Below, piece by piece: positions 1 through 64,000 of a DNA stretch of 64,000 bases. This DNA is from Flavobacterium album. Its GTDB lineage: Bacteria; Bacteroidota; Bacteroidia; Flavobacteriales; Flavobacteriaceae. Below the pieces are notes generated by a model, which saw only the letters and a program-made list of their open reading frames with translations, did not search any database and was not told the origin of the DNA. Where the stretch lies: NCBI RefSeq assembly GCF_003096035.1, contig NZ_CP029186.1:757001-821000 (forward strand). Reading direction: 5' to 3'. Position 1 is the first letter of the stretch. Each line of letters starts with the position of its first letter. Both the position numbers and the translations under genes were made by a program.

Positions 1-65
1 TTGTTCGCTTTCATCTCGCCAGTTTTTTTTAATTTTTTCACCGAAAAAGGCCGCAACTCATTCAT
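1..65 (-). CDS. start of a truncated minus-strand gene, possibly DUF177/YceD
   Basis: Only the first codons lie in the window. The open frame starts at ATG 65-63 (MNELRPFSV...) and has a second in-frame ATG at 14-12 (MKAN...). A good Bacteroidota promoter lies just upstream (positions 86-115), so a gene does start here. In flavobacteria I recall a DUF177 (YceD-like) gene followed by rpmF downstream of pdxA. DUF177 proteins of this group often begin with a short Lys-rich stretch like the one at the second ATG, which would give a 5' leader of about 70 nt. Too little sequence is present to identify the product. Confidence 0.35.
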   Translation of the reverse strand, partial: MNELRPFSVKKLKKTGEMKAN

Positions 66-85
66 TACAACATATTTCGAGCGTG

Positions 86-115
86 CAAAGATAGAAAATT
101 ATTGCAAACCCAAAA
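86..115 (-). promoter_or_regulatory. Bacteroidota-type promoter for the truncated gene
   Basis: On the minus strand there is TTTTG (positions 115-111), a 17-nt spacer and TATCTTTG (93-86). This matches the -33 TTTG / -7 TAnnTTTG pattern of the Bacteroidota housekeeping sigma factor. It lies in the short gap after the pdxA stop codon and points away from pdxA. Confidence 0.6.
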
Positions 116-118
116 CTG

Positions 119-1183
119 TTATCCATATTTTTTTTCTTCTTGTTTTTCCCTGATTTTCAAAGGGTTTTTAACAAGTTCTTTATAAACACCCCTGTTTTGG
201 TAAACATCAAGCGCCAGGTAAACCGCTTCTTTAAACGAGTTAAAATCAGCAACTCCCTTCCCGGCTATCTCATAGGCGGTGCCATGATCAGGCGAGGTGC
301 GTACCGCCTCAAGGCCTGCCGTGTAGTTCACTCCATTGCCAAAAGACAGCGTTTTGAACGGTATGAGCCCCTGGTCGTGGTAGGCCGCAATAACGGCATC
401 GTATTTTTCATATTGGCCGCTGCCAAAAAAACTGTCTGCCGAAAATGGCCCGAAAACCAATACTCCTTCTTCAAAAAGCTTTTTGAGCGCGGGCTTCACC
501 ACTTCGTCATCCTCTTTCCCGATAACCCCATTATCGCCACTGTGCGGATTTACCCCAAGCACAGCGATCTTAGGTTTGCCGATACCAAAATCCTGCTTCA
601 GCGTTTTGTTGATAGTGGTAAGTTTTTTGCGTATGAGTGCCTCCGTAAGATGTGCGGAAACTTCATTTACCGGGATATGATCGGTCAGCAGGCCTACGCG
701 CAGGTTATCCTGCACCATCAGCATAAGCGCATCGCCTTCCAACTGTTCGTTCAGGTAATCCGTATGCCCCGGGAATTTAAATTCGTCCGACTGTATGTTG
801 TGCTTGTTTATTGGCGCCGTAACCAATACATCAATAGTTCCTTCCTTTAAAGCCGCCACTGCCTCAGTAAAGGACTTTACCGCCAGCGCCCCGGCCATTT
901 TATCTTCTTTGCCAAACTCAACATTGAAGCCTTCTTTCCAAACGTTCAGCACATTGATCTTACCTATCACTACCTGGCTTAAGTTATCAATGCCGTGCAG
1001 GTTGCAGCTTAGCTCCATGGTTTTTTTTACAAAAGACAGCGCTTTTACATTGCCAAAGATCACCGGCGTGCAAAATTCCAGCATACGGGTATCCTCAAAA
1101 GTTTTCAGGATCACTTCGCTCCCGATACCGTTAAGGTCGCCCACAGAGATACCCACTATTACATTTTCTGCCTTTTTTGTCAT
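119..1183 (-). CDS. pdxA: 4-hydroxythreonine-4-phosphate dehydrogenase PdxA
   Basis: This enzyme oxidises 4-phosphohydroxy-L-threonine using NAD(P)+. The product decarboxylates to 3-amino-2-oxopropyl phosphate, which PdxJ uses to make pyridoxine 5'-phosphate; the enzyme is cytosolic. The 354-residue length is slightly above the family norm of about 330. Visible family signatures are the N-terminal GISVGDLNGIGSEV, GHTDYL, GVNPHSGDNG and AAYHDQGLIPFK; the His residues in the last three are the metal ligands of PdxA. The start at 1183 gives the expected N-terminus. The gene is transcribed divergently from ribE with 53 bp between the starts. A TAAATTTG box on the minus strand at 1221-1214 fits its promoter. 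Confidence 0.95.
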   Translation of the reverse strand: MTKKAENVIVGISVGDLNGIGSEVILKTFEDTRMLEFCTPVIFGNVKALSFVKKTMELSCNLHGIDNLSQVVIGKINVLNVWKEGFNVEFGKEDKMAGALAVKSFTEAVAALKEGTIDVLVTAPINKHNIQSDEFKFPGHTDYLNEQLEGDALMLMVQDNLRVGLLTDHIPVNEVSAHLTEALIRKKLTTINKTLKQDFGIGKPKIAVLGVNPHSGDNGVIGKEDDEVVKPALKKLFEEGVLVFGPFSADSFFGSGQYEKYDAVIAAYHDQGLIPFKTLSFGNGVNYTAGLEAVRTSPDHGTAYEIAGKGVADFNSFKEAVYLALDVYQNRGVYKELVKNPLKIREKQEEKKYG

Positions 1184-1199
1184 GATGCTGATTATTGCT

Positions 1200-1221
1200 T
1201 AATTTTGGAGTTACAAATTTA
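1200..1221. promoter_or_regulatory. divergent pdxA/ribE promoter region
   Basis: Two -7 boxes face away from each other in the 53-bp gap. TAATTTTG on the plus strand (1200-1207) reads toward ribE, with TTTTG about 20 nt upstream. TAAATTTG on the minus strand (1221-1214) reads toward pdxA. Each is about 30 nt from its start codon. The boxes are so close that polymerases at the two sites would be expected to compete; that last point is inference. Confidence 0.6.
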
Positions 1222-1236
1222 GTAAAATTAATCAGC

Positions 1237-1827
1237 ATGTTTACAGGAATTATTGAAGCTGCGGGTACTATAAAGCAAATAGTACACGATAACAGCAATT
1301 ATAACATAACAATCACTTCGAACATAACACACGAACTGAAAATAGACCAAAGCGTAGCCCATGACGGCGTATGCCTTACAGTAGTATCCATCGACGGCGA
1401 CAGTTATACGGTTACGGCAATTAAAGAAACATTAGACAAGACCAACCTTAAAGGGTGGCATGAAGGCGGCATTGTAAACCTGGAGCGCGCCATGAAGCTG
1501 GGCGACCGCCTGGACGGGCACATCGTACAAGGGCACGTGGACCAGACCGGCATCTGCAGCTCGGTGGAGGAAGTTGGCGGAAGCTGGTATTTTACCTTTG
1601 GCTATGATAAGCTCCAGAACAATATCACCATCGAAAAAGGCTCTATAACGGTAAATGGCGTGAGCCTTACGGTAGTCAACTCGAAGGAACATGAATTCAG
1701 CGTGGCTATTATCCCGTACACCTATGAGCATACCAATTTTAAGAACATACAGCCTGGCACAATTGTAAACCTTGAATTTGATGTTATCGGGAAGTATGTA
1801 GCGAGGCTGCAGGCATTGAGGGGATAA
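1237..1827 (+). CDS. ribE: riboflavin synthase, alpha subunit type
   Basis: This enzyme dismutates two molecules of 6,7-dimethyl-8-ribityllumazine to riboflavin and 5-amino-6-ribitylamino-uracil, the last step of riboflavin synthesis. At 196 residues it has the normal size. The start at 1237 gives the hallmark N-terminus MFTGIIE; the open frame extends 14 codons further upstream, but that would cover the promoter box. The two lumazine-binding barrel repeats are visible: the first ends near GVCLTVVSIDG, the second has GVSLTVVNS. GHVDQTG lies between them. It is a monocistronic unit divergent from pdxA. Confidence 0.96.
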   Translation: MFTGIIEAAGTIKQIVHDNSNYNITITSNITHELKIDQSVAHDGVCLTVVSIDGDSYTVTAIKETLDKTNLKGWHEGGIVNLERAMKLGDRLDGHIVQGHVDQTGICSSVEEVGGSWYFTFGYDKLQNNITIEKGSITVNGVSLTVVNSKEHEFSVAIIPYTYEHTNFKNIQPGTIVNLEFDVIGKYVARLQALRG

Positions 1828-1866
1828 TTGTCCGATGTCGGAGGGGATTGTAAATATGATATAAAC

Positions 1867-1950
1867 GTTGACGGTAAAGACACAGTGCCTGTGTCTCGCC
1901 AATGTTCCAATTAATATGTTAGACGCATTCAATGCGTCTCTACCGTTAAC
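1867..1950. repeat. paired-hairpin dispersed repeat, AGACGC family
   Basis: An outer inverted repeat (GTTGACGGTA at 1867-1876 and TACCGTTAAC at 1941-1950) encloses two perfect or near-perfect hairpins: 1878-1896 with AGACACA arms and 1921-1939 with AGACGCATT arms. A third related palindrome lies at 2017-2037. The same pair of hairpins in the opposite order recurs at 50464-50547. Together with the terminator, these fill the 302-bp gap between ribE and the next gene. I see no gene in this gap. Confidence 0.7.
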
Positions 1951-2016
1951 ATCCTTTTTCATGTTTAGCACGACATGCGGTGTTTCAAAATTCCTGGAGC
2001 CTTATATTTTTGCCTT

Positions 2017-2037
2017 AGACATTGCAATGCAACGTCT
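2017..2037. repeat. third AGAC-type imperfect palindrome
   Basis: A 21-base imperfect palindrome begins AGACATTGCA and ends AACGTCT. It resembles the two hairpins of the element just upstream (1878-1939) and is probably a decayed copy of the same family. Confidence 0.5.
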
Positions 2038-2077
2038 TTGCCTCGTTGTAGAATCATAATTAAACCACAAAAAACCA

Positions 2078-2109
2078 AAAAGGGCTTCCGAAAAACCGGA
2101 AGCCCTTTT
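2078..2109. terminator. bidirectional intrinsic terminator
   Basis: A 13-bp perfect stem (AAAAGGGCTTCCG / CGGAAGCCCTTTT) closes a 6-nt loop, with A and T tracts on both sides. It sits between the convergent ribE and the giant repeat-protein gene, so it can serve both. Confidence 0.85.
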
Positions 2110-2129
2110 AATTATCTATTCTTTATCGC

Positions 2130-5100
2130 TTAACGCTTAAGCGCGAAGTGCGACTTGAATTCTCTTGTCTCGGTGCCTACTGTGTACTGTATCGTGAACC
2201 AGTAGTCGTCGCCCGGCATTGGCTGGCCGTTGAACGTACCATCCCATCCGTTTGAGTCAGGGCTTGTGCTGATCTGTTTCAGCAGCTTGCCGTAACGGTC
2301 GAAGATGTAAACCACAGCCGGCTGATCCCACAGTCCGAATGGCTGCCAGTAATCGTGATAACCATCCCCGTTCGGTGTAAAGAAGTTAGGGAAGTCTATC
2401 GGGCTTACATTTTCAAGGTCAAGTATCAGGTTAAGGTCGTCACATGGGTCAGCTGTAGCGATATCCCTCACATGGATGATGTGGCCTAACTGATCGTCGC
2501 TTACAGGGTAAGGAGACACATTCTCAAACACGTTCGAGTTCTGCCAAGGGCCGTTGTCAAGGCTGTACTGGTATTCACCATAACCATCCACAAGCACTGT
2601 TATCACCTGGTCGTCGCTAAACGGATTGCCTACAACATAACCGGTAGATGTTATCGGACTTGCCGGCCCGCTCTTCTCAATTACGATAGGAGCAATAGGG
2701 TCAGATACACATCCTGTAGCGCTGGTAGCTACCACATTATAGCTTCCCGGTTCTCCAACTGTGATGGTAGGTCCGTTTTCGCCTGTCATTACAGCGCCAT
2801 CATGAGTCCACACAAATATATGTGTTGCATCAAGGCCTGAATTGATAGTCGCTTTACGTACCGGTTGATTCGTTACAAAGTCGATACAAACCGTAGTATG
2901 GTCGGTCGTTAATTCCGGTTCAGGGATGCGCTCTACGAATAATTCAAGTGTAGTAATGTCGTTACATCCGCTTACCGTAGATTCGTTGGTTACCCTTACC
3001 CAGATCATCTGGTAATCCGGTGTGCTAAGGTAAGCCGTAGGAGTTGCTATCGCATTTACATCATCCTGTGCATCTTCAAGTGAAGTATAGTATTTCACAC
3101 TGTACGTCGCAGGGCTTTGCGTACCCAACACTTCAGGCTCAACAACAGTAAGGTCAAAAGTAAACCTTCCATCATTGGTTCCGTCATAGTCACATTCAAA
3201 GAACGTCGTCGTTATAGGATTTGCAATAGCTGCTTCTTCCACAAGAAGTGTAAGCGGCGCCGTGTTTATACATCCGGTATCATTATTCTTAACACGTACA
3301 ATGATATTCTGCACGTTTGGCGAACTTGTGTTGGTATAGATGTACGGCATTGCAATATTGTTAGCCATATCCGCCGCATTCCTGTAGAACCTTACGGTGT
3401 AATCCGCAGGGTCTGCACCTGCACCAAGTATTTCGTCCATGTGAGTATTGAAGTCGAAAGTAGCTATACCATCGGTATTCACTTCACATATCGCATACGG
3501 CTCTATCACACCTGCATTACCAAGTTCAGGAAGCATGTTTACGATAAGCTCGAAAGACACGACCTGGAAGCACACAGGGTCTGACGCATTACCGGTGTTG
3601 GCTTCTGCCCTCACCCATATTGTCCTGCTGCCGCTGTTGTAGGCAGTAATGTTCGGTATCTGGTTCACCCTGTTGTTAGCATCTGCTTCAGTCTCATAGT
3701 AGGTAAGCACCATCGATGCATCACCATTCCTGATATCGGCAGCCGCAGCGGTAAGGTCGAATATCTCCATTCCGTCAGGCGAGCCGTTAACGTCACACTG
3801 TACAAGTGGGTCCGGGGTAGTATCAGGTACCGGCAACGGAAGCACTTTTATCGTCAGCGTGGTATAGCTCTTACATCCGTCCGGAGTTGTTACCATTACA
3901 AACAATGTTTGCGGGTTGTTCATCGGAGGCCCAAGATTTGTATACGCTTCAGGGTTCGCAATAGGCGTTGCGGTAAGGTCAACACGAGGGTCGGTAACAA
4001 AGTAGCTTACAATGTTGCCATGGCCTATGCCAAATATTCCCAGTATCTCGTCATCTTTTGATGTAAGATCAAATTGTGTTATACCATCGTTATTGGTACC
4101 TGTCGGTGCAAGGCTCTCATTACATACAGCCATAATGGTTGGTGTTGTGATCAGCAGGGGCTTGTTCAGCTCCAGCTGGAATGAGGTCAGGCTGTAACAT
4201 TCATTATCCGGAGTTTCTACCCTTACCCATATCGTCTGGCCGTCTGTACCGTTATAATGTGCAGGGTTGGTTATCCTTGGCGCACCGTTATTGGCATTAG
4301 CCTCGCTCACAAAATAATGTATTGTGAACACAGGAGTAGTCGGATCTAAAGCCGCATGGATTACAGCATCCTGTACCGTAAGGTCAAAGAACGCTTTGCC
4401 ATCCTGGCCGTTAGCATCCTGGTCGTCACACTGCACGAGGTCTTCAAGATCCTCCGGCGCCTGTGGTGCCGGCTCCACCCTTAATGTAAAGGTGTACGGC
4501 TCCAGCCTTGTACAGCCCGTAACAGTATTCACTACCCTTACATATATAAACTGTAAGTACGGATTTACGTTATGATAGTTGGCAAGGTCGCCGGTTATCG
4601 GGTTGTTGCCATCCATAGCGTCCTGCCATGTCAGGTGGAAAGTCACCTGGAGGTTCGGGCCGCCATTTACCATATCTGCTACAAGCGCATTAAGGTCGAA
4701 TACCCCAATACCATTTCCATCAGTATCACAAACAGTAAGGTCTTCATCTGTCGGCGGTGTCAGTACCGGTACCGGTTCTACCCTCACGTCAAGAAGTACA
4801 ATCCTGTAACATCCTGTAGCTTCTGTTTCTACCCTCACAAAGATAGCCTCAACAGCTGCAGTGTTCGTATAGGCATCAGGGTTTAGTATCTGGCTTGGGC
4901 CTGTTCCTGCAACCGCATCTGCATTGTTATGGAAGAAGGTTACATTAATACCATCCTGAAGGCCGATGATCTCTTCAATTTTCGTAGTAAGGTCAAATAC
5001 CTCGATCTCATCACCAGATGCATTGATGTCGCATAGTGAATATGGAGCCGGGTTGTTAGCTACCGGAAGCGGGTTCACTGTAAGCTGCAATGGCACGATA

Positions 5101-8100
5101 TCAAAGCATCCTGTAGCCAGGTTTGTCACCTTTGCCGAGATAAGATCAGTTGCGCTTGGATAGCTTGCCGGTGTGGCGATATCCCCATCAACATTATTAA
5201 AGTAGCTTACTACAAACTGTGTCGGGTTAAGCGTACCTAATATCTCAGTATCTTTTGTTGTAAGGTCAAATATTGCTATACCATCCGTATCGTTAGCACC
5301 ATTGTCGCACAGTTCGTATGGCTCAGGCTCTGTAGCAACTGGGCGTGGGTTAACGATAAGCTGTATCTGGCCTACCGTGTAGCAATCTGTCAATGTCGAC
5401 TCCAGCCTTACATAAAGCGTCTGGTTGTTCGCAAAGACATTGCGGTATTCACCTGTGTTTATTTCTGCGTTAGGGTCGTCCGAGATCGGGAGGTTGCCAA
5501 ATTGTGCATCTATAAGCGTTTCGTGTACTGTTGCAACCGCATTCGGCTGTCCGCCAAGCATCTGTGTAACAGCAGGAACAAGGTTAAATATTGCATGGCC
5601 AAGGTCGTCAATACCACACTCTACCAACGGATCGGTAGGCTGAGGCACCGGAGCCTGGATAATAGTTACCACAAAGTCAGATTCGTCGCTACAGATCACT
5701 GTTGTGCCGGCCTGTTTGTATATATATATCGTATTCGGGCCGGTAGTGTTTATTACATCACCAGGGTTAAGCATTGTGCCTCCACCATTGGTTGCAGTAT
5801 AATAATTACCGTCACTTGCAGGAAGCGCAGGAAGTATATACTGTCCGCAGGCTACAACATCTTGTCTTTCCGGTACAGTTACAATATTCACATCCACAAA
5901 GTAGTGGTGCTCGTCAAAACACATATTGTTAGTTCCCGTAGCCGCGTAAATGTATATATCAGTAGGTGTTGTAATTGATGTCCCCTCGGCAATCACACTA
6001 CCTGTTCCGCCAGGGCCGGTATAATAGGTACCTACAGTCAGTGCTGGCAACACAAATGGTGTACACTGGGCCACGTCACCCTGAGTATCGTCAACCACAG
6101 GCGTTTCATTGATCTTGATATGGAACGCATTCTCCGAGTTACAGTTGATCCTTGTACCGCCGGTTTGCGAGTATACATACATATCGGCATCATAAGGAGC
6201 AGTCAGTACTGTACCTGCCGGTATCTCAGGGTTAGCCGTTGGATCAAGCGGATCCGGCCCGCCAGGGTTTGCGTAATATGCACCCTCGGTAAGCGCCGGA
6301 AGCGTATAGCTGTCACATACTTCTACATCAGCCGGATCGTCAGGGTTCACCTGGAATACCTCAATAAGGAAGCTGTTCTCGCCTGCACAGTTAGGGTTGG
6401 TACCCGATGCGCCGTAGATATAGAGTGTCTGGGTTGTATCGATCACATCCCCTGCAAATTTAGGTGTGCCTGTACCGCCCGGGCCTGTAAAGTAGTTACC
6501 TACGATAAGCTCATCAAGAACATAGCTTCCGCAAGCCAATACATCCGAACGTGCGTCTACCAGTGGCGTGTTGTATATAGTCACCAGGAAGCTTGTCTCC
6601 GTTGGACACGCAGGTGTAGCGCCGTTTACCGCATAAACATAAACTGTTTGTGTCGATGTAATAAAGTCTCCCGCCGCAAGCATGTTGCCGGTTCCGTTAG
6701 GGCCTGTATAGTAGTTACCTACAGATAGTGCAGGAAGCTCATAGTTATCACATATCGCCACATCGGCAACAGGATCGAGTACAGGGTATGGCGTAATGGT
6801 TATCGTAAACTTGTTGTTGTCCGTACAGTTCACACCTGGGCCAAGGTTTACGTACACATACATATCCTGTGTAGTTGTAATTATGTCTCCGGCAAACTTC
6901 GGCGTACCGGTACCGGCAGGGCCTGTGAAGTAGTTACCTACATCAAGTGTCGGAAGTATATATTGGCCACATTTAGATACGTCTGCAGGCGGTCCAGGGT
7001 TGATAACAACCAGGAACGGGTTCTCGGCGCTACAGTCTGGCGTGCCTCCTGTATGATCGTATATGTATAATTGTGTAGTTTCGGTTATCACCTGTCCGGC
7101 AGGATACATACTTCCTGTACCACCAGGGCCTGTATAATAATTACCGTTTGTCAGCGCAGGCAGCGTATAAGGACCGCATGAAGCGGCATTACCCGGATTA
7201 TCAATAACCGGTGCCGGCTTGATAGTTACTGTAAAACTTTCCTCATCGCTACACGGTGGCGTAGTGGTAGTGGTAGCATACATATATATGGTCTGGTCGG
7301 TACTGATAAGGTCGCCGGCATTCAGCTGCGTACCGGTTCCGCCCGGCCCTGTATAATAGTTTCCTAACGGAAGTGCTGGTAACACATATCCATCGCACAC
7401 CAATACATCCGGAAAATCCTGGACGTCGATTTCCTCAACAGTGATCGTAAAGTCATGCTCTGCCACACAGTTCTCTGTATTAGGCACCGAATTGTATACG
7501 TATAATGTCTGGGTATCTGTAATTACAGTACCGGCTGCCAGCTGTGTGCCGGTCCCGCCAGGGCCTGTAAAATAATTTCCGTTGGTAAGCGCCGGCAATG
7601 CATAAGGCACGCACGTCACCACATCTGCAGGGTCATCGGCTACCAGCACAGGGTTTATTGTAAGCTGGAAGCTGTTATTTGTTGTACAGTTGGCACCCGA
7701 GTTTACGTTCGCGTAAGTGTAGATGGTTTGTGATGTTCCCACCGCTGTACCTGCCGGTATGAGCGTACCGCCACCATTGGCAGCCGTAAAATAATCACCA
7801 ACTTCAAGGGCAGGCAGCGTATAAGGGCCGCATGATGTAATATTTTGGGGCGCAATAGTGCCGTTTTGGATTATATTAACCGTGAAGGTCCTCTGGCGCG
7901 TACAGTTTGGCGTACCTCCGCTTTGCGCATACATATATATGAGCTGGGTAGATGTTATCACCGTTCCGGGAGGAAGGATGGTACCTGTACCCTGGTTTCC
8001 TGTATAATAGTTGGCAGTACCGTTGGTAACGTTTATCGGAGGCAGGGTATAGCTGCCACAAGCAATAACATCAGGCACGGCAGGCATAAGAGGGTTTGGC

Positions 8101-11048
8101 TTTATCGTAACTGTAAACTTGTCCTCAGACACGCACACCGGAGTGGTGTTCGAAGTTATACGAACCCATATATCCTGAGTGCTCGTTATGTTCGTGCCCG
8201 GAGCCAGCTGCGTCCCTGTTGGGTATGGACCTGTAAAGTACTGCCCCATAGACAATGCCGGCAATGTATAGGAATTACATGAAATAACATCATCCGGTAA
8301 AACCGTAGAAACATCGATGATGGTCACCATAAAGTCCCTTTGCCTCCTGCACCCAAATTCGTTCGGGTCGGTATAAGCATAAATATGCTGTGATGCTGTA
8401 AGTACAGTACCGGCAGGAATTACAGTTCCGGTACCAAGCGGGCCTGAATAATAGGATACGTTAGCAGGCAATGGAGGCAGCGTATAGCTTGTACATGCTG
8501 TTTTGTCCGGAATGGTTAACAATACCGGTACAGGATGAATCGTTACAACAAAACTATCTTCATCAAAACAAGCCGGATTCGTAGGGCTTACCGCATAGAT
8601 ATAAATAGTCTGTGAAGTATTTATATTTTGTCCGGCAAACAATTGTGTTCCTGTCCCGCCCGGGCCTGTAAAATAATTTCCTGAACTTAGATTGGTAAGC
8701 TGGTAGTTTCCACACCTTACCTGGTCGTCTCTTTCATCTACTTCAACCACACTGATGTTCGCCACAAAGCTGCTTTGCGCAGTACATGCAGGGTTGGCAG
8801 GGTTCGATGTATAAATATAGATTGTTTGCGATGTCGTGATGATCGCACCGTTGGCAAGCTGTGTACCAGTACCGTTCGGGCCGGTGTAATAGCGCTGGCC
8901 ATTAGGCAATGTAGGGAGCACATACTGGCCGCACTGCGTCACGTTAGGCAAGGTCGTCACAACCGGCGTAGTAGTGATCGTTACAACAAAGCTGTTATTT
9001 GCCGTACACGAAGCTGCTGCAGGTATAAAGAAATATATTGTTTGTGTTGAAGTAATAACCGTGCCGGGAGCTAAAATTGTACCTCCGCCGTTTGCAGCAG
9101 TATGGTATTCTTCACCAGGGCCCAGGGCAGGCAGCGTATAGCTTTGGCAAGCCGTTACGTTTTGCGGTGCAGTAGAGGCAGTAATAATATTAATGGTAAG
9201 CACCGACTGGTTGGCACAGTTCGGCGTACCACCTGACTGGGCATATGCATAAACAGTCTGCGACGAAGTAAGCACTGTTCCGGCAGCGATCATTGCTCCC
9301 GTACCACCATTACCGGTATAGTAATTACCTGTAGTCAATGCAGGAAGCGTATAGCTGTTACAAGCATTGATGGTAGCCGGGGCAGGAAGCACAGGAAGCG
9401 GCGTAACAACAAGATTAAACGTTGTTATTGAGTAACACTGCGGGTCGAATGTTTTTTGTATCCTGGCATATATGGTCTGGTTTGTACCTGTAAAGCTGGC
9501 CGGTGTATCAATTGCCGGTGTGCCAAGGTTAGCCGCTGCCATAGAGGTATAGTAGCTGATGGTATTCTCATTCAACGGCTGCGCTCCCAATATAGTCGCA
9601 TCCTGCTGGTTCAGATTGAATACCGCGCTGTTTGAGCCCTGTGTAGTTTCACACAAAGTAATGTTAGGCACTGCGTTGGCCACAGGCGGCGGGGATGTAA
9701 GCAGCTGGAATGACCTTAGCGTGAAACATCCTGTATCCGGATTTTCAACCCTGGCCCATATTGTAACGCCGGGCGCACTAGTATAGTTAGTTGGCAGTGC
9801 ACCGGCATCGCCATTAGCATTATCCTGCGTATCATGGTAGGTTACCACGGTATTGCTGGGAAGGCCCTGTGTTAGTATAGGAGTATTCGCCGAAAGGTCA
9901 TACGTGTAGGTAGGCGAAGTCGTTTCACACCTGTACAGGTTTACCGGCTGGGCCGCCGGTATATCCGGCCTGTATTCTATTACTATAGATTGCGATGTTA
10001 CACACCCAAGTCCCGGGCGGCTTATGGTAACTGTATAAGTACCCGGCTCATCTACCGCAAGCGCCGGCCCCGTTTCGGGAAGTACTGTGGTATTCTGTTT
10101 CCACTGGAAAGTATAAATTGAAGGGTCAAGGTTTGTATTCAATACATACGACTGCCCGGCACATAGTGCATTGCTACCGGTAAAATCCTGTGCAAAGACT
10201 TTTTGCCCAAGGTTAAGGCTTCCCGCCGGGATGAACACCGCAGAGTCATAGTCACCATCGGTACCAAATTCCCGGCCATCATCCGCAATGATGAATTTGA
10301 TACGGTAATGCGCATTTGGCACAAGTGTACCGCCCGCATGCATCAGCTTGGTTTGCCCATTATAGTTTATCGCAGCGCCGGCCGCGTTAGCACCGCCGTT
10401 AAATACGCCAAACCATGCGTCATTTTGAGACGGGCATGTAGAAAGGAACTGGAAATTCCTGATGTTGCCAACAGTAACCGGCTGGTTTGTAGAAGGCACA
10501 AGCGCTACGTTGAACGGGCCCGCTGCATCGTCAAGATTATCAAGAAGCACCACGAAAGCATCGTTAGACGTACACTGGAACGCGCCGTATTCTTCTGAAG
10601 CAAAAAGGAAATCGAAGCCGAAGTTGGCAGAGTTAGGAATAAAGTCGAACTGGAATAATGTGGCATTTTTAGACAGGATGTTTATTCCTGATGCCGCAAG
10701 TGTTGCTTCCAGCTGCGGATTACCGATCCAAGTTGCTGAGGAGCCGCCATTGCTCAAAATCGTATTGTTCGGACCCGGAGAAAGCGATGCCTGGCCTGTC
10801 GTCAATAGTAAGCCTGACGAGGTTACAGGAAAAGCCGGGTTAGTATTTTGATAAGAGCCAATACCGTTGGAAGACCCAAAATTGGACCCTGTGCTTGTAA
10901 CGATATTCGAAATTTGTACCAGACAGGAGTTGTCAACCAAAACGTTGTTTACGAGTTGGTTGGGGGTCTGGGTGGTGTTAACCGTAATTACCTGACTAAA
11001 CCCTGCTAGTGAGGATAGTAGGACAGCAAAGAATAGAATTTTTTTCAT
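2130..11048 (-). CDS. giant secreted repeat protein with choice-of-anchor L and T9SS type B sorting domain
   Basis: The 2972-residue protein has a signal peptide (cleavage after LAGFSQ). Residues about 20-280 resemble the choice-of-anchor L domain. Next come two copies of a module with C-x-x-...-FDL/YDL, and then 17 tandem modules of about 70-75 residues (residues about 555-1790, DNA about 9385-5680). Each tandem module has the pattern C-x-Y-x-LP-x-L ... YYTGPGGTGT ... QTIYIY ... C. Nine more modules of about 95 residues with CD...DG..FDLT...ILG and a later TGCY-type Cys follow. The last 90 residues (FFTPNGDGYHDYW ... FDRYGK ... WDGTFNGQ ... Y) are a gliding-motility-type T9SS type B C-terminal domain. 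Such proteins cross the outer membrane through the T9SS and act at the cell surface, often as adhesins. The ligand cannot be told. No PorP/SprF-like gene is adjacent. Confidence 0.9.
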   Translation of the reverse strand: MKKILFFAVLLSSLAGFSQVITVNTTQTPNQLVNNVLVDNSCLVQISNIVTSTGSNFGSSNGIGSYQNTNPAFPVTSSGLLLTTGQASLSPGPNNTILSNGGSSATWIGNPQLEATLAASGINILSKNATLFQFDFIPNSANFGFDFLFASEEYGAFQCTSNDAFVVLLDNLDDAAGPFNVALVPSTNQPVTVGNIRNFQFLSTCPSQNDAWFGVFNGGANAAGAAINYNGQTKLMHAGGTLVPNAHYRIKFIIADDGREFGTDGDYDSAVFIPAGSLNLGQKVFAQDFTGSNALCAGQSYVLNTNLDPSIYTFQWKQNTTVLPETGPALAVDEPGTYTVTISRPGLGCVTSQSIVIEYRPDIPAAQPVNLYRCETTSPTYTYDLSANTPILTQGLPSNTVVTYHDTQDNANGDAGALPTNYTSAPGVTIWARVENPDTGCFTLRSFQLLTSPPPVANAVPNITLCETTQGSNSAVFNLNQQDATILGAQPLNENTISYYTSMAAANLGTPAIDTPASFTGTNQTIYARIQKTFDPQCYSITTFNLVVTPLPVLPAPATINACNSYTLPALTTGNYYTGNGGTGAMIAAGTVLTSSQTVYAYAQSGGTPNCANQSVLTINIITASTAPQNVTACQSYTLPALGPGEEYHTAANGGGTILAPGTVITSTQTIYFFIPAAASCTANNSFVVTITTTPVVTTLPNVTQCGQYVLPTLPNGQRYYTGPNGTGTQLANGAIITTSQTIYIYTSNPANPACTAQSSFVANISVVEVDERDDQVRCGNYQLTNLSSGNYFTGPGGTGTQLFAGQNINTSQTIYIYAVSPTNPACFDEDSFVVTIHPVPVLLTIPDKTACTSYTLPPLPANVSYYSGPLGTGTVIPAGTVLTASQHIYAYTDPNEFGCRRQRDFMVTIIDVSTVLPDDVISCNSYTLPALSMGQYFTGPYPTGTQLAPGTNITSTQDIWVRITSNTTPVCVSEDKFTVTIKPNPLMPAVPDVIACGSYTLPPINVTNGTANYYTGNQGTGTILPPGTVITSTQLIYMYAQSGGTPNCTRQRTFTVNIIQNGTIAPQNITSCGPYTLPALEVGDYFTAANGGGTLIPAGTAVGTSQTIYTYANVNSGANCTTNNSFQLTINPVLVADDPADVVTCVPYALPALTNGNYFTGPGGTGTQLAAGTVITDTQTLYVYNSVPNTENCVAEHDFTITVEEIDVQDFPDVLVCDGYVLPALPLGNYYTGPGGTGTQLNAGDLISTDQTIYMYATTTTTPPCSDEESFTVTIKPAPVIDNPGNAASCGPYTLPALTNGNYYTGPGGTGSMYPAGQVITETTQLYIYDHTGGTPDCSAENPFLVVINPGPPADVSKCGQYILPTLDVGNYFTGPAGTGTPKFAGDIITTTQDMYVYVNLGPGVNCTDNNKFTITITPYPVLDPVADVAICDNYELPALSVGNYYTGPNGTGNMLAAGDFITSTQTVYVYAVNGATPACPTETSFLVTIYNTPLVDARSDVLACGSYVLDELIVGNYFTGPGGTGTPKFAGDVIDTTQTLYIYGASGTNPNCAGENSFLIEVFQVNPDDPADVEVCDSYTLPALTEGAYYANPGGPDPLDPTANPEIPAGTVLTAPYDADMYVYSQTGGTRINCNSENAFHIKINETPVVDDTQGDVAQCTPFVLPALTVGTYYTGPGGTGSVIAEGTSITTPTDIYIYAATGTNNMCFDEHHYFVDVNIVTVPERQDVVACGQYILPALPASDGNYYTATNGGGTMLNPGDVINTTGPNTIYIYKQAGTTVICSDESDFVVTIIQAPVPQPTDPLVECGIDDLGHAIFNLVPAVTQMLGGQPNAVATVHETLIDAQFGNLPISDDPNAEINTGEYRNVFANNQTLYVRLESTLTDCYTVGQIQLIVNPRPVATEPEPYELCDNGANDTDGIAIFDLTTKDTEILGTLNPTQFVVSYFNNVDGDIATPASYPSATDLISAKVTNLATGCFDIVPLQLTVNPLPVANNPAPYSLCDINASGDEIEVFDLTTKIEEIIGLQDGINVTFFHNNADAVAGTGPSQILNPDAYTNTAAVEAIFVRVETEATGCYRIVLLDVRVEPVPVLTPPTDEDLTVCDTDGNGIGVFDLNALVADMVNGGPNLQVTFHLTWQDAMDGNNPITGDLANYHNVNPYLQFIYVRVVNTVTGCTRLEPYTFTLRVEPAPQAPEDLEDLVQCDDQDANGQDGKAFFDLTVQDAVIHAALDPTTPVFTIHYFVSEANANNGAPRITNPAHYNGTDGQTIWVRVETPDNECYSLTSFQLELNKPLLITTPTIMAVCNESLAPTGTNNDGITQFDLTSKDDEILGIFGIGHGNIVSYFVTDPRVDLTATPIANPEAYTNLGPPMNNPQTLFVMVTTPDGCKSYTTLTIKVLPLPVPDTTPDPLVQCDVNGSPDGMEIFDLTAAAADIRNGDASMVLTYYETEADANNRVNQIPNITAYNSGSRTIWVRAEANTGNASDPVCFQVVSFELIVNMLPELGNAGVIEPYAICEVNTDGIATFDFNTHMDEILGAGADPADYTVRFYRNAADMANNIAMPYIYTNTSSPNVQNIIVRVKNNDTGCINTAPLTLLVEEAAIANPITTTFFECDYDGTNDGRFTFDLTVVEPEVLGTQSPATYSVKYYTSLEDAQDDVNAIATPTAYLSTPDYQMIWVRVTNESTVSGCNDITTLELFVERIPEPELTTDHTTVCIDFVTNQPVRKATINSGLDATHIFVWTHDGAVMTGENGPTITVGEPGSYNVVATSATGCVSDPIAPIVIEKSGPASPITSTGYVVGNPFSDDQVITVLVDGYGEYQYSLDNGPWQNSNVFENVSPYPVSDDQLGHIIHVRDIATADPCDDLNLILDLENVSPIDFPNFFTPNGDGYHDYWQPFGLWDQPAVVYIFDRYGKLLKQISTSPDSNGWDGTFNGQPMPGDDYWFTIQYTVGTETREFKSHFALKR

Positions 11049-11132
11049 AACTTCCAGCTTAATCGTGCATTTTTTTTAGGGGCTTCTATTTTAGTTTTAA
11101 GGACTTCGTTTACAGTACCTTAATTCCGCGGG

Positions 11133-11158
11133 CAAATATAAAATTAAATGTTAATCAA
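11133..11158 (-). promoter_or_regulatory. candidate promoter of the giant repeat-protein gene
   Basis: The minus strand carries TATATTTG (11140-11133), a perfect -7 box, with TTTG about 15 nt upstream, shorter than the usual spacing. This would give a leader of about 80 nt. It lies in a very AT-rich 418-bp divergent gap (11049-11466). The other side of the gap carries a possible plus-strand box TATTTTTG (11443-11450) for the radical SAM gene. I see no further gene in the gap. Confidence 0.5.
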
Positions 11159-11466
11159 ATAATATATTCCCTTAAGAATTTCGGTAGTGTTTCTTACTTT
11201 TAAATTTTGTTCAAAATACCTTACTCAATCGTTTCAATTCAAATGAAATTTATATTTTATTTGTTAATTTTCAAAATTCATATGCTAAATCCATGTTAAA
11301 AATATTTTTTTAGGGTTCAAATATTATAAAAATTTGTATACCAAACCTATTTTTAAATCACTTTTGTTACATTAGTAACAGTTTAACCGTAAAAAACCCT
11401 AAAAAAATCACTTGATAATTTAAGTATTATATTTTTTTCGATTATTTTTGAAGAAAATATTCTACT

Positions 11467-12726
11467 ATGCATGACAGAATTAGGAAGAAATTGGGAATAT
11501 TAGCGGATGCAGCAAAGTACGATGTCTCGTGCTCTTCCAGCGGCGGGAACCGTAAGAATGACAACAAGGGAATTGGTGACAGCAGCAATGGAATTTGCCA
11601 TACCTATACCGAAGACGGGCGATGTGTTTCGCTGCTGAAAATATTACTTACCAACCACTGTATTTTTGACTGTGCTTTTTGCGTTTCCCGTAAAAGCAAT
11701 GATGTAAAACGTGCGGCCTTTACCGTTGATGAAGTCGTAGAGCTTACCATGAGCTTTTACCGTCGTAACTATATTGAGGGACTGTTCCTTAGCTCAGGTA
11801 TTTTCAAGAATGCCGACTTCACTATGGAACGCCTTGTGCGCATTGTAAAAAAACTGCGCCTCGAAGAGCGTTTCAACGGCTACATTCATCTTAAAACTAT
11901 ACCCGGGGCAAGTCCGGAGCTGCTTACCGAAGCAGGGCTGTATGCCGACAGGATGAGCATCAACCTTGAGATGCCAACCGAGACCGGGCTTAAGCTCCTC
12001 GCTCCTGATAAATCGCATGAAGAAGTGAAAAAGCCGTTGGGTTTTATAAAAGACACCATCACACAATTCAAAGATGAAAAAAAGACCGGCCTGATAAAAA
12101 GTATCCCGAAATTCGTTCCTGCCGGGCAAAGTACCCAGATGGTAATAGGCGCAACGCCCGAAACGGATATGGAGATCATGTACAGCGCCGACCAGTATTA
12201 TAAAAATTACAGCCTCAAAAGAGTTTATTATTCAGGCTATATCCCTATAAGCTATGATACGCGCATGCCTGTTATTGGCAGCCAGCCTCCCCTGCTCCGG
12301 GAAAACCGGCTGTACCAAACCGACTGGCTAATGCGGTTTTACGGTTTTGGCGTGCAGGAATTGTTAAACCCCAAAAATCCGCACCTGGATACCGACATCG
12401 ACCCTAAGCTGAGTTGGGCACTGCGCAACCTGGAGCAGTTTCCGGTGGACATCAATACGGCAGATTACCGTATGATATTGCGTGTACCGGGCATTGGCGT
12501 CCGGTCGGCGCAAAAGATAGTCCAGGCACGCAAATTCGGGAAACTGCGTAGCGGCCAGCTGCAAAAAATAGGCATTGCCTACAGCCGGGCAAAGCATTTT
12601 ATCCGTTGTGCGGATAGCGCCTTCATGCTGAACGAGCCGGATGCGCCGCACCTGAAGAACCTCATCCTCGCCGAAAGCACCAGCAAATACCTGAAAGTAC
12701 CGCAATCGCAGTTGAGCCTTTTTTAA
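11467..12726 (+). CDS. putative DNA modification/repair radical SAM protein (rSAM linked to UDG)
   Basis: This 419-residue protein has a radical SAM cluster motif C65-x3-C69-x2-C72 (CIFDCAFC) that binds a 4Fe-4S cluster and SAM. A C-terminal helix-hairpin-helix lies near residues 325-360 (DINTADYR...LRVPGIGVRSAQKI), a typical non-specific DNA-binding unit. This domain order matches the family called putative DNA modification/repair radical SAM protein, which is linked to uracil-DNA-glycosylase-like proteins. Its substrate is not known. The next gene, 19 bp downstream on the same strand, is the usual DUF4130 partner, so the two probably form an operon. The start at 11467 is the first ATG. Confidence 0.88.
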   Translation: MHDRIRKKLGILADAAKYDVSCSSSGGNRKNDNKGIGDSSNGICHTYTEDGRCVSLLKILLTNHCIFDCAFCVSRKSNDVKRAAFTVDEVVELTMSFYRRNYIEGLFLSSGIFKNADFTMERLVRIVKKLRLEERFNGYIHLKTIPGASPELLTEAGLYADRMSINLEMPTETGLKLLAPDKSHEEVKKPLGFIKDTITQFKDEKKTGLIKSIPKFVPAGQSTQMVIGATPETDMEIMYSADQYYKNYSLKRVYYSGYIPISYDTRMPVIGSQPPLLRENRLYQTDWLMRFYGFGVQELLNPKNPHLDTDIDPKLSWALRNLEQFPVDINTADYRMILRVPGIGVRSAQKIVQARKFGKLRSGQLQKIGIAYSRAKHFIRCADSAFMLNEPDAPHLKNLILAESTSKYLKVPQSQLSLF

Positions 12727-12745
12727 ATTTTAAATTTTGCCGGAA

Positions 12746-13522
12746 ATGACCACATATATTTTTGACGGCTCTTTTGAAGGGCTGCTTACCGCGATATTCG
12801 AATTTTATGACCGTAGGGAAAAGGCGGTCCGGTTAGTATGGAACAAATATTACCAGCCTGCCATGCTGGAGGAAACCCTTGATATCATTAACGATGAAGC
12901 AAAGGCAAAGCGGGTGTGGGATGGCTTACGGAAAAAGCTGGCACCGGAATGGGCCATGAAATTTTACAAAACCCATCTTTCGGAAGATCCCTCAACGTTC
13001 CAGCACTTATTTGACTTTGCCCGTTATATTTTTGATAATCCGGCAGGTGCCGAAAGTAATTTTGGCAACCCGCACGTGATGGCCGTATCAAAAATGGAAC
13101 GGAGCGTAAGCCGCGAGAGGCACCGCATGAAGGCTTTCATCCGTTTCCAGAAGACAGCCGACGGTATTTATTACTGTCCGATAGAACCGGATTTCAACGT
13201 GCTGCCATTGGTCTCGAAGTTTTTTAAAGACCGCTATGCCGACCAGCAATGGATCATTTACGACATCAAACGGAAATACGGCCTGTACTACGACCTGCAC
13301 ACCGTTACCGAGATCACTTATGAATTTGTCGCCAACATCGATACCAAAAAAGTCCTGCTCCCCGCCGAGCTTATTGACGAGAAAGAAGAGCTTGCCTCAA
13401 TTTTATGGAAGGATTATTTCAACAGCACGAATATACCTGCCCGGAAGAACATGAAGCTACACATTCAGCATGTACCGAAGCGGTATTGGAAATATCTGAA
13501 TGAGAAGGAAGGGAAGAATTGA
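12746..13522 (+). CDS. DUF4130-family putative DNA repair partner of the radical SAM protein
   Basis: This 258-residue protein starts at ATG 12746 (MTTYIFDGSFEGLLTAIFEF). A TTG three codons upstream is possible but less likely. The N-terminal F-DGSFEGLL-AIFE and the internal H-RMKAFIRFQ ... YYCPIEPDFNVLP ... WIIYD-KRKYG pattern match the DUF4130 / TIGR03915-type proteins that occur next to this class of radical SAM proteins. In other bacteria the protein is often fused to a uracil-DNA-glycosylase domain; here it ends at the DUF4130 part. The role in DNA metabolism is inferred from gene linkage only. Confidence 0.85.
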   Translation: MTTYIFDGSFEGLLTAIFEFYDRREKAVRLVWNKYYQPAMLEETLDIINDEAKAKRVWDGLRKKLAPEWAMKFYKTHLSEDPSTFQHLFDFARYIFDNPAGAESNFGNPHVMAVSKMERSVSRERHRMKAFIRFQKTADGIYYCPIEPDFNVLPLVSKFFKDRYADQQWIIYDIKRKYGLYYDLHTVTEITYEFVANIDTKKVLLPAELIDEKEELASILWKDYFNSTNIPARKNMKLHIQHVPKRYWKYLNEKEGKN

Positions 13523-13540
13523 GCCAGGTGGATTTGGTTA

Positions 13541-13613
13541 TTCGTTGATTCGGTTATTTGGAAAATAACGAGTCTTACTATTCTGAACAAATAACCGTAT
13601 AACTAAATAACCG
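13541..13613. repeat. GGTTATT / AATAACC inverted-repeat cluster
   Basis: CGGTTATTTG (13551-13560) has an exact inverted copy CAAATAACCG (13588-13597), and a further partial copy lies at 13604-13613. A direct copy, GGTTATTCG, lies at about 13537-13545. It lies between the repair pair and miaE and may act as a weak terminator or be a decayed dispersed repeat. Confidence 0.5.
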
Positions 13614-13638
13614 CAGTAACAACTTAAACCGAAATTCG

Positions 13639-13646
13639 TATTTTTG
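13639..13646 (+). promoter_or_regulatory. -7 box of miaE
   Basis: TATTTTTG, 19 nt before the miaE ATG. No clear -33 TTG is seen at the expected distance. Confidence 0.5.
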
Positions 13647-13665
13647 GCGCCATAATTTCAATACC

Positions 13666-14247
13666 ATGCTTGGACTTAAACTCCTTACCGACCCGCGTTG
13701 GGCCAATATTGCCGAATCGAACCTGGAAGAAATACTTACCGACCATGCCTGGTGTGAGCAGAAAGCGGCTTCCAACGCCATATTCCTGATCACGAACAAC
13801 TCGGAGCATGCCGACCTGGTAATAAAAATGGCTGAGATTGCCATGGAAGAAATGGAGCACTTCCGGCAGGTGGTCGAAATTATAAAACAGCGCGGCTACA
13901 CCCTAGGCCGTGAAAGGCGTGACGACTATGTAAACCAACTGATGAAATTCGCCCGTAAAGATGGCAGCCGCAATACATCTTTTATTGACAGGCTGCTATT
14001 TGCCGCCATGATAGAAGCGAGGAGCTGCGAGCGCTTCCGTGTGCTGTCGCAAAACATACAAGATAAGGAGCTGGCAAAATTCTATTACGACCTCATGGTT
14101 TCGGAGGCTACACACTATACTACGTTTTTAGGCTTTGCCCGAAAATATGCCGAAGATGTGGACGTGGATAAACGCTGGGCCGAATGGCTGGAATATGAAG
14201 GCCAGCTGATCCAGAGCTATGGCAATTCGGAAGCGATACACGGGTAA
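13666..14247 (+). CDS. miaE: tRNA-(ms2io6A37)-hydroxylase-type di-iron enzyme
   Basis: MiaE hydroxylates the isopentenyl chain of ms2i6A37 in tRNAs that read UNN codons, using O2 and a non-haem di-iron centre. The 193-residue protein begins MLGLKLLTDPRWANIAESN, as is typical of the family. It shows ferritin-like four-helix ligand motifs: E in HAWCEQKAA, EEMEHF, EARSCERF and SEATHY. All expected Glu/His ligands appear present. It is a single gene on the plus strand with its own promoter. Confidence 0.9.
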   Translation: MLGLKLLTDPRWANIAESNLEEILTDHAWCEQKAASNAIFLITNNSEHADLVIKMAEIAMEEMEHFRQVVEIIKQRGYTLGRERRDDYVNQLMKFARKDGSRNTSFIDRLLFAAMIEARSCERFRVLSQNIQDKELAKFYYDLMVSEATHYTTFLGFARKYAEDVDVDKRWAEWLEYEGQLIQSYGNSEAIHG

Positions 14248-14257
14248 AGAGGCTTTA

Positions 14258-14309
14258 AGTCGGAGGTCCGAAGTCGGATGTTCAGGTATCGGACCTCCGA
14301 CCTCCGACT
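14258..14309. repeat. GGAGGTCCGA inverted repeat, probable dispersed repeat acting as terminator
   Basis: The arms AGTCGGAGGTCCGA (14258-14271) and TCGGACCTCCGACCTCCGACT-type sequence (14289-14309) can pair over 14 bp. The second arm repeats the ACCTCCG unit twice. It sits between the convergent miaE and AsmA-like genes. Confidence 0.55.
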
Positions 14310-14313
14310 CTTC

Positions 14314-16779
14314 TCACTCCTTCTTCCCGCCCAGCTTTACTTTTACTTTGCCGTCTTCATCGTCTACTGCCTTCAGATGGAGGACAATACCACGGTTCCG
14401 GCGTTTGGCAAGCTCTTCCTTATCGGTGATATCTTTGTCTTTTTTAGGATTGCGTAGCGGTACATCCACATAGATCTCGGTGCCTTTGCCAAAAGAATAA
14501 ACCCCTTCGACATCCATGTTCAGTACGCTCGAATTTATCTTCATCGGGTGGATGGTGACCTTTTCGCCCTTTATGTCGAACTTCCCGTTCAGGTTATAAA
14601 AGTCTATGTTTTTCATATCGCGGAAGGGGAAGGCAAATTTGCCAACATTCTTTACCGGGTCAAAATCAATCAGCTTACCTTTTCTCAACCCGAAAGTCAC
14701 TGTACCATACATGGACTTCGGCACCATTGCACCGGCATCGGTAATACTTCCGGTAACGCTGGCTTTTGAACTGACCAGGCCTTTGAGGTGCTCTGCCTTC
14801 AGGGTTTCCATCCCAAAATTATTAAAGGCATAAAAGAATTTATTGATGTCAACATCGCTGATCACGGCATCCAGGCTGTACTTGTTGACTTTTCCCTGCT
14901 GCAGCATCATACCGTTGATCATAAGGCTTCCGCCTGCGTGCTTCAGCCCGGCATTTTTTACTACTACACCATTATCGGTAAGCAGTATGTCGGCTTTGGC
15001 ATCGGTTGCAAAAAAGCGGTTGTAGTACAATTTATCTACCCGCAGCTTCATATCGACGTTGCTCTTTTCAAACAGCAGGTTCAGGTCTTCGGTCATGTTG
15101 CCTTTGCGGGCCTTTTTTACCGGCACGGCTTTCCGTTGCCTGCTGCCTAAAAAACCCATGAATTCCCCAAGATGCAGCTGCGGGCTGTGGATGTTCCATG
15201 TCAGGACGATTTTTGCAGGGTCGCTATAATACAGGTTCAGGAAATTCTTTATGCTACCGTCCATGTTTACCGTGCTTTTGCCACTTTTGAGGATGATTTT
15301 ACTGATAAAAAGGTCGTCTTTCGTGAAATTAAGCGCTACCGAGATATCCTTAAAGTCCAGTTTTCGGGGCACATAGCCTACATCGGCATCCTTTATAGCA
15401 ACAACGCCATTGACCAATGGCTTCGACAACCTGAAATCCACAATATCGGCACTGAAATCCAGCTTAACATCGGCAGTTCCTTTTGAGAATTTTAGCAGGT
15501 CGGTATCGATGATACTGCCGAGTTTTTCCATTTTAAAAGTTGAAGCAAAATCGCCTACTGCAACCGGTTTTTCGAGGTTGAGTATATACACTTTTTTCAT
15601 TGCAATGGGAATACCTGAATAATCACCTTTAAAGCCAAAAAGCTTTATGGCAGAGTTGGCATCGTTAAAGCCATTATCCTTTACATGATTATTGGTGAAT
15701 ATCCCGAAAAAACTACAATTATCTACTGCGCCGCCGGGGGTATCGAGGATATTATCACTGACATCAGCGTTCACACGGATAAGCGGGTCGCCTTTTTCGT
15801 TAAAGTCGCCAATGAGGTCGCATTTCACAGCAATAGGCTTTTTGATATCGAACATCAGCAACTTACCGGTAATATTCGGCGAAAGCAGGTTGGCCGCATT
15901 ACGCCAAAGAATGCTTTTGTTTTCTATGTTGATGGCAAATTTTGCCTGCGGGCTACCGGTCTTAAAACGCCCCCCTACTGAAAAATCCTCCCCGCCGATT
16001 TCAAGCGGGTTCTTTTTGATAACAATAAGGCTGTCTGTATCTTTATAGCTAATATCAAACTTTCCTGCTACCCTTTGATCCTTTATAAAGCTGCCCTTGC
16101 GGGTATTGAAAGCCATACTGTGCACCAGGGTATTTAGTTTTATATCCGCATCCCATCCATCAGAAGTATAGTCGATGCTTCCTTTAAGCCCGTCAATAGC
16201 AAAATTGTACAGCTTGCCCGATTTTTGATTATCAATAACAAAAGTTACGTTTTCCAGGTCCAGCTTCCGCAGTTCCGGGAAGCTGCCCCCGCCACCCCCT
16301 TTTGACTTCTTCCCTTTTTTAAAGACCGATGCATTGCTATACCCTAAAGAATCAGTATACATTGTTATGGCTGCATCTGCAATAGCTATTTTTTTGATCT
16401 CAATAGTGCCGCGCATCAGCGCCATTGCATTCACCGCGATATCGAGGCTTTCGGCTTTGAGCAATATTTTGCCGTGGTTAGCATAAAGGCTGTCCTTCAC
16501 TACCACCTTTTCGAGCCGTAACGACACGCGCGGAAAACCGGTAAGAAAGGTCGGGTTCATATCCCCTATCTCGATAGTGCCGGTTATGCCTTCATTCAAT
16601 TCTGAAGTAACCGATACGAGCACTTCTTCCTTGTGAGTGTTGATGTACCAGGCCAGCGAAACATAGGCCACAATCATAAATAAAAAAACTACCAATACAC
16701 CGCGAAAGACCCATCGGGCCCATCGCGGCATGGCTATCGCTTTTATAAATTCTTTAAACCGGTCGTATTTTTCTTTCAT
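14314..16779 (-). CDS. AsmA-like envelope protein
   Basis: The 821-residue protein has a single N-terminal membrane segment (residues about 25-45, WVFRGVLVVFLFMIVAYVSL) followed by a long periplasmic part rich in beta strands. The AsmA N-terminal pattern is clear: SELNEG.TGTIEIGDM ... FPRVSLRLEKVVVKDS. The C-terminal half has DAVISDVDINKFF and GTVTFGLRKGKLIDFDPVKNVGKF, as in AsmA-like C-terminal regions. Relatives (AsmA, TamB, YhdP) form hydrophobic grooves thought to carry phospholipid between membranes; that role is by analogy. A TTG ten codons upstream could extend the frame, but the ATG at 16779 fits better. The C-terminus ends in a basic Lys-rich tail. Confidence 0.85.
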   Translation of the reverse strand: MKEKYDRFKEFIKAIAMPRWARWVFRGVLVVFLFMIVAYVSLAWYINTHKEEVLVSVTSELNEGITGTIEIGDMNPTFLTGFPRVSLRLEKVVVKDSLYANHGKILLKAESLDIAVNAMALMRGTIEIKKIAIADAAITMYTDSLGYSNASVFKKGKKSKGGGGGSFPELRKLDLENVTFVIDNQKSGKLYNFAIDGLKGSIDYTSDGWDADIKLNTLVHSMAFNTRKGSFIKDQRVAGKFDISYKDTDSLIVIKKNPLEIGGEDFSVGGRFKTGSPQAKFAINIENKSILWRNAANLLSPNITGKLLMFDIKKPIAVKCDLIGDFNEKGDPLIRVNADVSDNILDTPGGAVDNCSFFGIFTNNHVKDNGFNDANSAIKLFGFKGDYSGIPIAMKKVYILNLEKPVAVGDFASTFKMEKLGSIIDTDLLKFSKGTADVKLDFSADIVDFRLSKPLVNGVVAIKDADVGYVPRKLDFKDISVALNFTKDDLFISKIILKSGKSTVNMDGSIKNFLNLYYSDPAKIVLTWNIHSPQLHLGEFMGFLGSRQRKAVPVKKARKGNMTEDLNLLFEKSNVDMKLRVDKLYYNRFFATDAKADILLTDNGVVVKNAGLKHAGGSLMINGMMLQQGKVNKYSLDAVISDVDINKFFYAFNNFGMETLKAEHLKGLVSSKASVTGSITDAGAMVPKSMYGTVTFGLRKGKLIDFDPVKNVGKFAFPFRDMKNIDFYNLNGKFDIKGEKVTIHPMKINSSVLNMDVEGVYSFGKGTEIYVDVPLRNPKKDKDITDKEELAKRRNRGIVLHLKAVDDEDGKVKVKLGGKKE

Positions 16780-16991
16780 GCTTTGGGAGGCTCTTATTGA
16801 GATAAGCAATTAAAATTACGCATCTGCGGGTGCAAAAGACCCTAACTTTTGTTAAAATTAGCATTGCAGCCCGAATGGAAAACAGACTGACTTACAGCAT
16901 ACAACATCCCCTAAAATATAGATAAAGTATAGACAACCGCTTTTTCAGAACTTATTTCAGGTTACTTCTTTTAAATTCGCAATGCAACAAA

Positions 16992-17372
16992 ATGCGGCTC
17001 CCAAACGCATCATCCACTAAAATACACCTTACAAAAATGACCGCTTTACTAAACGGGTTGTCCCGACGCGTGCAAATTATAAAGCGCGCATTTGAAATAC
17101 TGCCCAAAAAGAAGAAGAAGATAAAACTCCTGTACTTTAACCATGTGCCTGATGCTGACAGCAACGACACGATTATCATCAGGTACAGGTTTACCAATGC
17201 CATATATTATACCCTCGACGGCAAAGATACCTTTGAAACGCGCCACGTAATTATGCGCCCCGATTCTGAAAGAAAGCTGCTGCTGACCGTACACGGCTTT
17301 ATGAGAAAAAGCAAGTATGCAATAACGGCTATGCCTAATGATGTTTATATCACGAAGCTTATAGGCGATTAA
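16992..17372 (+). CDS. hypothetical small protein
   Basis: The open frame of 126 codons has no family I recognise. A second in-frame ATG at 17037 may be the true start. The first third is basic, with a run of five Lys around residues 39-43. The rest looks like a compact beta-rich domain (KLLYFNHVPDADSNDTIIIRYRF...). There is no signal peptide. It is flanked by the divergent AsmA-like gene and a hairpin at 17379-17401. Coding is supported by natural amino-acid composition and the lack of a competing frame. Confidence 0.6.
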   Translation: MRLPNASSTKIHLTKMTALLNGLSRRVQIIKRAFEILPKKKKKIKLLYFNHVPDADSNDTIIIRYRFTNAIYYTLDGKDTFETRHVIMRPDSERKLLLTVHGFMRKSKYAITAMPNDVYITKLIGD

Positions 17373-17378
17373 ATGAAA

Positions 17379-17401
17379 ATGCAGGCGCCGGGCACCTGCA
17401 T
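17379..17401 (+). terminator. hairpin after the small hypothetical gene
   Basis: ATGCAGG (17379-17385) pairs with CCTGCAT (17395-17401), partly GC-rich. Only a poor T-tract follows, so termination is uncertain. Confidence 0.4.
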
Positions 17402-17463
17402 CTTGCTGATAAAAAAATAAACCTAAACCTATATTTATAATAACCGTGCGTTGATATAAGAAC

Positions 17464-17505
17464 GAAAAATGCCGCATTTCGACTGCGCTCAATATGGCAT
17501 TTTCA
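17464..17505. repeat. dispersed repeat with TCGACTGCGCTC core
   Basis: The core TTCGACTGCGCTCAAT is flanked by inverted AAAATGCC / GGCATTTT arms. Related elements lie at 42143-42210 and 51692-51790. Confidence 0.6.
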
Positions 17506-17570
17506 TTCTCCTTTAGAATATTTCCGGCTGTTAAACGAAATAAATGTTTACATCAAGGCCACTTTAATTC

Positions 17571-18545
17571 CTATTTCTTTTCGTACCGCACCACATTATT
17601 TTTGATTGGCTTCAATGACTTCAGGTAAGCATAAATGGCCTTAAGGTCGGATTCCTTCATACCTGAATACATGTTCCATGGCATCGGCGTATTGAGGTCA
17701 CTCTTTTTCATTTGTGCCGGCTTATAATCTGCATGCGTGTACATTTTGAAACGTGCGGTAAACGCTTCTTCACTCCAGCTGCCTATCCCTGTCGCATCGT
17801 CAAATGTAATGTTTGGTGAGCGTATGATGCCGCCCGGCTGCAGGAATTCCATCCCTCCGCCAAATTCGGTTCCGGGAACAATAGCGCCCTTATCCATCTT
17901 GCTGTGGCAGTCTACACAACCTGTAGCATTTACCATATAAGCACCATACTTCACGATATCCGTTTCGGCAGGCCGCTTTTGGAAGTCGGCCTTTGCAGGC
18001 ATGGTGTTGATGAGTATATTCACCGGAAAATCAGGCACTGACTCCGGTATATTTTTTTCTACCGATGGCAATGTACGGATGTAAGCGATCATGCTGTACA
18101 CATCTTCCTTATCCATCTTCCCGAAGCGGTGGTAGCCCATAACCGGAAACAGCGCCTTGCGGTCTTTATCCACACCCGTAGTAATTGCCCTGAGCAGTTC
18201 GCCATCGGTCCAGTCCTTTAAAGCATAAGGCGTAATGTTCGGAGCGTAAAACACACCCGGGAAACCCATCTGCTGGTTGAATACCTCACCGCCTGCTCCA
18301 ACGCCTTTCGGATCCATCGGCCCGGCGTACAGATTCCAGTTGCGGGTACTGTGGCAATCCATGCACACCGCCACGTTGTTCGCGAGGTATTTCCCCCGTT
18401 CAATACGTTCCGGCGTCCTTTCTATCGTTACATATTCCGCTTCACCAGTATTAGGCAGCGCTATCTTAATATAGGCTATCGCGCTAACAAGCAGCACTAT
18501 AATTGCCAACAGGATATAACCTGCGATCTTTAAAAACTTTTTCAT
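17571..18545 (-). CDS. membrane-anchored dihaem c-type cytochrome
   Basis: The 324-residue protein has an uncleaved N-terminal membrane anchor (residues 8-30) and two haem c attachment sites, C61MDCH and C210VDCH. These give two cytochrome c domains in the periplasm. Met residues that could be distal ligands follow each site: GYHRFGKMDKEDV near 137-150 and PMPWNMYSGMKESDL near 290-305. Its layout resembles the cytochrome subunits that pass electrons from periplasmic dehydrogenases to the respiratory chain, but no dehydrogenase gene is adjacent. It follows the AraC-family gene on the same strand with a 69-bp gap, so regulation by or co-transcription with it is possible. Confidence 0.87.
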   Translation of the reverse strand: MKKFLKIAGYILLAIIVLLVSAIAYIKIALPNTGEAEYVTIERTPERIERGKYLANNVAVCMDCHSTRNWNLYAGPMDPKGVGAGGEVFNQQMGFPGVFYAPNITPYALKDWTDGELLRAITTGVDKDRKALFPVMGYHRFGKMDKEDVYSMIAYIRTLPSVEKNIPESVPDFPVNILINTMPAKADFQKRPAETDIVKYGAYMVNATGCVDCHSKMDKGAIVPGTEFGGGMEFLQPGGIIRSPNITFDDATGIGSWSEEAFTARFKMYTHADYKPAQMKKSDLNTPMPWNMYSGMKESDLKAIYAYLKSLKPIKNNVVRYEKK

Positions 18546-18614
18546 CTTTGTTTGTATTATTGTGATGCAAAGATGCTGTATCGAATTTTCCCTCCATTGA
18601 AGAAAAGCGACATC

Positions 18615-19451
18615 TTACAAAAAAATGCTGTCGGTAAAAGCAACCGGCCTTTTCAGGAAGTGCTCCGCATTCCGCACTACACTCTTAGGTGCGTCGCCGG
18701 CAAACTCCCTGAACTCCCGTATGAAGTGTGCCTGGTCTGCATACCCAAGGTCATAGGCAATGTCGGCCCATTCATGCTCGCTTTGCAATGCTGAGAATGC
18801 GTTGCGGAAACGGATGATGCGCAGGTAGCCTTTGGGGGTGGTGCCAAGGTTTTCCTTGAAGCTTCGCTGCAACTGCCGCATACTCACAGATATCGAATTG
18901 CTTACTTCTTCAATAGAGATGTTACCTTTTGTATTGCGGATAATGTCGGCAGCTGCGGTAAAATAATTATACTGCAATTCGGGATCAGACAAGCGTTTGG
19001 AAAGGAAGCTATCGCAATGGGCAACCATAGATGCGGAATCTTTAGCACCATACAGGGGCCGGTGCAGCCCGATGACCTCTTTCCCTAAAAATTGCTCGAG
19101 GCACACGAATCTTGAATACAGCGACGCGGCGGGCACATTGAACAGTAAAGAAAATGTCTCCGGCCTGAAACGGATGCCAAAAAGGCGGGCATTACTTTTT
19201 ATTTTCCAATAAACGGGGTTGTTGTATATGCCATGAAAGAAAGCGCGGGGCAGCTGCCCGGCCTGTCCGTTTTCAAGGATATCTGCAATGTTTTCATCAA
19301 CATGGATGATCACTTCCAGCATGCCCAGCGGCAGGCATCGCTGTACCGGCGAGACCTCTCCCGGTGCCCCACTGAATGACTGCACCCAATAACACTCTAC
19401 ATAAGGCGCGAGTCCGGCAGTGGGCTTAAATTCTTCGTACGTAATTGTCAT
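18615..19451 (-). CDS. AraC-family transcriptional regulator
   Basis: This 278-residue protein has a C-terminal AraC-type DNA-binding domain of two helix-turn-helix units (residues about 170-265, with ISVSMRQLQRSFKENLGTTPKGYLR and WADIAYDLGYADQAHFIREF). The N-terminal part (ITYEEFKPTAGLAPYVECYW) is the DUF6597-type domain common in Bacteroidota AraC proteins. The open frame runs 82 codons further upstream, but the family N-terminus begins at ATG 19451, so I chose that start. The ligand is unknown. The cytochrome c gene lies immediately downstream and is the natural candidate target. Confidence 0.88.
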   Translation of the reverse strand: MTITYEEFKPTAGLAPYVECYWVQSFSGAPGEVSPVQRCLPLGMLEVIIHVDENIADILENGQAGQLPRAFFHGIYNNPVYWKIKSNARLFGIRFRPETFSLLFNVPAASLYSRFVCLEQFLGKEVIGLHRPLYGAKDSASMVAHCDSFLSKRLSDPELQYNYFTAAADIIRNTKGNISIEEVSNSISVSMRQLQRSFKENLGTTPKGYLRIIRFRNAFSALQSEHEWADIAYDLGYADQAHFIREFREFAGDAPKSVVRNAEHFLKRPVAFTDSIFL

Positions 19452-19612
19452 CAGATAAAATTCTATATAACAAGCAGGATTATTTTTTATCACTACTTTT
19501 CTTGTAGACGCAAAAAATTTAAAAAAGTGACAGGCAAAATGTGGTTTTTTTTCGAAAAATTTCACTTTTACGTAACTAAAACGTTTGAAGCCTGTTGAAA
19601 GAAATAAAAAAC

Positions 19613-19620
19613 TATATTTG
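19613..19620 (+). promoter_or_regulatory. -7 box abutting the 2H phosphoesterase start codon
   Basis: TATATTTG ends three bases before ATG 19624. With the usual distance from -7 box to transcription start, the mRNA would begin at or within the start codon, so it would be leaderless. Confidence 0.5.
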
Positions 19621-19623
19621 TAT

Positions 19624-20181
19624 ATGTCACGCGAAAATCTATACTTCATAGCCCTCATTCCCCATGATACCGTTTCAGACGAGGTGACCGCTTTCAAGAA
19701 TGATTTTGCACAAAATTACAGTAGCAGCCGTGCGCTTAAAAGCATGCCGCACATTACCCTTAAAGCGCCTTTTAAACTGGAAGCCCGAGAACACGACAGC
19801 CTTTTGGAATGGTTCGAAAACCTTCGCCCTGAGAAGGAGCCTTTTACTGTAGAGCTGGAAGATTTCGGCAGCTTTGACAATAAGAACAACCCTGTGATCT
19901 ATGTAAAGCCCGTTATGACCCCTAAGTTGGAAGGCCTGCAAAAAGCAATCCTGAAGGGATTTGAGTTTGCGTATCCGCATATTTCGATCCCTTATACCGA
20001 AAGAAACTTTCACCCGCACATGACGATAGCCTACCGCGACCTTACGCCGGAACAACACGCCCGGGCCATGGATATTTACCAGCATAAAAAATACAGCGCT
20101 TCCTTCAGCGCCGACCGTTTTTACCTGCTACAGCACAACGGGCAAAAATGGAACGTGGTGGCCGAGCATCTTTTGGGTTGA
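19624..20181 (+). CDS. 2'-5' RNA ligase family (2H phosphoesterase) protein, copy 1
   Basis: The 185-residue protein has the two catalytic H-x-T motifs of the 2H superfamily: PHITLKAPF (residues about 41-49) and PHMTIAYRD (about 127-135). Family members hydrolyse or form 2',5' or 2',3'-cyclic phosphodiester bonds in RNA, or act on small nucleotides; the actual substrate is unknown. The start is set at ATG 19624 (MSRENLYFIALIP), which matches the family N-terminus; 13 more upstream codons are open. A second, diverged 2H protein gene follows at 20370. Confidence 0.88.
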   Translation: MSRENLYFIALIPHDTVSDEVTAFKNDFAQNYSSSRALKSMPHITLKAPFKLEAREHDSLLEWFENLRPEKEPFTVELEDFGSFDNKNNPVIYVKPVMTPKLEGLQKAILKGFEFAYPHISIPYTERNFHPHMTIAYRDLTPEQHARAMDIYQHKKYSASFSADRFYLLQHNGQKWNVVAEHLLG

Positions 20182-20228
20182 TGGGTTTCGGGTTTGGAGT
20201 TTCGGGTTGCTTACTCTTGCCTGATAGG

Positions 20229-20265
20229 TCCTCTCCCCCGGCCCCTCTACCAAGGAGAGGGGAGC
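20229..20265. repeat. CCCCTCTCC-type palindromic dispersed repeat
   Basis: CTCTCCCCC...CCCCTCTACCAAGGAGAGGGG contains inverted CCCCTCT / GGAGAGGGG arms. A related element lies at 62421-62460. It sits between the two 2H phosphoesterase genes. Confidence 0.55.
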
Positions 20266-20344
20266 GAAACGTGCTCACTCTTATGTGTCGTTTATTCTGA
20301 ACAACCATATCAATATAAAGAAATAAACTTCTCGCGAAAAACGT

Positions 20345-20352
20345 TATTTTTG
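20345..20352 (+). promoter_or_regulatory. -7 box of the second 2H phosphoesterase
   Basis: TATTTTTG, 17 nt before ATG 20370. This shows that copy 2 has its own promoter despite being next to copy 1. Confidence 0.5.
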
Positions 20353-20369
20353 CACCACAAAACCCCAAA

Positions 20370-20981
20370 ATGGCCAGGAAGAATACCGGACAATTAAGCT
20401 TTTTCGAAGAGACTGTTTATGAGTACCTCATACTGCTCTCGCCGTCCGATGCCATAAAGGAGGAAGTAGACCGCATGAAGGAACTGCTTCACGGGATGAT
20501 AGGGCTGGAAGCCTACAACCGCAATTCGGTAGCACATGTGTCGCTTTTTAAAAAGGAAGCTGCCGACAACGCTCCTATAATAAAACTGGTAAAGAAAGCT
20601 GTTGCAGGTATGGAGCCGTTTACCATCACGCTTGCCGGGCATGAGGTGCTGAAGCATGGCAGCGTTTCGCGCACATTGTGCCTGAAAATAGAAAACCCTG
20701 AGCCGGTAACTGCCCTGGCAGCACAGCTTAACCCTGTTCCCGAGCCCAAGCGCAGCTACCTGCAAACGACTATTCTGGACAAGCCCAAACGCCCTAAAAA
20801 ACCTGTTTATCCCCACGTTACCATTGCACGCAACATTCCGGTGGCCGACTTTAGCCGTATAGAAGACCTCACTGCTTTTGATTATACTGCCGAATGGCTG
20901 TGCGACCGCATTACAATTTTACGCCGCGTAGCAGGAAGCACAGGGCATTTCTCGCCGGTGAGCGAGGTAAAGCTGGGATAA
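20370..20981 (+). CDS. 2'-5' RNA ligase family (2H phosphoesterase) protein, copy 2
   Basis: The 203-residue protein has AHVSLFKK (H-x-S, near residue 55) and PHVTIARN (H-x-T, near residue 152), the two motif halves of a 2H phosphoesterase active site. It is clearly diverged from copy 1, with which it shares only the fold signature and the N-terminal YLILLSPSDAIKEEV-type strand. The first motif has Ser in place of Thr, which is seen in active family members. The substrate is unknown. The start at 20370 is preceded by its own promoter. Confidence 0.82.
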   Translation: MARKNTGQLSFFEETVYEYLILLSPSDAIKEEVDRMKELLHGMIGLEAYNRNSVAHVSLFKKEAADNAPIIKLVKKAVAGMEPFTITLAGHEVLKHGSVSRTLCLKIENPEPVTALAAQLNPVPEPKRSYLQTTILDKPKRPKKPVYPHVTIARNIPVADFSRIEDLTAFDYTAEWLCDRITILRRVAGSTGHFSPVSEVKLG

Positions 20982-21058
20982 AGAATGTATACCAAAAGAT
21001 CACAGGTGCGAAAAGAAAATTTGTATTTTTATCCCCCTGCCACATAAAACCAAATACA

Positions 21059-21643
21059 ATGAAACTAAACCTAAAAGCCATTATCTTACTCTTGCTTATC
21101 AGCACTGCTGCATCCGCGCAAACTATTTTCGTAAACCATGCTGACCCTGCTACCGGAAGCCGCGTAGTGCAAACCAATAACCAGATAGGCCCTCAGCTTG
21201 ATATGGATGACAGCATCAGCAAGCACGGTGCGCTGTTCTTTGCGGCAGGCTACCAGTCGGCCACTACTGCCGGAAAACTTGTGGCAACTTATTATATCGA
21301 CCTTAACATCATTCATAACGACAACAGGCTGGGGTGCCTGAGGCAATTGGAAAGCCGCATCATCCTGACGCTGGAGGACGGGACAAAAATGGAATGCATC
21401 CAGATATCCGATTCCGACTGTGACAAGGCTGCCTTCCACGCAGTTTTTGCGCTTATGCCAAAAGGCGGCACTACCGAAACAATGAAGCAAAACTTTGAAA
21501 AGCTCATCAATACGGGCATTACTGAGATAAAAGTCATCACCACCGAGAAAGAGCTGGATTATAAAATTAAAAAAGATTTTGTGCCCTACCTAAAAAAACA
21601 TTTCGCGCTGATAGACAAGACAGTGAACGGCAGTGCAAAATAA
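21059..21643 (+). CDS. secreted protein of unknown function
   Basis: The 194-residue protein starts at ATG 21059 and has a clear Sec signal peptide (hydrophobic core AIILLLLIS, cleavage near ASAQ). The mature part has three Cys, in the stretches RLGCLRQ, MECIQI and DCDKA. I do not recognise a family. No C-terminal sorting domain is seen, so it is probably periplasmic. The open frame extends upstream into the previous gene, but the signal peptide fixes the start. Confidence 0.75.
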   Translation: MKLNLKAIILLLLISTAASAQTIFVNHADPATGSRVVQTNNQIGPQLDMDDSISKHGALFFAAGYQSATTAGKLVATYYIDLNIIHNDNRLGCLRQLESRIILTLEDGTKMECIQISDSDCDKAAFHAVFALMPKGGTTETMKQNFEKLINTGITEIKVITTEKELDYKIKKDFVPYLKKHFALIDKTVNGSAK

Positions 21644-21701
21644 TACCCAAAAATAATTTGGATGCAATGAAAAATAGTAGTAATATTGCAACCTCAAAAC
21701 C

Positions 21702-21775
21702 GGTCCTATAGCTCAGTTGGTTAGAGCACCTGACTCATAATCAGGTGGTCCCTGGTTCGAGCCCAGGTGGGACCA
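21702..21775 (+). tRNA. tRNA with CAT anticodon (tRNA-Met, or tRNA-Ile2)
   Basis: The 74-nt cloverleaf has acceptor arms GGTCCTA / TGGGACC, a D-loop with AGCTCAGTTGGTTAGAGC, the anticodon stem CCTGA / TCAGG around loop CTCATAA (anticodon CAT), and a T-arm CCTGGTTCGAGCCCAGG. The 3' CCA is not encoded. A CAT anticodon can be elongator Met or, after lysidine modification, Ile reading AUA. The acceptor stem does not start like an initiator tRNA. I cannot decide between Met and Ile2 by eye. Confidence 0.92.
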
Positions 21776-21785
21776 CTGGTTTTAT

Positions 21786-21819
21786 AAAAGCCTTCACAGT
21801 AATGTGAGGGCTTTTTGTT
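21786..21819. terminator. bidirectional intrinsic terminator after the tRNA
   Basis: An AAAAGCC-TCACA stem pairs with TGTGA-GGGCTTTTT, with T and A tracts on both sides. It lies between the tRNA and the converging SWIM gene. Confidence 0.75.
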
Positions 21820-21838
21820 TTAAAATCGAATATTAAAC

Positions 21839-23173
21839 CTAAGCTCTCATCATCTTCACAGCCAGGATATGCTTGCACAACCCGCGCTTGTCCTGATGGT
21901 TGGTAAACCAGTCGCAGGTACATTTTGACAGCCCGCCCTTAATGACCACCGTATGCTTTACGCCTGTCCCTTCAACCCTTGCTTCAATAGTGCCGGGTTC
22001 TTTTGTAATAAAGACAACACCATTTTCATCAATTAGCTTTTTCGCATTCTTTAACCTTGGGTTGAGCGAGAGGATACGTTCTGCCCTGAAAGGAAGGCGG
22101 CGGTAATAATGTTGGCGGCTGTGCAGGTCATAGCCCAGGAGGCCCATGGAAGACAAGGAGGCCGTCAGGGCATCCATCGTGTCAAAGGCGACATCGTGCT
22201 CAACAGACAGCATTGTTGGATCAAACTGCTCATTGGATTTCAGCAGGCTGTTCATGGCATGCACCCATGCTTCGGGCACTTCAACGGCCATGTTTTCAAG
22301 TACGTTGCCTTCCCCGGAAAAACCCCTGTAATTGTCGGGTGACAGGGCAAGGGTAAACCTCATCTTCCCCAGGTCCCCCACGATCGCAACACTTTCCCCT
22401 CCACCTGACTGGTAAATGGTCATGTTTTGAAAGTAGGTGGCAATGCCGTCCAACAGGCGCAACCGGGCAATACCTCCAAAACGCACGGCATCCTTACTTT
22501 CGACCGGCGACCACATAAACTTGCTGGCTCGCTGCGACAGATAAAATTCACCTTTTGTAGTACCCTTTGGGATGCTCTGAAACAGTTGCACGATCTGTAT
22601 CCTGTTCAGGCTGAATTTTTCTTCCATACCGGCGAGGTAGAGCTGTACGCTCGTGAGCCCCTTGATCCATCGTGCAGGGAGGGTTACCTTTTTTTCGGTC
22701 ACCGTACCTTTTTCGGTGCTTACCGACACATTTTTACTCCCCACGCCCAGTATCATTTTTTCTTCTTTTTTAACGGCATTCAACGCATTCAGCATCGGCT
22801 CATTAAAATCCACATTGGTTGTACCGCTGGCAATGAATTCGCCGTCAATGGCTTCCTCCAGCAGGTCCAACCGGGCATAAACGCCATTGCAGGACGAAAA
22901 CCCCTCAAACCGCAGCTGGCCTGTACCTGCCGAAACGATAGGGTCGAGCAGCCTCGGCGGAATTGGGGTAAATGAGGAACGAACCACTTTTGACAGCGTG
23001 AGCAAGCACCGCGCCGTTAAAAAAGGCTCTGTAATATTTCCCCAGAAAAAGCAAGGAACGTGGTTATCCTCTTCAATTTCCGACTGGTGCGACAATACCA
23101 GTTGATTGATGCCGCTTGTGTGAGTCAGCGAGGATATCCCCCGGTATTCGATGTCCAGATCAGCCAGGTCCAT
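21839..23173 (-). CDS. SWIM zinc-finger protein
   Basis: The 444-residue protein ends in a SWIM motif: KCTCDWF...GLCKHIL near residues 418-440, pattern C-x-C-x(n)-C-x-H. SWIM domains bind zinc and mediate DNA or protein contacts. The rest has no domain I recognise. Its start codon lies one base after the stop of the upstream WGR-protein gene, so the two are translated from one mRNA. SWIM and WGR/MolR-like proteins are often linked to MoxR-type AAA ATPase and VWA-domain genes; none is seen here. Confidence 0.85.
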   Translation of the reverse strand: MDLADLDIEYRGISSLTHTSGINQLVLSHQSEIEEDNHVPCFFWGNITEPFLTARCLLTLSKVVRSSFTPIPPRLLDPIVSAGTGQLRFEGFSSCNGVYARLDLLEEAIDGEFIASGTTNVDFNEPMLNALNAVKKEEKMILGVGSKNVSVSTEKGTVTEKKVTLPARWIKGLTSVQLYLAGMEEKFSLNRIQIVQLFQSIPKGTTKGEFYLSQRASKFMWSPVESKDAVRFGGIARLRLLDGIATYFQNMTIYQSGGGESVAIVGDLGKMRFTLALSPDNYRGFSGEGNVLENMAVEVPEAWVHAMNSLLKSNEQFDPTMLSVEHDVAFDTMDALTASLSSMGLLGYDLHSRQHYYRRLPFRAERILSLNPRLKNAKKLIDENGVVFITKEPGTIEARVEGTGVKHTVVIKGGLSKCTCDWFTNHQDKRGLCKHILAVKMMRA

Positions 23174-23174
23174 A

Positions 23175-26162
23175 TTATTTTTTTATCTTGTTGATGATGG
23201 GCTGCAATAGCTTCAGCCCTTCCAGTTCGTTTAAAGCTATTTCCACCGATGGGGATACCTGGCGGCCCAGCTTGTGCTTCATGTCGTAATACAGTTCCAG
23301 TATCTTTTTGACATTGCCCGGCATGTTGTCCGAAAGCTTTATTTCCGGCAGTATGTATTCCAGCAATTTGAACAGTGCGTCATTGTGCTTGTGCGAAATA
23401 TCCCTGAGCGGTTCCAGAAGGCCCAGCATCCTGTTAGCCGGGGCATACTGCCTGTTGACAAGGATTCCAAGTTTTGAACCCATATCCTTCAGCGGAAGGC
23501 GGTTTTCCTCTATGCTCCGCACTAACACTTCGCCGGCCATTGCCCTTGCATTTTTGTTCTTGTTGAAAACCGAGGTGGCAAGGTAAATGACCGAACCCGG
23601 GTCCAGCCTGTAAAAGCTGTTCAGCATGTGCCTGAGCAGGATGGGGGTTTGCCTGTAATCAAACTCTTCTTCCTTATTGAAGATCGAGGCGAGAAACAAC
23701 GCTAAAGCCTCTGTGTTTTGGGGCATAATACTGTACATAAAGGTTACATCGGAACCATCGAAATACCAGGCTTTCTTTTCTTCTCTTGTATAAACATCTT
23801 TACCGTAAAAGAATGTATAAGGCACATCAGGGCGTTTCGGGAAGGGAATATCGAGGACATCGGCCACGTATTTCGTTTTTTCCCAATCGCCTAATGCAAC
23901 ACTATAAGCACCCCAATATTTCGCTTTCGTCTGAAGTCCCGGCCTGTAAGGTTCTACCATAAAAGGGACATCGCCAAACGACTTTGAAAATTCACTGAAA
24001 ACAGCATCCGGCTGGTAGGTACGCGCCGCCAAAGCCCAAAGGCCGGCCCACTCGCGATCTTTTACTTCCGGAATAGCTGTCGTGTTCCCTAAAGCGAAAT
24101 CCAGTAGCGCCCTCACATCGGCATCCTGTATTTCCGGGAGCTTTTTTGTGGCTTCTTCTGTATTTTCCCGTGGCATCCTGCTGATTGCAACGGCAAGGTC
24201 AGTAAGGTTAATCTTTTGGTTTGCTTTTTCGTAGGCAACAATCCTTTCGGCCAGTACCGCAGGATCTACCCAAAGAGGCGTGTGTGTCGGCGCGCTGAGG
24301 AAAGGCAGGGATACTTTATCGCATATCCTTTGCTGCGCCAGGATTACCAGGTCTGATAATGTGTGAATGTTGTAGGTAGCGCTGTCATTATACCGTTCGT
24401 ATCGATACACCCTGTCTTCATTTTCGAGGAAGGGAATAAACTCTCTGGAAAAATTACGATGCCAGGATTCCTGCCTGTATTTATCCAGCTGCTTGATGTA
24501 AGGCTCCAATTGTTCTTTGTAGTCGGGCGGGAAAAGATCCCTTTTGCACACCCAGCTTTGGAGCATGATTTCAAGGTCAACGGTGTCGTCTGACTTTACC
24601 GTTTTCCCGATATGGAAAAGAATGTCATTCCACGTTTCAGGGTAGGCAATCTTGTCATCCAGCCTTTTTACTGCAATGGGATCGAAAATATAGTCTTCGT
24701 CAGCATCTGCAGTAACAGCTGATGTTTCACCTGACGCATCCGGGCTCATTAAGGGTTTCAGGTCGTTCGCTACCTTTCCTAACATCTGCGACGCATACAT
24801 AGCCAGTTTTTCGCCCACTTCAGCATCTTTGCCATGCTTTAGCAAAAAGGCTGCCGCCCTTTCCTGCAGCTGCAGGCCGGGGATCATGAACATATCGGTT
24901 ACAAGGCTACATATCCTGTCTTTAAGTTCCGGTTTCTTTGCAATAGCTATATCCAGTTGGATAAGCAGCGCTTTAACGCCTCCCTTCATTTCGGCACGCA
25001 TAAAAACAGGCTCTGCCCAGTTGAGGAATTCCACCAGGTCAAAATCTTTTTCGGCGAAATAAGGCTTCAGGGAGTCGATAGCAAAATTAACGATGGAACT
25101 TTGTTCCGAATGCAGCAGCGGCAGGAACAGTGCCTGGTGCTTTATCACCAGCTCTCTTTCCAGTCCGGCCCTTAGCAGCACTTTCCGTAAATAAGCCTTC
25201 AGGTGGTTGTGCCAGTTTTTTGTCTGCACTTCGATCACATGGGTAAGCAGGAATTCTTTCTCTATTTTTCCTTCTTCGAGCAAACGCCAGAAGGCAACGT
25301 CCCAGAAAACGGTAAGGTCTTCAGGCCACGAAGCGGCAGCTTTACTCCCCTTGTAAATCCAGGTTGTGTGAAGGCTTGTTTCGTATTCAAACAGCAACGG
25401 AAGGTCGCGCTTATAAGCCAATTCATCATTACATATATAATCCAGCCCGTCTGAATAGATGCTGAGATATAGCGCGAACAATTCGGGATCATGCTTCACG
25501 TGCCCCCATTCCTCTAGTTTTCTCAGGTTGTTATAATGAAAGTATATACTCCTGCCGTTTCGTTGCCATTGCCGGAAAAACTGTAAAAGGTATTCACCTA
25601 TCCATGACGGTTTTGCCCAATCGAGCGCTTTTTTGATTTTATCGATTTTGTGGTAAGAGCGTAAAGCATCGGCCAGCTTGTCCCAGTTGCGGGTATCCGA
25701 AAAATCGAAAACAGCAAAGGCAACACAGGAGGCTATTTCATTTTTGTCGCTACCCAGCCAGCCGGAGTAGGTCTTTATTTCTTTTTTAAGCAGATCCTTA
25801 TGCTCCTTTGCATATTTTTCGAGAAAAGGTATAATGCCCTCATAATTAGTCTCATCAATGAGCGCTTTTAATTCCCGTGCAAGATTTTCTTTTATTTCTT
25901 TGGCAGAAACCTTTGCGCCGGACGTGGGTTTGGCGACAGCTATCTCCCCTGCCGTCCCATTTTCCGAATATCCTTTTTTTATTTTTTCTTTAATTAGCTT
26001 TTCCGCATCGGCAAGGCAGGCCTCATCGGTATCAAAATCTTTCGTTTTGGCCTGTCCCGAAGTCCCGCTCCGTCCAAAGGTTACAGTATGCGAATTTCCG
26101 GTTACTTCAATCTGCCAGAATTTGTCAGATGTATCATCAGTGTATTGTAAGTGTTTGATCAT
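23175..26162 (-). CDS. WGR domain protein (MolR-like)
   Basis: The 995-residue protein has an N-terminal WGR domain (residues about 1-75; W-x-I-x3-G ... FGRSGTSGQ ... F). It is followed by a long, mostly helical region rich in Leu and charged residues, without an evident catalytic motif. An acidic linker with DADEDYIF lies near the middle. WGR domains bind nucleic acid ends in PARPs and occur in bacterial MolR-like proteins of unknown role. The frame stays open for 14 codons upstream, but MIKHLQYTDD at 26162 fits the domain. It is the first gene of a two-gene operon with the SWIM gene. Confidence 0.82.
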   Translation of the reverse strand: MIKHLQYTDDTSDKFWQIEVTGNSHTVTFGRSGTSGQAKTKDFDTDEACLADAEKLIKEKIKKGYSENGTAGEIAVAKPTSGAKVSAKEIKENLARELKALIDETNYEGIIPFLEKYAKEHKDLLKKEIKTYSGWLGSDKNEIASCVAFAVFDFSDTRNWDKLADALRSYHKIDKIKKALDWAKPSWIGEYLLQFFRQWQRNGRSIYFHYNNLRKLEEWGHVKHDPELFALYLSIYSDGLDYICNDELAYKRDLPLLFEYETSLHTTWIYKGSKAAASWPEDLTVFWDVAFWRLLEEGKIEKEFLLTHVIEVQTKNWHNHLKAYLRKVLLRAGLERELVIKHQALFLPLLHSEQSSIVNFAIDSLKPYFAEKDFDLVEFLNWAEPVFMRAEMKGGVKALLIQLDIAIAKKPELKDRICSLVTDMFMIPGLQLQERAAAFLLKHGKDAEVGEKLAMYASQMLGKVANDLKPLMSPDASGETSAVTADADEDYIFDPIAVKRLDDKIAYPETWNDILFHIGKTVKSDDTVDLEIMLQSWVCKRDLFPPDYKEQLEPYIKQLDKYRQESWHRNFSREFIPFLENEDRVYRYERYNDSATYNIHTLSDLVILAQQRICDKVSLPFLSAPTHTPLWVDPAVLAERIVAYEKANQKINLTDLAVAISRMPRENTEEATKKLPEIQDADVRALLDFALGNTTAIPEVKDREWAGLWALAARTYQPDAVFSEFSKSFGDVPFMVEPYRPGLQTKAKYWGAYSVALGDWEKTKYVADVLDIPFPKRPDVPYTFFYGKDVYTREEKKAWYFDGSDVTFMYSIMPQNTEALALFLASIFNKEEEFDYRQTPILLRHMLNSFYRLDPGSVIYLATSVFNKNKNARAMAGEVLVRSIEENRLPLKDMGSKLGILVNRQYAPANRMLGLLEPLRDISHKHNDALFKLLEYILPEIKLSDNMPGNVKKILELYYDMKHKLGRQVSPSVEIALNELEGLKLLQPIINKIKK

Positions 26163-26345
26163 ATTGGTTATTAATTGGCGACTAAATGTAGGTAAAAAAA
26201 CCAATCGTAATCTAAAAAATGACCCGCCCGGACCTGTTTATATTTAATGCAGATGACCCTCGTGAAAAACTTTCAGGACAAGCGTATGACATAAGCGATC
26301 ATTCGTTGTAAAACATCTGAAATGCGTTCAAAAACAGGGGCAATA

Positions 26346-26380
26346 AAAAAAACAGCAGTAACATTTGCTACTGCTGTTTC
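26346..26380 (-). terminator. intrinsic terminator of the lipoprotein gene
   Basis: AAACAGCAGTA (26350-26360) pairs perfectly with TACTGCTGTTT (26369-26379). On the minus strand the stem is followed by eight T. It lies 36 bp past the stop codon of the minus-strand lipoprotein gene. Confidence 0.85.
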
Positions 26381-26415
26381 AGGAAAACCTCCCGTAACTA
26401 ACCCAACACAAGAAT

Positions 26416-27633
26416 TTAATTATGGTTATACGTCCAGTGTGTCGACTCGCCGCTATTCAGCGTGCCGGTCTTGGTCTGGACTACCGTATTGTTATCCATC
26501 ACTTTGACTGTGAAGTTGGATGATGTGCTGCCGCTGCCGCAATCGCCATAATAATCTACCCAGAAAGTGTACTGCCCCGATGGGCCATTGTTGAAGAAGA
26601 TGTTCTCGGAATCGCAGGCGTTGCCGCAGGCACAATCCACATCAATAGTACCGCCCTGGGCTGTTTCGTTGCCATAGTATATTATAGAGCCATTTGGGGT
26701 CTGCACATACAGGTCAAGGTCTACGTTGCCGGCGTTGCTAAACTGCAGGTTGAACCTTGGATTTCCGTTCTGTCCCTCCAGGCCGCCTTCTCCATCACAT
26801 TCAGCCCCGTCATTGGAAAGGCATATCGGCAGCTGGAAACCACCATCAGGCGTGGTGAACGTTCCGCTTCCTGTTTCGCCATTCTCCCAGGCAACGGTAT
26901 AGGTATATTGCGTGTTTTTATTGAGCACAAAACGTATCGTGTTGCAATCGGTATAGGTATGCATCTGCCCGTCCAGGCCTAAAAGCGTTATGTCATGACA
27001 AAATATTTCTGAAGACTTGCTGTCCATATTAAAACGGATCTGGTTCGATTGAAAATAATAGTCCGAGCACAGGCCGCCTTCCTGATAGAAACCATTGAGG
27101 CCGCTAAAGCTCACCCCGTTGATGGTTACGGTAGCCTTACAGGTTTCGTTGTGTGTAAACACTACTGCCGACTTTTGCAGGCTTCCCCATCCGCCATCGG
27201 TAACAAGGTTGGGGTTGGCAGCGTTTCCTCCTACTGTCATTTGCGAACCGTCAGGGTTGGTGCCGCTCAGGTAAATGGTCCTTGTAGCCGTATCTATCGT
27301 TCCGGTAATGTCTTCGATCCCTGCAAATGCCCCATTGGCCTCGGTCACAGTGATGTTGTAATTCGGGCCTGTTTTTACAGAGGAACCCTTCATGCTGCCG
27401 GTAAGCAGGTTGAGCCTGGTAGCGCCATCATCGTCGATGGTAACATACCCTTCCAGGTCGCTAACCGCCCCGTTGTTATTGAGCGTCCCGGTAAATATTC
27501 CTGAGAATTCGAATTCGGTTAAAGGCTTGTTCGATCCGCCTCCGGAGGAATCATCTTTGCTGCACGCTACTACTATGAGCAGGCACATAAAGGCCAGTGC
27601 AGATAATCTTTTTAGTGTTTTTGTTGGTTTCAT
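26416..27633 (-). CDS. surface-type lipoprotein with C-terminal DUF2135/YfaP-like domain
   Basis: The 405-residue protein has a lipoprotein signal peptide with Cys at about residue 24 (IVVAC). The following SKDDSSGGG is acidic and Gly-rich, like the export signal that sends flavobacterial lipoproteins to the cell surface. The middle is beta-rich and contains several paired Cys. The C-terminal 110 residues (VDLDLYVQTPNGSIIYYGN ... GGTIDVDCACG ... YTFWVDYYGDC) resemble the YfaP/DUF2135 beta-sandwich. It is a single gene with a strong terminator. The function is not known. Confidence 0.75.
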   Translation of the reverse strand: MKPTKTLKRLSALAFMCLLIVVACSKDDSSGGGSNKPLTEFEFSGIFTGTLNNNGAVSDLEGYVTIDDDGATRLNLLTGSMKGSSVKTGPNYNITVTEANGAFAGIEDITGTIDTATRTIYLSGTNPDGSQMTVGGNAANPNLVTDGGWGSLQKSAVVFTHNETCKATVTINGVSFSGLNGFYQEGGLCSDYYFQSNQIRFNMDSKSSEIFCHDITLLGLDGQMHTYTDCNTIRFVLNKNTQYTYTVAWENGETGSGTFTTPDGGFQLPICLSNDGAECDGEGGLEGQNGNPRFNLQFSNAGNVDLDLYVQTPNGSIIYYGNETAQGGTIDVDCACGNACDSENIFFNNGPSGQYTFWVDYYGDCGSGSTSSNFTVKVMDNNTVVQTKTGTLNSGESTHWTYNHN

Positions 27634-27784
27634 TTTTGCAGATGTTTAATTATTATTGGGTTAGAAGCAAATGTAACCTCTGAAGAAGCATCATAAAATA
27701 CCTAACAATGGGGATTTTCTTAGCGTTTAAGGAGCCTGTTTGAAAAATGGGTACCTCTATGTTTATGATCTTTGGGATATTCAA

Positions 27785-27792
27785 TATATTTG
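27785..27792 (+). promoter_or_regulatory. -7 box abutting the mce start codon
   Basis: TATATTTG ends three bases before ATG 27796, as in the gene at 19624. Leaderless transcription is suggested. Confidence 0.5.
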
Positions 27793-27795
27793 GGC

Positions 27796-28197
27796 ATGAG
27801 AAAAATAGAGCACATCGGCATAGCGGTAAAAGACCTTGCAGCATCTAACCTGCTTTTTGAAAAACTATTCGGCGCACCGGCCTATAAAGAAGAAGAGGTG
27901 GCCAGCGAAGGCGTAAAGACTTCTTTTTTCATGAACGGCCCGAACAAGATCGAGCTCTTGGAAGCGACCAATCCCGACAGCCCTATTGCCAAATTCCTTG
28001 AAAAAAAAGGCGAAGGCATACACCACATCGCTTTTGACGTGGAAGATATCGTTGCAGAAATTGCACGCCTGAAAGCGGAAGGATTTACAGTACTGAACGA
28101 AACCCCTAAACGCGGTGCCGACAATAAGCTGGTGGCCTTCCTTCACCCAAAAGGCACCAATGGTGTTTTGGTAGAGCTGTGCCAGGAGATAGGGTAA
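27796..28197 (+). CDS. mce: methylmalonyl-CoA epimerase
   Basis: This enzyme interconverts (2R)- and (2S)-methylmalonyl-CoA, linking propionyl-CoA metabolism to succinyl-CoA. The 133-residue protein has the vicinal-oxygen-chelate fold: two beta-alpha-beta-beta-beta units beginning with KIEHIGIAVKDL and GEGIHHIAFDVEDI. Metal ligands are visible as His in the first strand, His in HHIAFD and Glu near the C-terminus (GVLVELCQ). ATG 27796 matches the family N-terminus. The open frame goes eight codons further up, across the promoter box. No mutase gene is nearby. Confidence 0.93.
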   Translation: MRKIEHIGIAVKDLAASNLLFEKLFGAPAYKEEEVASEGVKTSFFMNGPNKIELLEATNPDSPIAKFLEKKGEGIHHIAFDVEDIVAEIARLKAEGFTVLNETPKRGADNKLVAFLHPKGTNGVLVELCQEIG

Positions 28198-28254
28198 TGA
28201 TTCAATTCCATGATGTAGTAATGTAACAATTACCCTATTGACCGCATTAAGAAA

Positions 28255-28307
28255 AATTGCTACATTTATAAATTGCTACCTTGACATATTAATAATTGCT
28301 ACCTTTG
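28255..28307 (+). promoter_or_regulatory. rbfA promoter with three AATTGCTAC copies
   Basis: The -7 box TACCTTTG (28300-28307) is four bases before ATG 28312, and TTG at 28281-28283 is a possible -33 element. AATTGCTAC occurs three times (28255, 28271, 28294). Each copy runs into a -7-like sequence (TACATTTA, TACCTTGA, TACCTTTG), and only the last is canonical. Confidence 0.55.
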
Positions 28308-28311
28308 CAGC

Positions 28312-28704
28312 ATGGAAACAAACAGGCAGAAAAAGATCGGGGCGCTCCTTCAAAACGATCTGGTTGATATTTTACAAGGCGAGATACGTAAGAACGGCAT
28401 CTCCAATCTTATTATTTCTATATCGAAAGTAGTTGTAACGACCGACTTGTCGATCGCAAAAGTTTATCTTAGCGTATTCCCTTCAGAAAGGGGCGGTGAG
28501 ATACTTAATGCCGTAAAATCGAATGCGCCGCTTATCAAGCACGACCTTTCGCAACGCGTAAAATTGCAGTTGCGTAAAGTGCCGAACCTTGTATTTTACA
28601 TAGACGACACCCTTGACCAGATCGAAATCATCGACCGCGAACTTAGCGGTGCAAATAACCCACTTACCAACCCTGAACTCTTAGAAAAACGCAAGAAATC
28701 TTAA
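28312..28704 (+). CDS. rbfA: ribosome-binding factor A
   Basis: RbfA binds the 30S subunit late in assembly and helps 16S rRNA 5'-end maturation. At 130 residues it has the usual size, with a KH-like fold: METNRQKKIGALLQNDLVDIL, then ISNLIISISKVVVTTDLSIAKVYLSVFP and RKVPNLVFYIDDTLD. It is the first gene of a two-gene operon; the permease gene starts one base after its stop codon. Confidence 0.95.
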   Translation: METNRQKKIGALLQNDLVDILQGEIRKNGISNLIISISKVVVTTDLSIAKVYLSVFPSERGGEILNAVKSNAPLIKHDLSQRVKLQLRKVPNLVFYIDDTLDQIEIIDRELSGANNPLTNPELLEKRKKS

Positions 28705-28705
28705 T

Positions 28706-29911
28706 TTGGGCTTCCCGTTTTACATAGCACGGCGTTATACCATAAGCCGCAGCAAAAGCACTGCCGTAAACATCATTACCGCAATTGCCGCTGTGGGCAT
28801 ACTGGCGAGCACCGCCGCGCTGTTCATTATCATGTCGGCTTTCAGCGGGCTCAAGGATTTCAGCCTATCGTTTACCGATGCTACCGACCCGGACCTTAAG
28901 CTGTCGTCCATTGGCGGGAAAACATTCCTTATCTCCCCTCAGCAGGAACAGCAGCTGAAAGGGCTTAAAGGAGTGGCGGTGTACAGTAAAATAGCCGAAG
29001 AACGCGTGCTTTTTTATTTTGATGGAAAAGAGCAGGTAGCCGTACTCAAAGGGACCGACAGCCTTTTTACGCAGGTAAACCCAATGAAGGCAAAGCTCGT
29101 TGGCGGGCAATGGCCCATTACCGAAACCTCTCAGGTAGTTGTAGGCGCTGATATTTTCACGAAATTATCGCTGGGACTGTTTGACTACAACCGCGTTCTC
29201 GAAGTATATGTGCCAAAACCGGGAAAAGGCCCGATACAAAGCCCCGAAGATGCCTTTAATAAAGGCGGCCTGCATGTGGTCGGGGTATATTCTGTCAATG
29301 ACGATGTGAACGGAAAATATGTTTTCTGCAATCTCGATACCGCCCAAAAGCTGCTGGATTTCCCTGCGAACAAACTTACCGCAATTGAATTCAAGCTCGC
29401 ACCAGGCGCAGTCGAAGATGATGTGAGGCAGCAATTGCAAACCATCTTCAATAATAAAGTCATCATTAAGAACAGGGCGCAGCTTAACGACTCGCTTTAT
29501 AAAATGCTCAATGCCGAAAACCTGGTAACCTACCTTTTCTGCTCGCTGGTCGTGGTGCTTACGCTGTTTTGCCTTGCAGGAGCGCTCATTATGCTGATTC
29601 TCGATAAAAGGGAGAACATCAAAACCCTGTACAGCCTTGGCACTGAGGTAAGCAGCCTGCGCAAGATATTTTTATACCAGGGCATTTTTATTACTACGCT
29701 TGGCATATTCTTCGGGCTCCTGATCGCTTCGGGAATCATACTCCTACAACAGCATTTTTCACTGTTTATGATTACTAATGATATGGCCTACCCTGTTGCC
29801 TTCAGGCTGCAGAATGTACTTATCGTGCTCGCTACCATTTTTACCCTAGGCATTCTGGCCTCATGGATAGCGGCAGGCAGGGTAAATAAAAAATTGCTTG
29901 AAAATTCATAA
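28706..29911 (+). CDS. FtsX-type ABC transporter permease, LolC/LolE-like
   Basis: The 401-residue protein has one N-terminal membrane helix (residues about 20-45), a periplasmic domain of about 220 residues and three C-terminal membrane helices (about 270-395). This is the MacB/LolC/LolE layout used in lipoprotein release or related mechanotransmission. The start must be TTG 28706: MGFPFYIARRYTISRSKSTAVN matches the family N-terminus, and no ATG or GTG lies nearby in frame. It begins one base after the rbfA stop, so translation is probably coupled. No ATPase gene is adjacent. Confidence 0.85.
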   Translation: MGFPFYIARRYTISRSKSTAVNIITAIAAVGILASTAALFIIMSAFSGLKDFSLSFTDATDPDLKLSSIGGKTFLISPQQEQQLKGLKGVAVYSKIAEERVLFYFDGKEQVAVLKGTDSLFTQVNPMKAKLVGGQWPITETSQVVVGADIFTKLSLGLFDYNRVLEVYVPKPGKGPIQSPEDAFNKGGLHVVGVYSVNDDVNGKYVFCNLDTAQKLLDFPANKLTAIEFKLAPGAVEDDVRQQLQTIFNNKVIIKNRAQLNDSLYKMLNAENLVTYLFCSLVVVLTLFCLAGALIMLILDKRENIKTLYSLGTEVSSLRKIFLYQGIFITTLGIFFGLLIASGIILLQQHFSLFMITNDMAYPVAFRLQNVLIVLATIFTLGILASWIAAGRVNKKLLENS

Positions 29912-29940
29912 TTTTAGCATTTTTCATAAAAAATTACGTT

Positions 29941-29948
29941 TATATTTG
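29941..29948 (+). promoter_or_regulatory. -7 box before the MATE gene
   Basis: TATATTTG lies 129 nt before the MATE ATG, giving a long leader. No clear -33 TTG is seen. The leader (about 29954-30077) shows no obvious stable fold. Confidence 0.4.
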
Positions 29949-30077
29949 TGCTTTATTCAAAGCATATGATAGTATTTGCTGTCCGCACCCGCTAACAAGG
30001 ACACCTCTTCCCGGCAAATCGAAAAGGCATTATTCCTGATGCCTCTACCCTATTATTAATACATCAAATACAATATC

Positions 30078-31502
30078 ATGACACAGAAAGGAAATTCCTC
30101 CGGTGCCCTGTCACGCTTTTTTTCATTATTGAAACAATCCCTCAAGGGAGAAAATATAGACTTTACACAAGGCAGCATACGCCGTGCCGTATTACTGCTT
30201 GCCATACCCATGATGCTCGAAATGGTTATGGAGTCGGTATTCGCACTTGTCGACCTTTACTTTGTAGGCCACCTCGAGAACAGCAGTTTTGCCATGCAAA
30301 CGGTCGGGCTTACAGAATCGGTACTGACAATTATCTACTCCATTGCTATCGGGATGAGCATGGCTGCCACTGCTGTGGTAGCGCGCCGCATTGGCGAAAA
30401 AGACCCGGTAGCCGCAGCCAAAGCCGGTATGCAGGCCATAGTTGTAGCGGTAGCGGTCAATATACTTATTGCGGTATTTGGGTTTATTTATGCTACTGAT
30501 ATACTAGTTATTATGGGTTCGTCACGGGAATCTGCCGAATTTGGTACTGATTTCATTCGCATTATGATGAGCGGCAGCTTTGTCATTATGCTGCTGTTCC
30601 TTTTTAACGGAATCTTCCGTGGGGCAGGTAACGCTGCCATTGCCATGAAAAGCCTTTGGATAGCCAACATTGCCAACATTATCCTGTGCCCGATATTCAT
30701 TAACGGGTTGGGGCCGATACCCGCTTTCGGGCTAACGGGCGCGGCTATAGCCACCACGATAGGCCGCAGCATGGGTGTGCTTTACCAGCTGTATAATCTC
30801 TTCAACGGTAAGGGTATGCTGAAAGTAGTTGCCTCTTATTTCATACCCGACATAGAACAGATAAAGGCGCTTGTAAAAGTGGCCGCACCGGGTATACTGC
30901 AATTTGTTATCGGCTCGTGCAGCTGGATGTTCCTTGCGAACTTAGTAGCGACCACAGGCGGCGACGAAGGTTCGGCGGGCTACCAGAGCGCGCTCCGTAT
31001 CATGATGTTCTTTATGCTTCCGGCATGGGGAATGAGCGGTGCAGCGGCTACACTGGTAGGGCAAAACCTTGGCGCCAAACTACCGGAACGGGCAGAGCGG
31101 TCGGTTATTGTCACGGCAAAATTCAATATGGCTTATATGGCGGCTATTATGGTAATAACGCTCTTGGCAGCCGAACCCATGATGTCGTTCTTTACCACAA
31201 ACCCGCATGTACATCAAATAGCTGTAAAAGCCATCCGGATACTGAGCGCAGGCTATGTATTTTATGGCCTTGGAATGGTGCTGCTTAATGTTTTCAACGG
31301 CTCAGGCGATACCAAAACCCCTACATGGGTCAACCTTTTTGGGTTTTGGTTTTGCCAGATACCACTTGCCTACCTGCTTGCCAAAGGATTAGATATGGGG
31401 CCAACGGGAGTATTCTGGGCAGTGCCTATAGCCGAGACCGCCATGACTATTGCCAGCTTTATCCTTTTCAAAAGGGGAAGGTGGAAAAAGGTGGAGGTAT
31501 AA
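30078..31502 (+). CDS. MATE family efflux transporter
   Basis: This 474-residue inner-membrane protein is expected to have 12 membrane helices, and it exports drugs or metabolites using Na+ or H+. Characteristic MATE features are the N-terminal IRRAVLLLAIPMMLEMVMESVFALVDLYFVG and the second-half repeat IKALVKVAAPGILQFVIGSCSW. A long cytosolic N-terminus precedes the first helix. The substrate cannot be told. It ends just before a dispersed repeat and a strong terminator. Confidence 0.92.
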   Translation: MTQKGNSSGALSRFFSLLKQSLKGENIDFTQGSIRRAVLLLAIPMMLEMVMESVFALVDLYFVGHLENSSFAMQTVGLTESVLTIIYSIAIGMSMAATAVVARRIGEKDPVAAAKAGMQAIVVAVAVNILIAVFGFIYATDILVIMGSSRESAEFGTDFIRIMMSGSFVIMLLFLFNGIFRGAGNAAIAMKSLWIANIANIILCPIFINGLGPIPAFGLTGAAIATTIGRSMGVLYQLYNLFNGKGMLKVVASYFIPDIEQIKALVKVAAPGILQFVIGSCSWMFLANLVATTGGDEGSAGYQSALRIMMFFMLPAWGMSGAAATLVGQNLGAKLPERAERSVIVTAKFNMAYMAAIMVITLLAAEPMMSFFTTNPHVHQIAVKAIRILSAGYVFYGLGMVLLNVFNGSGDTKTPTWVNLFGFWFCQIPLAYLLAKGLDMGPTGVFWAVPIAETAMTIASFILFKRGRWKKVEV

Positions 31503-31507
31503 GCCTC

Positions 31508-31532
31508 TTAACCCCCCAAAGGGGGAATTGGA
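31508..31532 (+). repeat. TAACCCC-AAAGGGGGAATT repeat, copy 1
   Basis: The repeat starts right after the MATE stop codon. An inverted second copy at 31606-31632 forms the end of the dusB reading frame. The two copies face each other across the terminator. Confidence 0.6.
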
Positions 31533-31542
31533 GCTGTAAACA

Positions 31543-31577
31543 AAAACGGGGTTGTCTTTTAGGACAACCCCGTTTTT
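31543..31577. terminator. strong bidirectional terminator
   Basis: A perfect 15-bp stem (AAAAACGGGGTTGTC / GACAACCCCGTTTTT) closes a 5-nt loop between the convergent MATE and dusB genes. Confidence 0.9.
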
Positions 31578-31589
31578 CATATATAGATT

Positions 31590-32615
31590 TTAATTACATC
31601 CTGATTGGAATTCCCCCTTCGGGGTTAGGGGGCCGAACTTCTCCCGCACTTCTTCCAGCACGGCATATACATCAACAGCATCGTCGTGGGTTACCATGCG
31701 CTGGCGGTATTCCTTAAAGTTAGGGATGCCTTTAAAGTAATTGGTATAGTGGCGGCGGGTCTCAAATACGCCCACACGCTCGCCTTTCCATTCGATGGCC
31801 CATTTTAGATGGTTGGTCGCAGCTTCCACCCTATCCTCTAATGTCGGGGCAGGCAGGTGCTCGCCGGTAGCCATGTAGTGCTTTATCTCGTTGAATATCC
31901 ATGGGTAGCCAATAGCCGCTCGGCCTATCATGATGCCATCGATACCATAGCGGTTCTTATATTCCAGCGCCTTTTCAGGGCTGTCGATATCGCCATTCCC
32001 AAAAATAGGGATCTGTATGCGCGGGTTGTTCTTTACGCGGGCAATGTGGCTCCAGTCTGCCTCGCCTTTATACATTTGCGCACGTGTCCTGCCATGGATG
32101 CTCAGGGCTTTAATGCCTACATCCTGGAGGCGTTCGGCAACCTCATCGATATTGATGGAATCTTCATCCCACCCAAGGCGTGTTTTTACGGTAACCGGAA
32201 GGTGTGTACTGTTTACCACAGCTTTGGTAAGCCGCACCATCAGGTCGATGTCTTTCAGAACACCGGCACCGGCGCCTTTGCAGACCACTTTTTTGACAGG
32301 GCACCCAAAATTGATATCCACTATATCAGGGTTTACCGTCTCCACTATTTTAGCCGATAACGCCATCGCTTCTTCATCGCCACCAAATATCTGGATGCCT
32401 ACGGGACGCTCATAATCGAATATATCCAGTTTCTGCCTGCTTTTCATTGCATCGCGTATGAGTCCTTCCGACGAGATAAACTCACTGAACATAAGATCCG
32501 CGCCATGCGTTTTGCACAGCCTGCGGAACGGAGGGTCGCTTACGTCTTCCATAGGCGCAAGCAATAAAGGGAAATCTGGGAGTTCTATGTTGCCGATCTT
32601 AACCATCTTCTTCAT
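31590..32615 (-). CDS. dusB: tRNA-dihydrouridine synthase B
   Basis: This FMN- and NADPH-dependent enzyme reduces uridine to dihydrouridine in the tRNA D-loop. The TIM-barrel protein shows LLLAPMEDVSDPPFR, the catalytic Cys in NFGCPVKKVVCKGAGA, TVKTRLGWD, SIHGRTR-QMYKG and the FMN-phosphate site FGNGDI ... DGIMIGRAAIGYPWIF. The start is set at ATG 32615 (MKKMVKIGN); MVKIGN at 32606 is also possible. The last dozen residues (PLTPKGEFQ...) are encoded by a dispersed repeat and look like a recent addition to the C-terminus. The -7 box TAATTTTG ends six bases before the ATG. Confidence 0.94.
   Translation of the reverse strand: MKKMVKIGNIELPDFPLLLAPMEDVSDPPFRRLCKTHGADLMFSEFISSEGLIRDAMKSRQKLDIFDYERPVGIQIFGGDEEAMALSAKIVETVNPDIVDINFGCPVKKVVCKGAGAGVLKDIDLMVRLTKAVVNSTHLPVTVKTRLGWDEDSINIDEVAERLQDVGIKALSIHGRTRAQMYKGEADWSHIARVKNNPRIQIPIFGNGDIDSPEKALEYKNRYGIDGIMIGRAAIGYPWIFNEIKHYMATGEHLPAPTLEDRVEAATNHLKWAIEWKGERVGVFETRRHYTNYFKGIPNFKEYRQRMVTHDDAVDVYAVLEEVREKFGPLTPKGEFQSGCN
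31606..31632 (-). repeat. TAACCCC-GAAGGGGGAATT repeat, copy 2, inside the dusB 3' end
   Basis: On the minus strand the sequence CCCCCTAACCCC followed by GAAGGGGGAATT matches copy 1 at 31508-31532 in inverted orientation. It supplies the codons for the C-terminal tail of DusB. Confidence 0.6.
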
Positions 32616-32621
32616 TTTGTG

Positions 32622-32629
32622 CAAAATTA
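32622..32629 (-). promoter_or_regulatory. -7 box close to the dusB start
   Basis: TAATTTTG on the minus strand ends six bases before ATG 32615, predicting a leader of about two nucleotides. Confidence 0.5.
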
Positions 32630-32876
32630 CATTTTTTTAAGCGAACATAATCTATACGATTATTAGCAGTCTAAAAGGCTAAAACCTGTGGCTGATTATT
32701 TGTTAAACCCTATTAACATAATTTTTTTCACATTTCAGCCAAAAACTAATCCTCATTTAATACTCATTTAACATTGCAGCTTTTTTTATTAACGAATGAT
32801 AGTGACAAAAGGCGTTGCTAAACCTGTTCATTTGCAGTTACTATTTAAATAATAGCAATCACTTTATACTTACTAT

Positions 32877-34898
32877 ATGATGAGAACTTTTACCTTTAAA
32901 AAACAATTCCTGCTTTTTACCCTGCTAATGGGCTGCCTTTATGGCAATGCCCAAAATGTCTGGACCGGCGCGGTGGATTCTAAATGGAATACCCCCGGCA
33001 ACTGGCTTCCGATGGCTATTCCCACACAAACCACCGATGTGGTTATTCCTGCAGGGCTTACTAATTACCCTGTTATTATGGGCTTTGACGGGATTGCCGA
33101 CTGTGCCAATATCACTATCGATGCAGGTGCGAATGTAATTGCCGATAACAATGGAAACGGAAAACTTCGCATTTACGGCAGCCTTACCATTAACGGGACA
33201 CTGGATGTAACCGATGGCACCCTGATTATGGCGGGCAATATCCCGCAAGTTATACCCGCTAATTCTTTTTTGAATAATACAATACGCAATCTTACTATCT
33301 ACCATATTGGCGTATTAGGATCTACCACTATACAGGGGCCGCTAAACCTGACAGGCATACTTAAACTTAACGGCGGGCCACTGAATACCGGCGATTTCCT
33401 TACATTGAAAAGTACTGCCGAGAGCACGGCTGTGATAGATGAGGTTACGGGAGTGTTATCTGCAATTACCGGAAATGTAACTGTAGAACGCTACATCCCC
33501 GGCAAAAGGGCTTTCAGGCTGATAACCCCTTCTACCACGGGAGGCACAATAAACAGCAACTGGCAGGAAGGCGGCTCTGAGGCGGCAGGTTTTGGCACCG
33601 ACATTACCGGCGCAGGAGGAAGCTCTAACGGCTTTGACCCGACAACAACCAACAATCCTTCATTATTTACCCATACCAACAGCAATGCTACATGGGCGGC
33701 AGTAACAAACACAACCCTTGGCGTACTTACCGCCGGAACACCTTACAGGCTTTTGGTGCGCGGCGACAGGACGGTAAATCTTGGCTCTAACACTTCTCCT
33801 GCAACTGCGACAACCTTACGCACAACAGGAACACTTGTTACCGGAAATGTGACCGTTACAGATTTCGGCATGATGGCAGGAGATTTCAGCATGGTTGGCA
33901 ACCCTTACCAGGCAGCTGTAGATATGGGCGCTGTACTGGCCGATGCCACCAACCTGAATACTGATTTTTACTACGTGTGGGATCCAACCCTGAATGCCCG
34001 AGGCGGCTATACAACTGTAATTATTGCTACCAACTCCAACACTATACCGGGATCCCAGGCCAACAGGTACCTACAGCCAAACCAGGCCGTATTTGTACAA
34101 ACGGAAGCATCGTTCCTGCCTACATCGCTGACATTTACCGAAGCGCATAAATTCGTTTTTTCAAACGTAACGCCAAACCTGTATAGCGAAGCTGCCGATG
34201 CTGCCGAAGCGCACATAAGGCTTGCCATGTACAATAGCGACGCTGCTGATGGCGTGGCAATGGATGGCTTGTTGGTTCGTTTCAATGATGCTTACAGCAA
34301 CGCTGCCGACAATAAAGATGCCCTTAAACCAACCAACCAGGACGAGGGTGTTGGCGTATTGAACAACGGACAGACTTTTAGTGTGGAGAGCAGGCAGATG
34401 CCGGTAGCTGCCGATGTATTGACACTTATAAACACATCATACAGGGGAACATCTTATACCTACAAAATATCAGTAAGCGAACTGGATAATGTTACCGCTT
34501 ACCTTCAGGATACTTATACAGGCACAAGTACAGAACTGGCTAATAATGCTGAAACCCTTTACAACTTTAATGTTGACCCGGCGGTTGAAGCCAGCATAGC
34601 ACAAAACCGTTTCAATATCATATTTGCCGAAACGCTTGGTACTAATGAATCTGTGAATGCAGCATTCAGCGTTTACCCTAACCCGGCTTCAGGAAATGAA
34701 TTTAAAGTTCAGCTGGCTTCTGCCGAAAATCCTATGGTAACGGTATTCAACCAGATGGGCCAGCAAATAACCTGCAAAACGAATATGGAAGGCAATATTC
34801 TTACTGTGATTCCGGGAGCTCAAATGGCTACAGGAATCTATATGGTACAGGTACAAAATGCCGGTAAAACGGCCGTGAAAAAATTAATCGTAAAATAA
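32877..34898 (+). CDS. secreted T9SS type A protein, paralogue 1
   Basis: The 673-residue protein has a signal peptide (cleavage near YGNAQ). The first mature segment, NVWTGAVDSKWNTPGNW, resembles the repeat-like start of many Bacteroidota surface proteins. The last 80 residues (FSVYPNPASGNEF ... VFNQMGQQI ... GIYMVQVQNAGKTAVKKLIVK) form a type A sorting domain for T9SS export and anchoring. Almost the entire mature protein matches residues about 698-1354 of the protein at 35436. Two adjacent ATG codons (32877 and 32880) could start it. It is followed after 7 bp by a small membrane-anchored protein gene. The function is unknown; a cell-surface or adhesive role is inferred. Confidence 0.88.
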   Translation: MMRTFTFKKQFLLFTLLMGCLYGNAQNVWTGAVDSKWNTPGNWLPMAIPTQTTDVVIPAGLTNYPVIMGFDGIADCANITIDAGANVIADNNGNGKLRIYGSLTINGTLDVTDGTLIMAGNIPQVIPANSFLNNTIRNLTIYHIGVLGSTTIQGPLNLTGILKLNGGPLNTGDFLTLKSTAESTAVIDEVTGVLSAITGNVTVERYIPGKRAFRLITPSTTGGTINSNWQEGGSEAAGFGTDITGAGGSSNGFDPTTTNNPSLFTHTNSNATWAAVTNTTLGVLTAGTPYRLLVRGDRTVNLGSNTSPATATTLRTTGTLVTGNVTVTDFGMMAGDFSMVGNPYQAAVDMGAVLADATNLNTDFYYVWDPTLNARGGYTTVIIATNSNTIPGSQANRYLQPNQAVFVQTEASFLPTSLTFTEAHKFVFSNVTPNLYSEAADAAEAHIRLAMYNSDAADGVAMDGLLVRFNDAYSNAADNKDALKPTNQDEGVGVLNNGQTFSVESRQMPVAADVLTLINTSYRGTSYTYKISVSELDNVTAYLQDTYTGTSTELANNAETLYNFNVDPAVEASIAQNRFNIIFAETLGTNESVNAAFSVYPNPASGNEFKVQLASAENPMVTVFNQMGQQITCKTNMEGNILTVIPGAQMATGIYMVQVQNAGKTAVKKLIVK

Positions 34899-34905
34899 AC
34901 TTGCT

Positions 34906-35112
34906 ATGAAAAAGATATTATCTGTGAAAATGTGGCTTTATGCTGTAATGTTATTTATGTGTTTTGCAGCGCCTGCATGGTCGCAAACAGGATTTGATGA
35001 TGATGTGGAAGACGAACCCCAGGCGCCAATAAACCAACTGGTTGTTGTTGGTTTTATTGCAGGCTCTATATTAGCCTACCAGCTACTCCGTAAAAGGCAG
35101 CAATCAGTGTAG
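34906..35112 (+). CDS. small signal-peptide protein with PID-CTERM-like C-terminus, copy 1
   Basis: The 68-residue protein has a signal peptide (cleavage near AWSQ), a short acidic stretch (DDDVEDE), the motif APINQL, a hydrophobic segment (VVVGFIAGSILAY) and a basic tail (LLRKRQQSV). This tripartite motif, helix, basic-tail layout resembles the PID-CTERM signals linked to the exosortase F system of flavobacteria. Database annotation of such proteins is often misleading. It lies 7 bp after a T9SS type A gene, and a homologue occupies the same place after the paralogue (39509). No exosortase gene is in the window. Confidence 0.75.
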   Translation: MKKILSVKMWLYAVMLFMCFAAPAWSQTGFDDDVEDEPQAPINQLVVVGFIAGSILAYQLLRKRQQSV

Positions 35113-35131
35113 ATATAACATATCGCTATAT

Positions 35132-35164
35132 AAACCCGTATACTGAAAAGTGTGCGGGTTTTTA
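35132..35164 (+). terminator. intrinsic terminator of unit 1
   Basis: An AACCCGTATACT / AGTGTGCGGGTT stem with G-U pairs, followed by a T run. The rest of the 323-bp gap to the next gene (35165-35393) is AT-rich, and I see nothing else in it before the promoter. Confidence 0.75.
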
Positions 35165-35393
35165 ATTTATAGTATAAAGTCGATGATGACAGTCAGAATT
35201 CAATTGTTAAATTTTATAAAATTATTTCAAGTAAGACGTTTCACAAAGGTCTAATCCAGTTGTATAAATAATATTTTAAAATTTCAAAAATTTCAAAAAT
35301 CTAATATTCAGCATTTTAGAACTATTATAAATAAAATCAATCATTTCATAAATATTTAATTGTGGATAGTAATTCATAACATTTTGTTAAAAT

Positions 35394-35401
35394 TATCTTT
35401 G
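35394..35401 (+). promoter_or_regulatory. -7 box of the second T9SS type A unit
   Basis: TATCTTTG lies 34 nt before ATG 35436, in AT-rich sequence. No good -33 element at the expected spacing. Confidence 0.5.
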
Positions 35402-35435
35402 CCGCCGAACATACACCCCAATTAATATTCAATTT

Positions 35436-38400
35436 ATGATTACCAGATTTGTTTTAAAAAACCGGTTACTTACAATGGTGCTACTACTTGTAGTTTCCGG
35501 ATTATCGGCTCAGACAGTCACATCGATTGCTCCTTCTTCCTTTACTGAAAGGATGACCATTACCATTACCGGAACGGGTTTCGTCTCCGGCCAAATGTCC
35601 GTCAGGTTCTACACCGGGTCTGACTACTCAACAGGATCTGCTGCATATGTTTCTGGTACATCGGTTACATATGTGAGCGCTACAAGCCTTACTGTTGTAG
35701 TACCGGCCGTTGTAGGCACCGACCTTGGCGTTACGACAAAATACCTTCGTGTTGTAAAATCGGGCACACCGGTAACTTACAGTCCTGAAGCATCATACAG
35801 CTATGCATCGCCTGCCTCTACTAACAGTGCCTCTTATGTAAACCAAATCATTACCAACTATAACGGTGCCTGGAATACAGGTTCGGGTGGCAGCTATGCA
35901 ACCAGTACTGTGCAGCCGGACACGCAGCACTCACTTGCAGCCTTCAGGTATGGCGGGGTTTTGTACAGCACAGGTAATAACTCTGCCGGAGATACTACAT
36001 TGATGAGCGCCCTGGCTACAGCCGGTTATACAAGCGGTAGTGGCTCAACAGCCGGCCAGTATACCCAGGCAAACTGGAGGGCGCTGCCTATCAACAACCT
36101 TACAGGTAATATTACAGCAGGTTCATCACAATACATCGTATTGGGTTCCCTTATAGACGGGAGTGCGACAACTTCTGTATATACCGCCCCGTCTGTAGTA
36201 GGACTGGGCTGCCGCGACGTACTCATTGACGGCACACGTGGCCTTGGCCTGGGGACAGGCTTTACTAATTTCCCTTCTACCAATGTACTTTCTTTCCAGG
36301 CAAGTAATATTATACAAGGCTCGCCCGGAGATGAAAAACCGGACATTCTTGTAACCCAGGTAGCAGACCCGGACGGAGGAGCCTATGCCCTTTATTATTT
36401 TACTGACAATGCAGGAAATGTTGTGGGCAAGCCTGTAAGGGTAACAACATCTGCAGTTACAAAAGTAGGTACCTACAAAAGCGATTTCTTTACGCTGAAT
36501 ACTACTACACTTAATAATGCGGTTGTTAATGGTGTAGGCAATCCCGGCGGCCCAACCCGTGATATAAGGCTTGTAGCTTATAAACTGTCTGATTTTGGTA
36601 TCACCGAAGATAATAAGGCAGGAGTTACAAAATTTATTGTATTGCCAAGCGGCACCGATGATATGGCATTTATGGCCTATAACAGGGACAGTTTCCAGAT
36701 ACCTGCGCCAGAGATCACTACACAGCCGGTAAGCCAGGCGGTATGCCCCAATGGTACTGCTACATTTACAGTCTCGGTTGCTGTTACAGGATCAGGAACA
36801 GAACAACCTACCTACCAATGGGAACGCAACGGTATAGCCCTGACAAATACCGGAAATTACAGCGGCGTTACTACAGCTACTCTCACTGTTTCGCCTGTAG
36901 CTACCGGGAATTACGGTATCTACCGTTGCGTTGTAACCAACAGTGCTGGGGCGGCTTTCAGTAACAGCGCCTACCTGAACTCGGTATTCCTTACCTATAC
37001 TGCGAGCGCGGCAACATGCCAGAATGTTGCAACCACCCTTACCGCATCTGCCGAAGGAAATGTGCCGCAGTACCAATGGTACCTCACTGCAAATGACGGT
37101 ACTTCGACATCTACATCGGGCGCTACCGCCATTTCGGGCGCGACAGGAGTTACCTATCAGCCGCCGGTAACAGCCGCCGGGACAAAAAACTATCTGGTGA
37201 GGGCCTACCCTAACGGATATTCGTGTGCACCGGCAACATCGGCATTGATCCCGGTAACCGTTACAGCATCTTCAAATGCAGGTACGGTATCAGAGAATCA
37301 GACTGTATGTTCCGGTACTACAGCAACCATAAGCATAAGCGGATATACAGGAACAATACAATGGGAATCTTCTCCCAATAATACAGCGTGGGCTGAAATA
37401 AGCGGGGCTACTGCAGCTACATATACAACACCGGCATTAACGGCGACAACCTATTACAGGGCGAAAGTAACCAATGGAATATGCAGCACCGCAACAAGCG
37501 CGGCAATAGTTATAACCGTTACTACTACGAATGTATGGACTGGCGCTGTAAGCACTATGTGGAACACGCCGGGCAACTGGGCCTGCGGTATTGTTCCTAC
37601 CCTGGTATTAAACGCACGCATACCTGTAGTAGCCTCTAACCGCTACCCGATCATAGCCGGTACTGACGGACTGGCTGACTGCCTTAACCTGACCATTGAC
37701 ACCGGTGCAAGCGTAACGATGAACAATGACGGCGCAGGTACCATCCGCATTGCGGGGGCCCTGAACAACAGCGGTAAATTCGATGCGCAGGACGGTACAG
37801 TAATATTGATTGGTACAACAGGTGCACAAACGGTTTCAGGGAATTCGTTCTTCAACAATTACATCAGGAACCTTACGATTAATAATGCTTCGGGCGTTAC
37901 GCTAACCGACGTGCTGAACCTTACCGGTATATTGAGCCCAACAGCAGGCCAGTTCGTTACGGGCAACAAGCTCACGCTGAAAAGCAATGCTGCTACTACA
38001 GCCATGGTAGCTCAGGTAACGGGAAGCGTAAGCGGCACAATGACAATTGAGCGCTACATACCGGCACGCAGGGCCTTCAGGCTGTTGAGCTCTCCGGTAA
38101 ATGGCGGCTCTATACATGCCAACTGGCAGGAAGACGGTACAGACATCGTTGGCTGGGGCACCGATATCACCGGCGCCAATCCTGCCGCAAACGGATTCGA
38201 TGTATCGGGCAGCAACAACCCTTCGTTGTTCACATTTGATAATACCGGCGGCAGCTCGTGGAATGCAGTGACAAGCACACTTACTAATAACCTTGTTGCG
38301 GGACAACCGATGCGCATGCTGATAAGGGGCGACAGGACCATCAACCAGGCACTGAACGCTTCGGCACCAACAGTTACCACCCTTAGGTCTACCGGAACGA

Positions 38401-39500
38401 TAAAAACCGGCGATGTAAGCGTGACCAACCTTACCCAGGAAGCAGGGAAATACAGCTTTATAGGCAACCCATACCAGGCGCCTGTAGATATGAGCGCTGT
38501 ATTGGCGGGCTCGACCAACCTAAATACCGGATTCTATTACTTTTGGGACCCTACACTGGGAGGTACGCCCACAGTAGGCCAGCCGGGCGGAAGGGGCGCT
38601 TATGTAACCGTGCTTTTGCCAAACGGTGTGAATACATCGGGTTCAGCAGCTACAAAGTACATTCAGGCCAACCAGGCATTCTTCGTGCAGACACTTACTA
38701 ACGGTCCGGCTTCACTGACTTTTAAGGAAAGCCAAAAGTCGCTGATTACTAATGTTACGCCGCGTGTTTACAGGACAGCAGAGGACAATAATTCAAGGAT
38801 AATGCTGAAAATGTACGACCAGTCTTCTTTTGGGCTGAACGACACACCATCAGACGGGCTTATTATCGAGTTTGGTGCAGACTATTCGAATGACATCAAT
38901 GCTATGGATGCGCCAAAGATGGGCAACCAGGATGAGAATGTAGCTATACTCAAAGGTACAGACCGTTACAGTGTGGAGCGCAGGGCCAACCCGGTACTTA
39001 CAGATGTGATACAGTTATTCAACAACCAATACCGGAAAACCGCCTACACTTATGCGGTAGATGTTACAGGAATGGCCAATGGATTGACAGCCTACCTTCA
39101 CGACAAACTGAACGATACCCTGACCGAGCTGGAGAACGAAGGGCAGACAGTGTATAACTTCACTATAGACGATACCAACCCGATGAGCATTGCCGAAAAT
39201 CGCTTTGACATTGTTTTTCAGGCAAGTGTGTTGGGTAATGAAGATTTTGATTCCGCTTCGTTTAAAGTATACCCCAACCCTTCGGCAGGAAGCGCATTCT
39301 TTATCGATATGCCATCAGCAGGAGAGAAAACAACGGTTGGCATCTACAACATGGTTGGACAGCAGGTGAGCGCATCTTTAAGTGCGGCATCAGGAAACAC
39401 AATTAAAGTTACACCTGTTACATTGCTCAGTAATGGAGTTTATACGCTGAAGATAAGCAATGGGCAGAAGACCGTTACAAAAAAATTAATTATAAAATAA
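35436..39500 (+). CDS. secreted T9SS type A protein with IPT/TIG and Ig-like domains, paralogue 2
   Basis: The 1354-residue protein has a signal peptide (cleavage near GLSAQ). Residues about 25-110 form an IPT/TIG-like domain (VTSIAPSSFTERMTITITGTGF). A unique region follows, then two or three Ig-like modules (about 430-690; TYQWERNGIAL, YRCVVTNSAG, QWYLTAND, IQWESSPNN). From about residue 698 (NVWTGAVSTMWNTPGNW) to the end it parallels nearly the whole mature paralogue 1, including IERYIP-RRAFRL, NWQEDGTD and a type A sorting domain (FKVYPNPSAGSAF ... GVYTLKISNGQKTVTKKLIIK). It is a cell-surface protein by its sorting signal; the partner is unknown. A small PID-CTERM-like gene follows after 8 bp. 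Confidence 0.88.
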   Translation: MITRFVLKNRLLTMVLLLVVSGLSAQTVTSIAPSSFTERMTITITGTGFVSGQMSVRFYTGSDYSTGSAAYVSGTSVTYVSATSLTVVVPAVVGTDLGVTTKYLRVVKSGTPVTYSPEASYSYASPASTNSASYVNQIITNYNGAWNTGSGGSYATSTVQPDTQHSLAAFRYGGVLYSTGNNSAGDTTLMSALATAGYTSGSGSTAGQYTQANWRALPINNLTGNITAGSSQYIVLGSLIDGSATTSVYTAPSVVGLGCRDVLIDGTRGLGLGTGFTNFPSTNVLSFQASNIIQGSPGDEKPDILVTQVADPDGGAYALYYFTDNAGNVVGKPVRVTTSAVTKVGTYKSDFFTLNTTTLNNAVVNGVGNPGGPTRDIRLVAYKLSDFGITEDNKAGVTKFIVLPSGTDDMAFMAYNRDSFQIPAPEITTQPVSQAVCPNGTATFTVSVAVTGSGTEQPTYQWERNGIALTNTGNYSGVTTATLTVSPVATGNYGIYRCVVTNSAGAAFSNSAYLNSVFLTYTASAATCQNVATTLTASAEGNVPQYQWYLTANDGTSTSTSGATAISGATGVTYQPPVTAAGTKNYLVRAYPNGYSCAPATSALIPVTVTASSNAGTVSENQTVCSGTTATISISGYTGTIQWESSPNNTAWAEISGATAATYTTPALTATTYYRAKVTNGICSTATSAAIVITVTTTNVWTGAVSTMWNTPGNWACGIVPTLVLNARIPVVASNRYPIIAGTDGLADCLNLTIDTGASVTMNNDGAGTIRIAGALNNSGKFDAQDGTVILIGTTGAQTVSGNSFFNNYIRNLTINNASGVTLTDVLNLTGILSPTAGQFVTGNKLTLKSNAATTAMVAQVTGSVSGTMTIERYIPARRAFRLLSSPVNGGSIHANWQEDGTDIVGWGTDITGANPAANGFDVSGSNNPSLFTFDNTGGSSWNAVTSTLTNNLVAGQPMRMLIRGDRTINQALNASAPTVTTLRSTGTIKTGDVSVTNLTQEAGKYSFIGNPYQAPVDMSAVLAGSTNLNTGFYYFWDPTLGGTPTVGQPGGRGAYVTVLLPNGVNTSGSAATKYIQANQAFFVQTLTNGPASLTFKESQKSLITNVTPRVYRTAEDNNSRIMLKMYDQSSFGLNDTPSDGLIIEFGADYSNDINAMDAPKMGNQDENVAILKGTDRYSVERRANPVLTDVIQLFNNQYRKTAYTYAVDVTGMANGLTAYLHDKLNDTLTELENEGQTVYNFTIDDTNPMSIAENRFDIVFQASVLGNEDFDSASFKVYPNPSAGSAFFIDMPSAGEKTTVGIYNMVGQQVSASLSAASGNTIKVTPVTLLSNGVYTLKISNGQKTVTKKLIIK

Positions 39501-39508
39501 AAAATGCC

Positions 39509-39724
39509 ATGAAGTCGATTAAACAAAATATTTATAAACCTGCAATCTGTTTTTTTCTGCTGTTGCTGCCTATAATAACAACAGCACAGGATTTCGGTGA
39601 TGGTGATGGCGATGGCGATGATGTTAACGATGAAGCACAAATAGACGGATACGTAACTGTAACTCTTATTGCGGGATGTGCGCTAGGATATATCCTAATA
39701 AAACGTGAAACAAAACTTTCATAA
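39509..39724 (+). CDS. small signal-peptide protein with PID-CTERM-like C-terminus, copy 2
   Basis: The 71-residue protein has a signal peptide (cleavage near ITTAQ), then a repeated Asp-Gly stretch (GDGDGDGDD), the motif AQIDGY, a hydrophobic helix (VTVTLIAGCALGYILI) and a basic tail (KRETKLS). It aligns with the protein at 34906 across the C-terminal half: A-x-I-(D/N), V-x-V, IAG, L-x-Y, then K/R-R. It sits directly after paralogue 2, so the two-gene unit has been duplicated as a whole. The Asp-rich stretch could bind Ca2+, which is speculative. Confidence 0.75.
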   Translation: MKSIKQNIYKPAICFFLLLLPIITTAQDFGDGDGDGDDVNDEAQIDGYVTVTLIAGCALGYILIKRETKLS

Positions 39725-39750
39725 AGATTACATCTACATATAATTATATC

Positions 39751-39781
39751 AAAAGCGGGACTCAAAATGTTCCGCTTTTTT
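39751..39781 (+). terminator. intrinsic terminator of unit 2
   Basis: AAAAGCGGGAC pairs with GTTCCGCTTTT (one G-U), followed by T7. It ends the operon of the second T9SS unit. Confidence 0.8.
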
Positions 39782-39981
39782 ATTTATCACTATTTACTTA
39801 TTGAATAATTTTCATTTAATAAATACATAATTCCTACCTACATTTCATAATAACAGAGAATATCACAATTACTACAACGTTATAGTTTTAAATAGGAATA
39901 AATATTTATAATTTTAACATTTGTGAAACCATCACATTTCAAATAAATTTGTTCATTTGTATTATAGTTTTAAAGATATTT

Positions 39982-40090
39982 GACGTAATAACCGTGTCCC
40001 CCAAGGTCATTATCGTCGCATAATATTCCGTAAAATAAAGCTATTTAAAGCAGTGCATAGAGCCCCCTTTATGCACTGTTTCTTTTTTAG
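39982..40090 (+). ncRNA. candidate small RNA with two C-rich-loop hairpins
   Basis: Within the 512-bp gap upstream of lepA, 39982-40017 folds into a stem of about 12 bp with one bulge and one mismatch (GACG-TAAT-ACC / GGT-ATTA-CGTC), with a loop containing CCCCC. A second 9-12 bp perfect stem (CAGTGCATA / TATGCACTG, 40051-40078) has a loop with CCCCC and is followed by TTTCTTTTTT, like an intrinsic terminator. No gene that needs a terminator ends here, since unit 2 already has one at 39751. A near-consensus -7 box (GATATTTG, 39975-39982) overlaps the first stem, so the true start is unclear. The AT-rich part at 39782-39974 shows nothing else. Confidence 0.4.
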
Positions 40091-40122
40091 GCCGGCACGT
40101 TTTCCGCATTATACAATTATCG

Positions 40123-40152
40123 TTTGCAACTCGCTAACTTTGTCTATATTTG
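40123..40152 (+). promoter_or_regulatory. consensus promoter of lepA
   Basis: TTTG (40123-40126), an 18-nt spacer and TATATTTG (40145-40152) make the best promoter match in the window. The leader would be about 80 nt. Confidence 0.75.
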
Positions 40153-40236
40153 CCGATTAAACGCTACCTTTACCGGTAAGCGAGGGTATCCGCCTTATTT
40201 GGGGCGAAATACACAAAAAATTGATAACTGACGAAG

Positions 40237-42033
40237 ATGAAGCATATAAGGAATTTTTGCATAATTGCACACATTGACCACGGAAAAAGCACCCTTGCCG
40301 ACCGCCTGCTTGATGCCACACAAACGGTTACCGCCCGCGAACAGCAGGCGCAGCTGCTTGACAATATGGACCTGGAGCGCGAGCGCGGCATTACCATAAA
40401 AAGCCACGCCATACAGATGGAGTACACTTACAAGGGCGAGCAGTATATCCTCAACCTTATCGATACTCCCGGGCACGTCGATTTCTCTTACGAGGTTTCC
40501 CGTTCCATAGCCGCATGCGAAGGCGCGCTGCTTATCGTGGATGCCGCACAGAGCATACAGGCACAAACGATATCCAACCTTTACCTGGCACTGGAAAACG
40601 ACCTTGAAATTATTCCTGTACTTAACAAGATAGACCTGCCGAGCGCCAACCCGGAAGAGGTGAGTGATGACATTGTGGACTTGTTAGGCTGCAAGCTGGA
40701 CGACATTATCCCGGCCAGTGGAAAAACCGGCCTCGGCGTAGATAAAATACTTGAAGCGATCATTGAGCGCATCCCTGCCCCTAAAGGCGATCCGGAGGAG
40801 CCATTGCAGGCGCTGATATTCGACTCGGTGTATAACCCGTTCCGTGGGATCGAGGTTATATTCAGGGTAAAGAACGGATCGATAAAAAAAGGCCAGAAGA
40901 TTAAATTCATGGCTACCGGCAATGAATATTTTGCCGATGAGATAGGTACGCTGAAACTGAACCAGGTTCCGAAACAGATCGTGAGCGCGGGGGATGTGGG
41001 CTACCTTATTTCCGGTATTAAGGAAGCAAAAGAAGTAAAAGTTGGGGATACTATTACCGATGCCAAAAACCCAACAACCAATATGGTAAGCGGTTTTGAG
41101 GATGTAAAGCCAATGGTATTCGCGGGTATTTACCCTGTAGATACCGAGGATTATGAAGAACTGCGCAACTCGATGGAGAAATTGCAGCTGAACGATGCCT
41201 CGCTGGTATTTACGGCAGAAAGCTCTGCGGCGCTGGGCTTTGGTTTCCGATGCGGGTTCCTGGGGATGCTTCACATGGAGATTATACAGGAAAGGCTGGA
41301 GCGTGAGTTCAACATGACGGTGATTACTACAGTTCCCAACGTATCGTACCTTGCCTACACCAAAAAAGAACCTGAAAAAGGCATTATAGTAAACAACCCG
41401 AGCGACCTTCCGGAACCGTCCAAACTGGACCATGTGGAGGAACCGTATATAAAAGCGACTATTATTACCAAGTCGGATTTCGTAGGCAACGTAATGAGCC
41501 TGTGTATCGAAAAGCGCGGCCTCATTACCAACCAGACGTACCTGACCACGGAACGTGTAGAGCTGAACTTTGACATGCCGCTGGCAGAAATTGTATTCGA
41601 CTTCTATGACAGGCTGAAGACAGTGTCTAAGGGCTATGCTTCATTTGACTATTCCCCTATCGGGATGCGTACCTCCAGGCTGGTTCGCCTCGACGTACTG
41701 CTGAACGGCCAGGGTGTAGATGCGCTTTCAGCACTGATACACGAAGATAATGCCTATAATATCGGTAAAAAAATGTGCGAGAAGCTGAAGGAACTTATTC
41801 CGCGCCAGCAGTTTGACATACCTATCCAGGCCGCTATCGGCGTAAAGGTAATCTCGCGTGAAACGGTTAAGGCACTCCGTAAAGACGTTACCGCCAAATG
41901 TTACGGCGGGGATATTTCACGTAAGCGTAAGCTCCTCGAAAAGCAAAAGAAAGGTAAGAAACGTATGCGTCAGGTGGGTAATGTAGAGATACCTCAGGAA
42001 GCATTCATGGCGGTATTGAAGCTGAATGATTAA
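40237..42033 (+). CDS. lepA: elongation factor 4 (LepA), translational GTPase
   Basis: EF4 binds ribosomes and affects initiation and back-translocation, mainly under stress. The 598-residue protein has all G motifs: AHIDHGKST (G1), RGITI (G2), DTPGH (G3) and NKIDLP (G4). The LepA C-terminal domain is also present ([33 protein letters not shown]). Length and order are normal. The gene is preceded by a strong promoter and followed by its own terminator. Confidence 0.97.
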
Positions 42034-42064
42034 GATCGATTACGGATATAAATTACGAATTACG

Positions 42065-42095
42065 AACCCGGTGCAGCGATGGCCGGGTTTTTTAT
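42065..42095 (+). terminator. intrinsic terminator of lepA
   Basis: AACCCGG (42065-42071) pairs with CCGGGTT (42083-42089), followed by a T-rich run. Confidence 0.75.
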
Positions 42096-42142
42096 TGATC
42101 AGAAACTGACAATCGAAAATATCCTCAAAGAAGAACGAAAAT

Positions 42143-42210
42143 GTCACATTGAGCGCAGTCAAAATGCGGCATTCCATTATTCTTGCTTCCCGACTGTGCT
42201 CGAAGTGACA
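42143..42210. repeat. dispersed repeat with GAGCGCAGTC / GACTGTGCTC arms
   Basis: An 18-bp imperfect inverted repeat, GTCACATTGAGCGCAGTC and GACTGTGCTCGAAGTGAC, flanks about 30 bp. It shares its core with elements at 17464 and 51692. The rest of the 327-bp gap between lepA and the next gene holds only the terminator and the promoter. Confidence 0.65.
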
Positions 42211-42330
42211 ATCCTGACATAAACCTCATATCGAACTACGTTAAATAAGAGAATTACAACTTTCAAACGATATAATTATTAAACCATAAAGGAATGTTAA
42301 ATTTGGCAAGGTTTATGTTGCAGAAAAATA

Positions 42331-42338
42331 TACATTTG
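42331..42338 (+). promoter_or_regulatory. -7 box of the metal efflux operon
   Basis: TACATTTG lies 22 nt before the GTG start at 42361. No -33 element with normal spacing is seen, which may mean that an activator is used. Confidence 0.5.
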
Positions 42339-42360
42339 CAGTTACGAAACTGAAAACCTT

Positions 42361-42753
42361 GTGAGGATAAACAAAATACATATTCGTCATCGTATTTTAT
42401 GGTTGCTTATGGCACTCCATATCCTCAATTTTAGTATCGATAACCCACATACCCTGAGGGAGAATGATATTGTAGACGAAGATTTCGAAGAGGTGGACAG
42501 TGTGGTAGAGCTTGTATTGGAAGATGTGATCCATATAGAGAACGCTATCCCCGAGCACCATACCAAATCGCCCGTTGGCCACAAATTAAACATTAAGAAA
42601 ACCACATGGACCTGTCCGCAACAGGAAGAAGAACTCGTTTTTGAATCTGTTGCACAGCCTAACTTCAGGGTCGTGCTTCCCGATACATTTTATCAGGATT
42701 CCCCTTATTATTCGCCTTACCTGGCTTTATTTTCCCCTCCGCCCGAGGCTTAA
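42361..42753 (+). CDS. small protein at the head of the metal efflux operon
   Basis: The 130-codon frame starts with GTG (MRINKIHIRHRILW). It has an N-terminal hydrophobic stretch (ILWLLMALHILNF), followed by an acidic region (NDIVDEDFEEVDSVVELVLEDV) and an IENAIPEHH segment. I recall similar proteins ahead of RND efflux genes in other Bacteroidota, but no function is established. Several His and acidic residues could bind metal, which is inference. Its stop codon lies inside the 5' arm of the long inverted repeat that precedes the tolC-like gene. Confidence 0.7.
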   Translation: MRINKIHIRHRILWLLMALHILNFSIDNPHTLRENDIVDEDFEEVDSVVELVLEDVIHIENAIPEHHTKSPVGHKLNIKKTTWTCPQQEEELVFESVAQPNFRVVLPDTFYQDSPYYSPYLALFSPPPEA

Positions 42754-42880
42754 TACTATTTACATTTCTTAATCCGGAACATTGCCTTTATTGGCAGTGT
42801 AATGTTATTCGCGTAGGTTTTACCTATGTTTCCGGCACGGCTTGTATCTGCATACAAACCAGTCTACATAATAGTATTAA
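42750..42880 (+). promoter_or_regulatory. nested RNA fold before the TolC-like gene
   Basis: An 11-bp perfect inverted repeat (TTAATACTATT 42750-42760 / AATAGTATTAA 42870-42880) encloses further paired segments. CCGGAA (42774-42779) pairs with TTCCGG (42830-42835). Inside that lie hairpins 42779-42800 (ACATTGCC / GGCAGTGT) and 42812-42828 (CGTAGGT / ACCTATG). Outside it lies hairpin 42842-42857 (TTGTAT / ATACAA). The outer stem ends 10 nt before the ATG of the TolC-like gene. Such a multibranch leader could be a riboswitch, a protein-binding site or an mRNA processing site that balances expression of the operon. Confidence 0.5.
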
Positions 42881-42890
42881 AATAATCGAC

Positions 42891-44153
42891 ATGACATTAA
42901 AAAAAATAATGTCCTGCATGGCAATAGTGCTATGCTGGGCCAATATGGCTGCACAAAACCCTCAAACGCTCGACCTTACCATAAAAGAGGCAGAAGAGCT
43001 TTTTTTCAAGAACAATTTCTTGCTGCTTGTCGGCCAGTATGGTATTGACAAAGCCGATGCGGCCATAATACAAAGTAAAGTATACCCAAACCCTGAGGTA
43101 AGCGCCGATATGATTGCCTACCAGGGGCAGGACAACCTTTATTTTCCTACCGGTAACAGAGGCAATTTTGCCGCGGGGATAGAACAACTTATCCTGCTTG
43201 GAGGCAAGCGTAAAGCCGGAATAGAATTGGCAAAAAAAGACAAGGAAATGGCTCAGGCCGACCTTGCCGACCTGACCCGCAACCTGCAATACCAGATATG
43301 GCAGTCGTTCTACACCCTGCACAACCAGGAAAAGATCATTAAAAAATATGACCTGCTCCTGCAAAAGCTACAGGAACTCATCAGCAGTTATGAAGTGCAG
43401 GTAAGCAAGAACAATGTGGCCCTTAAAGACCTGGTGCGCTTAAAATCGGTTTATGTAAAGATCAACAACGACAAATCGGAAGAAAGCCAGGTGCTTATTG
43501 AGGAGCAGCAAAAACTGAATGTGCTTCTCGGCACCTCAGCAACAATTAAAACAAGATACGGCACCGATGATGCGAACAGCTTTGCTGCCAAAAATTTTGT
43601 TTATGATGAAATCCTGAACCAGTCGCTGAAAAACAGGGCCGACCTTAACCAGGCAAGGATCGCGACAGAATCGGCAGCGCTTAACCTTAAGCTGCAGCGC
43701 AGCCTCGCTATTCCGGATGTAACGCTTCGCGGGGGCTACAACCAGGCGGGCGATGCTTTCAGGAACCAGTACAATATGGGGCTTGCTATATCACTGCCGT
43801 TCTTCGACCGTAACCAGGGCAATATCCAGAAAGCGAAGACAGGACAGCTGGAAGCGGGGAAAAATGTGAGCTATAAAGAACTTGAAGTTACCAACGAGGT
43901 TCTTGCCGCTTACCAGAACTTTACCCGCAGCGTTGAGGAATACAAACGCATTAACTCGCTTATCAACCAGGATTTTGATGCAGTATTCAACGGCATCAAC
44001 TCCAATTTCCAGAAAGGCAACGTATCCATGATAGAGTTTGCCGACTTCTTTGAAGCATATAACGAAGCGCAGACCGAAGTGGAAAGGGTTAAAAAACAAC
44101 TTGCAATCGCCGCTGCAGGGATAAACTTTGTAACAGGCACTAACAACTTTTAA
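42891..44153 (+). CDS. TolC-family outer membrane efflux protein (CzcC/CusC-like)
   Basis: The 420-residue protein has a signal peptide (cleavage near NMAAQN) and the internal duplication of TolC-type channels. Each half has long coiled-coil helices (AKKDKEMAQADLADLTRNLQYQ..., VEEYKRINSLINQDFDAV) and the strand motif KVYPNPEVSADM. It forms the outer membrane exit of the tripartite metal pump with the adaptor and RND protein encoded next. It lies 3 bp before the adaptor gene, in one operon. Confidence 0.88.
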   Translation: MTLKKIMSCMAIVLCWANMAAQNPQTLDLTIKEAEELFFKNNFLLLVGQYGIDKADAAIIQSKVYPNPEVSADMIAYQGQDNLYFPTGNRGNFAAGIEQLILLGGKRKAGIELAKKDKEMAQADLADLTRNLQYQIWQSFYTLHNQEKIIKKYDLLLQKLQELISSYEVQVSKNNVALKDLVRLKSVYVKINNDKSEESQVLIEEQQKLNVLLGTSATIKTRYGTDDANSFAAKNFVYDEILNQSLKNRADLNQARIATESAALNLKLQRSLAIPDVTLRGGYNQAGDAFRNQYNMGLAISLPFFDRNQGNIQKAKTGQLEAGKNVSYKELEVTNEVLAAYQNFTRSVEEYKRINSLINQDFDAVFNGINSNFQKGNVSMIEFADFFEAYNEAQTEVERVKKQLAIAAAGINFVTGTNNF

Positions 44154-44156
44154 AAA

Positions 44157-45251
44157 ATGAAAACACCGGGCTATATAGTATTAATGGGCGCAGCCATGAT
44201 GGCAATGACGACTGGCTGCTCTAAAAATGAACAGAAACACGAAGAGGCACCACAAAAATTTGTGATGACCGAAACGATGTATAAGGGGAGCACTTTTGCT
44301 ACCGCTGATGAAGAATATGCGCAAAACGAAATACGCCTTTTTGGCAAAGTAAGCGCAGAGAATAACAACGTGAGCCAGGTTTTCCCGGCCGTAGGGGGGA
44401 ATGTGATCGAAATAAAGGCCGAGCTGGGCGACTATGTACAGCAGGGTCAGCTGCTTGCAAGTGTGCGCAGTACCGAGATTGCGGGTTTCCAAAGCCAGGC
44501 CAGCGATGCCGACGCGAATGTGAGCATAGCCGAGCGCAACCTGCAAAGCGCGAAAGACATGTATGAGGGAAAGCTTGCCAGCGAAAAAGAGCTGGTAATG
44601 GCCCAGAAAGAGCTTGACAAAGCAAAGGCCGAGCAACGAAGGATGAAAGAAGTAAACCAGATATACAGGCTGAAAAGCGGGTCGGTTTATAACATGTACG
44701 CGCCTATAAGCGGGTACATTGTAGCCAAGGACATCAGCCCGAACGAGATGCTGAGCAGCAACCGTGAGAGCGCGGTATTTACCATTGCGAAACTTGACCG
44801 CGTATGGGTGTTGGCGAATGTGAACGAGAGCGACCTGGACAAGATAAAAACAGACCAGCAGGTAGACATACATACCATAGCATATCCTGATAAAGACATT
44901 AAGGGTAAAATTGACAAGATATTCAATGTAATCGATCCCGATACAAGGGCGGCAAAAGCCCTGATAAGCGTACCGAATACCGGAGTGGCGCTTAAGCCCG
45001 AAATGAACGCTACCGTTACCGTGCATTTTCCGGACGATAAAAAATTTGTAGCCATACCAAGCGAGGCCGTAGTGTTTGACAAAAGCAAAAACTTCGTGAT
45101 GGTGTTCAACGGGAAGGACAATATTGACACCAGGGAGGTTACGGTATACCGTGCGCTTGATGACAAAACCTACATATCATCGGGCCTGAAGGCGGGTGAA
45201 AAGGTTATCGTGAAGAACAACCTGCTCATCTATGATGCCATTAACGACTAA
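44157..45251 (+). CDS. RND efflux periplasmic adaptor lipoprotein (CzcB/CusB-like)
   Basis: The 364-residue protein has a lipoprotein signal (TTGC, Cys at about 21), a barrel-sandwich/lipoyl half (GGNVIEIKAELGDYVQQGQLLASV), a coiled-coil hairpin (about 115-180) and the second lipoyl half (YAPISGYIVAKDISPNEML). A beta-barrel region follows (VWVLANVNESDLDKIK). It links the inner-membrane RND pump with the TolC-like channel. It starts 3 bp after the channel gene and ends 11 bp before the pump gene. Confidence 0.9.
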   Translation: MKTPGYIVLMGAAMMAMTTGCSKNEQKHEEAPQKFVMTETMYKGSTFATADEEYAQNEIRLFGKVSAENNNVSQVFPAVGGNVIEIKAELGDYVQQGQLLASVRSTEIAGFQSQASDADANVSIAERNLQSAKDMYEGKLASEKELVMAQKELDKAKAEQRRMKEVNQIYRLKSGSVYNMYAPISGYIVAKDISPNEMLSSNRESAVFTIAKLDRVWVLANVNESDLDKIKTDQQVDIHTIAYPDKDIKGKIDKIFNVIDPDTRAAKALISVPNTGVALKPEMNATVTVHFPDDKKFVAIPSEAVVFDKSKNFVMVFNGKDNIDTREVTVYRALDDKTYISSGLKAGEKVIVKNNLLIYDAIND

Positions 45252-45262
45252 TTGCAGCAGCC

Positions 45263-48200
45263 ATGGTAAAAATGATAAGAAACATAATAGGGTTTTCCCT
45301 TCACAATAAGCTATTTACCTTTTTTTGGGTAGCCATTGTGGTGATAGCAGGTGTTATCAGTTATAAAAACATACCGGTTGAAGCATTTCCCGATGTTACC
45401 AATACCCAGATAATCATCGTAACGCAGTGGGAAGGCCGCAGCGCCGAGGAAGTGGAGCGTTTCGTGACATCCCCTATTGAGATCTCGATGAACTCGGTGC
45501 AGAAGAAAACCAATGTTCGCAGCATTACGATGTTCGGGCTTTCGATAATAAAGATCATATTCGATGATGATGTGGATGATTTCTTCGCGCGGCAGCAGGT
45601 GAATAACCAGCTGCGCAACGTAGAACTGCCTGAAGGCATCGAACCCGATGTACAGCCGCCATACGGCCCTACCGGAGAGATATTCCGTTATACATTGCAA
45701 AGCAAGGACAAAAACACCCGTGACCTGCTTACCCTGCAAAACTGGGTAATCGACCGCCAGCTGCGCTCGGTACCCGGTGTAGCCGACGTAGTTGCCTTTG
45801 GTGGCCGCGAAAAGACCTACGAAATAGAGATAGACCCTATATTACTCCAAAAATACGAGCTCACTTCGCCTCAGGTATACGATGCCATCAGTAAGGCTAA
45901 TGTGAATGTGGGTGGAGACGTTATCGAGAAGAACGGCCAGGCTTATGTGGTACGCGGTGTCGGGCTTCTGGAAAGCATCAGTGATATAGAAAATACCATC
46001 GTGGCGCAATACAACGGCAACCCAATCCTAATCAAGAATATTGGCAAGGTGGTAGAAAGCAACGTGCCGCGTGTGGGCCAGGTGGGCCTTGACGACAATG
46101 ACGACGTGGTGGAAGGCATCGTGGTAATGCGTAAGAACGAAAACCCATCGATAGTCCTTGCTGCGCTTAAGGAAAAGATCGCCTATGTGCAGGACAATGT
46201 ACTGCCGAAGGATGTGAAGATGGTTACCTTTTACGACCGCGATAACCTCATGGAATATTGTACCCACACGGTAACACACAACCTTGTGGAAGGTATCGTG
46301 CTCGTTACCCTGATCGTATTCCTCTTTATGGCCGACTGGCGTACCACGGTCATTGTGTCGATCATCATACCACTGGCGCTGCTGTTCGCCTTCCTGTGCC
46401 TCAGGCTCAAGGGCATGAGCGCCAACCTGCTTTCGCTGGGTGCGGTAGACTTTGGTATCATTATAGACGGTGCGGTCGTCATGGTCGAGGGGCTCTTTGT
46501 CGCACTCGACCAGCTGCAGCACAACGTGGGCGAAAAGCGCTTCAACAAGCTGGCCAAGCTGGGGCTTATCCGCAAGACAGGTTCCAAGCTGGGTGTGGCC
46601 ATCTTCTTCAGTAAGCTGATCATCATCTCTGCCCTCCTCCCTATTTTCTCTTTTGAAAAAGTGGAAGGCAAAATGTTCTCTCCCCTTGCGTGGACGCTTG
46701 GTTTTGCATTGCTTGGCGCGCTTATTTTTACCCTTACGCTCGTGCCGGTATTGTGCTCGATCCTCTTAAACAAAAACGTAAAGGAAAAGCACAATGTATT
46801 CGTCCGGTTTTTCGACAAATCGGTTTCCAAAGGGCTTAGCTTTACCTTCAGGCATAAAAAAATATCGTTCATTGTATCACTGGTGATCTTAGGGCTTACA
46901 CTGGTGTCCGCCAAGTTCATGGGGACCGAATTCCTGCCACCGCTGAATGAGGGCGCGCTGTGGGTGGAGGCAAAATTCCCTATGAGCCAGTCTCTTACCG
47001 AAACCGTAGACCGCGTGGCCGAGCTGCGCAAGGTGCTGCGTACCTTCCCCGAAGTGAATGGCGTGCTTTCGCAAACGGGCCGAAGCAACGACGGTACCGA
47101 CCCAAGCGGCTTCTATTATGTTCAGATGCAGGTGAACCTGAAGCCTAAGGAAGAATGGAAGCGCAAGATCACTATGGACGGCCTCGTGGAGGAAATGGAC
47201 AAAAAGCTGGAGAACTTCCAGGGGATCAACTTCAACTATTCGCAGCCGATCATTGACAACGTGGCCGAAGCCGTGGCGGGTATGAATGCCAGCAACGCCG
47301 TGAAGATCTACGGGGACGACCTGAAAACGCTCGACAAGCTGGCCAACGAGGTCATTGCCCGGATGAAGAATGTAGACGGTGTTAAGGATATCGGTATCCT
47401 GCGCAATGTGGGGCAGCCCGAGATAAGCATCCGTTTTGATGAAGAAAAAATGGCGCTCTACGGCGTGCAGAAAAGCGATGCCCAAAGCATTATTGAAATG
47501 GCGATAGGCGGTAAGACCGCAACACAGAAATACGAAGGCGAGAAAAAATTCGATGTGAGGCTGCGTTACCGCAAGGATTACCGTAAGGACGAAGAAGACA
47601 TCATGAACCTTATGGTACCTACGCTGCGCGGTACCAAAGTGCCGCTCAAGGAGATCGCATCGCTGAATACCGCTACCGGGCCGGCCTTTATTTACCGTGA
47701 CAATACCAAAAGGTTCATCGGGGTGAAATTCTCGGTGCGCGACCGCGACCTTGGTAGCACCATTGCCGATGCGCAGGCCCGCGTAAAAGGCCTGAAGCTA
47801 CCCGAAGGCTACACCATTGGCTGGACAGGTGAGTTCGAGAACCAGATACGCGCCAGCGCCAAACTCGCCCAGGTGGTGCCGGTATCGTTAGTGCTGATCT
47901 TCGTGCTGCTGTTCATCATGTTCGGTAATATAAAAGACTCGCTGCTGGTGCTTGTCAATGTCCCTTTTGCCATCATTGGGGGTATACTGGCCCTGCAGCT
48001 CACGGGCATCAACTTCGGTATTTCGGCGGGTGTGGGCTTCATCGCTCTGCTGGGTATCTGTATCCAGAACGGCGTGATACTCGTCTCGGAGTTCCACTCC
48101 AACCTGCGAAAGAAAATGAGCCTGGCTTCCTCGATCATCGAGGGCGTTAAGTCGCGTACCCGCCCCGTGGTAATGACCGCGCTGATGGCCGCCATAGGCC

Positions 48201-48367
48201 TGATGCCGGCCGCGATATCTACCGGTATCGGTTCCGAATCGCAGAAACCACTGGCCGTTGCTATCATCGGCGGACTGGTTACAGCAACGCTCTTTACGCT
48301 GCTTATATTCCCCAATTTCTTTTACTGGGCAATGAAAAGCAAGCATGAGAAGGATGAGCAGATTTAG
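45263..48367 (+). CDS. heavy-metal RND efflux pump, CzcA-like
   Basis: The 1034-residue inner-membrane protein is expected to have 12 helices with two large periplasmic loops, and it exports divalent metals by proton antiport. The helix-4 signature is DFGIIIDGAVVMVEG (near residue 396), with the two Asp typical of the Co/Zn/Ni group (CzcA-like) rather than the monovalent Cu/Ag CusA type. VEAFPDVTNTQI near the N-terminus and RTRPVVMTALMAAIGLMPAA near the C-terminus are conserved in the family. The exact metal cannot be told. It is the last gene of the operon and is followed by a terminator. Confidence 0.93.
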   Translation: MVKMIRNIIGFSLHNKLFTFFWVAIVVIAGVISYKNIPVEAFPDVTNTQIIIVTQWEGRSAEEVERFVTSPIEISMNSVQKKTNVRSITMFGLSIIKIIFDDDVDDFFARQQVNNQLRNVELPEGIEPDVQPPYGPTGEIFRYTLQSKDKNTRDLLTLQNWVIDRQLRSVPGVADVVAFGGREKTYEIEIDPILLQKYELTSPQVYDAISKANVNVGGDVIEKNGQAYVVRGVGLLESISDIENTIVAQYNGNPILIKNIGKVVESNVPRVGQVGLDDNDDVVEGIVVMRKNENPSIVLAALKEKIAYVQDNVLPKDVKMVTFYDRDNLMEYCTHTVTHNLVEGIVLVTLIVFLFMADWRTTVIVSIIIPLALLFAFLCLRLKGMSANLLSLGAVDFGIIIDGAVVMVEGLFVALDQLQHNVGEKRFNKLAKLGLIRKTGSKLGVAIFFSKLIIISALLPIFSFEKVEGKMFSPLAWTLGFALLGALIFTLTLVPVLCSILLNKNVKEKHNVFVRFFDKSVSKGLSFTFRHKKISFIVSLVILGLTLVSAKFMGTEFLPPLNEGALWVEAKFPMSQSLTETVDRVAELRKVLRTFPEVNGVLSQTGRSNDGTDPSGFYYVQMQVNLKPKEEWKRKITMDGLVEEMDKKLENFQGINFNYSQPIIDNVAEAVAGMNASNAVKIYGDDLKTLDKLANEVIARMKNVDGVKDIGILRNVGQPEISIRFDEEKMALYGVQKSDAQSIIEMAIGGKTATQKYEGEKKFDVRLRYRKDYRKDEEDIMNLMVPTLRGTKVPLKEIASLNTATGPAFIYRDNTKRFIGVKFSVRDRDLGSTIADAQARVKGLKLPEGYTIGWTGEFENQIRASAKLAQVVPVSLVLIFVLLFIMFGNIKDSLLVLVNVPFAIIGGILALQLTGINFGISAGVGFIALLGICIQNGVILVSEFHSNLRKKMSLASSIIEGVKSRTRPVVMTALMAAIGLMPAAISTGIGSESQKPLAVAIIGGLVTATLFTLLIFPNFFYWAMKSKHEKDEQI

Positions 48368-48395
48368 ATGAGAGATTTTTAGATAATAGATGAGA

Positions 48396-48426
48396 GACCC
48401 GCGGCAGAGATGTTGCGGGTTTTTTG
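48396..48426 (+). terminator. intrinsic terminator of the efflux operon
   Basis: ACCCGC pairs with GCGGGT, followed by T6. It lies 30 bp after the RND gene stop. Confidence 0.75.
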
Positions 48427-48487
48427 TGAATATGATAGTCACACATTCTACAATAAGATTCTTTTTTTAACATTTAAACTAATTGCT

Positions 48488-48495
48488 TATCTTTG
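48488..48495 (+). promoter_or_regulatory. -7 box of the fusion gene
   Basis: TATCTTTG lies 20 nt before ATG 48516. It overlaps the extended upstream frame, which supports the later start. Confidence 0.55.
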
Positions 48496-48515
48496 TGTTT
48501 ATTAGTATTAAAAAC

Positions 48516-49916
48516 ATGAATTTAATAGAGAAAACGGTTGCCGATTTGATGAAAAAATTTGGAGAAGGCAACCATAAGCCAGGATCTGGTAGTGCAGCAG
48601 CATTTCAAGGTATGGTTTCTGCAAAACTTATCTCTACAGTAATCAGTTTAACAACTGAAGAAAAAAGGAGAAAACAATACGGGAACATCTTTACTGAAAT
48701 ATTGGATTTCCAAGAGCAAATTGAAAATCGGATTTACCCAAGTCTGACAAGATTGTTTCAAATAGATTCGGAGCAGTTTGATAAAACTATAATTTTAAGA
48801 ACTGAACGCGATAATGAAGAGGATGAAATTAAAAAAAATCAGTTGAGACTTGAGGCACTAGAACAACTTAAAACTTCTATAGATATACCTTTAGAAATTG
48901 GACTTCTTTGTAAAGAATTAGCAGAAATCGCAGCATATATTTTTGATTATGGTTTCAAAGCTGCAAGAGGAGATTCTCAGGTAGGTTTAAGTGGAGCAGT
49001 TTCTGCTATAAGCGGATGCATATCAATAATTAGACTTAATGTACTATCATATAGTAGTGATGAATATCAATATACTAAATCTGTAGTAGCGAAGGTAGAC
49101 AGTCTTGATAAAGTTTATCAAGAGCTAAGCATCGTTGTAAACGCAAGAATTAGAGTACTACAAGATGAATATGATGCTAAAGTTCCCTTATTTGAAGGTA
49201 TTAATGAGATTATTAAGAAATATAGAGCAGATAAAAAGCTAAAAATAGAAAATTGCGCCCGGGATTTGCAGAATCTCATTTGGGCTAACAAAAACTTAAT
49301 TTGGAAGAAAAACACTCCTAATGATGTTTTAGAAATCTTACGCCCTGATATAATTTTCAGACAAGTTTTAGGATATGGATATATAGAAAATGGCAGATAT
49401 GCTGTCGCTTATGAAGATGGCGGAGATGTTGAGGTTGCAGGAGTTATTGATCAGCCTAATAAATTGGTTGCAGTTTCAAACAATTACTCAGATGAGGTTA
49501 GAAGGTTTACGGCAGCACATGAATTAGGTCATGCAATACTCCATAGTCAGCCCATTTTGCATAGAGATATTCCGTGTGACTCAATTGGTATTCGGAAAAG
49601 CCGTGATTATACTGAAGTAGAGGCTGATAAATTTGCCACCTATTTTCTTATGCCTGAAAGAATAATATTACGAGAGTTTCATAGAATTTATTCCGTACCG
49701 CAATTTCAACTCAATGAAGACTTAGCCTTTAAATTTGGTGGGCGTAGTACTATTGATTTAAGGCGGGAATGTAAGGATAGAAGAGGACTATCTAGAAAGT
49801 TAGCTTCTGCGGAGTTATACAATGACAATTATTTTACATCACTCTCGAAACTGTTTGGTGTTTCAATTGAGGCTATGGCAATTCGTCTTGAAGAACTGAA
49901 TCTTGTATTGTATTAG
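48516..49916 (+). CDS. cyclodeaminase-like domain fused to ImmA/IrrE metallopeptidase domain
   Basis: The 466-residue protein starts at ATG 48516 (MNLIEKTVADLMKKFGEG). Residues about 1-200 resemble the formiminotransferase-cyclodeaminase C-terminal (FTCD_C) helical domain: KPGSGSAAAFQGMVSAKLISTVISLTTEEK, then long helices with DIPLEIGLLCKELAEIA and QVGLSGAVSAISGC. Residues about 300-400 are an ImmA/IrrE peptidase domain with zinc site HELGH (335-339) and EVEADKFATYFLMPE (second Glu near 369). A helical segment (about 200-290) joins them. ImmA/IrrE proteins cleave phage or stress repressors or act as toxin-antitoxin partners. FTCD_C-like proteins bind folate or unknown ligands. The gene is visibly AT-rich and stands alone between the efflux operon and a pseudogene, consistent with transfer. 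The function of the combination is unknown. Confidence 0.8.
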   Translation: MNLIEKTVADLMKKFGEGNHKPGSGSAAAFQGMVSAKLISTVISLTTEEKRRKQYGNIFTEILDFQEQIENRIYPSLTRLFQIDSEQFDKTIILRTERDNEEDEIKKNQLRLEALEQLKTSIDIPLEIGLLCKELAEIAAYIFDYGFKAARGDSQVGLSGAVSAISGCISIIRLNVLSYSSDEYQYTKSVVAKVDSLDKVYQELSIVVNARIRVLQDEYDAKVPLFEGINEIIKKYRADKKLKIENCARDLQNLIWANKNLIWKKNTPNDVLEILRPDIIFRQVLGYGYIENGRYAVAYEDGGDVEVAGVIDQPNKLVAVSNNYSDEVRRFTAAHELGHAILHSQPILHRDIPCDSIGIRKSRDYTEVEADKFATYFLMPERIILREFHRIYSVPQFQLNEDLAFKFGGRSTIDLRRECKDRRGLSRKLASAELYNDNYFTSLSKLFGVSIEAMAIRLEELNLVLY

Positions 49917-50000
49917 GGAGTGTTTTTTCATCCTCGGCAAAATCTTTATCGCCTTTGGGATATACGAAATGATACAGGCTTTCCGTAAATTCAAAGCATA

Positions 50001-50497
50001 ATGAAAAAAGCATTTCTCTTTTACATTCTTATCATCCTGGCATTATCTCTTATGCGTTTTTTCATAAAAATTACCTGAAGTTTGAACTGGCCGGTGAAAT
50101 TCCAAATACACGGAATGAGTATTATCCTGATGCCTATCAGTTTTTTCATTCGGATAGTGAACTGCAAAGTTATTTTTCTACAAATAAAGACACGGAGCAA
50201 CAAAGGGAATTTGCAAAACATATCGTATTTGATTTCAAAAACTATAGTTATGTAGTTGTATGTGGCAGGAAAATAAGATCAATGCATCACAGTTACTAAG
50301 AGTCTGTGTTTGACGATATTTCCCCGGATTATGCACGACCTTCATCACGGACAGTAGTATTTATTGAATATGAAAATGCGTCTGAAGGCGAAGGCATTTA
50401 TTTCTACAAGTCCGACGGGATAGCAGACTTCGTGGTTTTTTTGGTGTGTGATTCGATCAATTATTGTAGAGACGCATTGAATGCGTCTACAGGCTAA
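50001..50497 (+). pseudogene. decayed gene with a frameshift and an in-frame stop
   Basis: ATG 50001 opens a hydrophobic N-terminus (MKKAFLFYILIILALSLMR) that stops at 50076. Coding continues in another frame from about 50066 (KNYLKFELAGEIPNTRNEYYPD...), so there is a frameshift near the T6 or A5 run at 50057-50070. That frame has a TAA at 50297 and then goes on in frame (ESVFDDISPDYARPSSR ... YKSDGIADF) until it runs into a palindromic repeat. The ancestral product was a small membrane or exported protein of about 150 residues. I recall similar hypothetical proteins in Bacteroidota but no function. Confidence 0.7.
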
Positions 50498-50547
50498 TGA
50501 AAAACACCTCAGCACGCGAGACACATTCAATGTGTCTCTACCTGTAA
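50464..50547. repeat. paired-hairpin dispersed repeat, AGACGC family, second copy
   Basis: Two perfect palindromes, 50470-50488 (AGACGCATT arms) and 50519-50537 (AGACACATT arms), are separated by 30 bp. GTAG before the first and CTCTAC after the second are inverted. It is the same pair as at 1867-1950 but in the opposite order. It fused to the end of the pseudogene frame. Confidence 0.7.
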
Positions 50548-50590
50548 ATTACTATGATAAACTTTCCCCCACTCCTACTTGTAAACTTTG

Positions 50591-50598
50591 TAACTTTG
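50591..50598 (+). promoter_or_regulatory. -7 box of thiL
   Basis: TAACTTTG lies 27 nt before ATG 50626. Confidence 0.5.
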
Positions 50599-50625
50599 CA
50601 ACCTTAAACTTGCAACTCACAAGAA

Positions 50626-51678
50626 ATGATAGAAGACAAAAACCAGCCCCGTACCAGCCTTTCTAACCTTGGCGAATTCGGGCTTATAGAGCACCTTACC
50701 CAAAATATTGAAATAGCACAGCCCACAACCATAAAAGGCATTGGCGATGACGGCGCTGTGCTTGATTTTAAGGAGAAGAAAGTGGTGGTTTCAACCGACC
50801 TGCTTATCGAAGGCGTGCACTTTGACCTGGCCTATATGCCGCTAAAGCATTTGGGCTACAAAGCCGCTGTGGTGAACGTGTCGGATATCTGCGCCATGAA
50901 CGCCAAGCCGACGCAAATTACCGTTTCGATAGCAGTGTCCAACCGCTTCCCTGTTGAGGCGTTAGACGAGCTCTATGACGGTATTAAGCATGCTGCCAGG
51001 GTATATGGGGTGGACATCATCGGGGGCGATACCACGTCGTCGCAAAAAGGGATGATCCTGAGCATTACCGCTATCGGCGAAGCTGATGAAGACGATATTA
51101 CCTACCGCGTGGGCGCTACCGATACCGACCTGTTGGTACTTACCGGCGATATTGGTTCGGCCTACATGGGCCTGCAGGTGCTCGAAAGGGAAAAGCAGGT
51201 GTTTCAGGTAAACCCCGACAACCAGCCCGACCTTGATGCGTACACTTACCTGATAGAACGCCAGCTGAAACCGGAAGCGCGTATGGACGTGAAGGAACTG
51301 CTGAAAGCGCTGGAAATAAAGCCTACGTCGATGATCGATGTATCGGATGGATTGTCGTCTGAGATCATGCATTTATGCAAACAGTCGGGTGTAGGATGTA
51401 ATTTATACGAAGACAAACTACCGCTCGACCCGCAGCTTATTAATGTATGCGAGGAATTCAATATTGACAGTACCACGGTTGCCATCAACGGCGGCGAAGA
51501 TTATGAGCTGCTGTTCACCATCCGCATGGATGATTACGATAAGATAAAGGGCAACCCTAACTTTACCATCATCGGCCATATGACGCAGGAAAGCGAAGGC
51601 ATCCACCTGGTGACCCGCGCCAATACCAAGATCCCATTGAAAGCAAGGGGATGGAATGCGCTTAAAGAAGAGGAATAG
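50626..51678 (+). CDS. thiL: thiamine-monophosphate kinase
   Basis: ThiL phosphorylates thiamine phosphate with ATP to give thiamine diphosphate, the active cofactor. The 350-residue protein has the PurM/AIR-synthase-like fold with GIGDDGAVLDF, STDLLIEGVHFD, DICAMNAKPTQITVS, GGDTTSSQKG, DVSDGLSSE and NGGEDYELLFTI. These include the Asp residues that bind Mg-ATP and substrate. The length is normal. It is transcribed alone. Confidence 0.95.
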   Translation: MIEDKNQPRTSLSNLGEFGLIEHLTQNIEIAQPTTIKGIGDDGAVLDFKEKKVVVSTDLLIEGVHFDLAYMPLKHLGYKAAVVNVSDICAMNAKPTQITVSIAVSNRFPVEALDELYDGIKHAARVYGVDIIGGDTTSSQKGMILSITAIGEADEDDITYRVGATDTDLLVLTGDIGSAYMGLQVLEREKQVFQVNPDNQPDLDAYTYLIERQLKPEARMDVKELLKALEIKPTSMIDVSDGLSSEIMHLCKQSGVGCNLYEDKLPLDPQLINVCEEFNIDSTTVAINGGEDYELLFTIRMDDYDKIKGNPNFTIIGHMTQESEGIHLVTRANTKIPLKARGWNALKEEE

Positions 51679-51691
51679 TTACGGGTTTAGG

Positions 51692-51790
51692 CATCTCGAC
51701 TGCGCTCGATGTGACAGCATAACGTAAATACGAAATACATCGTTATCAGTTCGAGCGCAGCCTGTCTACCGACAAGGGCAGGTCGGGAAA
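51692..51790. repeat. dispersed repeat with TCGACTGCGCTCGA core
   Basis: The palindromic core TCGACTGCGCTCGATGTGA (51697 on) is followed about 40 bp later by the inverted TTCGAGCGCAG and a GCCTGTC / GGCAGGTCGGG segment. It is related to the elements at 17464 and 42143 and lies between thiL and the small membrane protein gene. Confidence 0.6.
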
Positions 51791-51826
51791 AAGGGTTCGT
51801 GTTATGAAAATTCCTATATTTATATC

Positions 51827-52222
51827 ATGAAACCCGAAAACAAAAACTTCCTGAAGTTTTGCCTGCTGGTATTTTTAACAGCGGTACTGGCGTATTCGCT
51901 TTTCTTCGTTGCGGCATTGGCCTATAGCCAGCCTATGGGCGCGTATAGCTGGCTACAGGCTTATATGTTTGGGTTTATTCTTCACCTGCCGCTGTGGTTT
52001 GGGGCGTTATTAATTGCCGGGCTTATACTTAAAAAGCCATTCCCAAAGAAAGTGACCTTTATATTGGAAGCATTACTTTTTACTATGTTGCTGCTTCCAT
52101 TGATACTGAAAGATCCCCGTGAATTTTTTGATACGATCCTGCTGCCCTATTATGCTGTTGATTTCCTGCTGTGCCTGGCATTGCTGTTGAAATTGAGGGT
52201 GCGGGTTGTAAGACACCAATAA
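51827..52222 (+). CDS. small integral membrane protein
   Basis: The 131-residue protein has four predicted membrane helices (residues about 11-33, 45-67, 75-92 and 105-123) and a basic C-terminus. I do not recognise a family. A -7-like sequence, TATATTTA, lies four bases before ATG 51827. Confidence 0.7.
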   Translation: MKPENKNFLKFCLLVFLTAVLAYSLFFVAALAYSQPMGAYSWLQAYMFGFILHLPLWFGALLIAGLILKKPFPKKVTFILEALLFTMLLLPLILKDPREFFDTILLPYYAVDFLLCLALLLKLRVRVVRHQ

Positions 52223-52232
52223 TTACATTATT

Positions 52233-52685
52233 TTAATTATTATTGAGATACCTTTCGATATCATATTCCTGATAGCCATTAACACAATGTTTTATTCGCG
52301 ATATTACAGCTTCTGTCATTTGAAAATTTTCTATTTCTTCTTCAAAATATATCAGTTCTGCAATTTCATGCTCTTTACTTGTATCTAATCCTCCAAGCCA
52401 AGGCATTGTATCGAGTGTCTTAAGTATTTGACCATAGTTTGGATTTGTTTCTAATGTCTTTTTGCGTAAAAGTTCTAATACAATTTTACTCGAAACCGAT
52501 ATATCTCCTCCTTTAGCATAAAGATTAATCAAGCTATCAAGTTCATTCTCTCCAAAAGTATCGAGATAATTTTCCATCAAAATTGAATTGTAGGATATGA
52601 TTCCAATTATCTCATTTTTGGAATATGCATGATCAAGAATAGCGAATTTGAAAGCCAGATAAACTGTCGAAATTTGTTCTTTCAT
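52233..52685 (-). CDS. orphan AT-rich hypothetical protein
   Basis: The 150-residue soluble protein is acidic and probably all-helical, without recognisable motifs (LDSLINLYAKGGDIS, TLETNPNYGQILKTLD). Base composition is visibly more AT-rich than the flanking thiL and glyS. It is convergent with the small membrane protein gene (10 bp apart). Small acidic proteins of this kind are often immunity proteins in Bacteroidota, but no toxin is adjacent, so this is only a guess. Confidence 0.65.
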   Translation of the reverse strand: MKEQISTVYLAFKFAILDHAYSKNEIIGIISYNSILMENYLDTFGENELDSLINLYAKGGDISVSSKIVLELLRKKTLETNPNYGQILKTLDTMPWLGGLDTSKEHEIAELIYFEEEIENFQMTEAVISRIKHCVNGYQEYDIERYLNNN

Positions 52686-52697
52686 ATAATTAAACCA

Positions 52698-52719
52698 AAC
52701 GCCCCCTTCCGGAGGCGTT
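52698..52719 (-). terminator. hairpin after glyS
   Basis: AACGCC-CC pairs with GG-GGCGTT around TTCC with one mismatch. On the minus strand a modest T-rich run follows. Confidence 0.5.
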
Positions 52720-52727
52720 ATATACTA

Positions 52728-54269
52728 TTACATCTTCATTAGCCAGTTCCGTACCGAAACTTCTTCATTGATGATGCTTCTTAATTCGGATATTTTCACC
52801 CTGTCCTGCTTCATGCTGTCGCGGTGGCGGATGGTCACGGTTTCGTCTTCAAGTGTCTGGTGGTCTACCGTGATGCAGAAAGGCGTACCCAGTGCATCCT
52901 GCCTGCGGTAACGGCGGCCAACGGCATCCTTCTCATCATACGCCACATTGAAGTCCCATTTAAGGTCCTCAATTATTTTACGGGCTACATCCGGCAGTCC
53001 GTCTTTCTTAACCAATGGCAGTACCGCGGCTTTTGTAGGTGCGAGTACCGCAGGCAGGCTTAGTACGGTACGAACGGAGCCGTCTTCCAAAGTTTCTTCT
53101 TTTAATGCTGTAGAGAATACGGCAAGGAACATCCTGTCGAGGCCGACAGACGTTTCTACTACGTATGGCACATAATTCTCGTTCAGCTCGGTATCGAAAT
53201 ACTGTAGTTTCTTACCGCTGAATTGCTCGTGTGCCTTAAGGTCGAAATCGGTACGCGAGTGGATCCCTTCCAGCTCCTTGAAGCCAAACGGGAAGTTGAA
53301 CTCGATATCGGCAGCGGCATTGGCATAGTGCGCCAGCTTTTCATGGTCGTGGAAACGGTAATTCTCTTTTCCAAGGCCAAGCGACAGGTGCCATTTCAGC
53401 CTTGTTTCTTTCCAGTACTCATAGTATTTCATCTCTTCGCCCGGACGGACAAAGAACTGCATTTCCATCTGTTCGAATTCGCGCATACGGAAAATGAACT
53501 GCCTTGCCACAATCTCGTTACGGAACGCCTTGCCCGTTTGCGCGATACCGAAAGGTATTTTCATACGGCCGGTCTTTTGTACGTTCAGGAAGTTCACGAA
53601 GATACCCTGTGCCGTTTCCGGGCGAAGGTACAGGTCCATTGCATTAGCGGCTTCTGCGCCCAGCTTGGTGCCGAACATCAGGTTGAACTGCCTTACTTCC
53701 GTCCAGTTCTTAGAGCCTGTTTCCGGGTCGGCGATCTCGAGCTCTTCGATAAGCGCTTTCACATCGGCCAGGTTCTCTGTTTCCAATGAATGTGCCATGC
53801 GCTCCAGTATCTGGCGCTGTTTGGCTTTATATTCCATCACGCGGGCGTTTGTCGTAACGAATTCCTCCTCATTGAAGGCCTCGCCAAAACGCGCGCGCGC
53901 CTTTTCTATTTCTTTTTGGGCTTTCTGGTTAAGCTTCTCGGCATAATCCTCGATAAGCACGTCGGCCCTGTATCGTTTCTTGGAATCTTTGTTGTCTATC
54001 AAAGGGTCGTTGAACGCATCTACGTGCCCCGAAGCCTTCCATGTAGTAGGGTGCATGAATATCGCGGCATCAATACCCACAATGTTCTCATGCATCTGCA
54101 CCATCGATTTCCACCAATATTCCCTGATGTTCTTCTTTAGTTCTGCGCCGTTCTGGCCGTAGTCGTATACTGCGCTTAAACCATCGTATATCTCGCTGGA
54201 CTGGAAAATGAACCCATACTCCTTAGCGTGCGAAATAACATTCTTAAATTGATCTTCTTGTTTTGCCAT
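52728..54269 (-). CDS. glyS: glycyl-tRNA synthetase, homodimeric class II type
   Basis: This enzyme charges tRNA-Gly. The 513-residue protein is the single-chain alpha2 type. It has YDYGQNGAELKKN, the motif-1 region FMHPTTWKASGHVDAF, motif 2 FRNEIVARQFIFRMREFEQMEMQFF-like sequence, and motif 3 with TSVGLDRMFLAV. The C-terminal anticodon-binding domain (APTKAAVLPLVKKDG ... RYRRQDALGTPFCITVD) is complete. The -7 box TATTTTTG on the minus strand (54284-54277) ends seven bases before the ATG. Confidence 0.96.
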   Translation of the reverse strand: MAKQEDQFKNVISHAKEYGFIFQSSEIYDGLSAVYDYGQNGAELKKNIREYWWKSMVQMHENIVGIDAAIFMHPTTWKASGHVDAFNDPLIDNKDSKKRYRADVLIEDYAEKLNQKAQKEIEKARARFGEAFNEEEFVTTNARVMEYKAKQRQILERMAHSLETENLADVKALIEELEIADPETGSKNWTEVRQFNLMFGTKLGAEAANAMDLYLRPETAQGIFVNFLNVQKTGRMKIPFGIAQTGKAFRNEIVARQFIFRMREFEQMEMQFFVRPGEEMKYYEYWKETRLKWHLSLGLGKENYRFHDHEKLAHYANAAADIEFNFPFGFKELEGIHSRTDFDLKAHEQFSGKKLQYFDTELNENYVPYVVETSVGLDRMFLAVFSTALKEETLEDGSVRTVLSLPAVLAPTKAAVLPLVKKDGLPDVARKIIEDLKWDFNVAYDEKDAVGRRYRRQDALGTPFCITVDHQTLEDETVTIRHRDSMKQDRVKISELRSIINEEVSVRNWLMKM

Positions 54270-54276
54270 AGTGGTG

Positions 54277-54284
54277 CAAAAATA
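54277..54284 (-). promoter_or_regulatory. -7 box close to the glyS start
   Basis: TATTTTTG on the minus strand, seven bases before ATG 54269, predicting a leader of two or three nucleotides. Confidence 0.5.
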
Positions 54285-54381
54285 TAAAACCTAACTATAT
54301 AAGTGTAGTAAATTACACAGAAAATCAGGCCAATGTTACAGAAATAAAAACGTTTTATATCTTTATCCCAAAAGCGGTATT

Positions 54382-55059
54382 ATGCTCAGCTCCCTTTTCA
54401 ACCTTCTCTTTCCTAAAACCTGCAATGGCTGTGACGGCCTGCTGCTGGAAAGTGAAGATGTTGTATGCACGGCCTGCCGCCACGATATGCCTTTTACGCT
54501 GCACCACCTGAATGCGGAGAATGAGACCTTCAAAAAGTTTTACGGAAGGCTCCCGCTGGAGCATGCTTCGGCATTTTTGTATTTCCACAAGGAAGGCATG
54601 GTACAGCAGATGGTCCACAACCTGAAATACCGGAAGCAGCAGGAAGTGGGCCGGCTGTTAGGCCAGTTGCATGCCGAAGACCTTAAAACCGTAGAAGCGC
54701 TTAAGGATGTTACCGATATCATCCCTGTGCCCATGCACCCAAAGAAACTCCGGCAGCGCGGGTACAACCAGGTAACGGAATTTGGGAAGGCTTTGGCCGA
54801 AGGGCTGGGCAAAAACTACAATGAGGCTATCCTGGTAAAGAAAGTACACACCCAAACCCAGACAAAAAAGAACCTTGCTGCACGTGCTGCTATAGCCAAC
54901 GCTTTTGATGTGAACTTTACGGAAGCCGATTCAGGCAGGCACTTTTTGCTCATTGACGACGTTATCACTACCGGATCGACGCTCGAAGCCTGTGGGCGCG
55001 AGTTATTAAAGATTCCCGGCGCTAAGGTCAGCATTGTGACCATGGCTTATGCGCATTAA
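54382..55059 (+). CDS. ComF family phosphoribosyltransferase-like protein
   Basis: The 225-residue protein has an N-terminal zinc ribbon (C-x2-C at about 13-16 and VVCTAC at about 28-33) and a C-terminal PRTase fold with the PRPP motif LLIDDVITTGST. In naturally competent bacteria ComF helps pass transformed single strands to the recombination machinery; a substrate for its PRTase fold is not established. IIPVPMHPKKLRQRGYNQ is typical of the family. It is divergent from glyS with 112 bp between the starts. Confidence 0.9.
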   Translation: MLSSLFNLLFPKTCNGCDGLLLESEDVVCTACRHDMPFTLHHLNAENETFKKFYGRLPLEHASAFLYFHKEGMVQQMVHNLKYRKQQEVGRLLGQLHAEDLKTVEALKDVTDIIPVPMHPKKLRQRGYNQVTEFGKALAEGLGKNYNEAILVKKVHTQTQTKKNLAARAAIANAFDVNFTEADSGRHFLLIDDVITTGSTLEACGRELLKIPGAKVSIVTMAYAH

Positions 55060-55074
55060 ATAAACATTTTATTT

Positions 55075-55215
55075 AACCACATAGATACAGTAGTTTTCAT
55101 AGTGATTTATTATTGCTGAAGGGAACATATTTGCACATAGCGAAGCGAAGCTTCATTCTCTGTGTCGCTCAACTGGGTTTATAATTTTCCTTTATGACTA
55201 TGTGCCTATGTGGTT
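55075..55215. repeat. 141-bp element bounded by AACCACATAG inverted repeats
   Basis: AACCACATAG (55075-55084) and CTATGTGGTT (55206-55215) are perfect inverted ends. Inside are further short inverted pieces (CACATAG / TATGTG, GCGAAGCGAAGC). There is no reading frame and no transposase. It resembles the miniature repeats common in flavobacterial intergenic DNA. Confidence 0.55.
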
Positions 55216-55286
55216 AGAATTATTTACTTAAAAATTTAGACAGTTACTGAATATAATTGTTATTTTGTGCTGTCAAAGAATTCAAC

Positions 55287-56906
55287 ATGCTGAAAAGTAG
55301 ATTTTTCCTTTATATAGTGCTCCTTTCACTTGCCCTTACGGGATGCGCCAAACGCGGCAATATTACCGGCGGGGCGAAAGACACCATACCGCCTTCCATC
55401 ACAGGAAGCTCGCCTGCTAATATGAGTACGGGGTTTAAAGGCAACCAAATCCATATCGATTTCAATGAGTATATCAAGATAAAGGACATCAGCAAGCAGC
55501 TTATCATTTCACCGCCGCTGAAATACACGCCGGACATTGTGCCTACCGGGAGCGCGAGCAAATTCATCAATATAAAGATCAAGGATACGCTTCAGGAAAA
55601 TACCACGTACAGCTTCAATTTCGGGCAAAGCATTACCGACAACAACGAAGGCAACCCTTATTCGCAGTTCAAATTCATATTTTCTACCGGCAGTTATATC
55701 GATTCGCTTTCGCTAAAGGGACGAATAAAGGATGCCTACTCTCGCGAGACCGACAATTTCGTGACCATCATGCTGTATGAGGCTAACGAAACCTTTAACG
55801 ACTCTACCATCTACAAAGAGCGTCCGAGATATGTGACCAATACGCTCGACAGCATGGTCAATTTTTCGCTGGAAAACCTTAAAGAGGGCAAATACCACCT
55901 CTTTGCATTGAAGGATAAGAACAACAATTACAAATACGACCCAAAGAGCGATAAGCTTGCATTCCTTAATGATGTGGTTACGGTACCCGACAGCCTTATC
56001 GCGGGGTACCAACTGGAGCTTTTCCAAGAAACACCGCCGTTTAAGTCATTTAAGCCATCGCTGGAAACATCCAATAAGTTCTTTATCGGCTATGAAGGAA
56101 ATCCGAAAGGCGTAAAGGTAAATGTTAAGAATGGCACCGGCACTGAGGACATCCGCTCCCTGGTCACGCAGGTATCCGGTAAGGACTCCCTGAATGTATG
56201 GATACCAAGAGGCATCAAGGCCGACTCGCTACAGGTGCAGATAACGCACAGCGATTCGGCGAAGGACTTTACGATGAAGTTCAGGGAACTTAAGCAGAGT
56301 GATTCATTAAAGGTAGAAGCCGTACAGAAAGGCGGACTGAATTTCAGGGAAAAATTCACGCTGAGGCCGTCTACGCCATTAGTTTCCATTGACTCCACAA
56401 AGATAAGGCTGATAAATAAGGATTCCCTGGCAATTGCGTATACTTATGCTTACGATGAGTTTAAACAGGATCTGGCCTTTGATTTTCCGAAGGACGAGAA
56501 CCAGCGGTATAACTTTCTGCTGCTGCCCGGGGCGCTCACTGATTTTTACGGAACGCAGAACGATTCCCTGAAATACAGCCTTGTTACAAAAACGCTGGCT
56601 GAATACGGCAACCTGCGGGTACGCCTTGAAAATGCAAACCGGTTTCCGCTTATACTGGAAATCACCAATGCCAAGGGAGAAGTTCAGGCTTCTTACTATT
56701 CTGAGGGGGAAACGCAGATTAATTTCGATGCCATATTGCCGGATAAATATCTTTTAAGGGTAATCTACGACAACAATAAGAACCGCGAGTGGGACAGCGG
56801 CTACTATCCTGACAGGCGCCAGCCCGAAGAAGTGATCTATTTCCCTAAGGAAGTAGACGTTCGGGAGAACTGGGATGTAGAGCAGCCCTTTAACCTTGGA
56901 GGGTAA
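55287..56906 (+). CDS. Ig-like domain lipoprotein
   Basis: The 539-residue protein starts at ATG 55287 and has a lipoprotein signal (LALTGC, Cys at about 20). The first domain (residues about 35-140: TIPPSITGSSPANMSTGF ... IHIDFNEYIKIKD ... TYSFNFGQSITDNNEGN) is a bacterial Ig-like (Big_5) domain. The rest is beta-rich, with a repeat-like KYHLFALKDKNNNYKYD and a similar LRVIYDNNKNREWD near the end. Relatives are common in Bacteroidota without a known role. Its last 17 bp overlap the convergent nitrilase-family gene. Confidence 0.85.
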   Translation: MLKSRFFLYIVLLSLALTGCAKRGNITGGAKDTIPPSITGSSPANMSTGFKGNQIHIDFNEYIKIKDISKQLIISPPLKYTPDIVPTGSASKFINIKIKDTLQENTTYSFNFGQSITDNNEGNPYSQFKFIFSTGSYIDSLSLKGRIKDAYSRETDNFVTIMLYEANETFNDSTIYKERPRYVTNTLDSMVNFSLENLKEGKYHLFALKDKNNNYKYDPKSDKLAFLNDVVTVPDSLIAGYQLELFQETPPFKSFKPSLETSNKFFIGYEGNPKGVKVNVKNGTGTEDIRSLVTQVSGKDSLNVWIPRGIKADSLQVQITHSDSAKDFTMKFRELKQSDSLKVEAVQKGGLNFREKFTLRPSTPLVSIDSTKIRLINKDSLAIAYTYAYDEFKQDLAFDFPKDENQRYNFLLLPGALTDFYGTQNDSLKYSLVTKTLAEYGNLRVRLENANRFPLILEITNAKGEVQASYYSEGETQINFDAILPDKYLLRVIYDNNKNREWDSGYYPDRRQPEEVIYFPKEVDVRENWDVEQPFNLGG

Positions 56907-57654
56907 AGTTATCCCTGTCGTTTAAAAAACCGAATTTTTTACGGTTTTCGAGTAAGCTTTCCTTATCGAGGTTTACTGTAAACACCCCTTCATTATCTGA
57001 TGCATCGGCCAGCGTTGCACCCAGGCAGTCCAGTACCTGCGAATGCCCCGGATATAAGTGCCTGTTCTCATCTTTCCCGATCCTGTTAAGTCCTGCCACA
57101 TAGCACATATTTTCTATCGCGCGTGCCTTTAGCAGCGTATCCCACGCAAACAGGCGTGGCGAAGGCCAGTTGGCTACATACAGCAGCAGGTCATAACCCT
57201 CTACGTTTCGTGCAAAAACGGGGAAACGTAAATCATAGCATACCAGCGGGCATATTTTCCAGCCATTATATTCCACGATAAGTTTTTCTGTCCCGGCGGT
57301 ATAGGCCTTGTCTTCTCCTGCCAATGAGAAAAGATGGCGTTTGTCGTAGGTTTTTACCGCCCCATCAGGGAATACAAAAAGCAGGCGGTTGTAATACCTG
57401 CCATCCTCTTTAATAACGAGGCTTCCTGTAATGGCACAACCCTTAGCAGCAGCCATTTCCTTCATCCAGGCTACGGTTTCGCCGTCCATGGTTTCCGCCA
57501 CAGCTTCCGGCTTCATGGTAAACCCTGTTGGGAACATTTCGGGCACGAGGATCAGGTCGGTCATTTCGATGCTGTTGATGAGCCTTTCGAAATTGGCACG
57601 GTTCGCCTGTGGGTTTTCCCAGGTAAGGGAGGTTTGTATGAGGGAGATCTTCAT
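56890..57654 (-). CDS. nitrilase-superfamily amidohydrolase, omega-amidase (YafV) type
   Basis: The 254-residue protein has the Glu-Lys-Cys triad: E39 (LILVPEMFPTGF), K105 (YDKRHLF) and C139 (CPLVCYDLRFP). This order and the downstream NWP-PR-AWD-LLKARAIEN match the YafV/omega-amidase branch, which hydrolyses alpha-ketoglutaramate and alpha-ketosuccinamate in metabolite repair. Its 3' end overlaps the convergent lipoprotein gene. Its upstream region is only 45 bp because an AT-rich NTPase gene starts there on the other strand; no clear promoter is visible. Confidence 0.9.
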   Translation of the reverse strand: MKISLIQTSLTWENPQANRANFERLINSIEMTDLILVPEMFPTGFTMKPEAVAETMDGETVAWMKEMAAAKGCAITGSLVIKEDGRYYNRLLFVFPDGAVKTYDKRHLFSLAGEDKAYTAGTEKLIVEYNGWKICPLVCYDLRFPVFARNVEGYDLLLYVANWPSPRLFAWDTLLKARAIENMCYVAGLNRIGKDENRHLYPGHSQVLDCLGATLADASDNEGVFTVNLDKESLLENRKKFGFLNDRDNFTLQG

Positions 57655-57699
57655 TATTTTACCATGAATTATTTTATAAATTTATGGAAAATAAAATCT

Positions 57700-59820
57700 A
57701 TGGCAAATCAGTCTTACATTATCCCCGAACTCCCAATAAATTCTGAAGATGAAGATGTTTTTAATTTTAGCCCCTATGTGAAAAAGATTGATAAAATACT
57801 TCAAGCTAATTCTATCAATTCTGACCCCCTGACTATCGGGATTTATGGCAAATGGGGTGAAGGTAAGACATCATTTTTAAATTTACTCGCGACGCATCTT
57901 TCAGAATTTAAAGATGATGGCACTTCAAAACGCATACTAAAATATCATTTTAACCCATGGAGATATTCAGGAGAAGATGAAATGCTTTTAGCTTTTTTTG
58001 AAGGATTATCAAATATGTTGTCCATTCAAACAAATTCTTCTTTACAAAAAGCGGGCAAGTTTATCAAAAAGATAAGTAAGTATTTTAAAGCTATTAAGAT
58101 TTCTTCAAGTGTTGGCATACCAAAATTTTTGGGAACAAAAGTAACTTTTGAGCTAAATGAGATATTAAAAGCTATGGGAGAGGATTTAGAAGGTAAGCCC
58201 ATATCTCCCGAGGTATTAAATAAGGTTATAGATGATGCACTTTGCGAATCAAAATATAAAATCGTCATTTTTATAGATGATATAGATCGTTTGGATAAAG
58301 ATGAAATATATACACTATTTAAAATTATAAAACTTAATGCTAATTTTAGAAATCTGGTTTATCTAATTGCTCTTGATCCAGAACAAGTTTCTAAAGCAAT
58401 TCATCATAGATATGGTACGGATAAACTTGACGGAAAATTATTTATCGAAAAAATCATAAATATCCCGATCATATTACCTAGAATTGAAAAGGAAGATTTA
58501 CAATTATTTTTTGATAAAAAAATTTCAGACTTAAATCGACTTCTTTCTTTAAATAAAGACAATGACTTTAAAGAAATAGCATTCGAATTTAGAAGATTCA
58601 ACTTTAATAATCCAAGGGAAATTATTAGAGTAATAAATAGTTTTGCAATAAGTGCATGCGCAATTGGTGAGGAAGTAAACCTTCGTGATCTTTTCTGGAT
58701 TGAATATTTAAAAATAACAAATGAAACTTGTTATAACGATATTAAAAATTACAATGAGGAAACTCAAATCTTTACTGAAATGTCAGGAGTTATAGATTTT
58801 AATGATGAAATCAATACACAGGGGAAACCTAATGGATTTAGAAAACACTTAATTAATACCTATCCTGAAATAGAATCTATATTAAACCATCTTTTCCCAA
58901 ACAATAATTTTCAGGGAACGGGAAGTAAAATAGATTCTAAAACATTAGAAAAAGAATTAAGAATCAACTCATCTGATCATTTTGAAAAATTCTTTTCTTA
59001 TCATACTTTCAGAAAGATTTCAGAAACTAATTTCAAGATTATAAAAAATTTAATCGCCGAGGAAAAAGAAGATGATTTAAAAACAGCTATTGTTAATTTA
59101 TTTGCTCGTCACGCAGAATATAAAACATTATATAAAATTGAGAATCTTATTGAAGAACTAGATGTTGATAAACTTTTATTTCTTTCTCATTTTCTTATTT
59201 TAAATATCAATATTATACCCGAGATTGGTGAAGACATGTTTGGCAGAAGTTTTAGAATAAGAATAATAGAGAAAATTGCTATTACATTAAATGATAATGA
59301 TATTTCTAAAGATTATTTAATTGACCTAGCAGAAGAGATGACATTATTTAATTTATGCTACTTTACAAGAAAATTTACTGTTCAAAATGTAAGAAATGAA
59401 TTGCAGGAAGTGATAGTTCGCAGAATAAAACTTGAAAAGAAACCATTTTATGAGGAACCACTTAATGCCCCAAATAAAATGATAATGCAGATATGGAATA
59501 ACAAAAATTCAGCAGAATTTGATAGGTTTATTAAAGACACTCTGCAAAATGATAATATTCTACTTCTTATAAGAAATTTTCCAGTGTATTGGAATAATAC
59601 ATTTTTTGGGGCTTTAACAAAAAGTAATTATGATTTTATGAAATCAATAATTGATGTGGATTATATATATGAAAAATTAAAAGAGTACCATGCAGAGTTA
59701 TTTGATAAACACATTGATATTAGTGATATTGATTTTCAGGAATCAACTTCACATACAATTGAAGAAAATGCACTTCAGTTTATAAATTGGCATAATATTG
59801 AGAAATCGACTTCATTCTAA
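57700..59820 (+). CDS. KAP-family P-loop NTPase
   Basis: The 706-residue protein has Walker A GKWGEGKTS (residues about 50-58), the KAP-type HFNPWRYSGEDEMLLAFF (about 85-102), Walker B VIFIDDIDRLDKDE (D193, D194) and a sensor-like VYLIALDPEQVSKAI. Unlike animal KAP proteins, it lacks membrane helices between Walker A and B. The C-terminal 400 residues are helical and rich in Lys, Asn and Ile, without known motifs. KAP NTPases include the phage-exclusion protein PifA, and many occur in defence islands. The gene is strikingly AT-rich against its neighbours and stands alone. An in-frame ATG at 57664 is an alternative start. Confidence 0.85.
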   Translation: MANQSYIIPELPINSEDEDVFNFSPYVKKIDKILQANSINSDPLTIGIYGKWGEGKTSFLNLLATHLSEFKDDGTSKRILKYHFNPWRYSGEDEMLLAFFEGLSNMLSIQTNSSLQKAGKFIKKISKYFKAIKISSSVGIPKFLGTKVTFELNEILKAMGEDLEGKPISPEVLNKVIDDALCESKYKIVIFIDDIDRLDKDEIYTLFKIIKLNANFRNLVYLIALDPEQVSKAIHHRYGTDKLDGKLFIEKIINIPIILPRIEKEDLQLFFDKKISDLNRLLSLNKDNDFKEIAFEFRRFNFNNPREIIRVINSFAISACAIGEEVNLRDLFWIEYLKITNETCYNDIKNYNEETQIFTEMSGVIDFNDEINTQGKPNGFRKHLINTYPEIESILNHLFPNNNFQGTGSKIDSKTLEKELRINSSDHFEKFFSYHTFRKISETNFKIIKNLIAEEKEDDLKTAIVNLFARHAEYKTLYKIENLIEELDVDKLLFLSHFLILNINIIPEIGEDMFGRSFRIRIIEKIAITLNDNDISKDYLIDLAEEMTLFNLCYFTRKFTVQNVRNELQEVIVRRIKLEKKPFYEEPLNAPNKMIMQIWNNKNSAEFDRFIKDTLQNDNILLLIRNFPVYWNNTFFGALTKSNYDFMKSIIDVDYIYEKLKEYHAELFDKHIDISDIDFQESTSHTIEENALQFINWHNIEKSTSF

Positions 59821-59845
59821 TAATGAAGTCGACTCAGTTTTTGTA

Positions 59846-61264
59846 TTACTCCATCACCAGCGTCCCAACCATACCAGCTTTCAGCATTAAGGTCGCCTTT
59901 TTATTTCCGGCACCAACATCAATCGTTTTATCCTGTTCCGAAGTATTTTGCAGTACGACAGCTATTTTCCCGTCAGGCGTTTTGTAGGCTACATTTGGCA
60001 ATCCTTCCGGCATATCTGATTGCACCCTAACCGAACCCGGCCTCACGAATTTTGAGGAATGCGCAATGATGTAATAGGCAGGTTCGCGGGTTACTTTGTT
60101 GCCGGTAATGGTTATGGCGCCAAGGCAGCGGTCACAGCCACCCCTGTCGGTATGCGGCTCCTGCTTTTCGTCGGCAGCAAGGTTCCATTCCAGTACCGTT
60201 TTGCACCAGTTGCGTGGCGCGCCAATGCTCAGGTTCTCCGTATGCCAAGTAAGCTCTTTGGCAAAATCGCCGGGAGCGCCTACCCACTGCTCCGTAAAAT
60301 ATAAATTCTTATCAGGGTGTGCCGTATGTACTTTCGATATGGCATCTACCGTACCGCCATATAAGTGAAATGCGGATCCATCAATATACTTAGCCGCCTC
60401 TTTATCATCGAGTATTGAAATAGGATAATCCGGCCTGTCAGCGTTGTGGTCGTAAATGATGATCTTCGTTCTGATGTTGTTCTTTTTGAAAGCAGGGCCC
60501 AGATGGTCGCGCACGAACACTTTCTGGTCGGCGGCTTCCATCAGCAGGCTTGGGTTGTTGCCGGGATGCAGCGGCTCATTCTGTACCGTAAGGGCATAAA
60601 TCGAAATACCATTCTCCTTCATTTGCTGCACATACTTCACGAGATATTTCGCGTAGGCCGGATAGTATTCCAGTTTCAGGCTGCCGCCGCGGGTATCGCC
60701 GTTGGTTTTCATCCATACGGGTGGCGACCAAGGCGAACCCAATATTTTTATATCAGGGTTTATCGCCAATATCTGCTGCAATACCGGAACAAGGTACTTT
60801 TTATCGTAACCGAGGTCAAAGCGGTCGATGTTTTTGTCGGTCTCGCCTTTTGGGAGGTCGTTATAGGAAAACAGCAATTCGTCAAGGTCGGATGCGCCCA
60901 CGCTTATACGCAGGAAGCTTACACCGATATCATTGGTACCCGCGCCAAAAAGTTCCTTTAAAAGGTCGGCGCGCGACTGCGAATCCATTTTAAAAATATG
61001 CTTGGCACTGCCCCCTGTGAGGGTAAAGCCGAAGCCGTCCATTTCCTGGTATTTTACCGATGGGTCTATGCTAAGCTGCGTATGGGCTGCAGCTGTAGTA
61101 TTGGAAACTGGCTGTTGCTGAAGCAGTGCTGATTTGTCGGGCATAGTAACCCATAATCCCGCGCCTGTAGATTTTGTTTTGGATGCCGAACCACAGCCTG
61201 CCACAAGCCCTGCAAGAAGTACTGTCGCTATGCCGGCTGCTGCTTTTGTCCTGATTTGAAACAT
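59846..61264 (-). CDS. GH30-family glycoside hydrolase lipoprotein
   Basis: The 472-residue protein has a lipoprotein signal (GLVAGC) and a GH30 (glucosylceramidase / beta-1,6-glucanase type) barrel. MDGFGFTLTGGSA, ILGSPWSPPVWMKTNG, the acid/base E230 in TVQNEPLHP, the nucleophile E325 in YFTEQWVG, and the C-terminal beta domain (AYYIIAHSSKFVRPGSVRV) are all present. It would cleave beta-linked glucans or related glycosides at the outer membrane. The frame is open 57 codons further upstream, but the lipobox sets the start at 61264. No SusC/SusD pair is adjacent, so it is not part of a visible PUL. Confidence 0.92.
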   Translation of the reverse strand: MFQIRTKAAAGIATVLLAGLVAGCGSASKTKSTGAGLWVTMPDKSALLQQQPVSNTTAAAHTQLSIDPSVKYQEMDGFGFTLTGGSAKHIFKMDSQSRADLLKELFGAGTNDIGVSFLRISVGASDLDELLFSYNDLPKGETDKNIDRFDLGYDKKYLVPVLQQILAINPDIKILGSPWSPPVWMKTNGDTRGGSLKLEYYPAYAKYLVKYVQQMKENGISIYALTVQNEPLHPGNNPSLLMEAADQKVFVRDHLGPAFKKNNIRTKIIIYDHNADRPDYPISILDDKEAAKYIDGSAFHLYGGTVDAISKVHTAHPDKNLYFTEQWVGAPGDFAKELTWHTENLSIGAPRNWCKTVLEWNLAADEKQEPHTDRGGCDRCLGAITITGNKVTREPAYYIIAHSSKFVRPGSVRVQSDMPEGLPNVAYKTPDGKIAVVLQNTSEQDKTIDVGAGNKKATLMLKAGMVGTLVME

Positions 61265-61498
61265 AATAGAATTTTTTAGTTGATGTTTTTTTGGAAGACC
61301 CAAATTACGATAATTTCTGCTAAAAGGAAGCAATGAATTATGGGAAAATGGAACGCGGATGACGCAGATCGGGCGGATGACCACGGATTTTCCTACTGCC
61401 TTCAATATTTCATATTCTGCGTGGATATATTGCAACCTTTCCTATCTGCATTATTTAGATGACAAAATTGCCACAATGAGTATATCTGAAAACTGTGA

Positions 61499-61521
61499 CC
61501 TGCCTTTGCCGGCAGGCAGGC
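61499..61521. repeat. CCTGCC / GGCAGG palindrome
   Basis: CCTGCC-TTTGCC-GGCAGG can form a 6-bp GC stem just downstream of the ChaN-like gene. The rest of 61265-61533 shows no gene. Confidence 0.4.
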
Positions 61522-61533
61522 TGCGACTGAAAA

Positions 61534-62385
61534 CTAATACGTCTTCGTCATATCCTCATCTACCACCAATATAAAATCGGCCAGGTTGCCGTTTTCCTTT
61601 TCGAGTTTGGAAATATCTTTTTGGGATACCGCTGCGATGGTGATTACTTTAACACCCGGTTTTGCTTTTTTCAGGTACCAGCCAATGCCCTCGAAATTAT
61701 CGCTGTGGTAGGTGCCGTTGTAATGAATGAATACCGTACCGGGCTTCAGGTTTTTGGCAATGAAATGTGCCATTGTTGCATCTTTTATTGCCTGTGCTTT
61801 TGGGAGGTTATCGCCGCCGTGGCCACCTGACATTTCGAACATTTTCACATAACCGGGCAGTGTCGCATCATACGCAATGGGCAATGGCGCTACCCACGCT
61901 TTTTCTTCGGCAGTAAGCCCATCAAGCGCTTCGAAGCCGCCTTTATACACTCTATTGGCAAAACGGCGGGGTACATTGGCCGCGATAAACGGATAGTTTT
62001 TCCCTTTAGCAAAGTCCACCAATGGCTTATAGTCGGTCTTATGATTGGGCCACAGGCGGGCCAGCGTGTCGAATGCTTTTTGGTCGATCTCCCCGCGCAG
62101 GTACTGGTCGAGTTGCTTTTGGTTATCGGCTTCGATCATCTCAGCGCCAAGTACTAACGGTTTGGTTTCCGAAAGGTCTTTTGCGAGTTCGAGTTCCAGC
62201 CAGTGGATTAGGGAATTGTCATGATGCTCCCCAAACAGTACAACTTCTGTATCTCCCGCGACTTTCAGCAGTTTTTTATAGGTGGTTTTTTTGCCTTGCT
62301 TAGTATAGAGCTGGTAGGGCCGGCCTTCCTGCGCAAAGGTTATGGCAGAAAGGAAAAGTGCTGTCAGGATTAGATGGAGTTTCAT
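61534..62385 (-). CDS. ChaN-like (haem-binding/Tiki-type) secreted protein
   Basis: The 283-residue protein has a signal peptide (cleavage near ITFAQ) and the ChaN family pattern VVLFGEHHDNSLIHWLELEL ... LVLGAEMIEADNQ ... FIAANVPRRFANRVYKGGF ... IHYNGTYHSDNFEGIGWYL. In Campylobacter ChaN binds haem; other relatives have a protease-like EreA/Tiki fold with Glu and His ligands in GEHHDN and GAEM. No lipobox is seen, so it is probably periplasmic. Confidence 0.87.
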   Translation of the reverse strand: MKLHLILTALFLSAITFAQEGRPYQLYTKQGKKTTYKKLLKVAGDTEVVLFGEHHDNSLIHWLELELAKDLSETKPLVLGAEMIEADNQKQLDQYLRGEIDQKAFDTLARLWPNHKTDYKPLVDFAKGKNYPFIAANVPRRFANRVYKGGFEALDGLTAEEKAWVAPLPIAYDATLPGYVKMFEMSGGHGGDNLPKAQAIKDATMAHFIAKNLKPGTVFIHYNGTYHSDNFEGIGWYLKKAKPGVKVITIAAVSQKDISKLEKENGNLADFILVVDEDMTKTY

Positions 62386-62420
62386 TGTGTTATTTTGATT
62401 GGATAAAAATAAGCAATTTT

Positions 62421-62460
62421 GGCCTCACCCCCAACCCCTCTCCATGGAGAGGAGCAGCTG
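62421..62460. repeat. CCCCTCTCC-type palindromic dispersed repeat, second copy
   Basis: CTCACCCCCAACCCCTCTCC followed by ATGGAGAGGAG forms inverted CCTCTCC / GGAGAGG arms. It is related to 20229-20265 and lies in the divergent gap between the ChaN-like gene and the HMG-CoA synthase gene. Confidence 0.55.
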
Positions 62461-62621
62461 CACTCATGCTGGATATGTTCACCAGATACATACCAAAACC
62501 TGAGGAATCAAAAATTTTACTCCCCGTTTTTTTTATAATTCTTAAAAATGCAATCTGGCCGAAAGTTGTTTGGCATTTTCCCATTCATCCTTTATACTTT
62601 TATATCTTAAAATCGTTCACT

Positions 62622-63983
62622 ATGACCTTTGGAATTGACGCCATTGCCTTTGATATTGCCAGACTGCACCTACCGATAAAAACGCTTGCCGATGCCCGGG
62701 GCATTGATCCCGAAAAGCTCGAAAAAGGGCTCGGGCTCGTGAAAATGACATTACCTGATGTACACCAGGATACCGTGGTATTTGGCGCCAATGCCCTGAC
62801 GAAACTCATTACTCAAAACCATATCGACCTGAAAGAAATCAGCCGTATTTATGTAGGTACCGAGAGCGGCATTGACAGTTCCAAGCCTATTGGGTCCTTC
62901 CTCGTTTCGCTGATGGAGCAGAAGTTTGGCGAAGGATCGCTTTCGCATTGCGATACACTGGATATTACATTCGCCTGCATTGGTGGCGTGGATGCACTGC
63001 ACAACTGCCTGGACTACGTTCGCCTCAATCCAACAAAAAAAGCAATAGTTGTCACCACCGATATTGCTAAATACGATTTGGAGTCTACCGGCGAATACAC
63101 GCAGGGAGCAGGCGCACTGGCGATGCTGATTAGTGCTGACCCGCGGATCATTTCCTTTTCAGGAGAATTTGCCGTGAGTACTAAGGGCGTATTCGATTTC
63201 TTTAAGCCCTATCACACAGTTGATAAAAGGGATATAAACGGCAACGAAAATAATGAACCCTGGCATGATGTGCTCGAAGCCGAAATTGAGATACATAAAG
63301 ACCAGCCGGTATTCGACGGGCAGTATTCTAACCAATGCTATACTGACCGGACGAAAGAAGCGTATTTCCGGTTTAAAGAAATGACTAATACAAAAGGCTC
63401 ATTGCATGAAAGCTGGGAGGCACTGCTCTTGCATCTGCCTTATGCTTACCAGGGCCGCAGGATGTTCCCTGAAATTTACGGACTTGACGCAGCCTCACCC
63501 CTGCTTACGGGTAACGAAGAGCCTTCGGAATACCAAAGTAAAATAAAGGAAATAGCAAAATCGGAGGCCTACAGGGATTTTGTAAACCGGAAATTGCAAA
63601 TGGCTGAGACGGCATCATCGCTCATCGGAAATTTATATACCGGTTCCATTTTTATGGGATTGCTTTCGGCGTTAAGCCAATTCTCCAAAAATGGTGCGGA
63701 TATTACCGGAAAGAAATTTGGGTTCCTGGCGTATGGCAGCGGCTCAAAATCGAAAGTATTCGAAGGCACGGTGCAACCCGGCTGGAAAGAAGCTATAGAT
63801 AAAACGCAACTCTTTGACAAATTCGGCGAAAGCCATGAGATTGGTTTTGAAACCTATCTTAAACTACATAAAAAAGAGTTGAAGAGTAGTGTACTACCTA
63901 CCACGAATGAATGGGCGCTTGACCGGATTGAGAAGGAAAGCCCGAATTTAAAAGGGGCGAGATATTACCGCTGGGCGGAGTAA
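62622..63983 (+). CDS. hydroxymethylglutaryl-CoA synthase family protein
   Basis: The 453-residue thiolase-fold protein starts at ATG 62622 (MTFGIDAIAFDIARLHLPI); the frame is open far upstream but across a repeat. It has the Glu region VGTESGIDSSKP, the catalytic Cys in ITFACIGGVDAL, and the His in LLHLPYAYQGRRMFPE. These form the Glu-Cys-His set of HMG-CoA synthases, which condense acetyl-CoA with acetoacetyl-CoA as the first committed step of the mevalonate pathway. Flavobacteria use this route to isoprenoids. The gene ends 17 bp before the window edge. Confidence 0.92.
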   Translation: MTFGIDAIAFDIARLHLPIKTLADARGIDPEKLEKGLGLVKMTLPDVHQDTVVFGANALTKLITQNHIDLKEISRIYVGTESGIDSSKPIGSFLVSLMEQKFGEGSLSHCDTLDITFACIGGVDALHNCLDYVRLNPTKKAIVVTTDIAKYDLESTGEYTQGAGALAMLISADPRIISFSGEFAVSTKGVFDFFKPYHTVDKRDINGNENNEPWHDVLEAEIEIHKDQPVFDGQYSNQCYTDRTKEAYFRFKEMTNTKGSLHESWEALLLHLPYAYQGRRMFPEIYGLDAASPLLTGNEEPSEYQSKIKEIAKSEAYRDFVNRKLQMAETASSLIGNLYTGSIFMGLLSALSQFSKNGADITGKKFGFLAYGSGSKSKVFEGTVQPGWKEAIDKTQLFDKFGESHEIGFETYLKLHKKELKSSVLPTTNEWALDRIEKESPNLKGARYYRWAE

Positions 63984-64000
63984 AGCCAATTTCATTCTTA

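Follow-up and report, generated by a model that had tools for sequence, protein, structure and literature searches.

The RNA fold in front of a czcC-like metal-efflux gene of Flavobacterium album is real and conserved; it is an RNA lock tied to a polyproline leader peptide. We consider it probable (roughly 65%) that this fold acts as the output half of a switch controlled by a nascent leader peptide and resembling those of SecM and CutF, in which a ribosome paused at a Pro-Pro-Pro (PPP) motif near the end of the leader opens the outer stem of the fold, P0, and permits translation of the downstream gene.

The fold lies in a 64,000-nucleotide stretch of the F. album genome, analysed as a whole and referred to herein as the window; further loci are numbered with the prefix L. 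In the window, a 130-aa ORF is followed by a 137-nt spacer and by genes for a CzcC-type outer membrane efflux protein (OEP), a CzcB-type adaptor and a CzcA-type pump (Table 1). The product of the 130-aa ORF matched no Pfam or NCBIfam family in a profile search, and among 13 OEP starts scanned in the same genome, the one preceded by such a leader is that of the window. A sigma-70 scan of positions 42000–43000 returned no site on the + strand. On the 5' side of the leader, positions 42302–42338 carry TTTGGCAAGGTTTATGTT and a -7-like TACATTTG, and several leaders of the same czcC type are preceded by a similar TTTGGCA-G-TTT-TGTT string with a TA-nn-TTTG box; TAnnTTTG occurs 63 times in the window versus 60 by chance, and is therefore not enriched. 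Beyond the pump gene, at 48483–49916, one ORF fuses a formiminotransferase-cyclodeaminase-like domain (PF04961) with an IrrE-type metallopeptidase domain (PF06114).

Table 1. Positions of the leader, the spacer helices and the efflux genes within the window.
Feature	Position	Strand	Basis
Leader ORF, 130 aa, GTG start as listed, C-terminus FSPPPEA-stop	42361..42753	+	
Hydrophobic N-terminal segment, putative membrane segment, residues 14–26, LWLLMALHILNFSI region	42400..42438	+	hydropathy
PPP codons CCT CCG CCC, proposed pause site	42736..42744	+	
Outer stem P0, 5' arm, includes stop codon TAA 42751–42753	42750..42760	+	
P1 5' arm CCGGA	42774..42778	+	
Hairpin P2, arms 42779–42786 / 42793–42800	42779..42800	+	
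Hairpin P3, arms 42811–42818 / 42822–42829	42811..42829	+	
P1 3' arm TCCGG	42831..42835	+	
Hairpin P4, arms 42839–42847 / 42852–42860	42839..42860	+	
Outer stem P0, 3' arm, end 10 nt 5' of czcC-like AUG	42870..42880	+	
CzcC-like outer membrane efflux protein, candidate regulated gene	42891..44153	+	PF02321
CzcB-like adaptor, same operon as czcC-like gene	44157..45251	+	
CzcA/CusA-family heavy-metal RND pump	45263..48367	+	TIGR00914 above cut-off

A preliminary description of this locus had reported a perfect 11-bp outer inverted repeat that encloses a 6-bp stem and three hairpins, with the stop codon of the preceding small gene in its 5' arm. Each of these features was found: the outer repeat forms P0, the inner stem is a repeat at 42774–42779 / 42830–42835, the three hairpins lie within the element, and the TAA of the 130-aa ORF sits in the 5' arm (Table 1). 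The minimum free energy (MFE) of positions 42740–42890 (151 nt) is -41.9 kcal/mol, a value equalled by 0/200 dinucleotide shuffles (z = -4.58), in line with the original suspicion that such nesting is unlikely by chance. The concern that the palindromes might be dispersed repeats was allayed, as the element is single copy in its own 3.98-Mb genome (3,983,546 bases), where a DNA search at E ≤ 10 gave 13 matches, one of full length and the other 12 of 14–26 nt. Some DNA match to the element at E ≤ 1 was present in 171 of 199 genomes, and among the matches listed outside its own genome there were short pieces only, of up to about 50 nt. A dispersed repeat or mobile element is ruled out by the single copy, and full-length DNA relatives were not found. 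Rfam, applied at gathering scores to the whole window, returned tRNA only, and the fold matches no family.

In eight loci (the window, L088–L093 and L160), a czcC homolog follows a homolog of the small ORF, and these loci constitute the czcC-type set. The topology P0[P1[P2,P3]P4] is contained within the MFE fold of all eight, exactly in six and with one helix split in L089 and L091. An earlier shuffle control scored the exact topology only; repeated with split helices merged, it gave the topology in 8/8 loci versus 1–4/200 dinucleotide shuffles of each. The arms of P1 read CCGGA/TCCGG in the window, GTACCAA/TTGGTAC in L089, CAATAC/GTATTG in L090 and TGTACC/GGTACA in L091, and P0 is swapped from ATACTAT/ATAGTAT in the window to ATAGTAT/ATACTAT in L160. 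Conservation in orthologous operons, which had been proposed as a check on the fold, was thus borne out, with the nested fold kept and the helix sequences differing yet complementary; across these comparisons P0 and the P1–P4 topology persist despite changing letters. The deviant member of the set is L088, in which the outer helix is another one, of 7 bp, and which failed the strict stem test described below. In this locus, from a MAG, the CzcA gene is found in two ORFs (468 + 563 aa), and the locus may therefore contain sequence errors. RNAalifold on seven czcC-type loci yielded 12 P0 pairs, of which 4 show a two-sided change, each in a single sequence; we do not lean on this result, because L088 and an alignment shift in the window contribute to it. 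In an alignment of seven loci, the only invariant columns between the P0 arms are isolated ones. The leader was also sought upstream of more distant CzcC homologs (L041–L067) and rejected there, as the upstream ORF in these 27 loci encodes a 434–454-aa protein; named from its sequence rather than by a profile, this protein reads as a histidine kinase.

The 130-aa leader belongs to an unnamed Bacteroidota family whose members end in PPP-[E/K/Q]-x-stop. A profile of 15 small-ORF proteins, PPP included, found 351 relatives at E ≤ 0.01; among the 120 listed, PPP is near the C-terminus in 120/120 and exactly two codons before the stop in 111. Since this full profile itself contained PPP, the search was repeated with an N-terminal profile that excluded it. 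That profile found 657 relatives, and PPP lies within the last 15 residues in 116 of the 120 listed, the others being 2 with QPP and 2 fragments. The distance from a conserved N-terminal Asn to PPP is 99–103 residues in 175/188 proteins, the remaining 13 being without the Asn pattern or PPP. The residue preceding PPP is S in 80, T in 26 and I in 9 of 120 relatives; PPP is kept, and the residues immediately upstream are variable. Across 72 loci (71 named and the window), the PPP codons are written as 32 different 9-mers, one of which codes for QPP, indicating that the amino acids are conserved and not the RNA letters, and the gap from PPP to the stop is two codons in 65/72. In sequence, PPP is thus near-invariant and lies at a near-constant distance from the N-terminus. 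Judged by hydropathy only, a 17-residue N-terminal stretch reaches a Kyte-Doolittle value of 1.5 in 66/120 relatives, the lowest value being 0.88. Histidines 20, 30 and 67 of the window leader, read from the proteins alone, are present in 24/24 close relatives (with the PHT motif), and the AIPE[HN]H motif around His67 in 0 of the other 164 proteins. In the czcC-type leaders, His20, His30 and His67 are candidate ligands.

Leaders were collected in two sets. The main set comprises 72 loci from a GTDB contig scan, ranging from Flavobacteriaceae to Cytophagales, of which 71 have a readable spacer, and L153, with no next ORF, was dropped; the hold-out set stems from a class-wide search, which located leaders in 28/295 genomes (own included) and 22/155 genera. 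The PPP leader module precedes unrelated gene families, namely HAEPLYID, OEP/CzcC, RND adaptor or pump, SulP and ABC. The HAEPL string occurs in the next ORF of 60/71 main and 10/28 hold-out loci, and the next gene of L206 is a further NF041634 match. OEP genes come next in L194, L196, L202, L207 and L214, RND adaptors in L094, L204 and L205, an RND pump in L199, a SulP gene in L208 and an ABC transporter in L212. In L095, L098, L110, L191, L195, L197, L200, L209, L210 and L213 the next gene was named by resemblance only; those of L209 and L210 are SulP-type permeases on this basis, while that of L208 was assigned by profile. An AlphaFold2 model of HAEPLYID is strand-rich (mean pLDDT 69.9), with a predicted strand content as in a beta-barrel. 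A search by sequence found no PDB relative of HAEPLYID, and a search of the open-access literature other than preprints found no paper on this family, which is named in NCBIfam (NF041634). In L133, L105, L139, L120 and other HAEPLYID loci, the gene is apparently alone 3' of the leader. The HAEPLYID gene of L156 is apparently frameshifted and the leader of L147 has an in-frame stop codon; the spacer stem is still there in each.

To score P0 across the main loci, the strict stem test took the best stem that the bases following PPP can form with the final 30 ahead of the AUG and compared it with 100 shuffles. Start codons had been reassigned by hand in L095, L121, L127, L129, L158, L156, L186 and L191, and L110 (QPP, 276-nt spacer) was left out of the foreign-arm, arm-position and duplex tests and of the 9-mer references. 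No more than 5/100 shuffles reached the score in 55/72 loci, the window among them. The commonest form of the stem is TGATTTGTTTT...AAAACAAATCA, and a TGA stop pairs mostly with TCA, a TAA stop with TTA. With foreign 5' arms the mean stem score was 12.0 versus 23.0 with the own arm, and the own arm exceeded the foreign mean in 68/71 loci (exceptions L095, L097 and L098). On 60 loci aligned with MAFFT, RNAalifold predicted zero pairs, and this alignment was replaced by one of 26 better-aligning HAEPLYID-type loci. As these loci were picked for better alignment and the structure was derived from the same alignment in which it was counted, the counts describe the best-conserved subset: 93.2% of cells pair versus 41–60% when slid, and 24 cells have two-sided changes versus 9.1 in shuffles, mostly in the inner hairpin. 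In this alignment, P0 shows a two-sided change in only 1/11 pairs and contains 12 G-U/U-G versus 1 A-C cells, as expected of sense-strand RNA. HAEPLYID-class loci keep P0 with a single inner hairpin. Searched against 48 sources, a covariance model of the 26 loci produced 40 matches at E ≤ 1, of which 32 lie at the expected spacer, another 7 at that place on the opposite strand and 1 elsewhere; it misses the window's own element and L088–L093.

The position of the stop codon invites a plainer explanation, namely that P0 is opened by any ribosome that completes the small gene and passes on to czcC, with PPP a feature of a functional small membrane protein and no regulated arrest. In the window the stop lies in the 5' arm, and with PPP two codons from the stop in 65/72 loci, either event, termination or a PPP pause, would suffice to open P0. 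Informative cases come from seven named loci with three to eight codons after PPP. In L116, L118, L144, L146 and L154 the arm starts 9–21 nt before the stop and 0–7 nt after PPP; in L154 the stem arm is coding sequence, and the arms of hold-out L203 and L212 likewise begin at PPP+0. In L097, L131 and L160 the arm is near the shifted stop, and these loci do not discriminate between PPP and stop. The stem thus keeps to PPP in 5/7 late-stop loci, which favours a PPP-paused over a terminating ribosome, and the conservation of PPP, but not of the residues just before it, also speaks against simple coupling, which we regard as unlikely. The idea that translation of the preceding gene opens the outer stem is sound in itself, except that the stem is mostly locked to PPP where the stop lies apart from it. 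The translational-coupling switch first proposed is accordingly upheld in a more specific form, in which the small gene encodes a conserved polyproline leader that has the outer stem as its output. The spacers of L127, L129, L121 and L186 have an in-frame ATG 5' of the likely start, within the stem region, and an alternative start inside the lock is therefore possible.

Hold-out leaders carry PPP in 27/29 cases and PP in 2. The strict stem test was passed by 8/28 hold-out loci, L201 (no next ORF in the locus) being omitted from the stem counts. In several hold-out operons the 3' arm overlaps the AUG, as in L213 (TTTCTTCAT/ATGAAGAAA). A duplex test, with the search interval widened over the AUG, bulges allowed and p ≤ 0.05, was positive in 46/72 main loci (70 named loci, the window and L160) and in 12/28 hold-out loci, where it was not blind since the widening was chosen after viewing folds of the same loci. 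Controls with the 5' interval moved 90 or 180 nt upstream were positive in 1–4/72 main and 1–2/28 hold-out loci. L189, L190 and L191 of the hold-out set share sequence with main-set loci; without them the counts are 6/25 for the strict test, 10/25 for the duplex test and 24/26 for PPP. PPP is close to universal in the family, and a recognisable stem is not.

In the switch that we propose, translation would begin with the leader, whose hydrophobic N-terminus probably engages the membrane, and the ribosome would slow or arrest on reaching Pro-Pro-Pro, five codons before the end. By toeprint geometry, a ribosome whose P and A sites are occupied by PPP extends about 10–13 nt beyond this motif. The paused ribosome would cover roughly half of the P0 5' arm, the first part, which would pair nearest the AUG. 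With P0 blocked, the region just 5' of the czcC-like AUG would be single-stranded and the efflux operon would be translated; once the ribosome clears PPP and departs, P0 would close and initiation would be blocked. The compact P1–P4 domain would bring the P0 arms together and aid closure, and in some other operons the 3' arm would mask the AUG itself. Arrest, this direction of control, and periplasmic metal or export state as the signal are what we infer from the arrangement, and EF-P may remove the PPP pause. According to the accessible text of a study of F. johnsoniae, start regions there avoid base pairing between about -20 and +20 and are without Shine-Dalgarno sequences (PMC6847099), so P0 should hinder initiation.

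Leader-controlled transcription termination in the spacer, either Rho-dependent as in CruR or intrinsic, with P0–P4 part of the decision, seems very unlikely to us. CruR, a leader with a C-terminal RAPP, is described in the available text as acting via Rho (PMC9426467), and a 137-nt spacer in which P2 fits a terminator-like pattern would be compatible with such a route; however, terminator-like sites number 1 observed versus 0.9 expected in shuffles, and the 3' arm of P0 lies at the start region, over the AUG in some operons, which is not required for termination. An mRNA processing site, also suggested at first, is not supported at this locus. Least credible is the metal-responsive riboswitch of the preliminary description, in which P1–P4 would bind a metal ion or metabolite and control P0 independently of the leader peptide, because although 8/8 czcC-type loci retain a nested multi-helix domain, which sits ahead of a metal efflux operon, the shape of this domain is kept without its internal sequence, such that no conserved ligand pocket is visible, conserved ligand-binding nucleotides were not found among the isolated invariant columns, Rfam gives no match, and the HAEPLYID-class loci keep P0 with a single inner hairpin.

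Comparison with published leaders places the PPP family near several of them. As described in the accessible part of its report (PMC9973294), CutF of Rhodobacter capsulatus is an exported small leader 5' of a metal-homeostasis gene, with a C-terminal proline-rich motif, a stem shielding the initiation region of the next gene and a need for the leader in opening it; CutF-like proteins are reported there in Bacteroidota and upstream of OEP genes, and no stall was detectable at the CutF proline motif. CutF differs in having DUF2946 and a CxxxC copper site (PMC9973294), whereas the PPP leaders have no DUF2946 match or conserved Cys motif, carry PPP two codons from the end and are followed by a multi-helix spacer. 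At E ≤ 1, neither the window leader nor any of 15 relatives matched DUF2946, Cys is absent from residues 41–85 in 99/120 relatives, and the 15-sequence alignment contains no conserved Cys (CXXC or CxxxC site); PPP does conform to the C-terminal proline motif of DUF2946-type leaders. CruR of Bordetella pertussis, in the available text of its report, is a metal-sensing leader with a C-terminal proline motif and a conserved distance between this motif and the sensor, but differs in its CXXC and RAPP motifs, DUF2946, Rho-dependent termination and lowered expression with copper (PMC9426467). SecM is an exported leader in which arrest near the C-terminus keeps an intergenic stem over the next initiation site open, but it has another arrest sequence, a secretion-signal input and control of secA with a Shine-Dalgarno site, as far as the accessible text goes (PMC7897499). 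A stem of the CutF/SecM type over the next initiation region is predicted for the window and many relatives, but not all. Among the leaders covered in the available text of PMC10987492, uA_LPPP leaders stall B. subtilis ribosomes at PPP, and those ending in NSP-stop or NAP-stop indicate that arrest peptides occur in Bacteroidota; the LPPP leaders are from Planctomycetota, and LPPP, NSP and NAP leaders all precede sec genes, whereas the PPP leaders have S/T before PPP and efflux, SulP, ABC or HAEPLYID genes downstream. The RAPP/RGPP leaders are small exported uORFs with C-terminal proline motifs before metal-related genes, but are defined by RAPP/RGPP, and their Cu-related class is reported, in the accessible text, as not found in Bacteroidota (PMC12992588); RAPP and RGPP are absent from our family, in which PPP is preceded mostly by S or T instead. 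The best reading of this comparison is that the PPP leader would work like SecM and CutF; it is not a DUF2946 member. The preliminary description had held that the element was undescribed in Bacteroidota. This stands for the exact family, as no paper describing it was found in the accessible text of the open-access literature other than preprints, but not for its kind, given that CutF, CruR, SecM and uA_LPPP are published, and the family may already sit among the CutF-like proteins listed for PMC9973294.

We give about even odds to the broader proposal that these leaders constitute an undescribed, phylum-wide Bacteroidota family of polyproline regulatory nascent peptides, a portable cassette of sensor plus RNA lock placed before metal efflux, RND, SulP, ABC and HAEPLYID genes. 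In it, the envelope would be read by a nascent chain whose length is fixed (for czcC-type leaders, the input would be periplasmic metal), and pausing at PPP would open a stem that covers a start site independent of Shine-Dalgarno pairing. If true, control by arrest peptides would extend to efflux genes in a phylum without Shine-Dalgarno initiation, where the stem would act via the bare accessibility of the start region. It would also provide czcCBA-like and RND pumps with a sensor that can be tested, account for a family whose members are at present annotated as hypothetical proteins, and offer a first handle on the HAEPLYID family.
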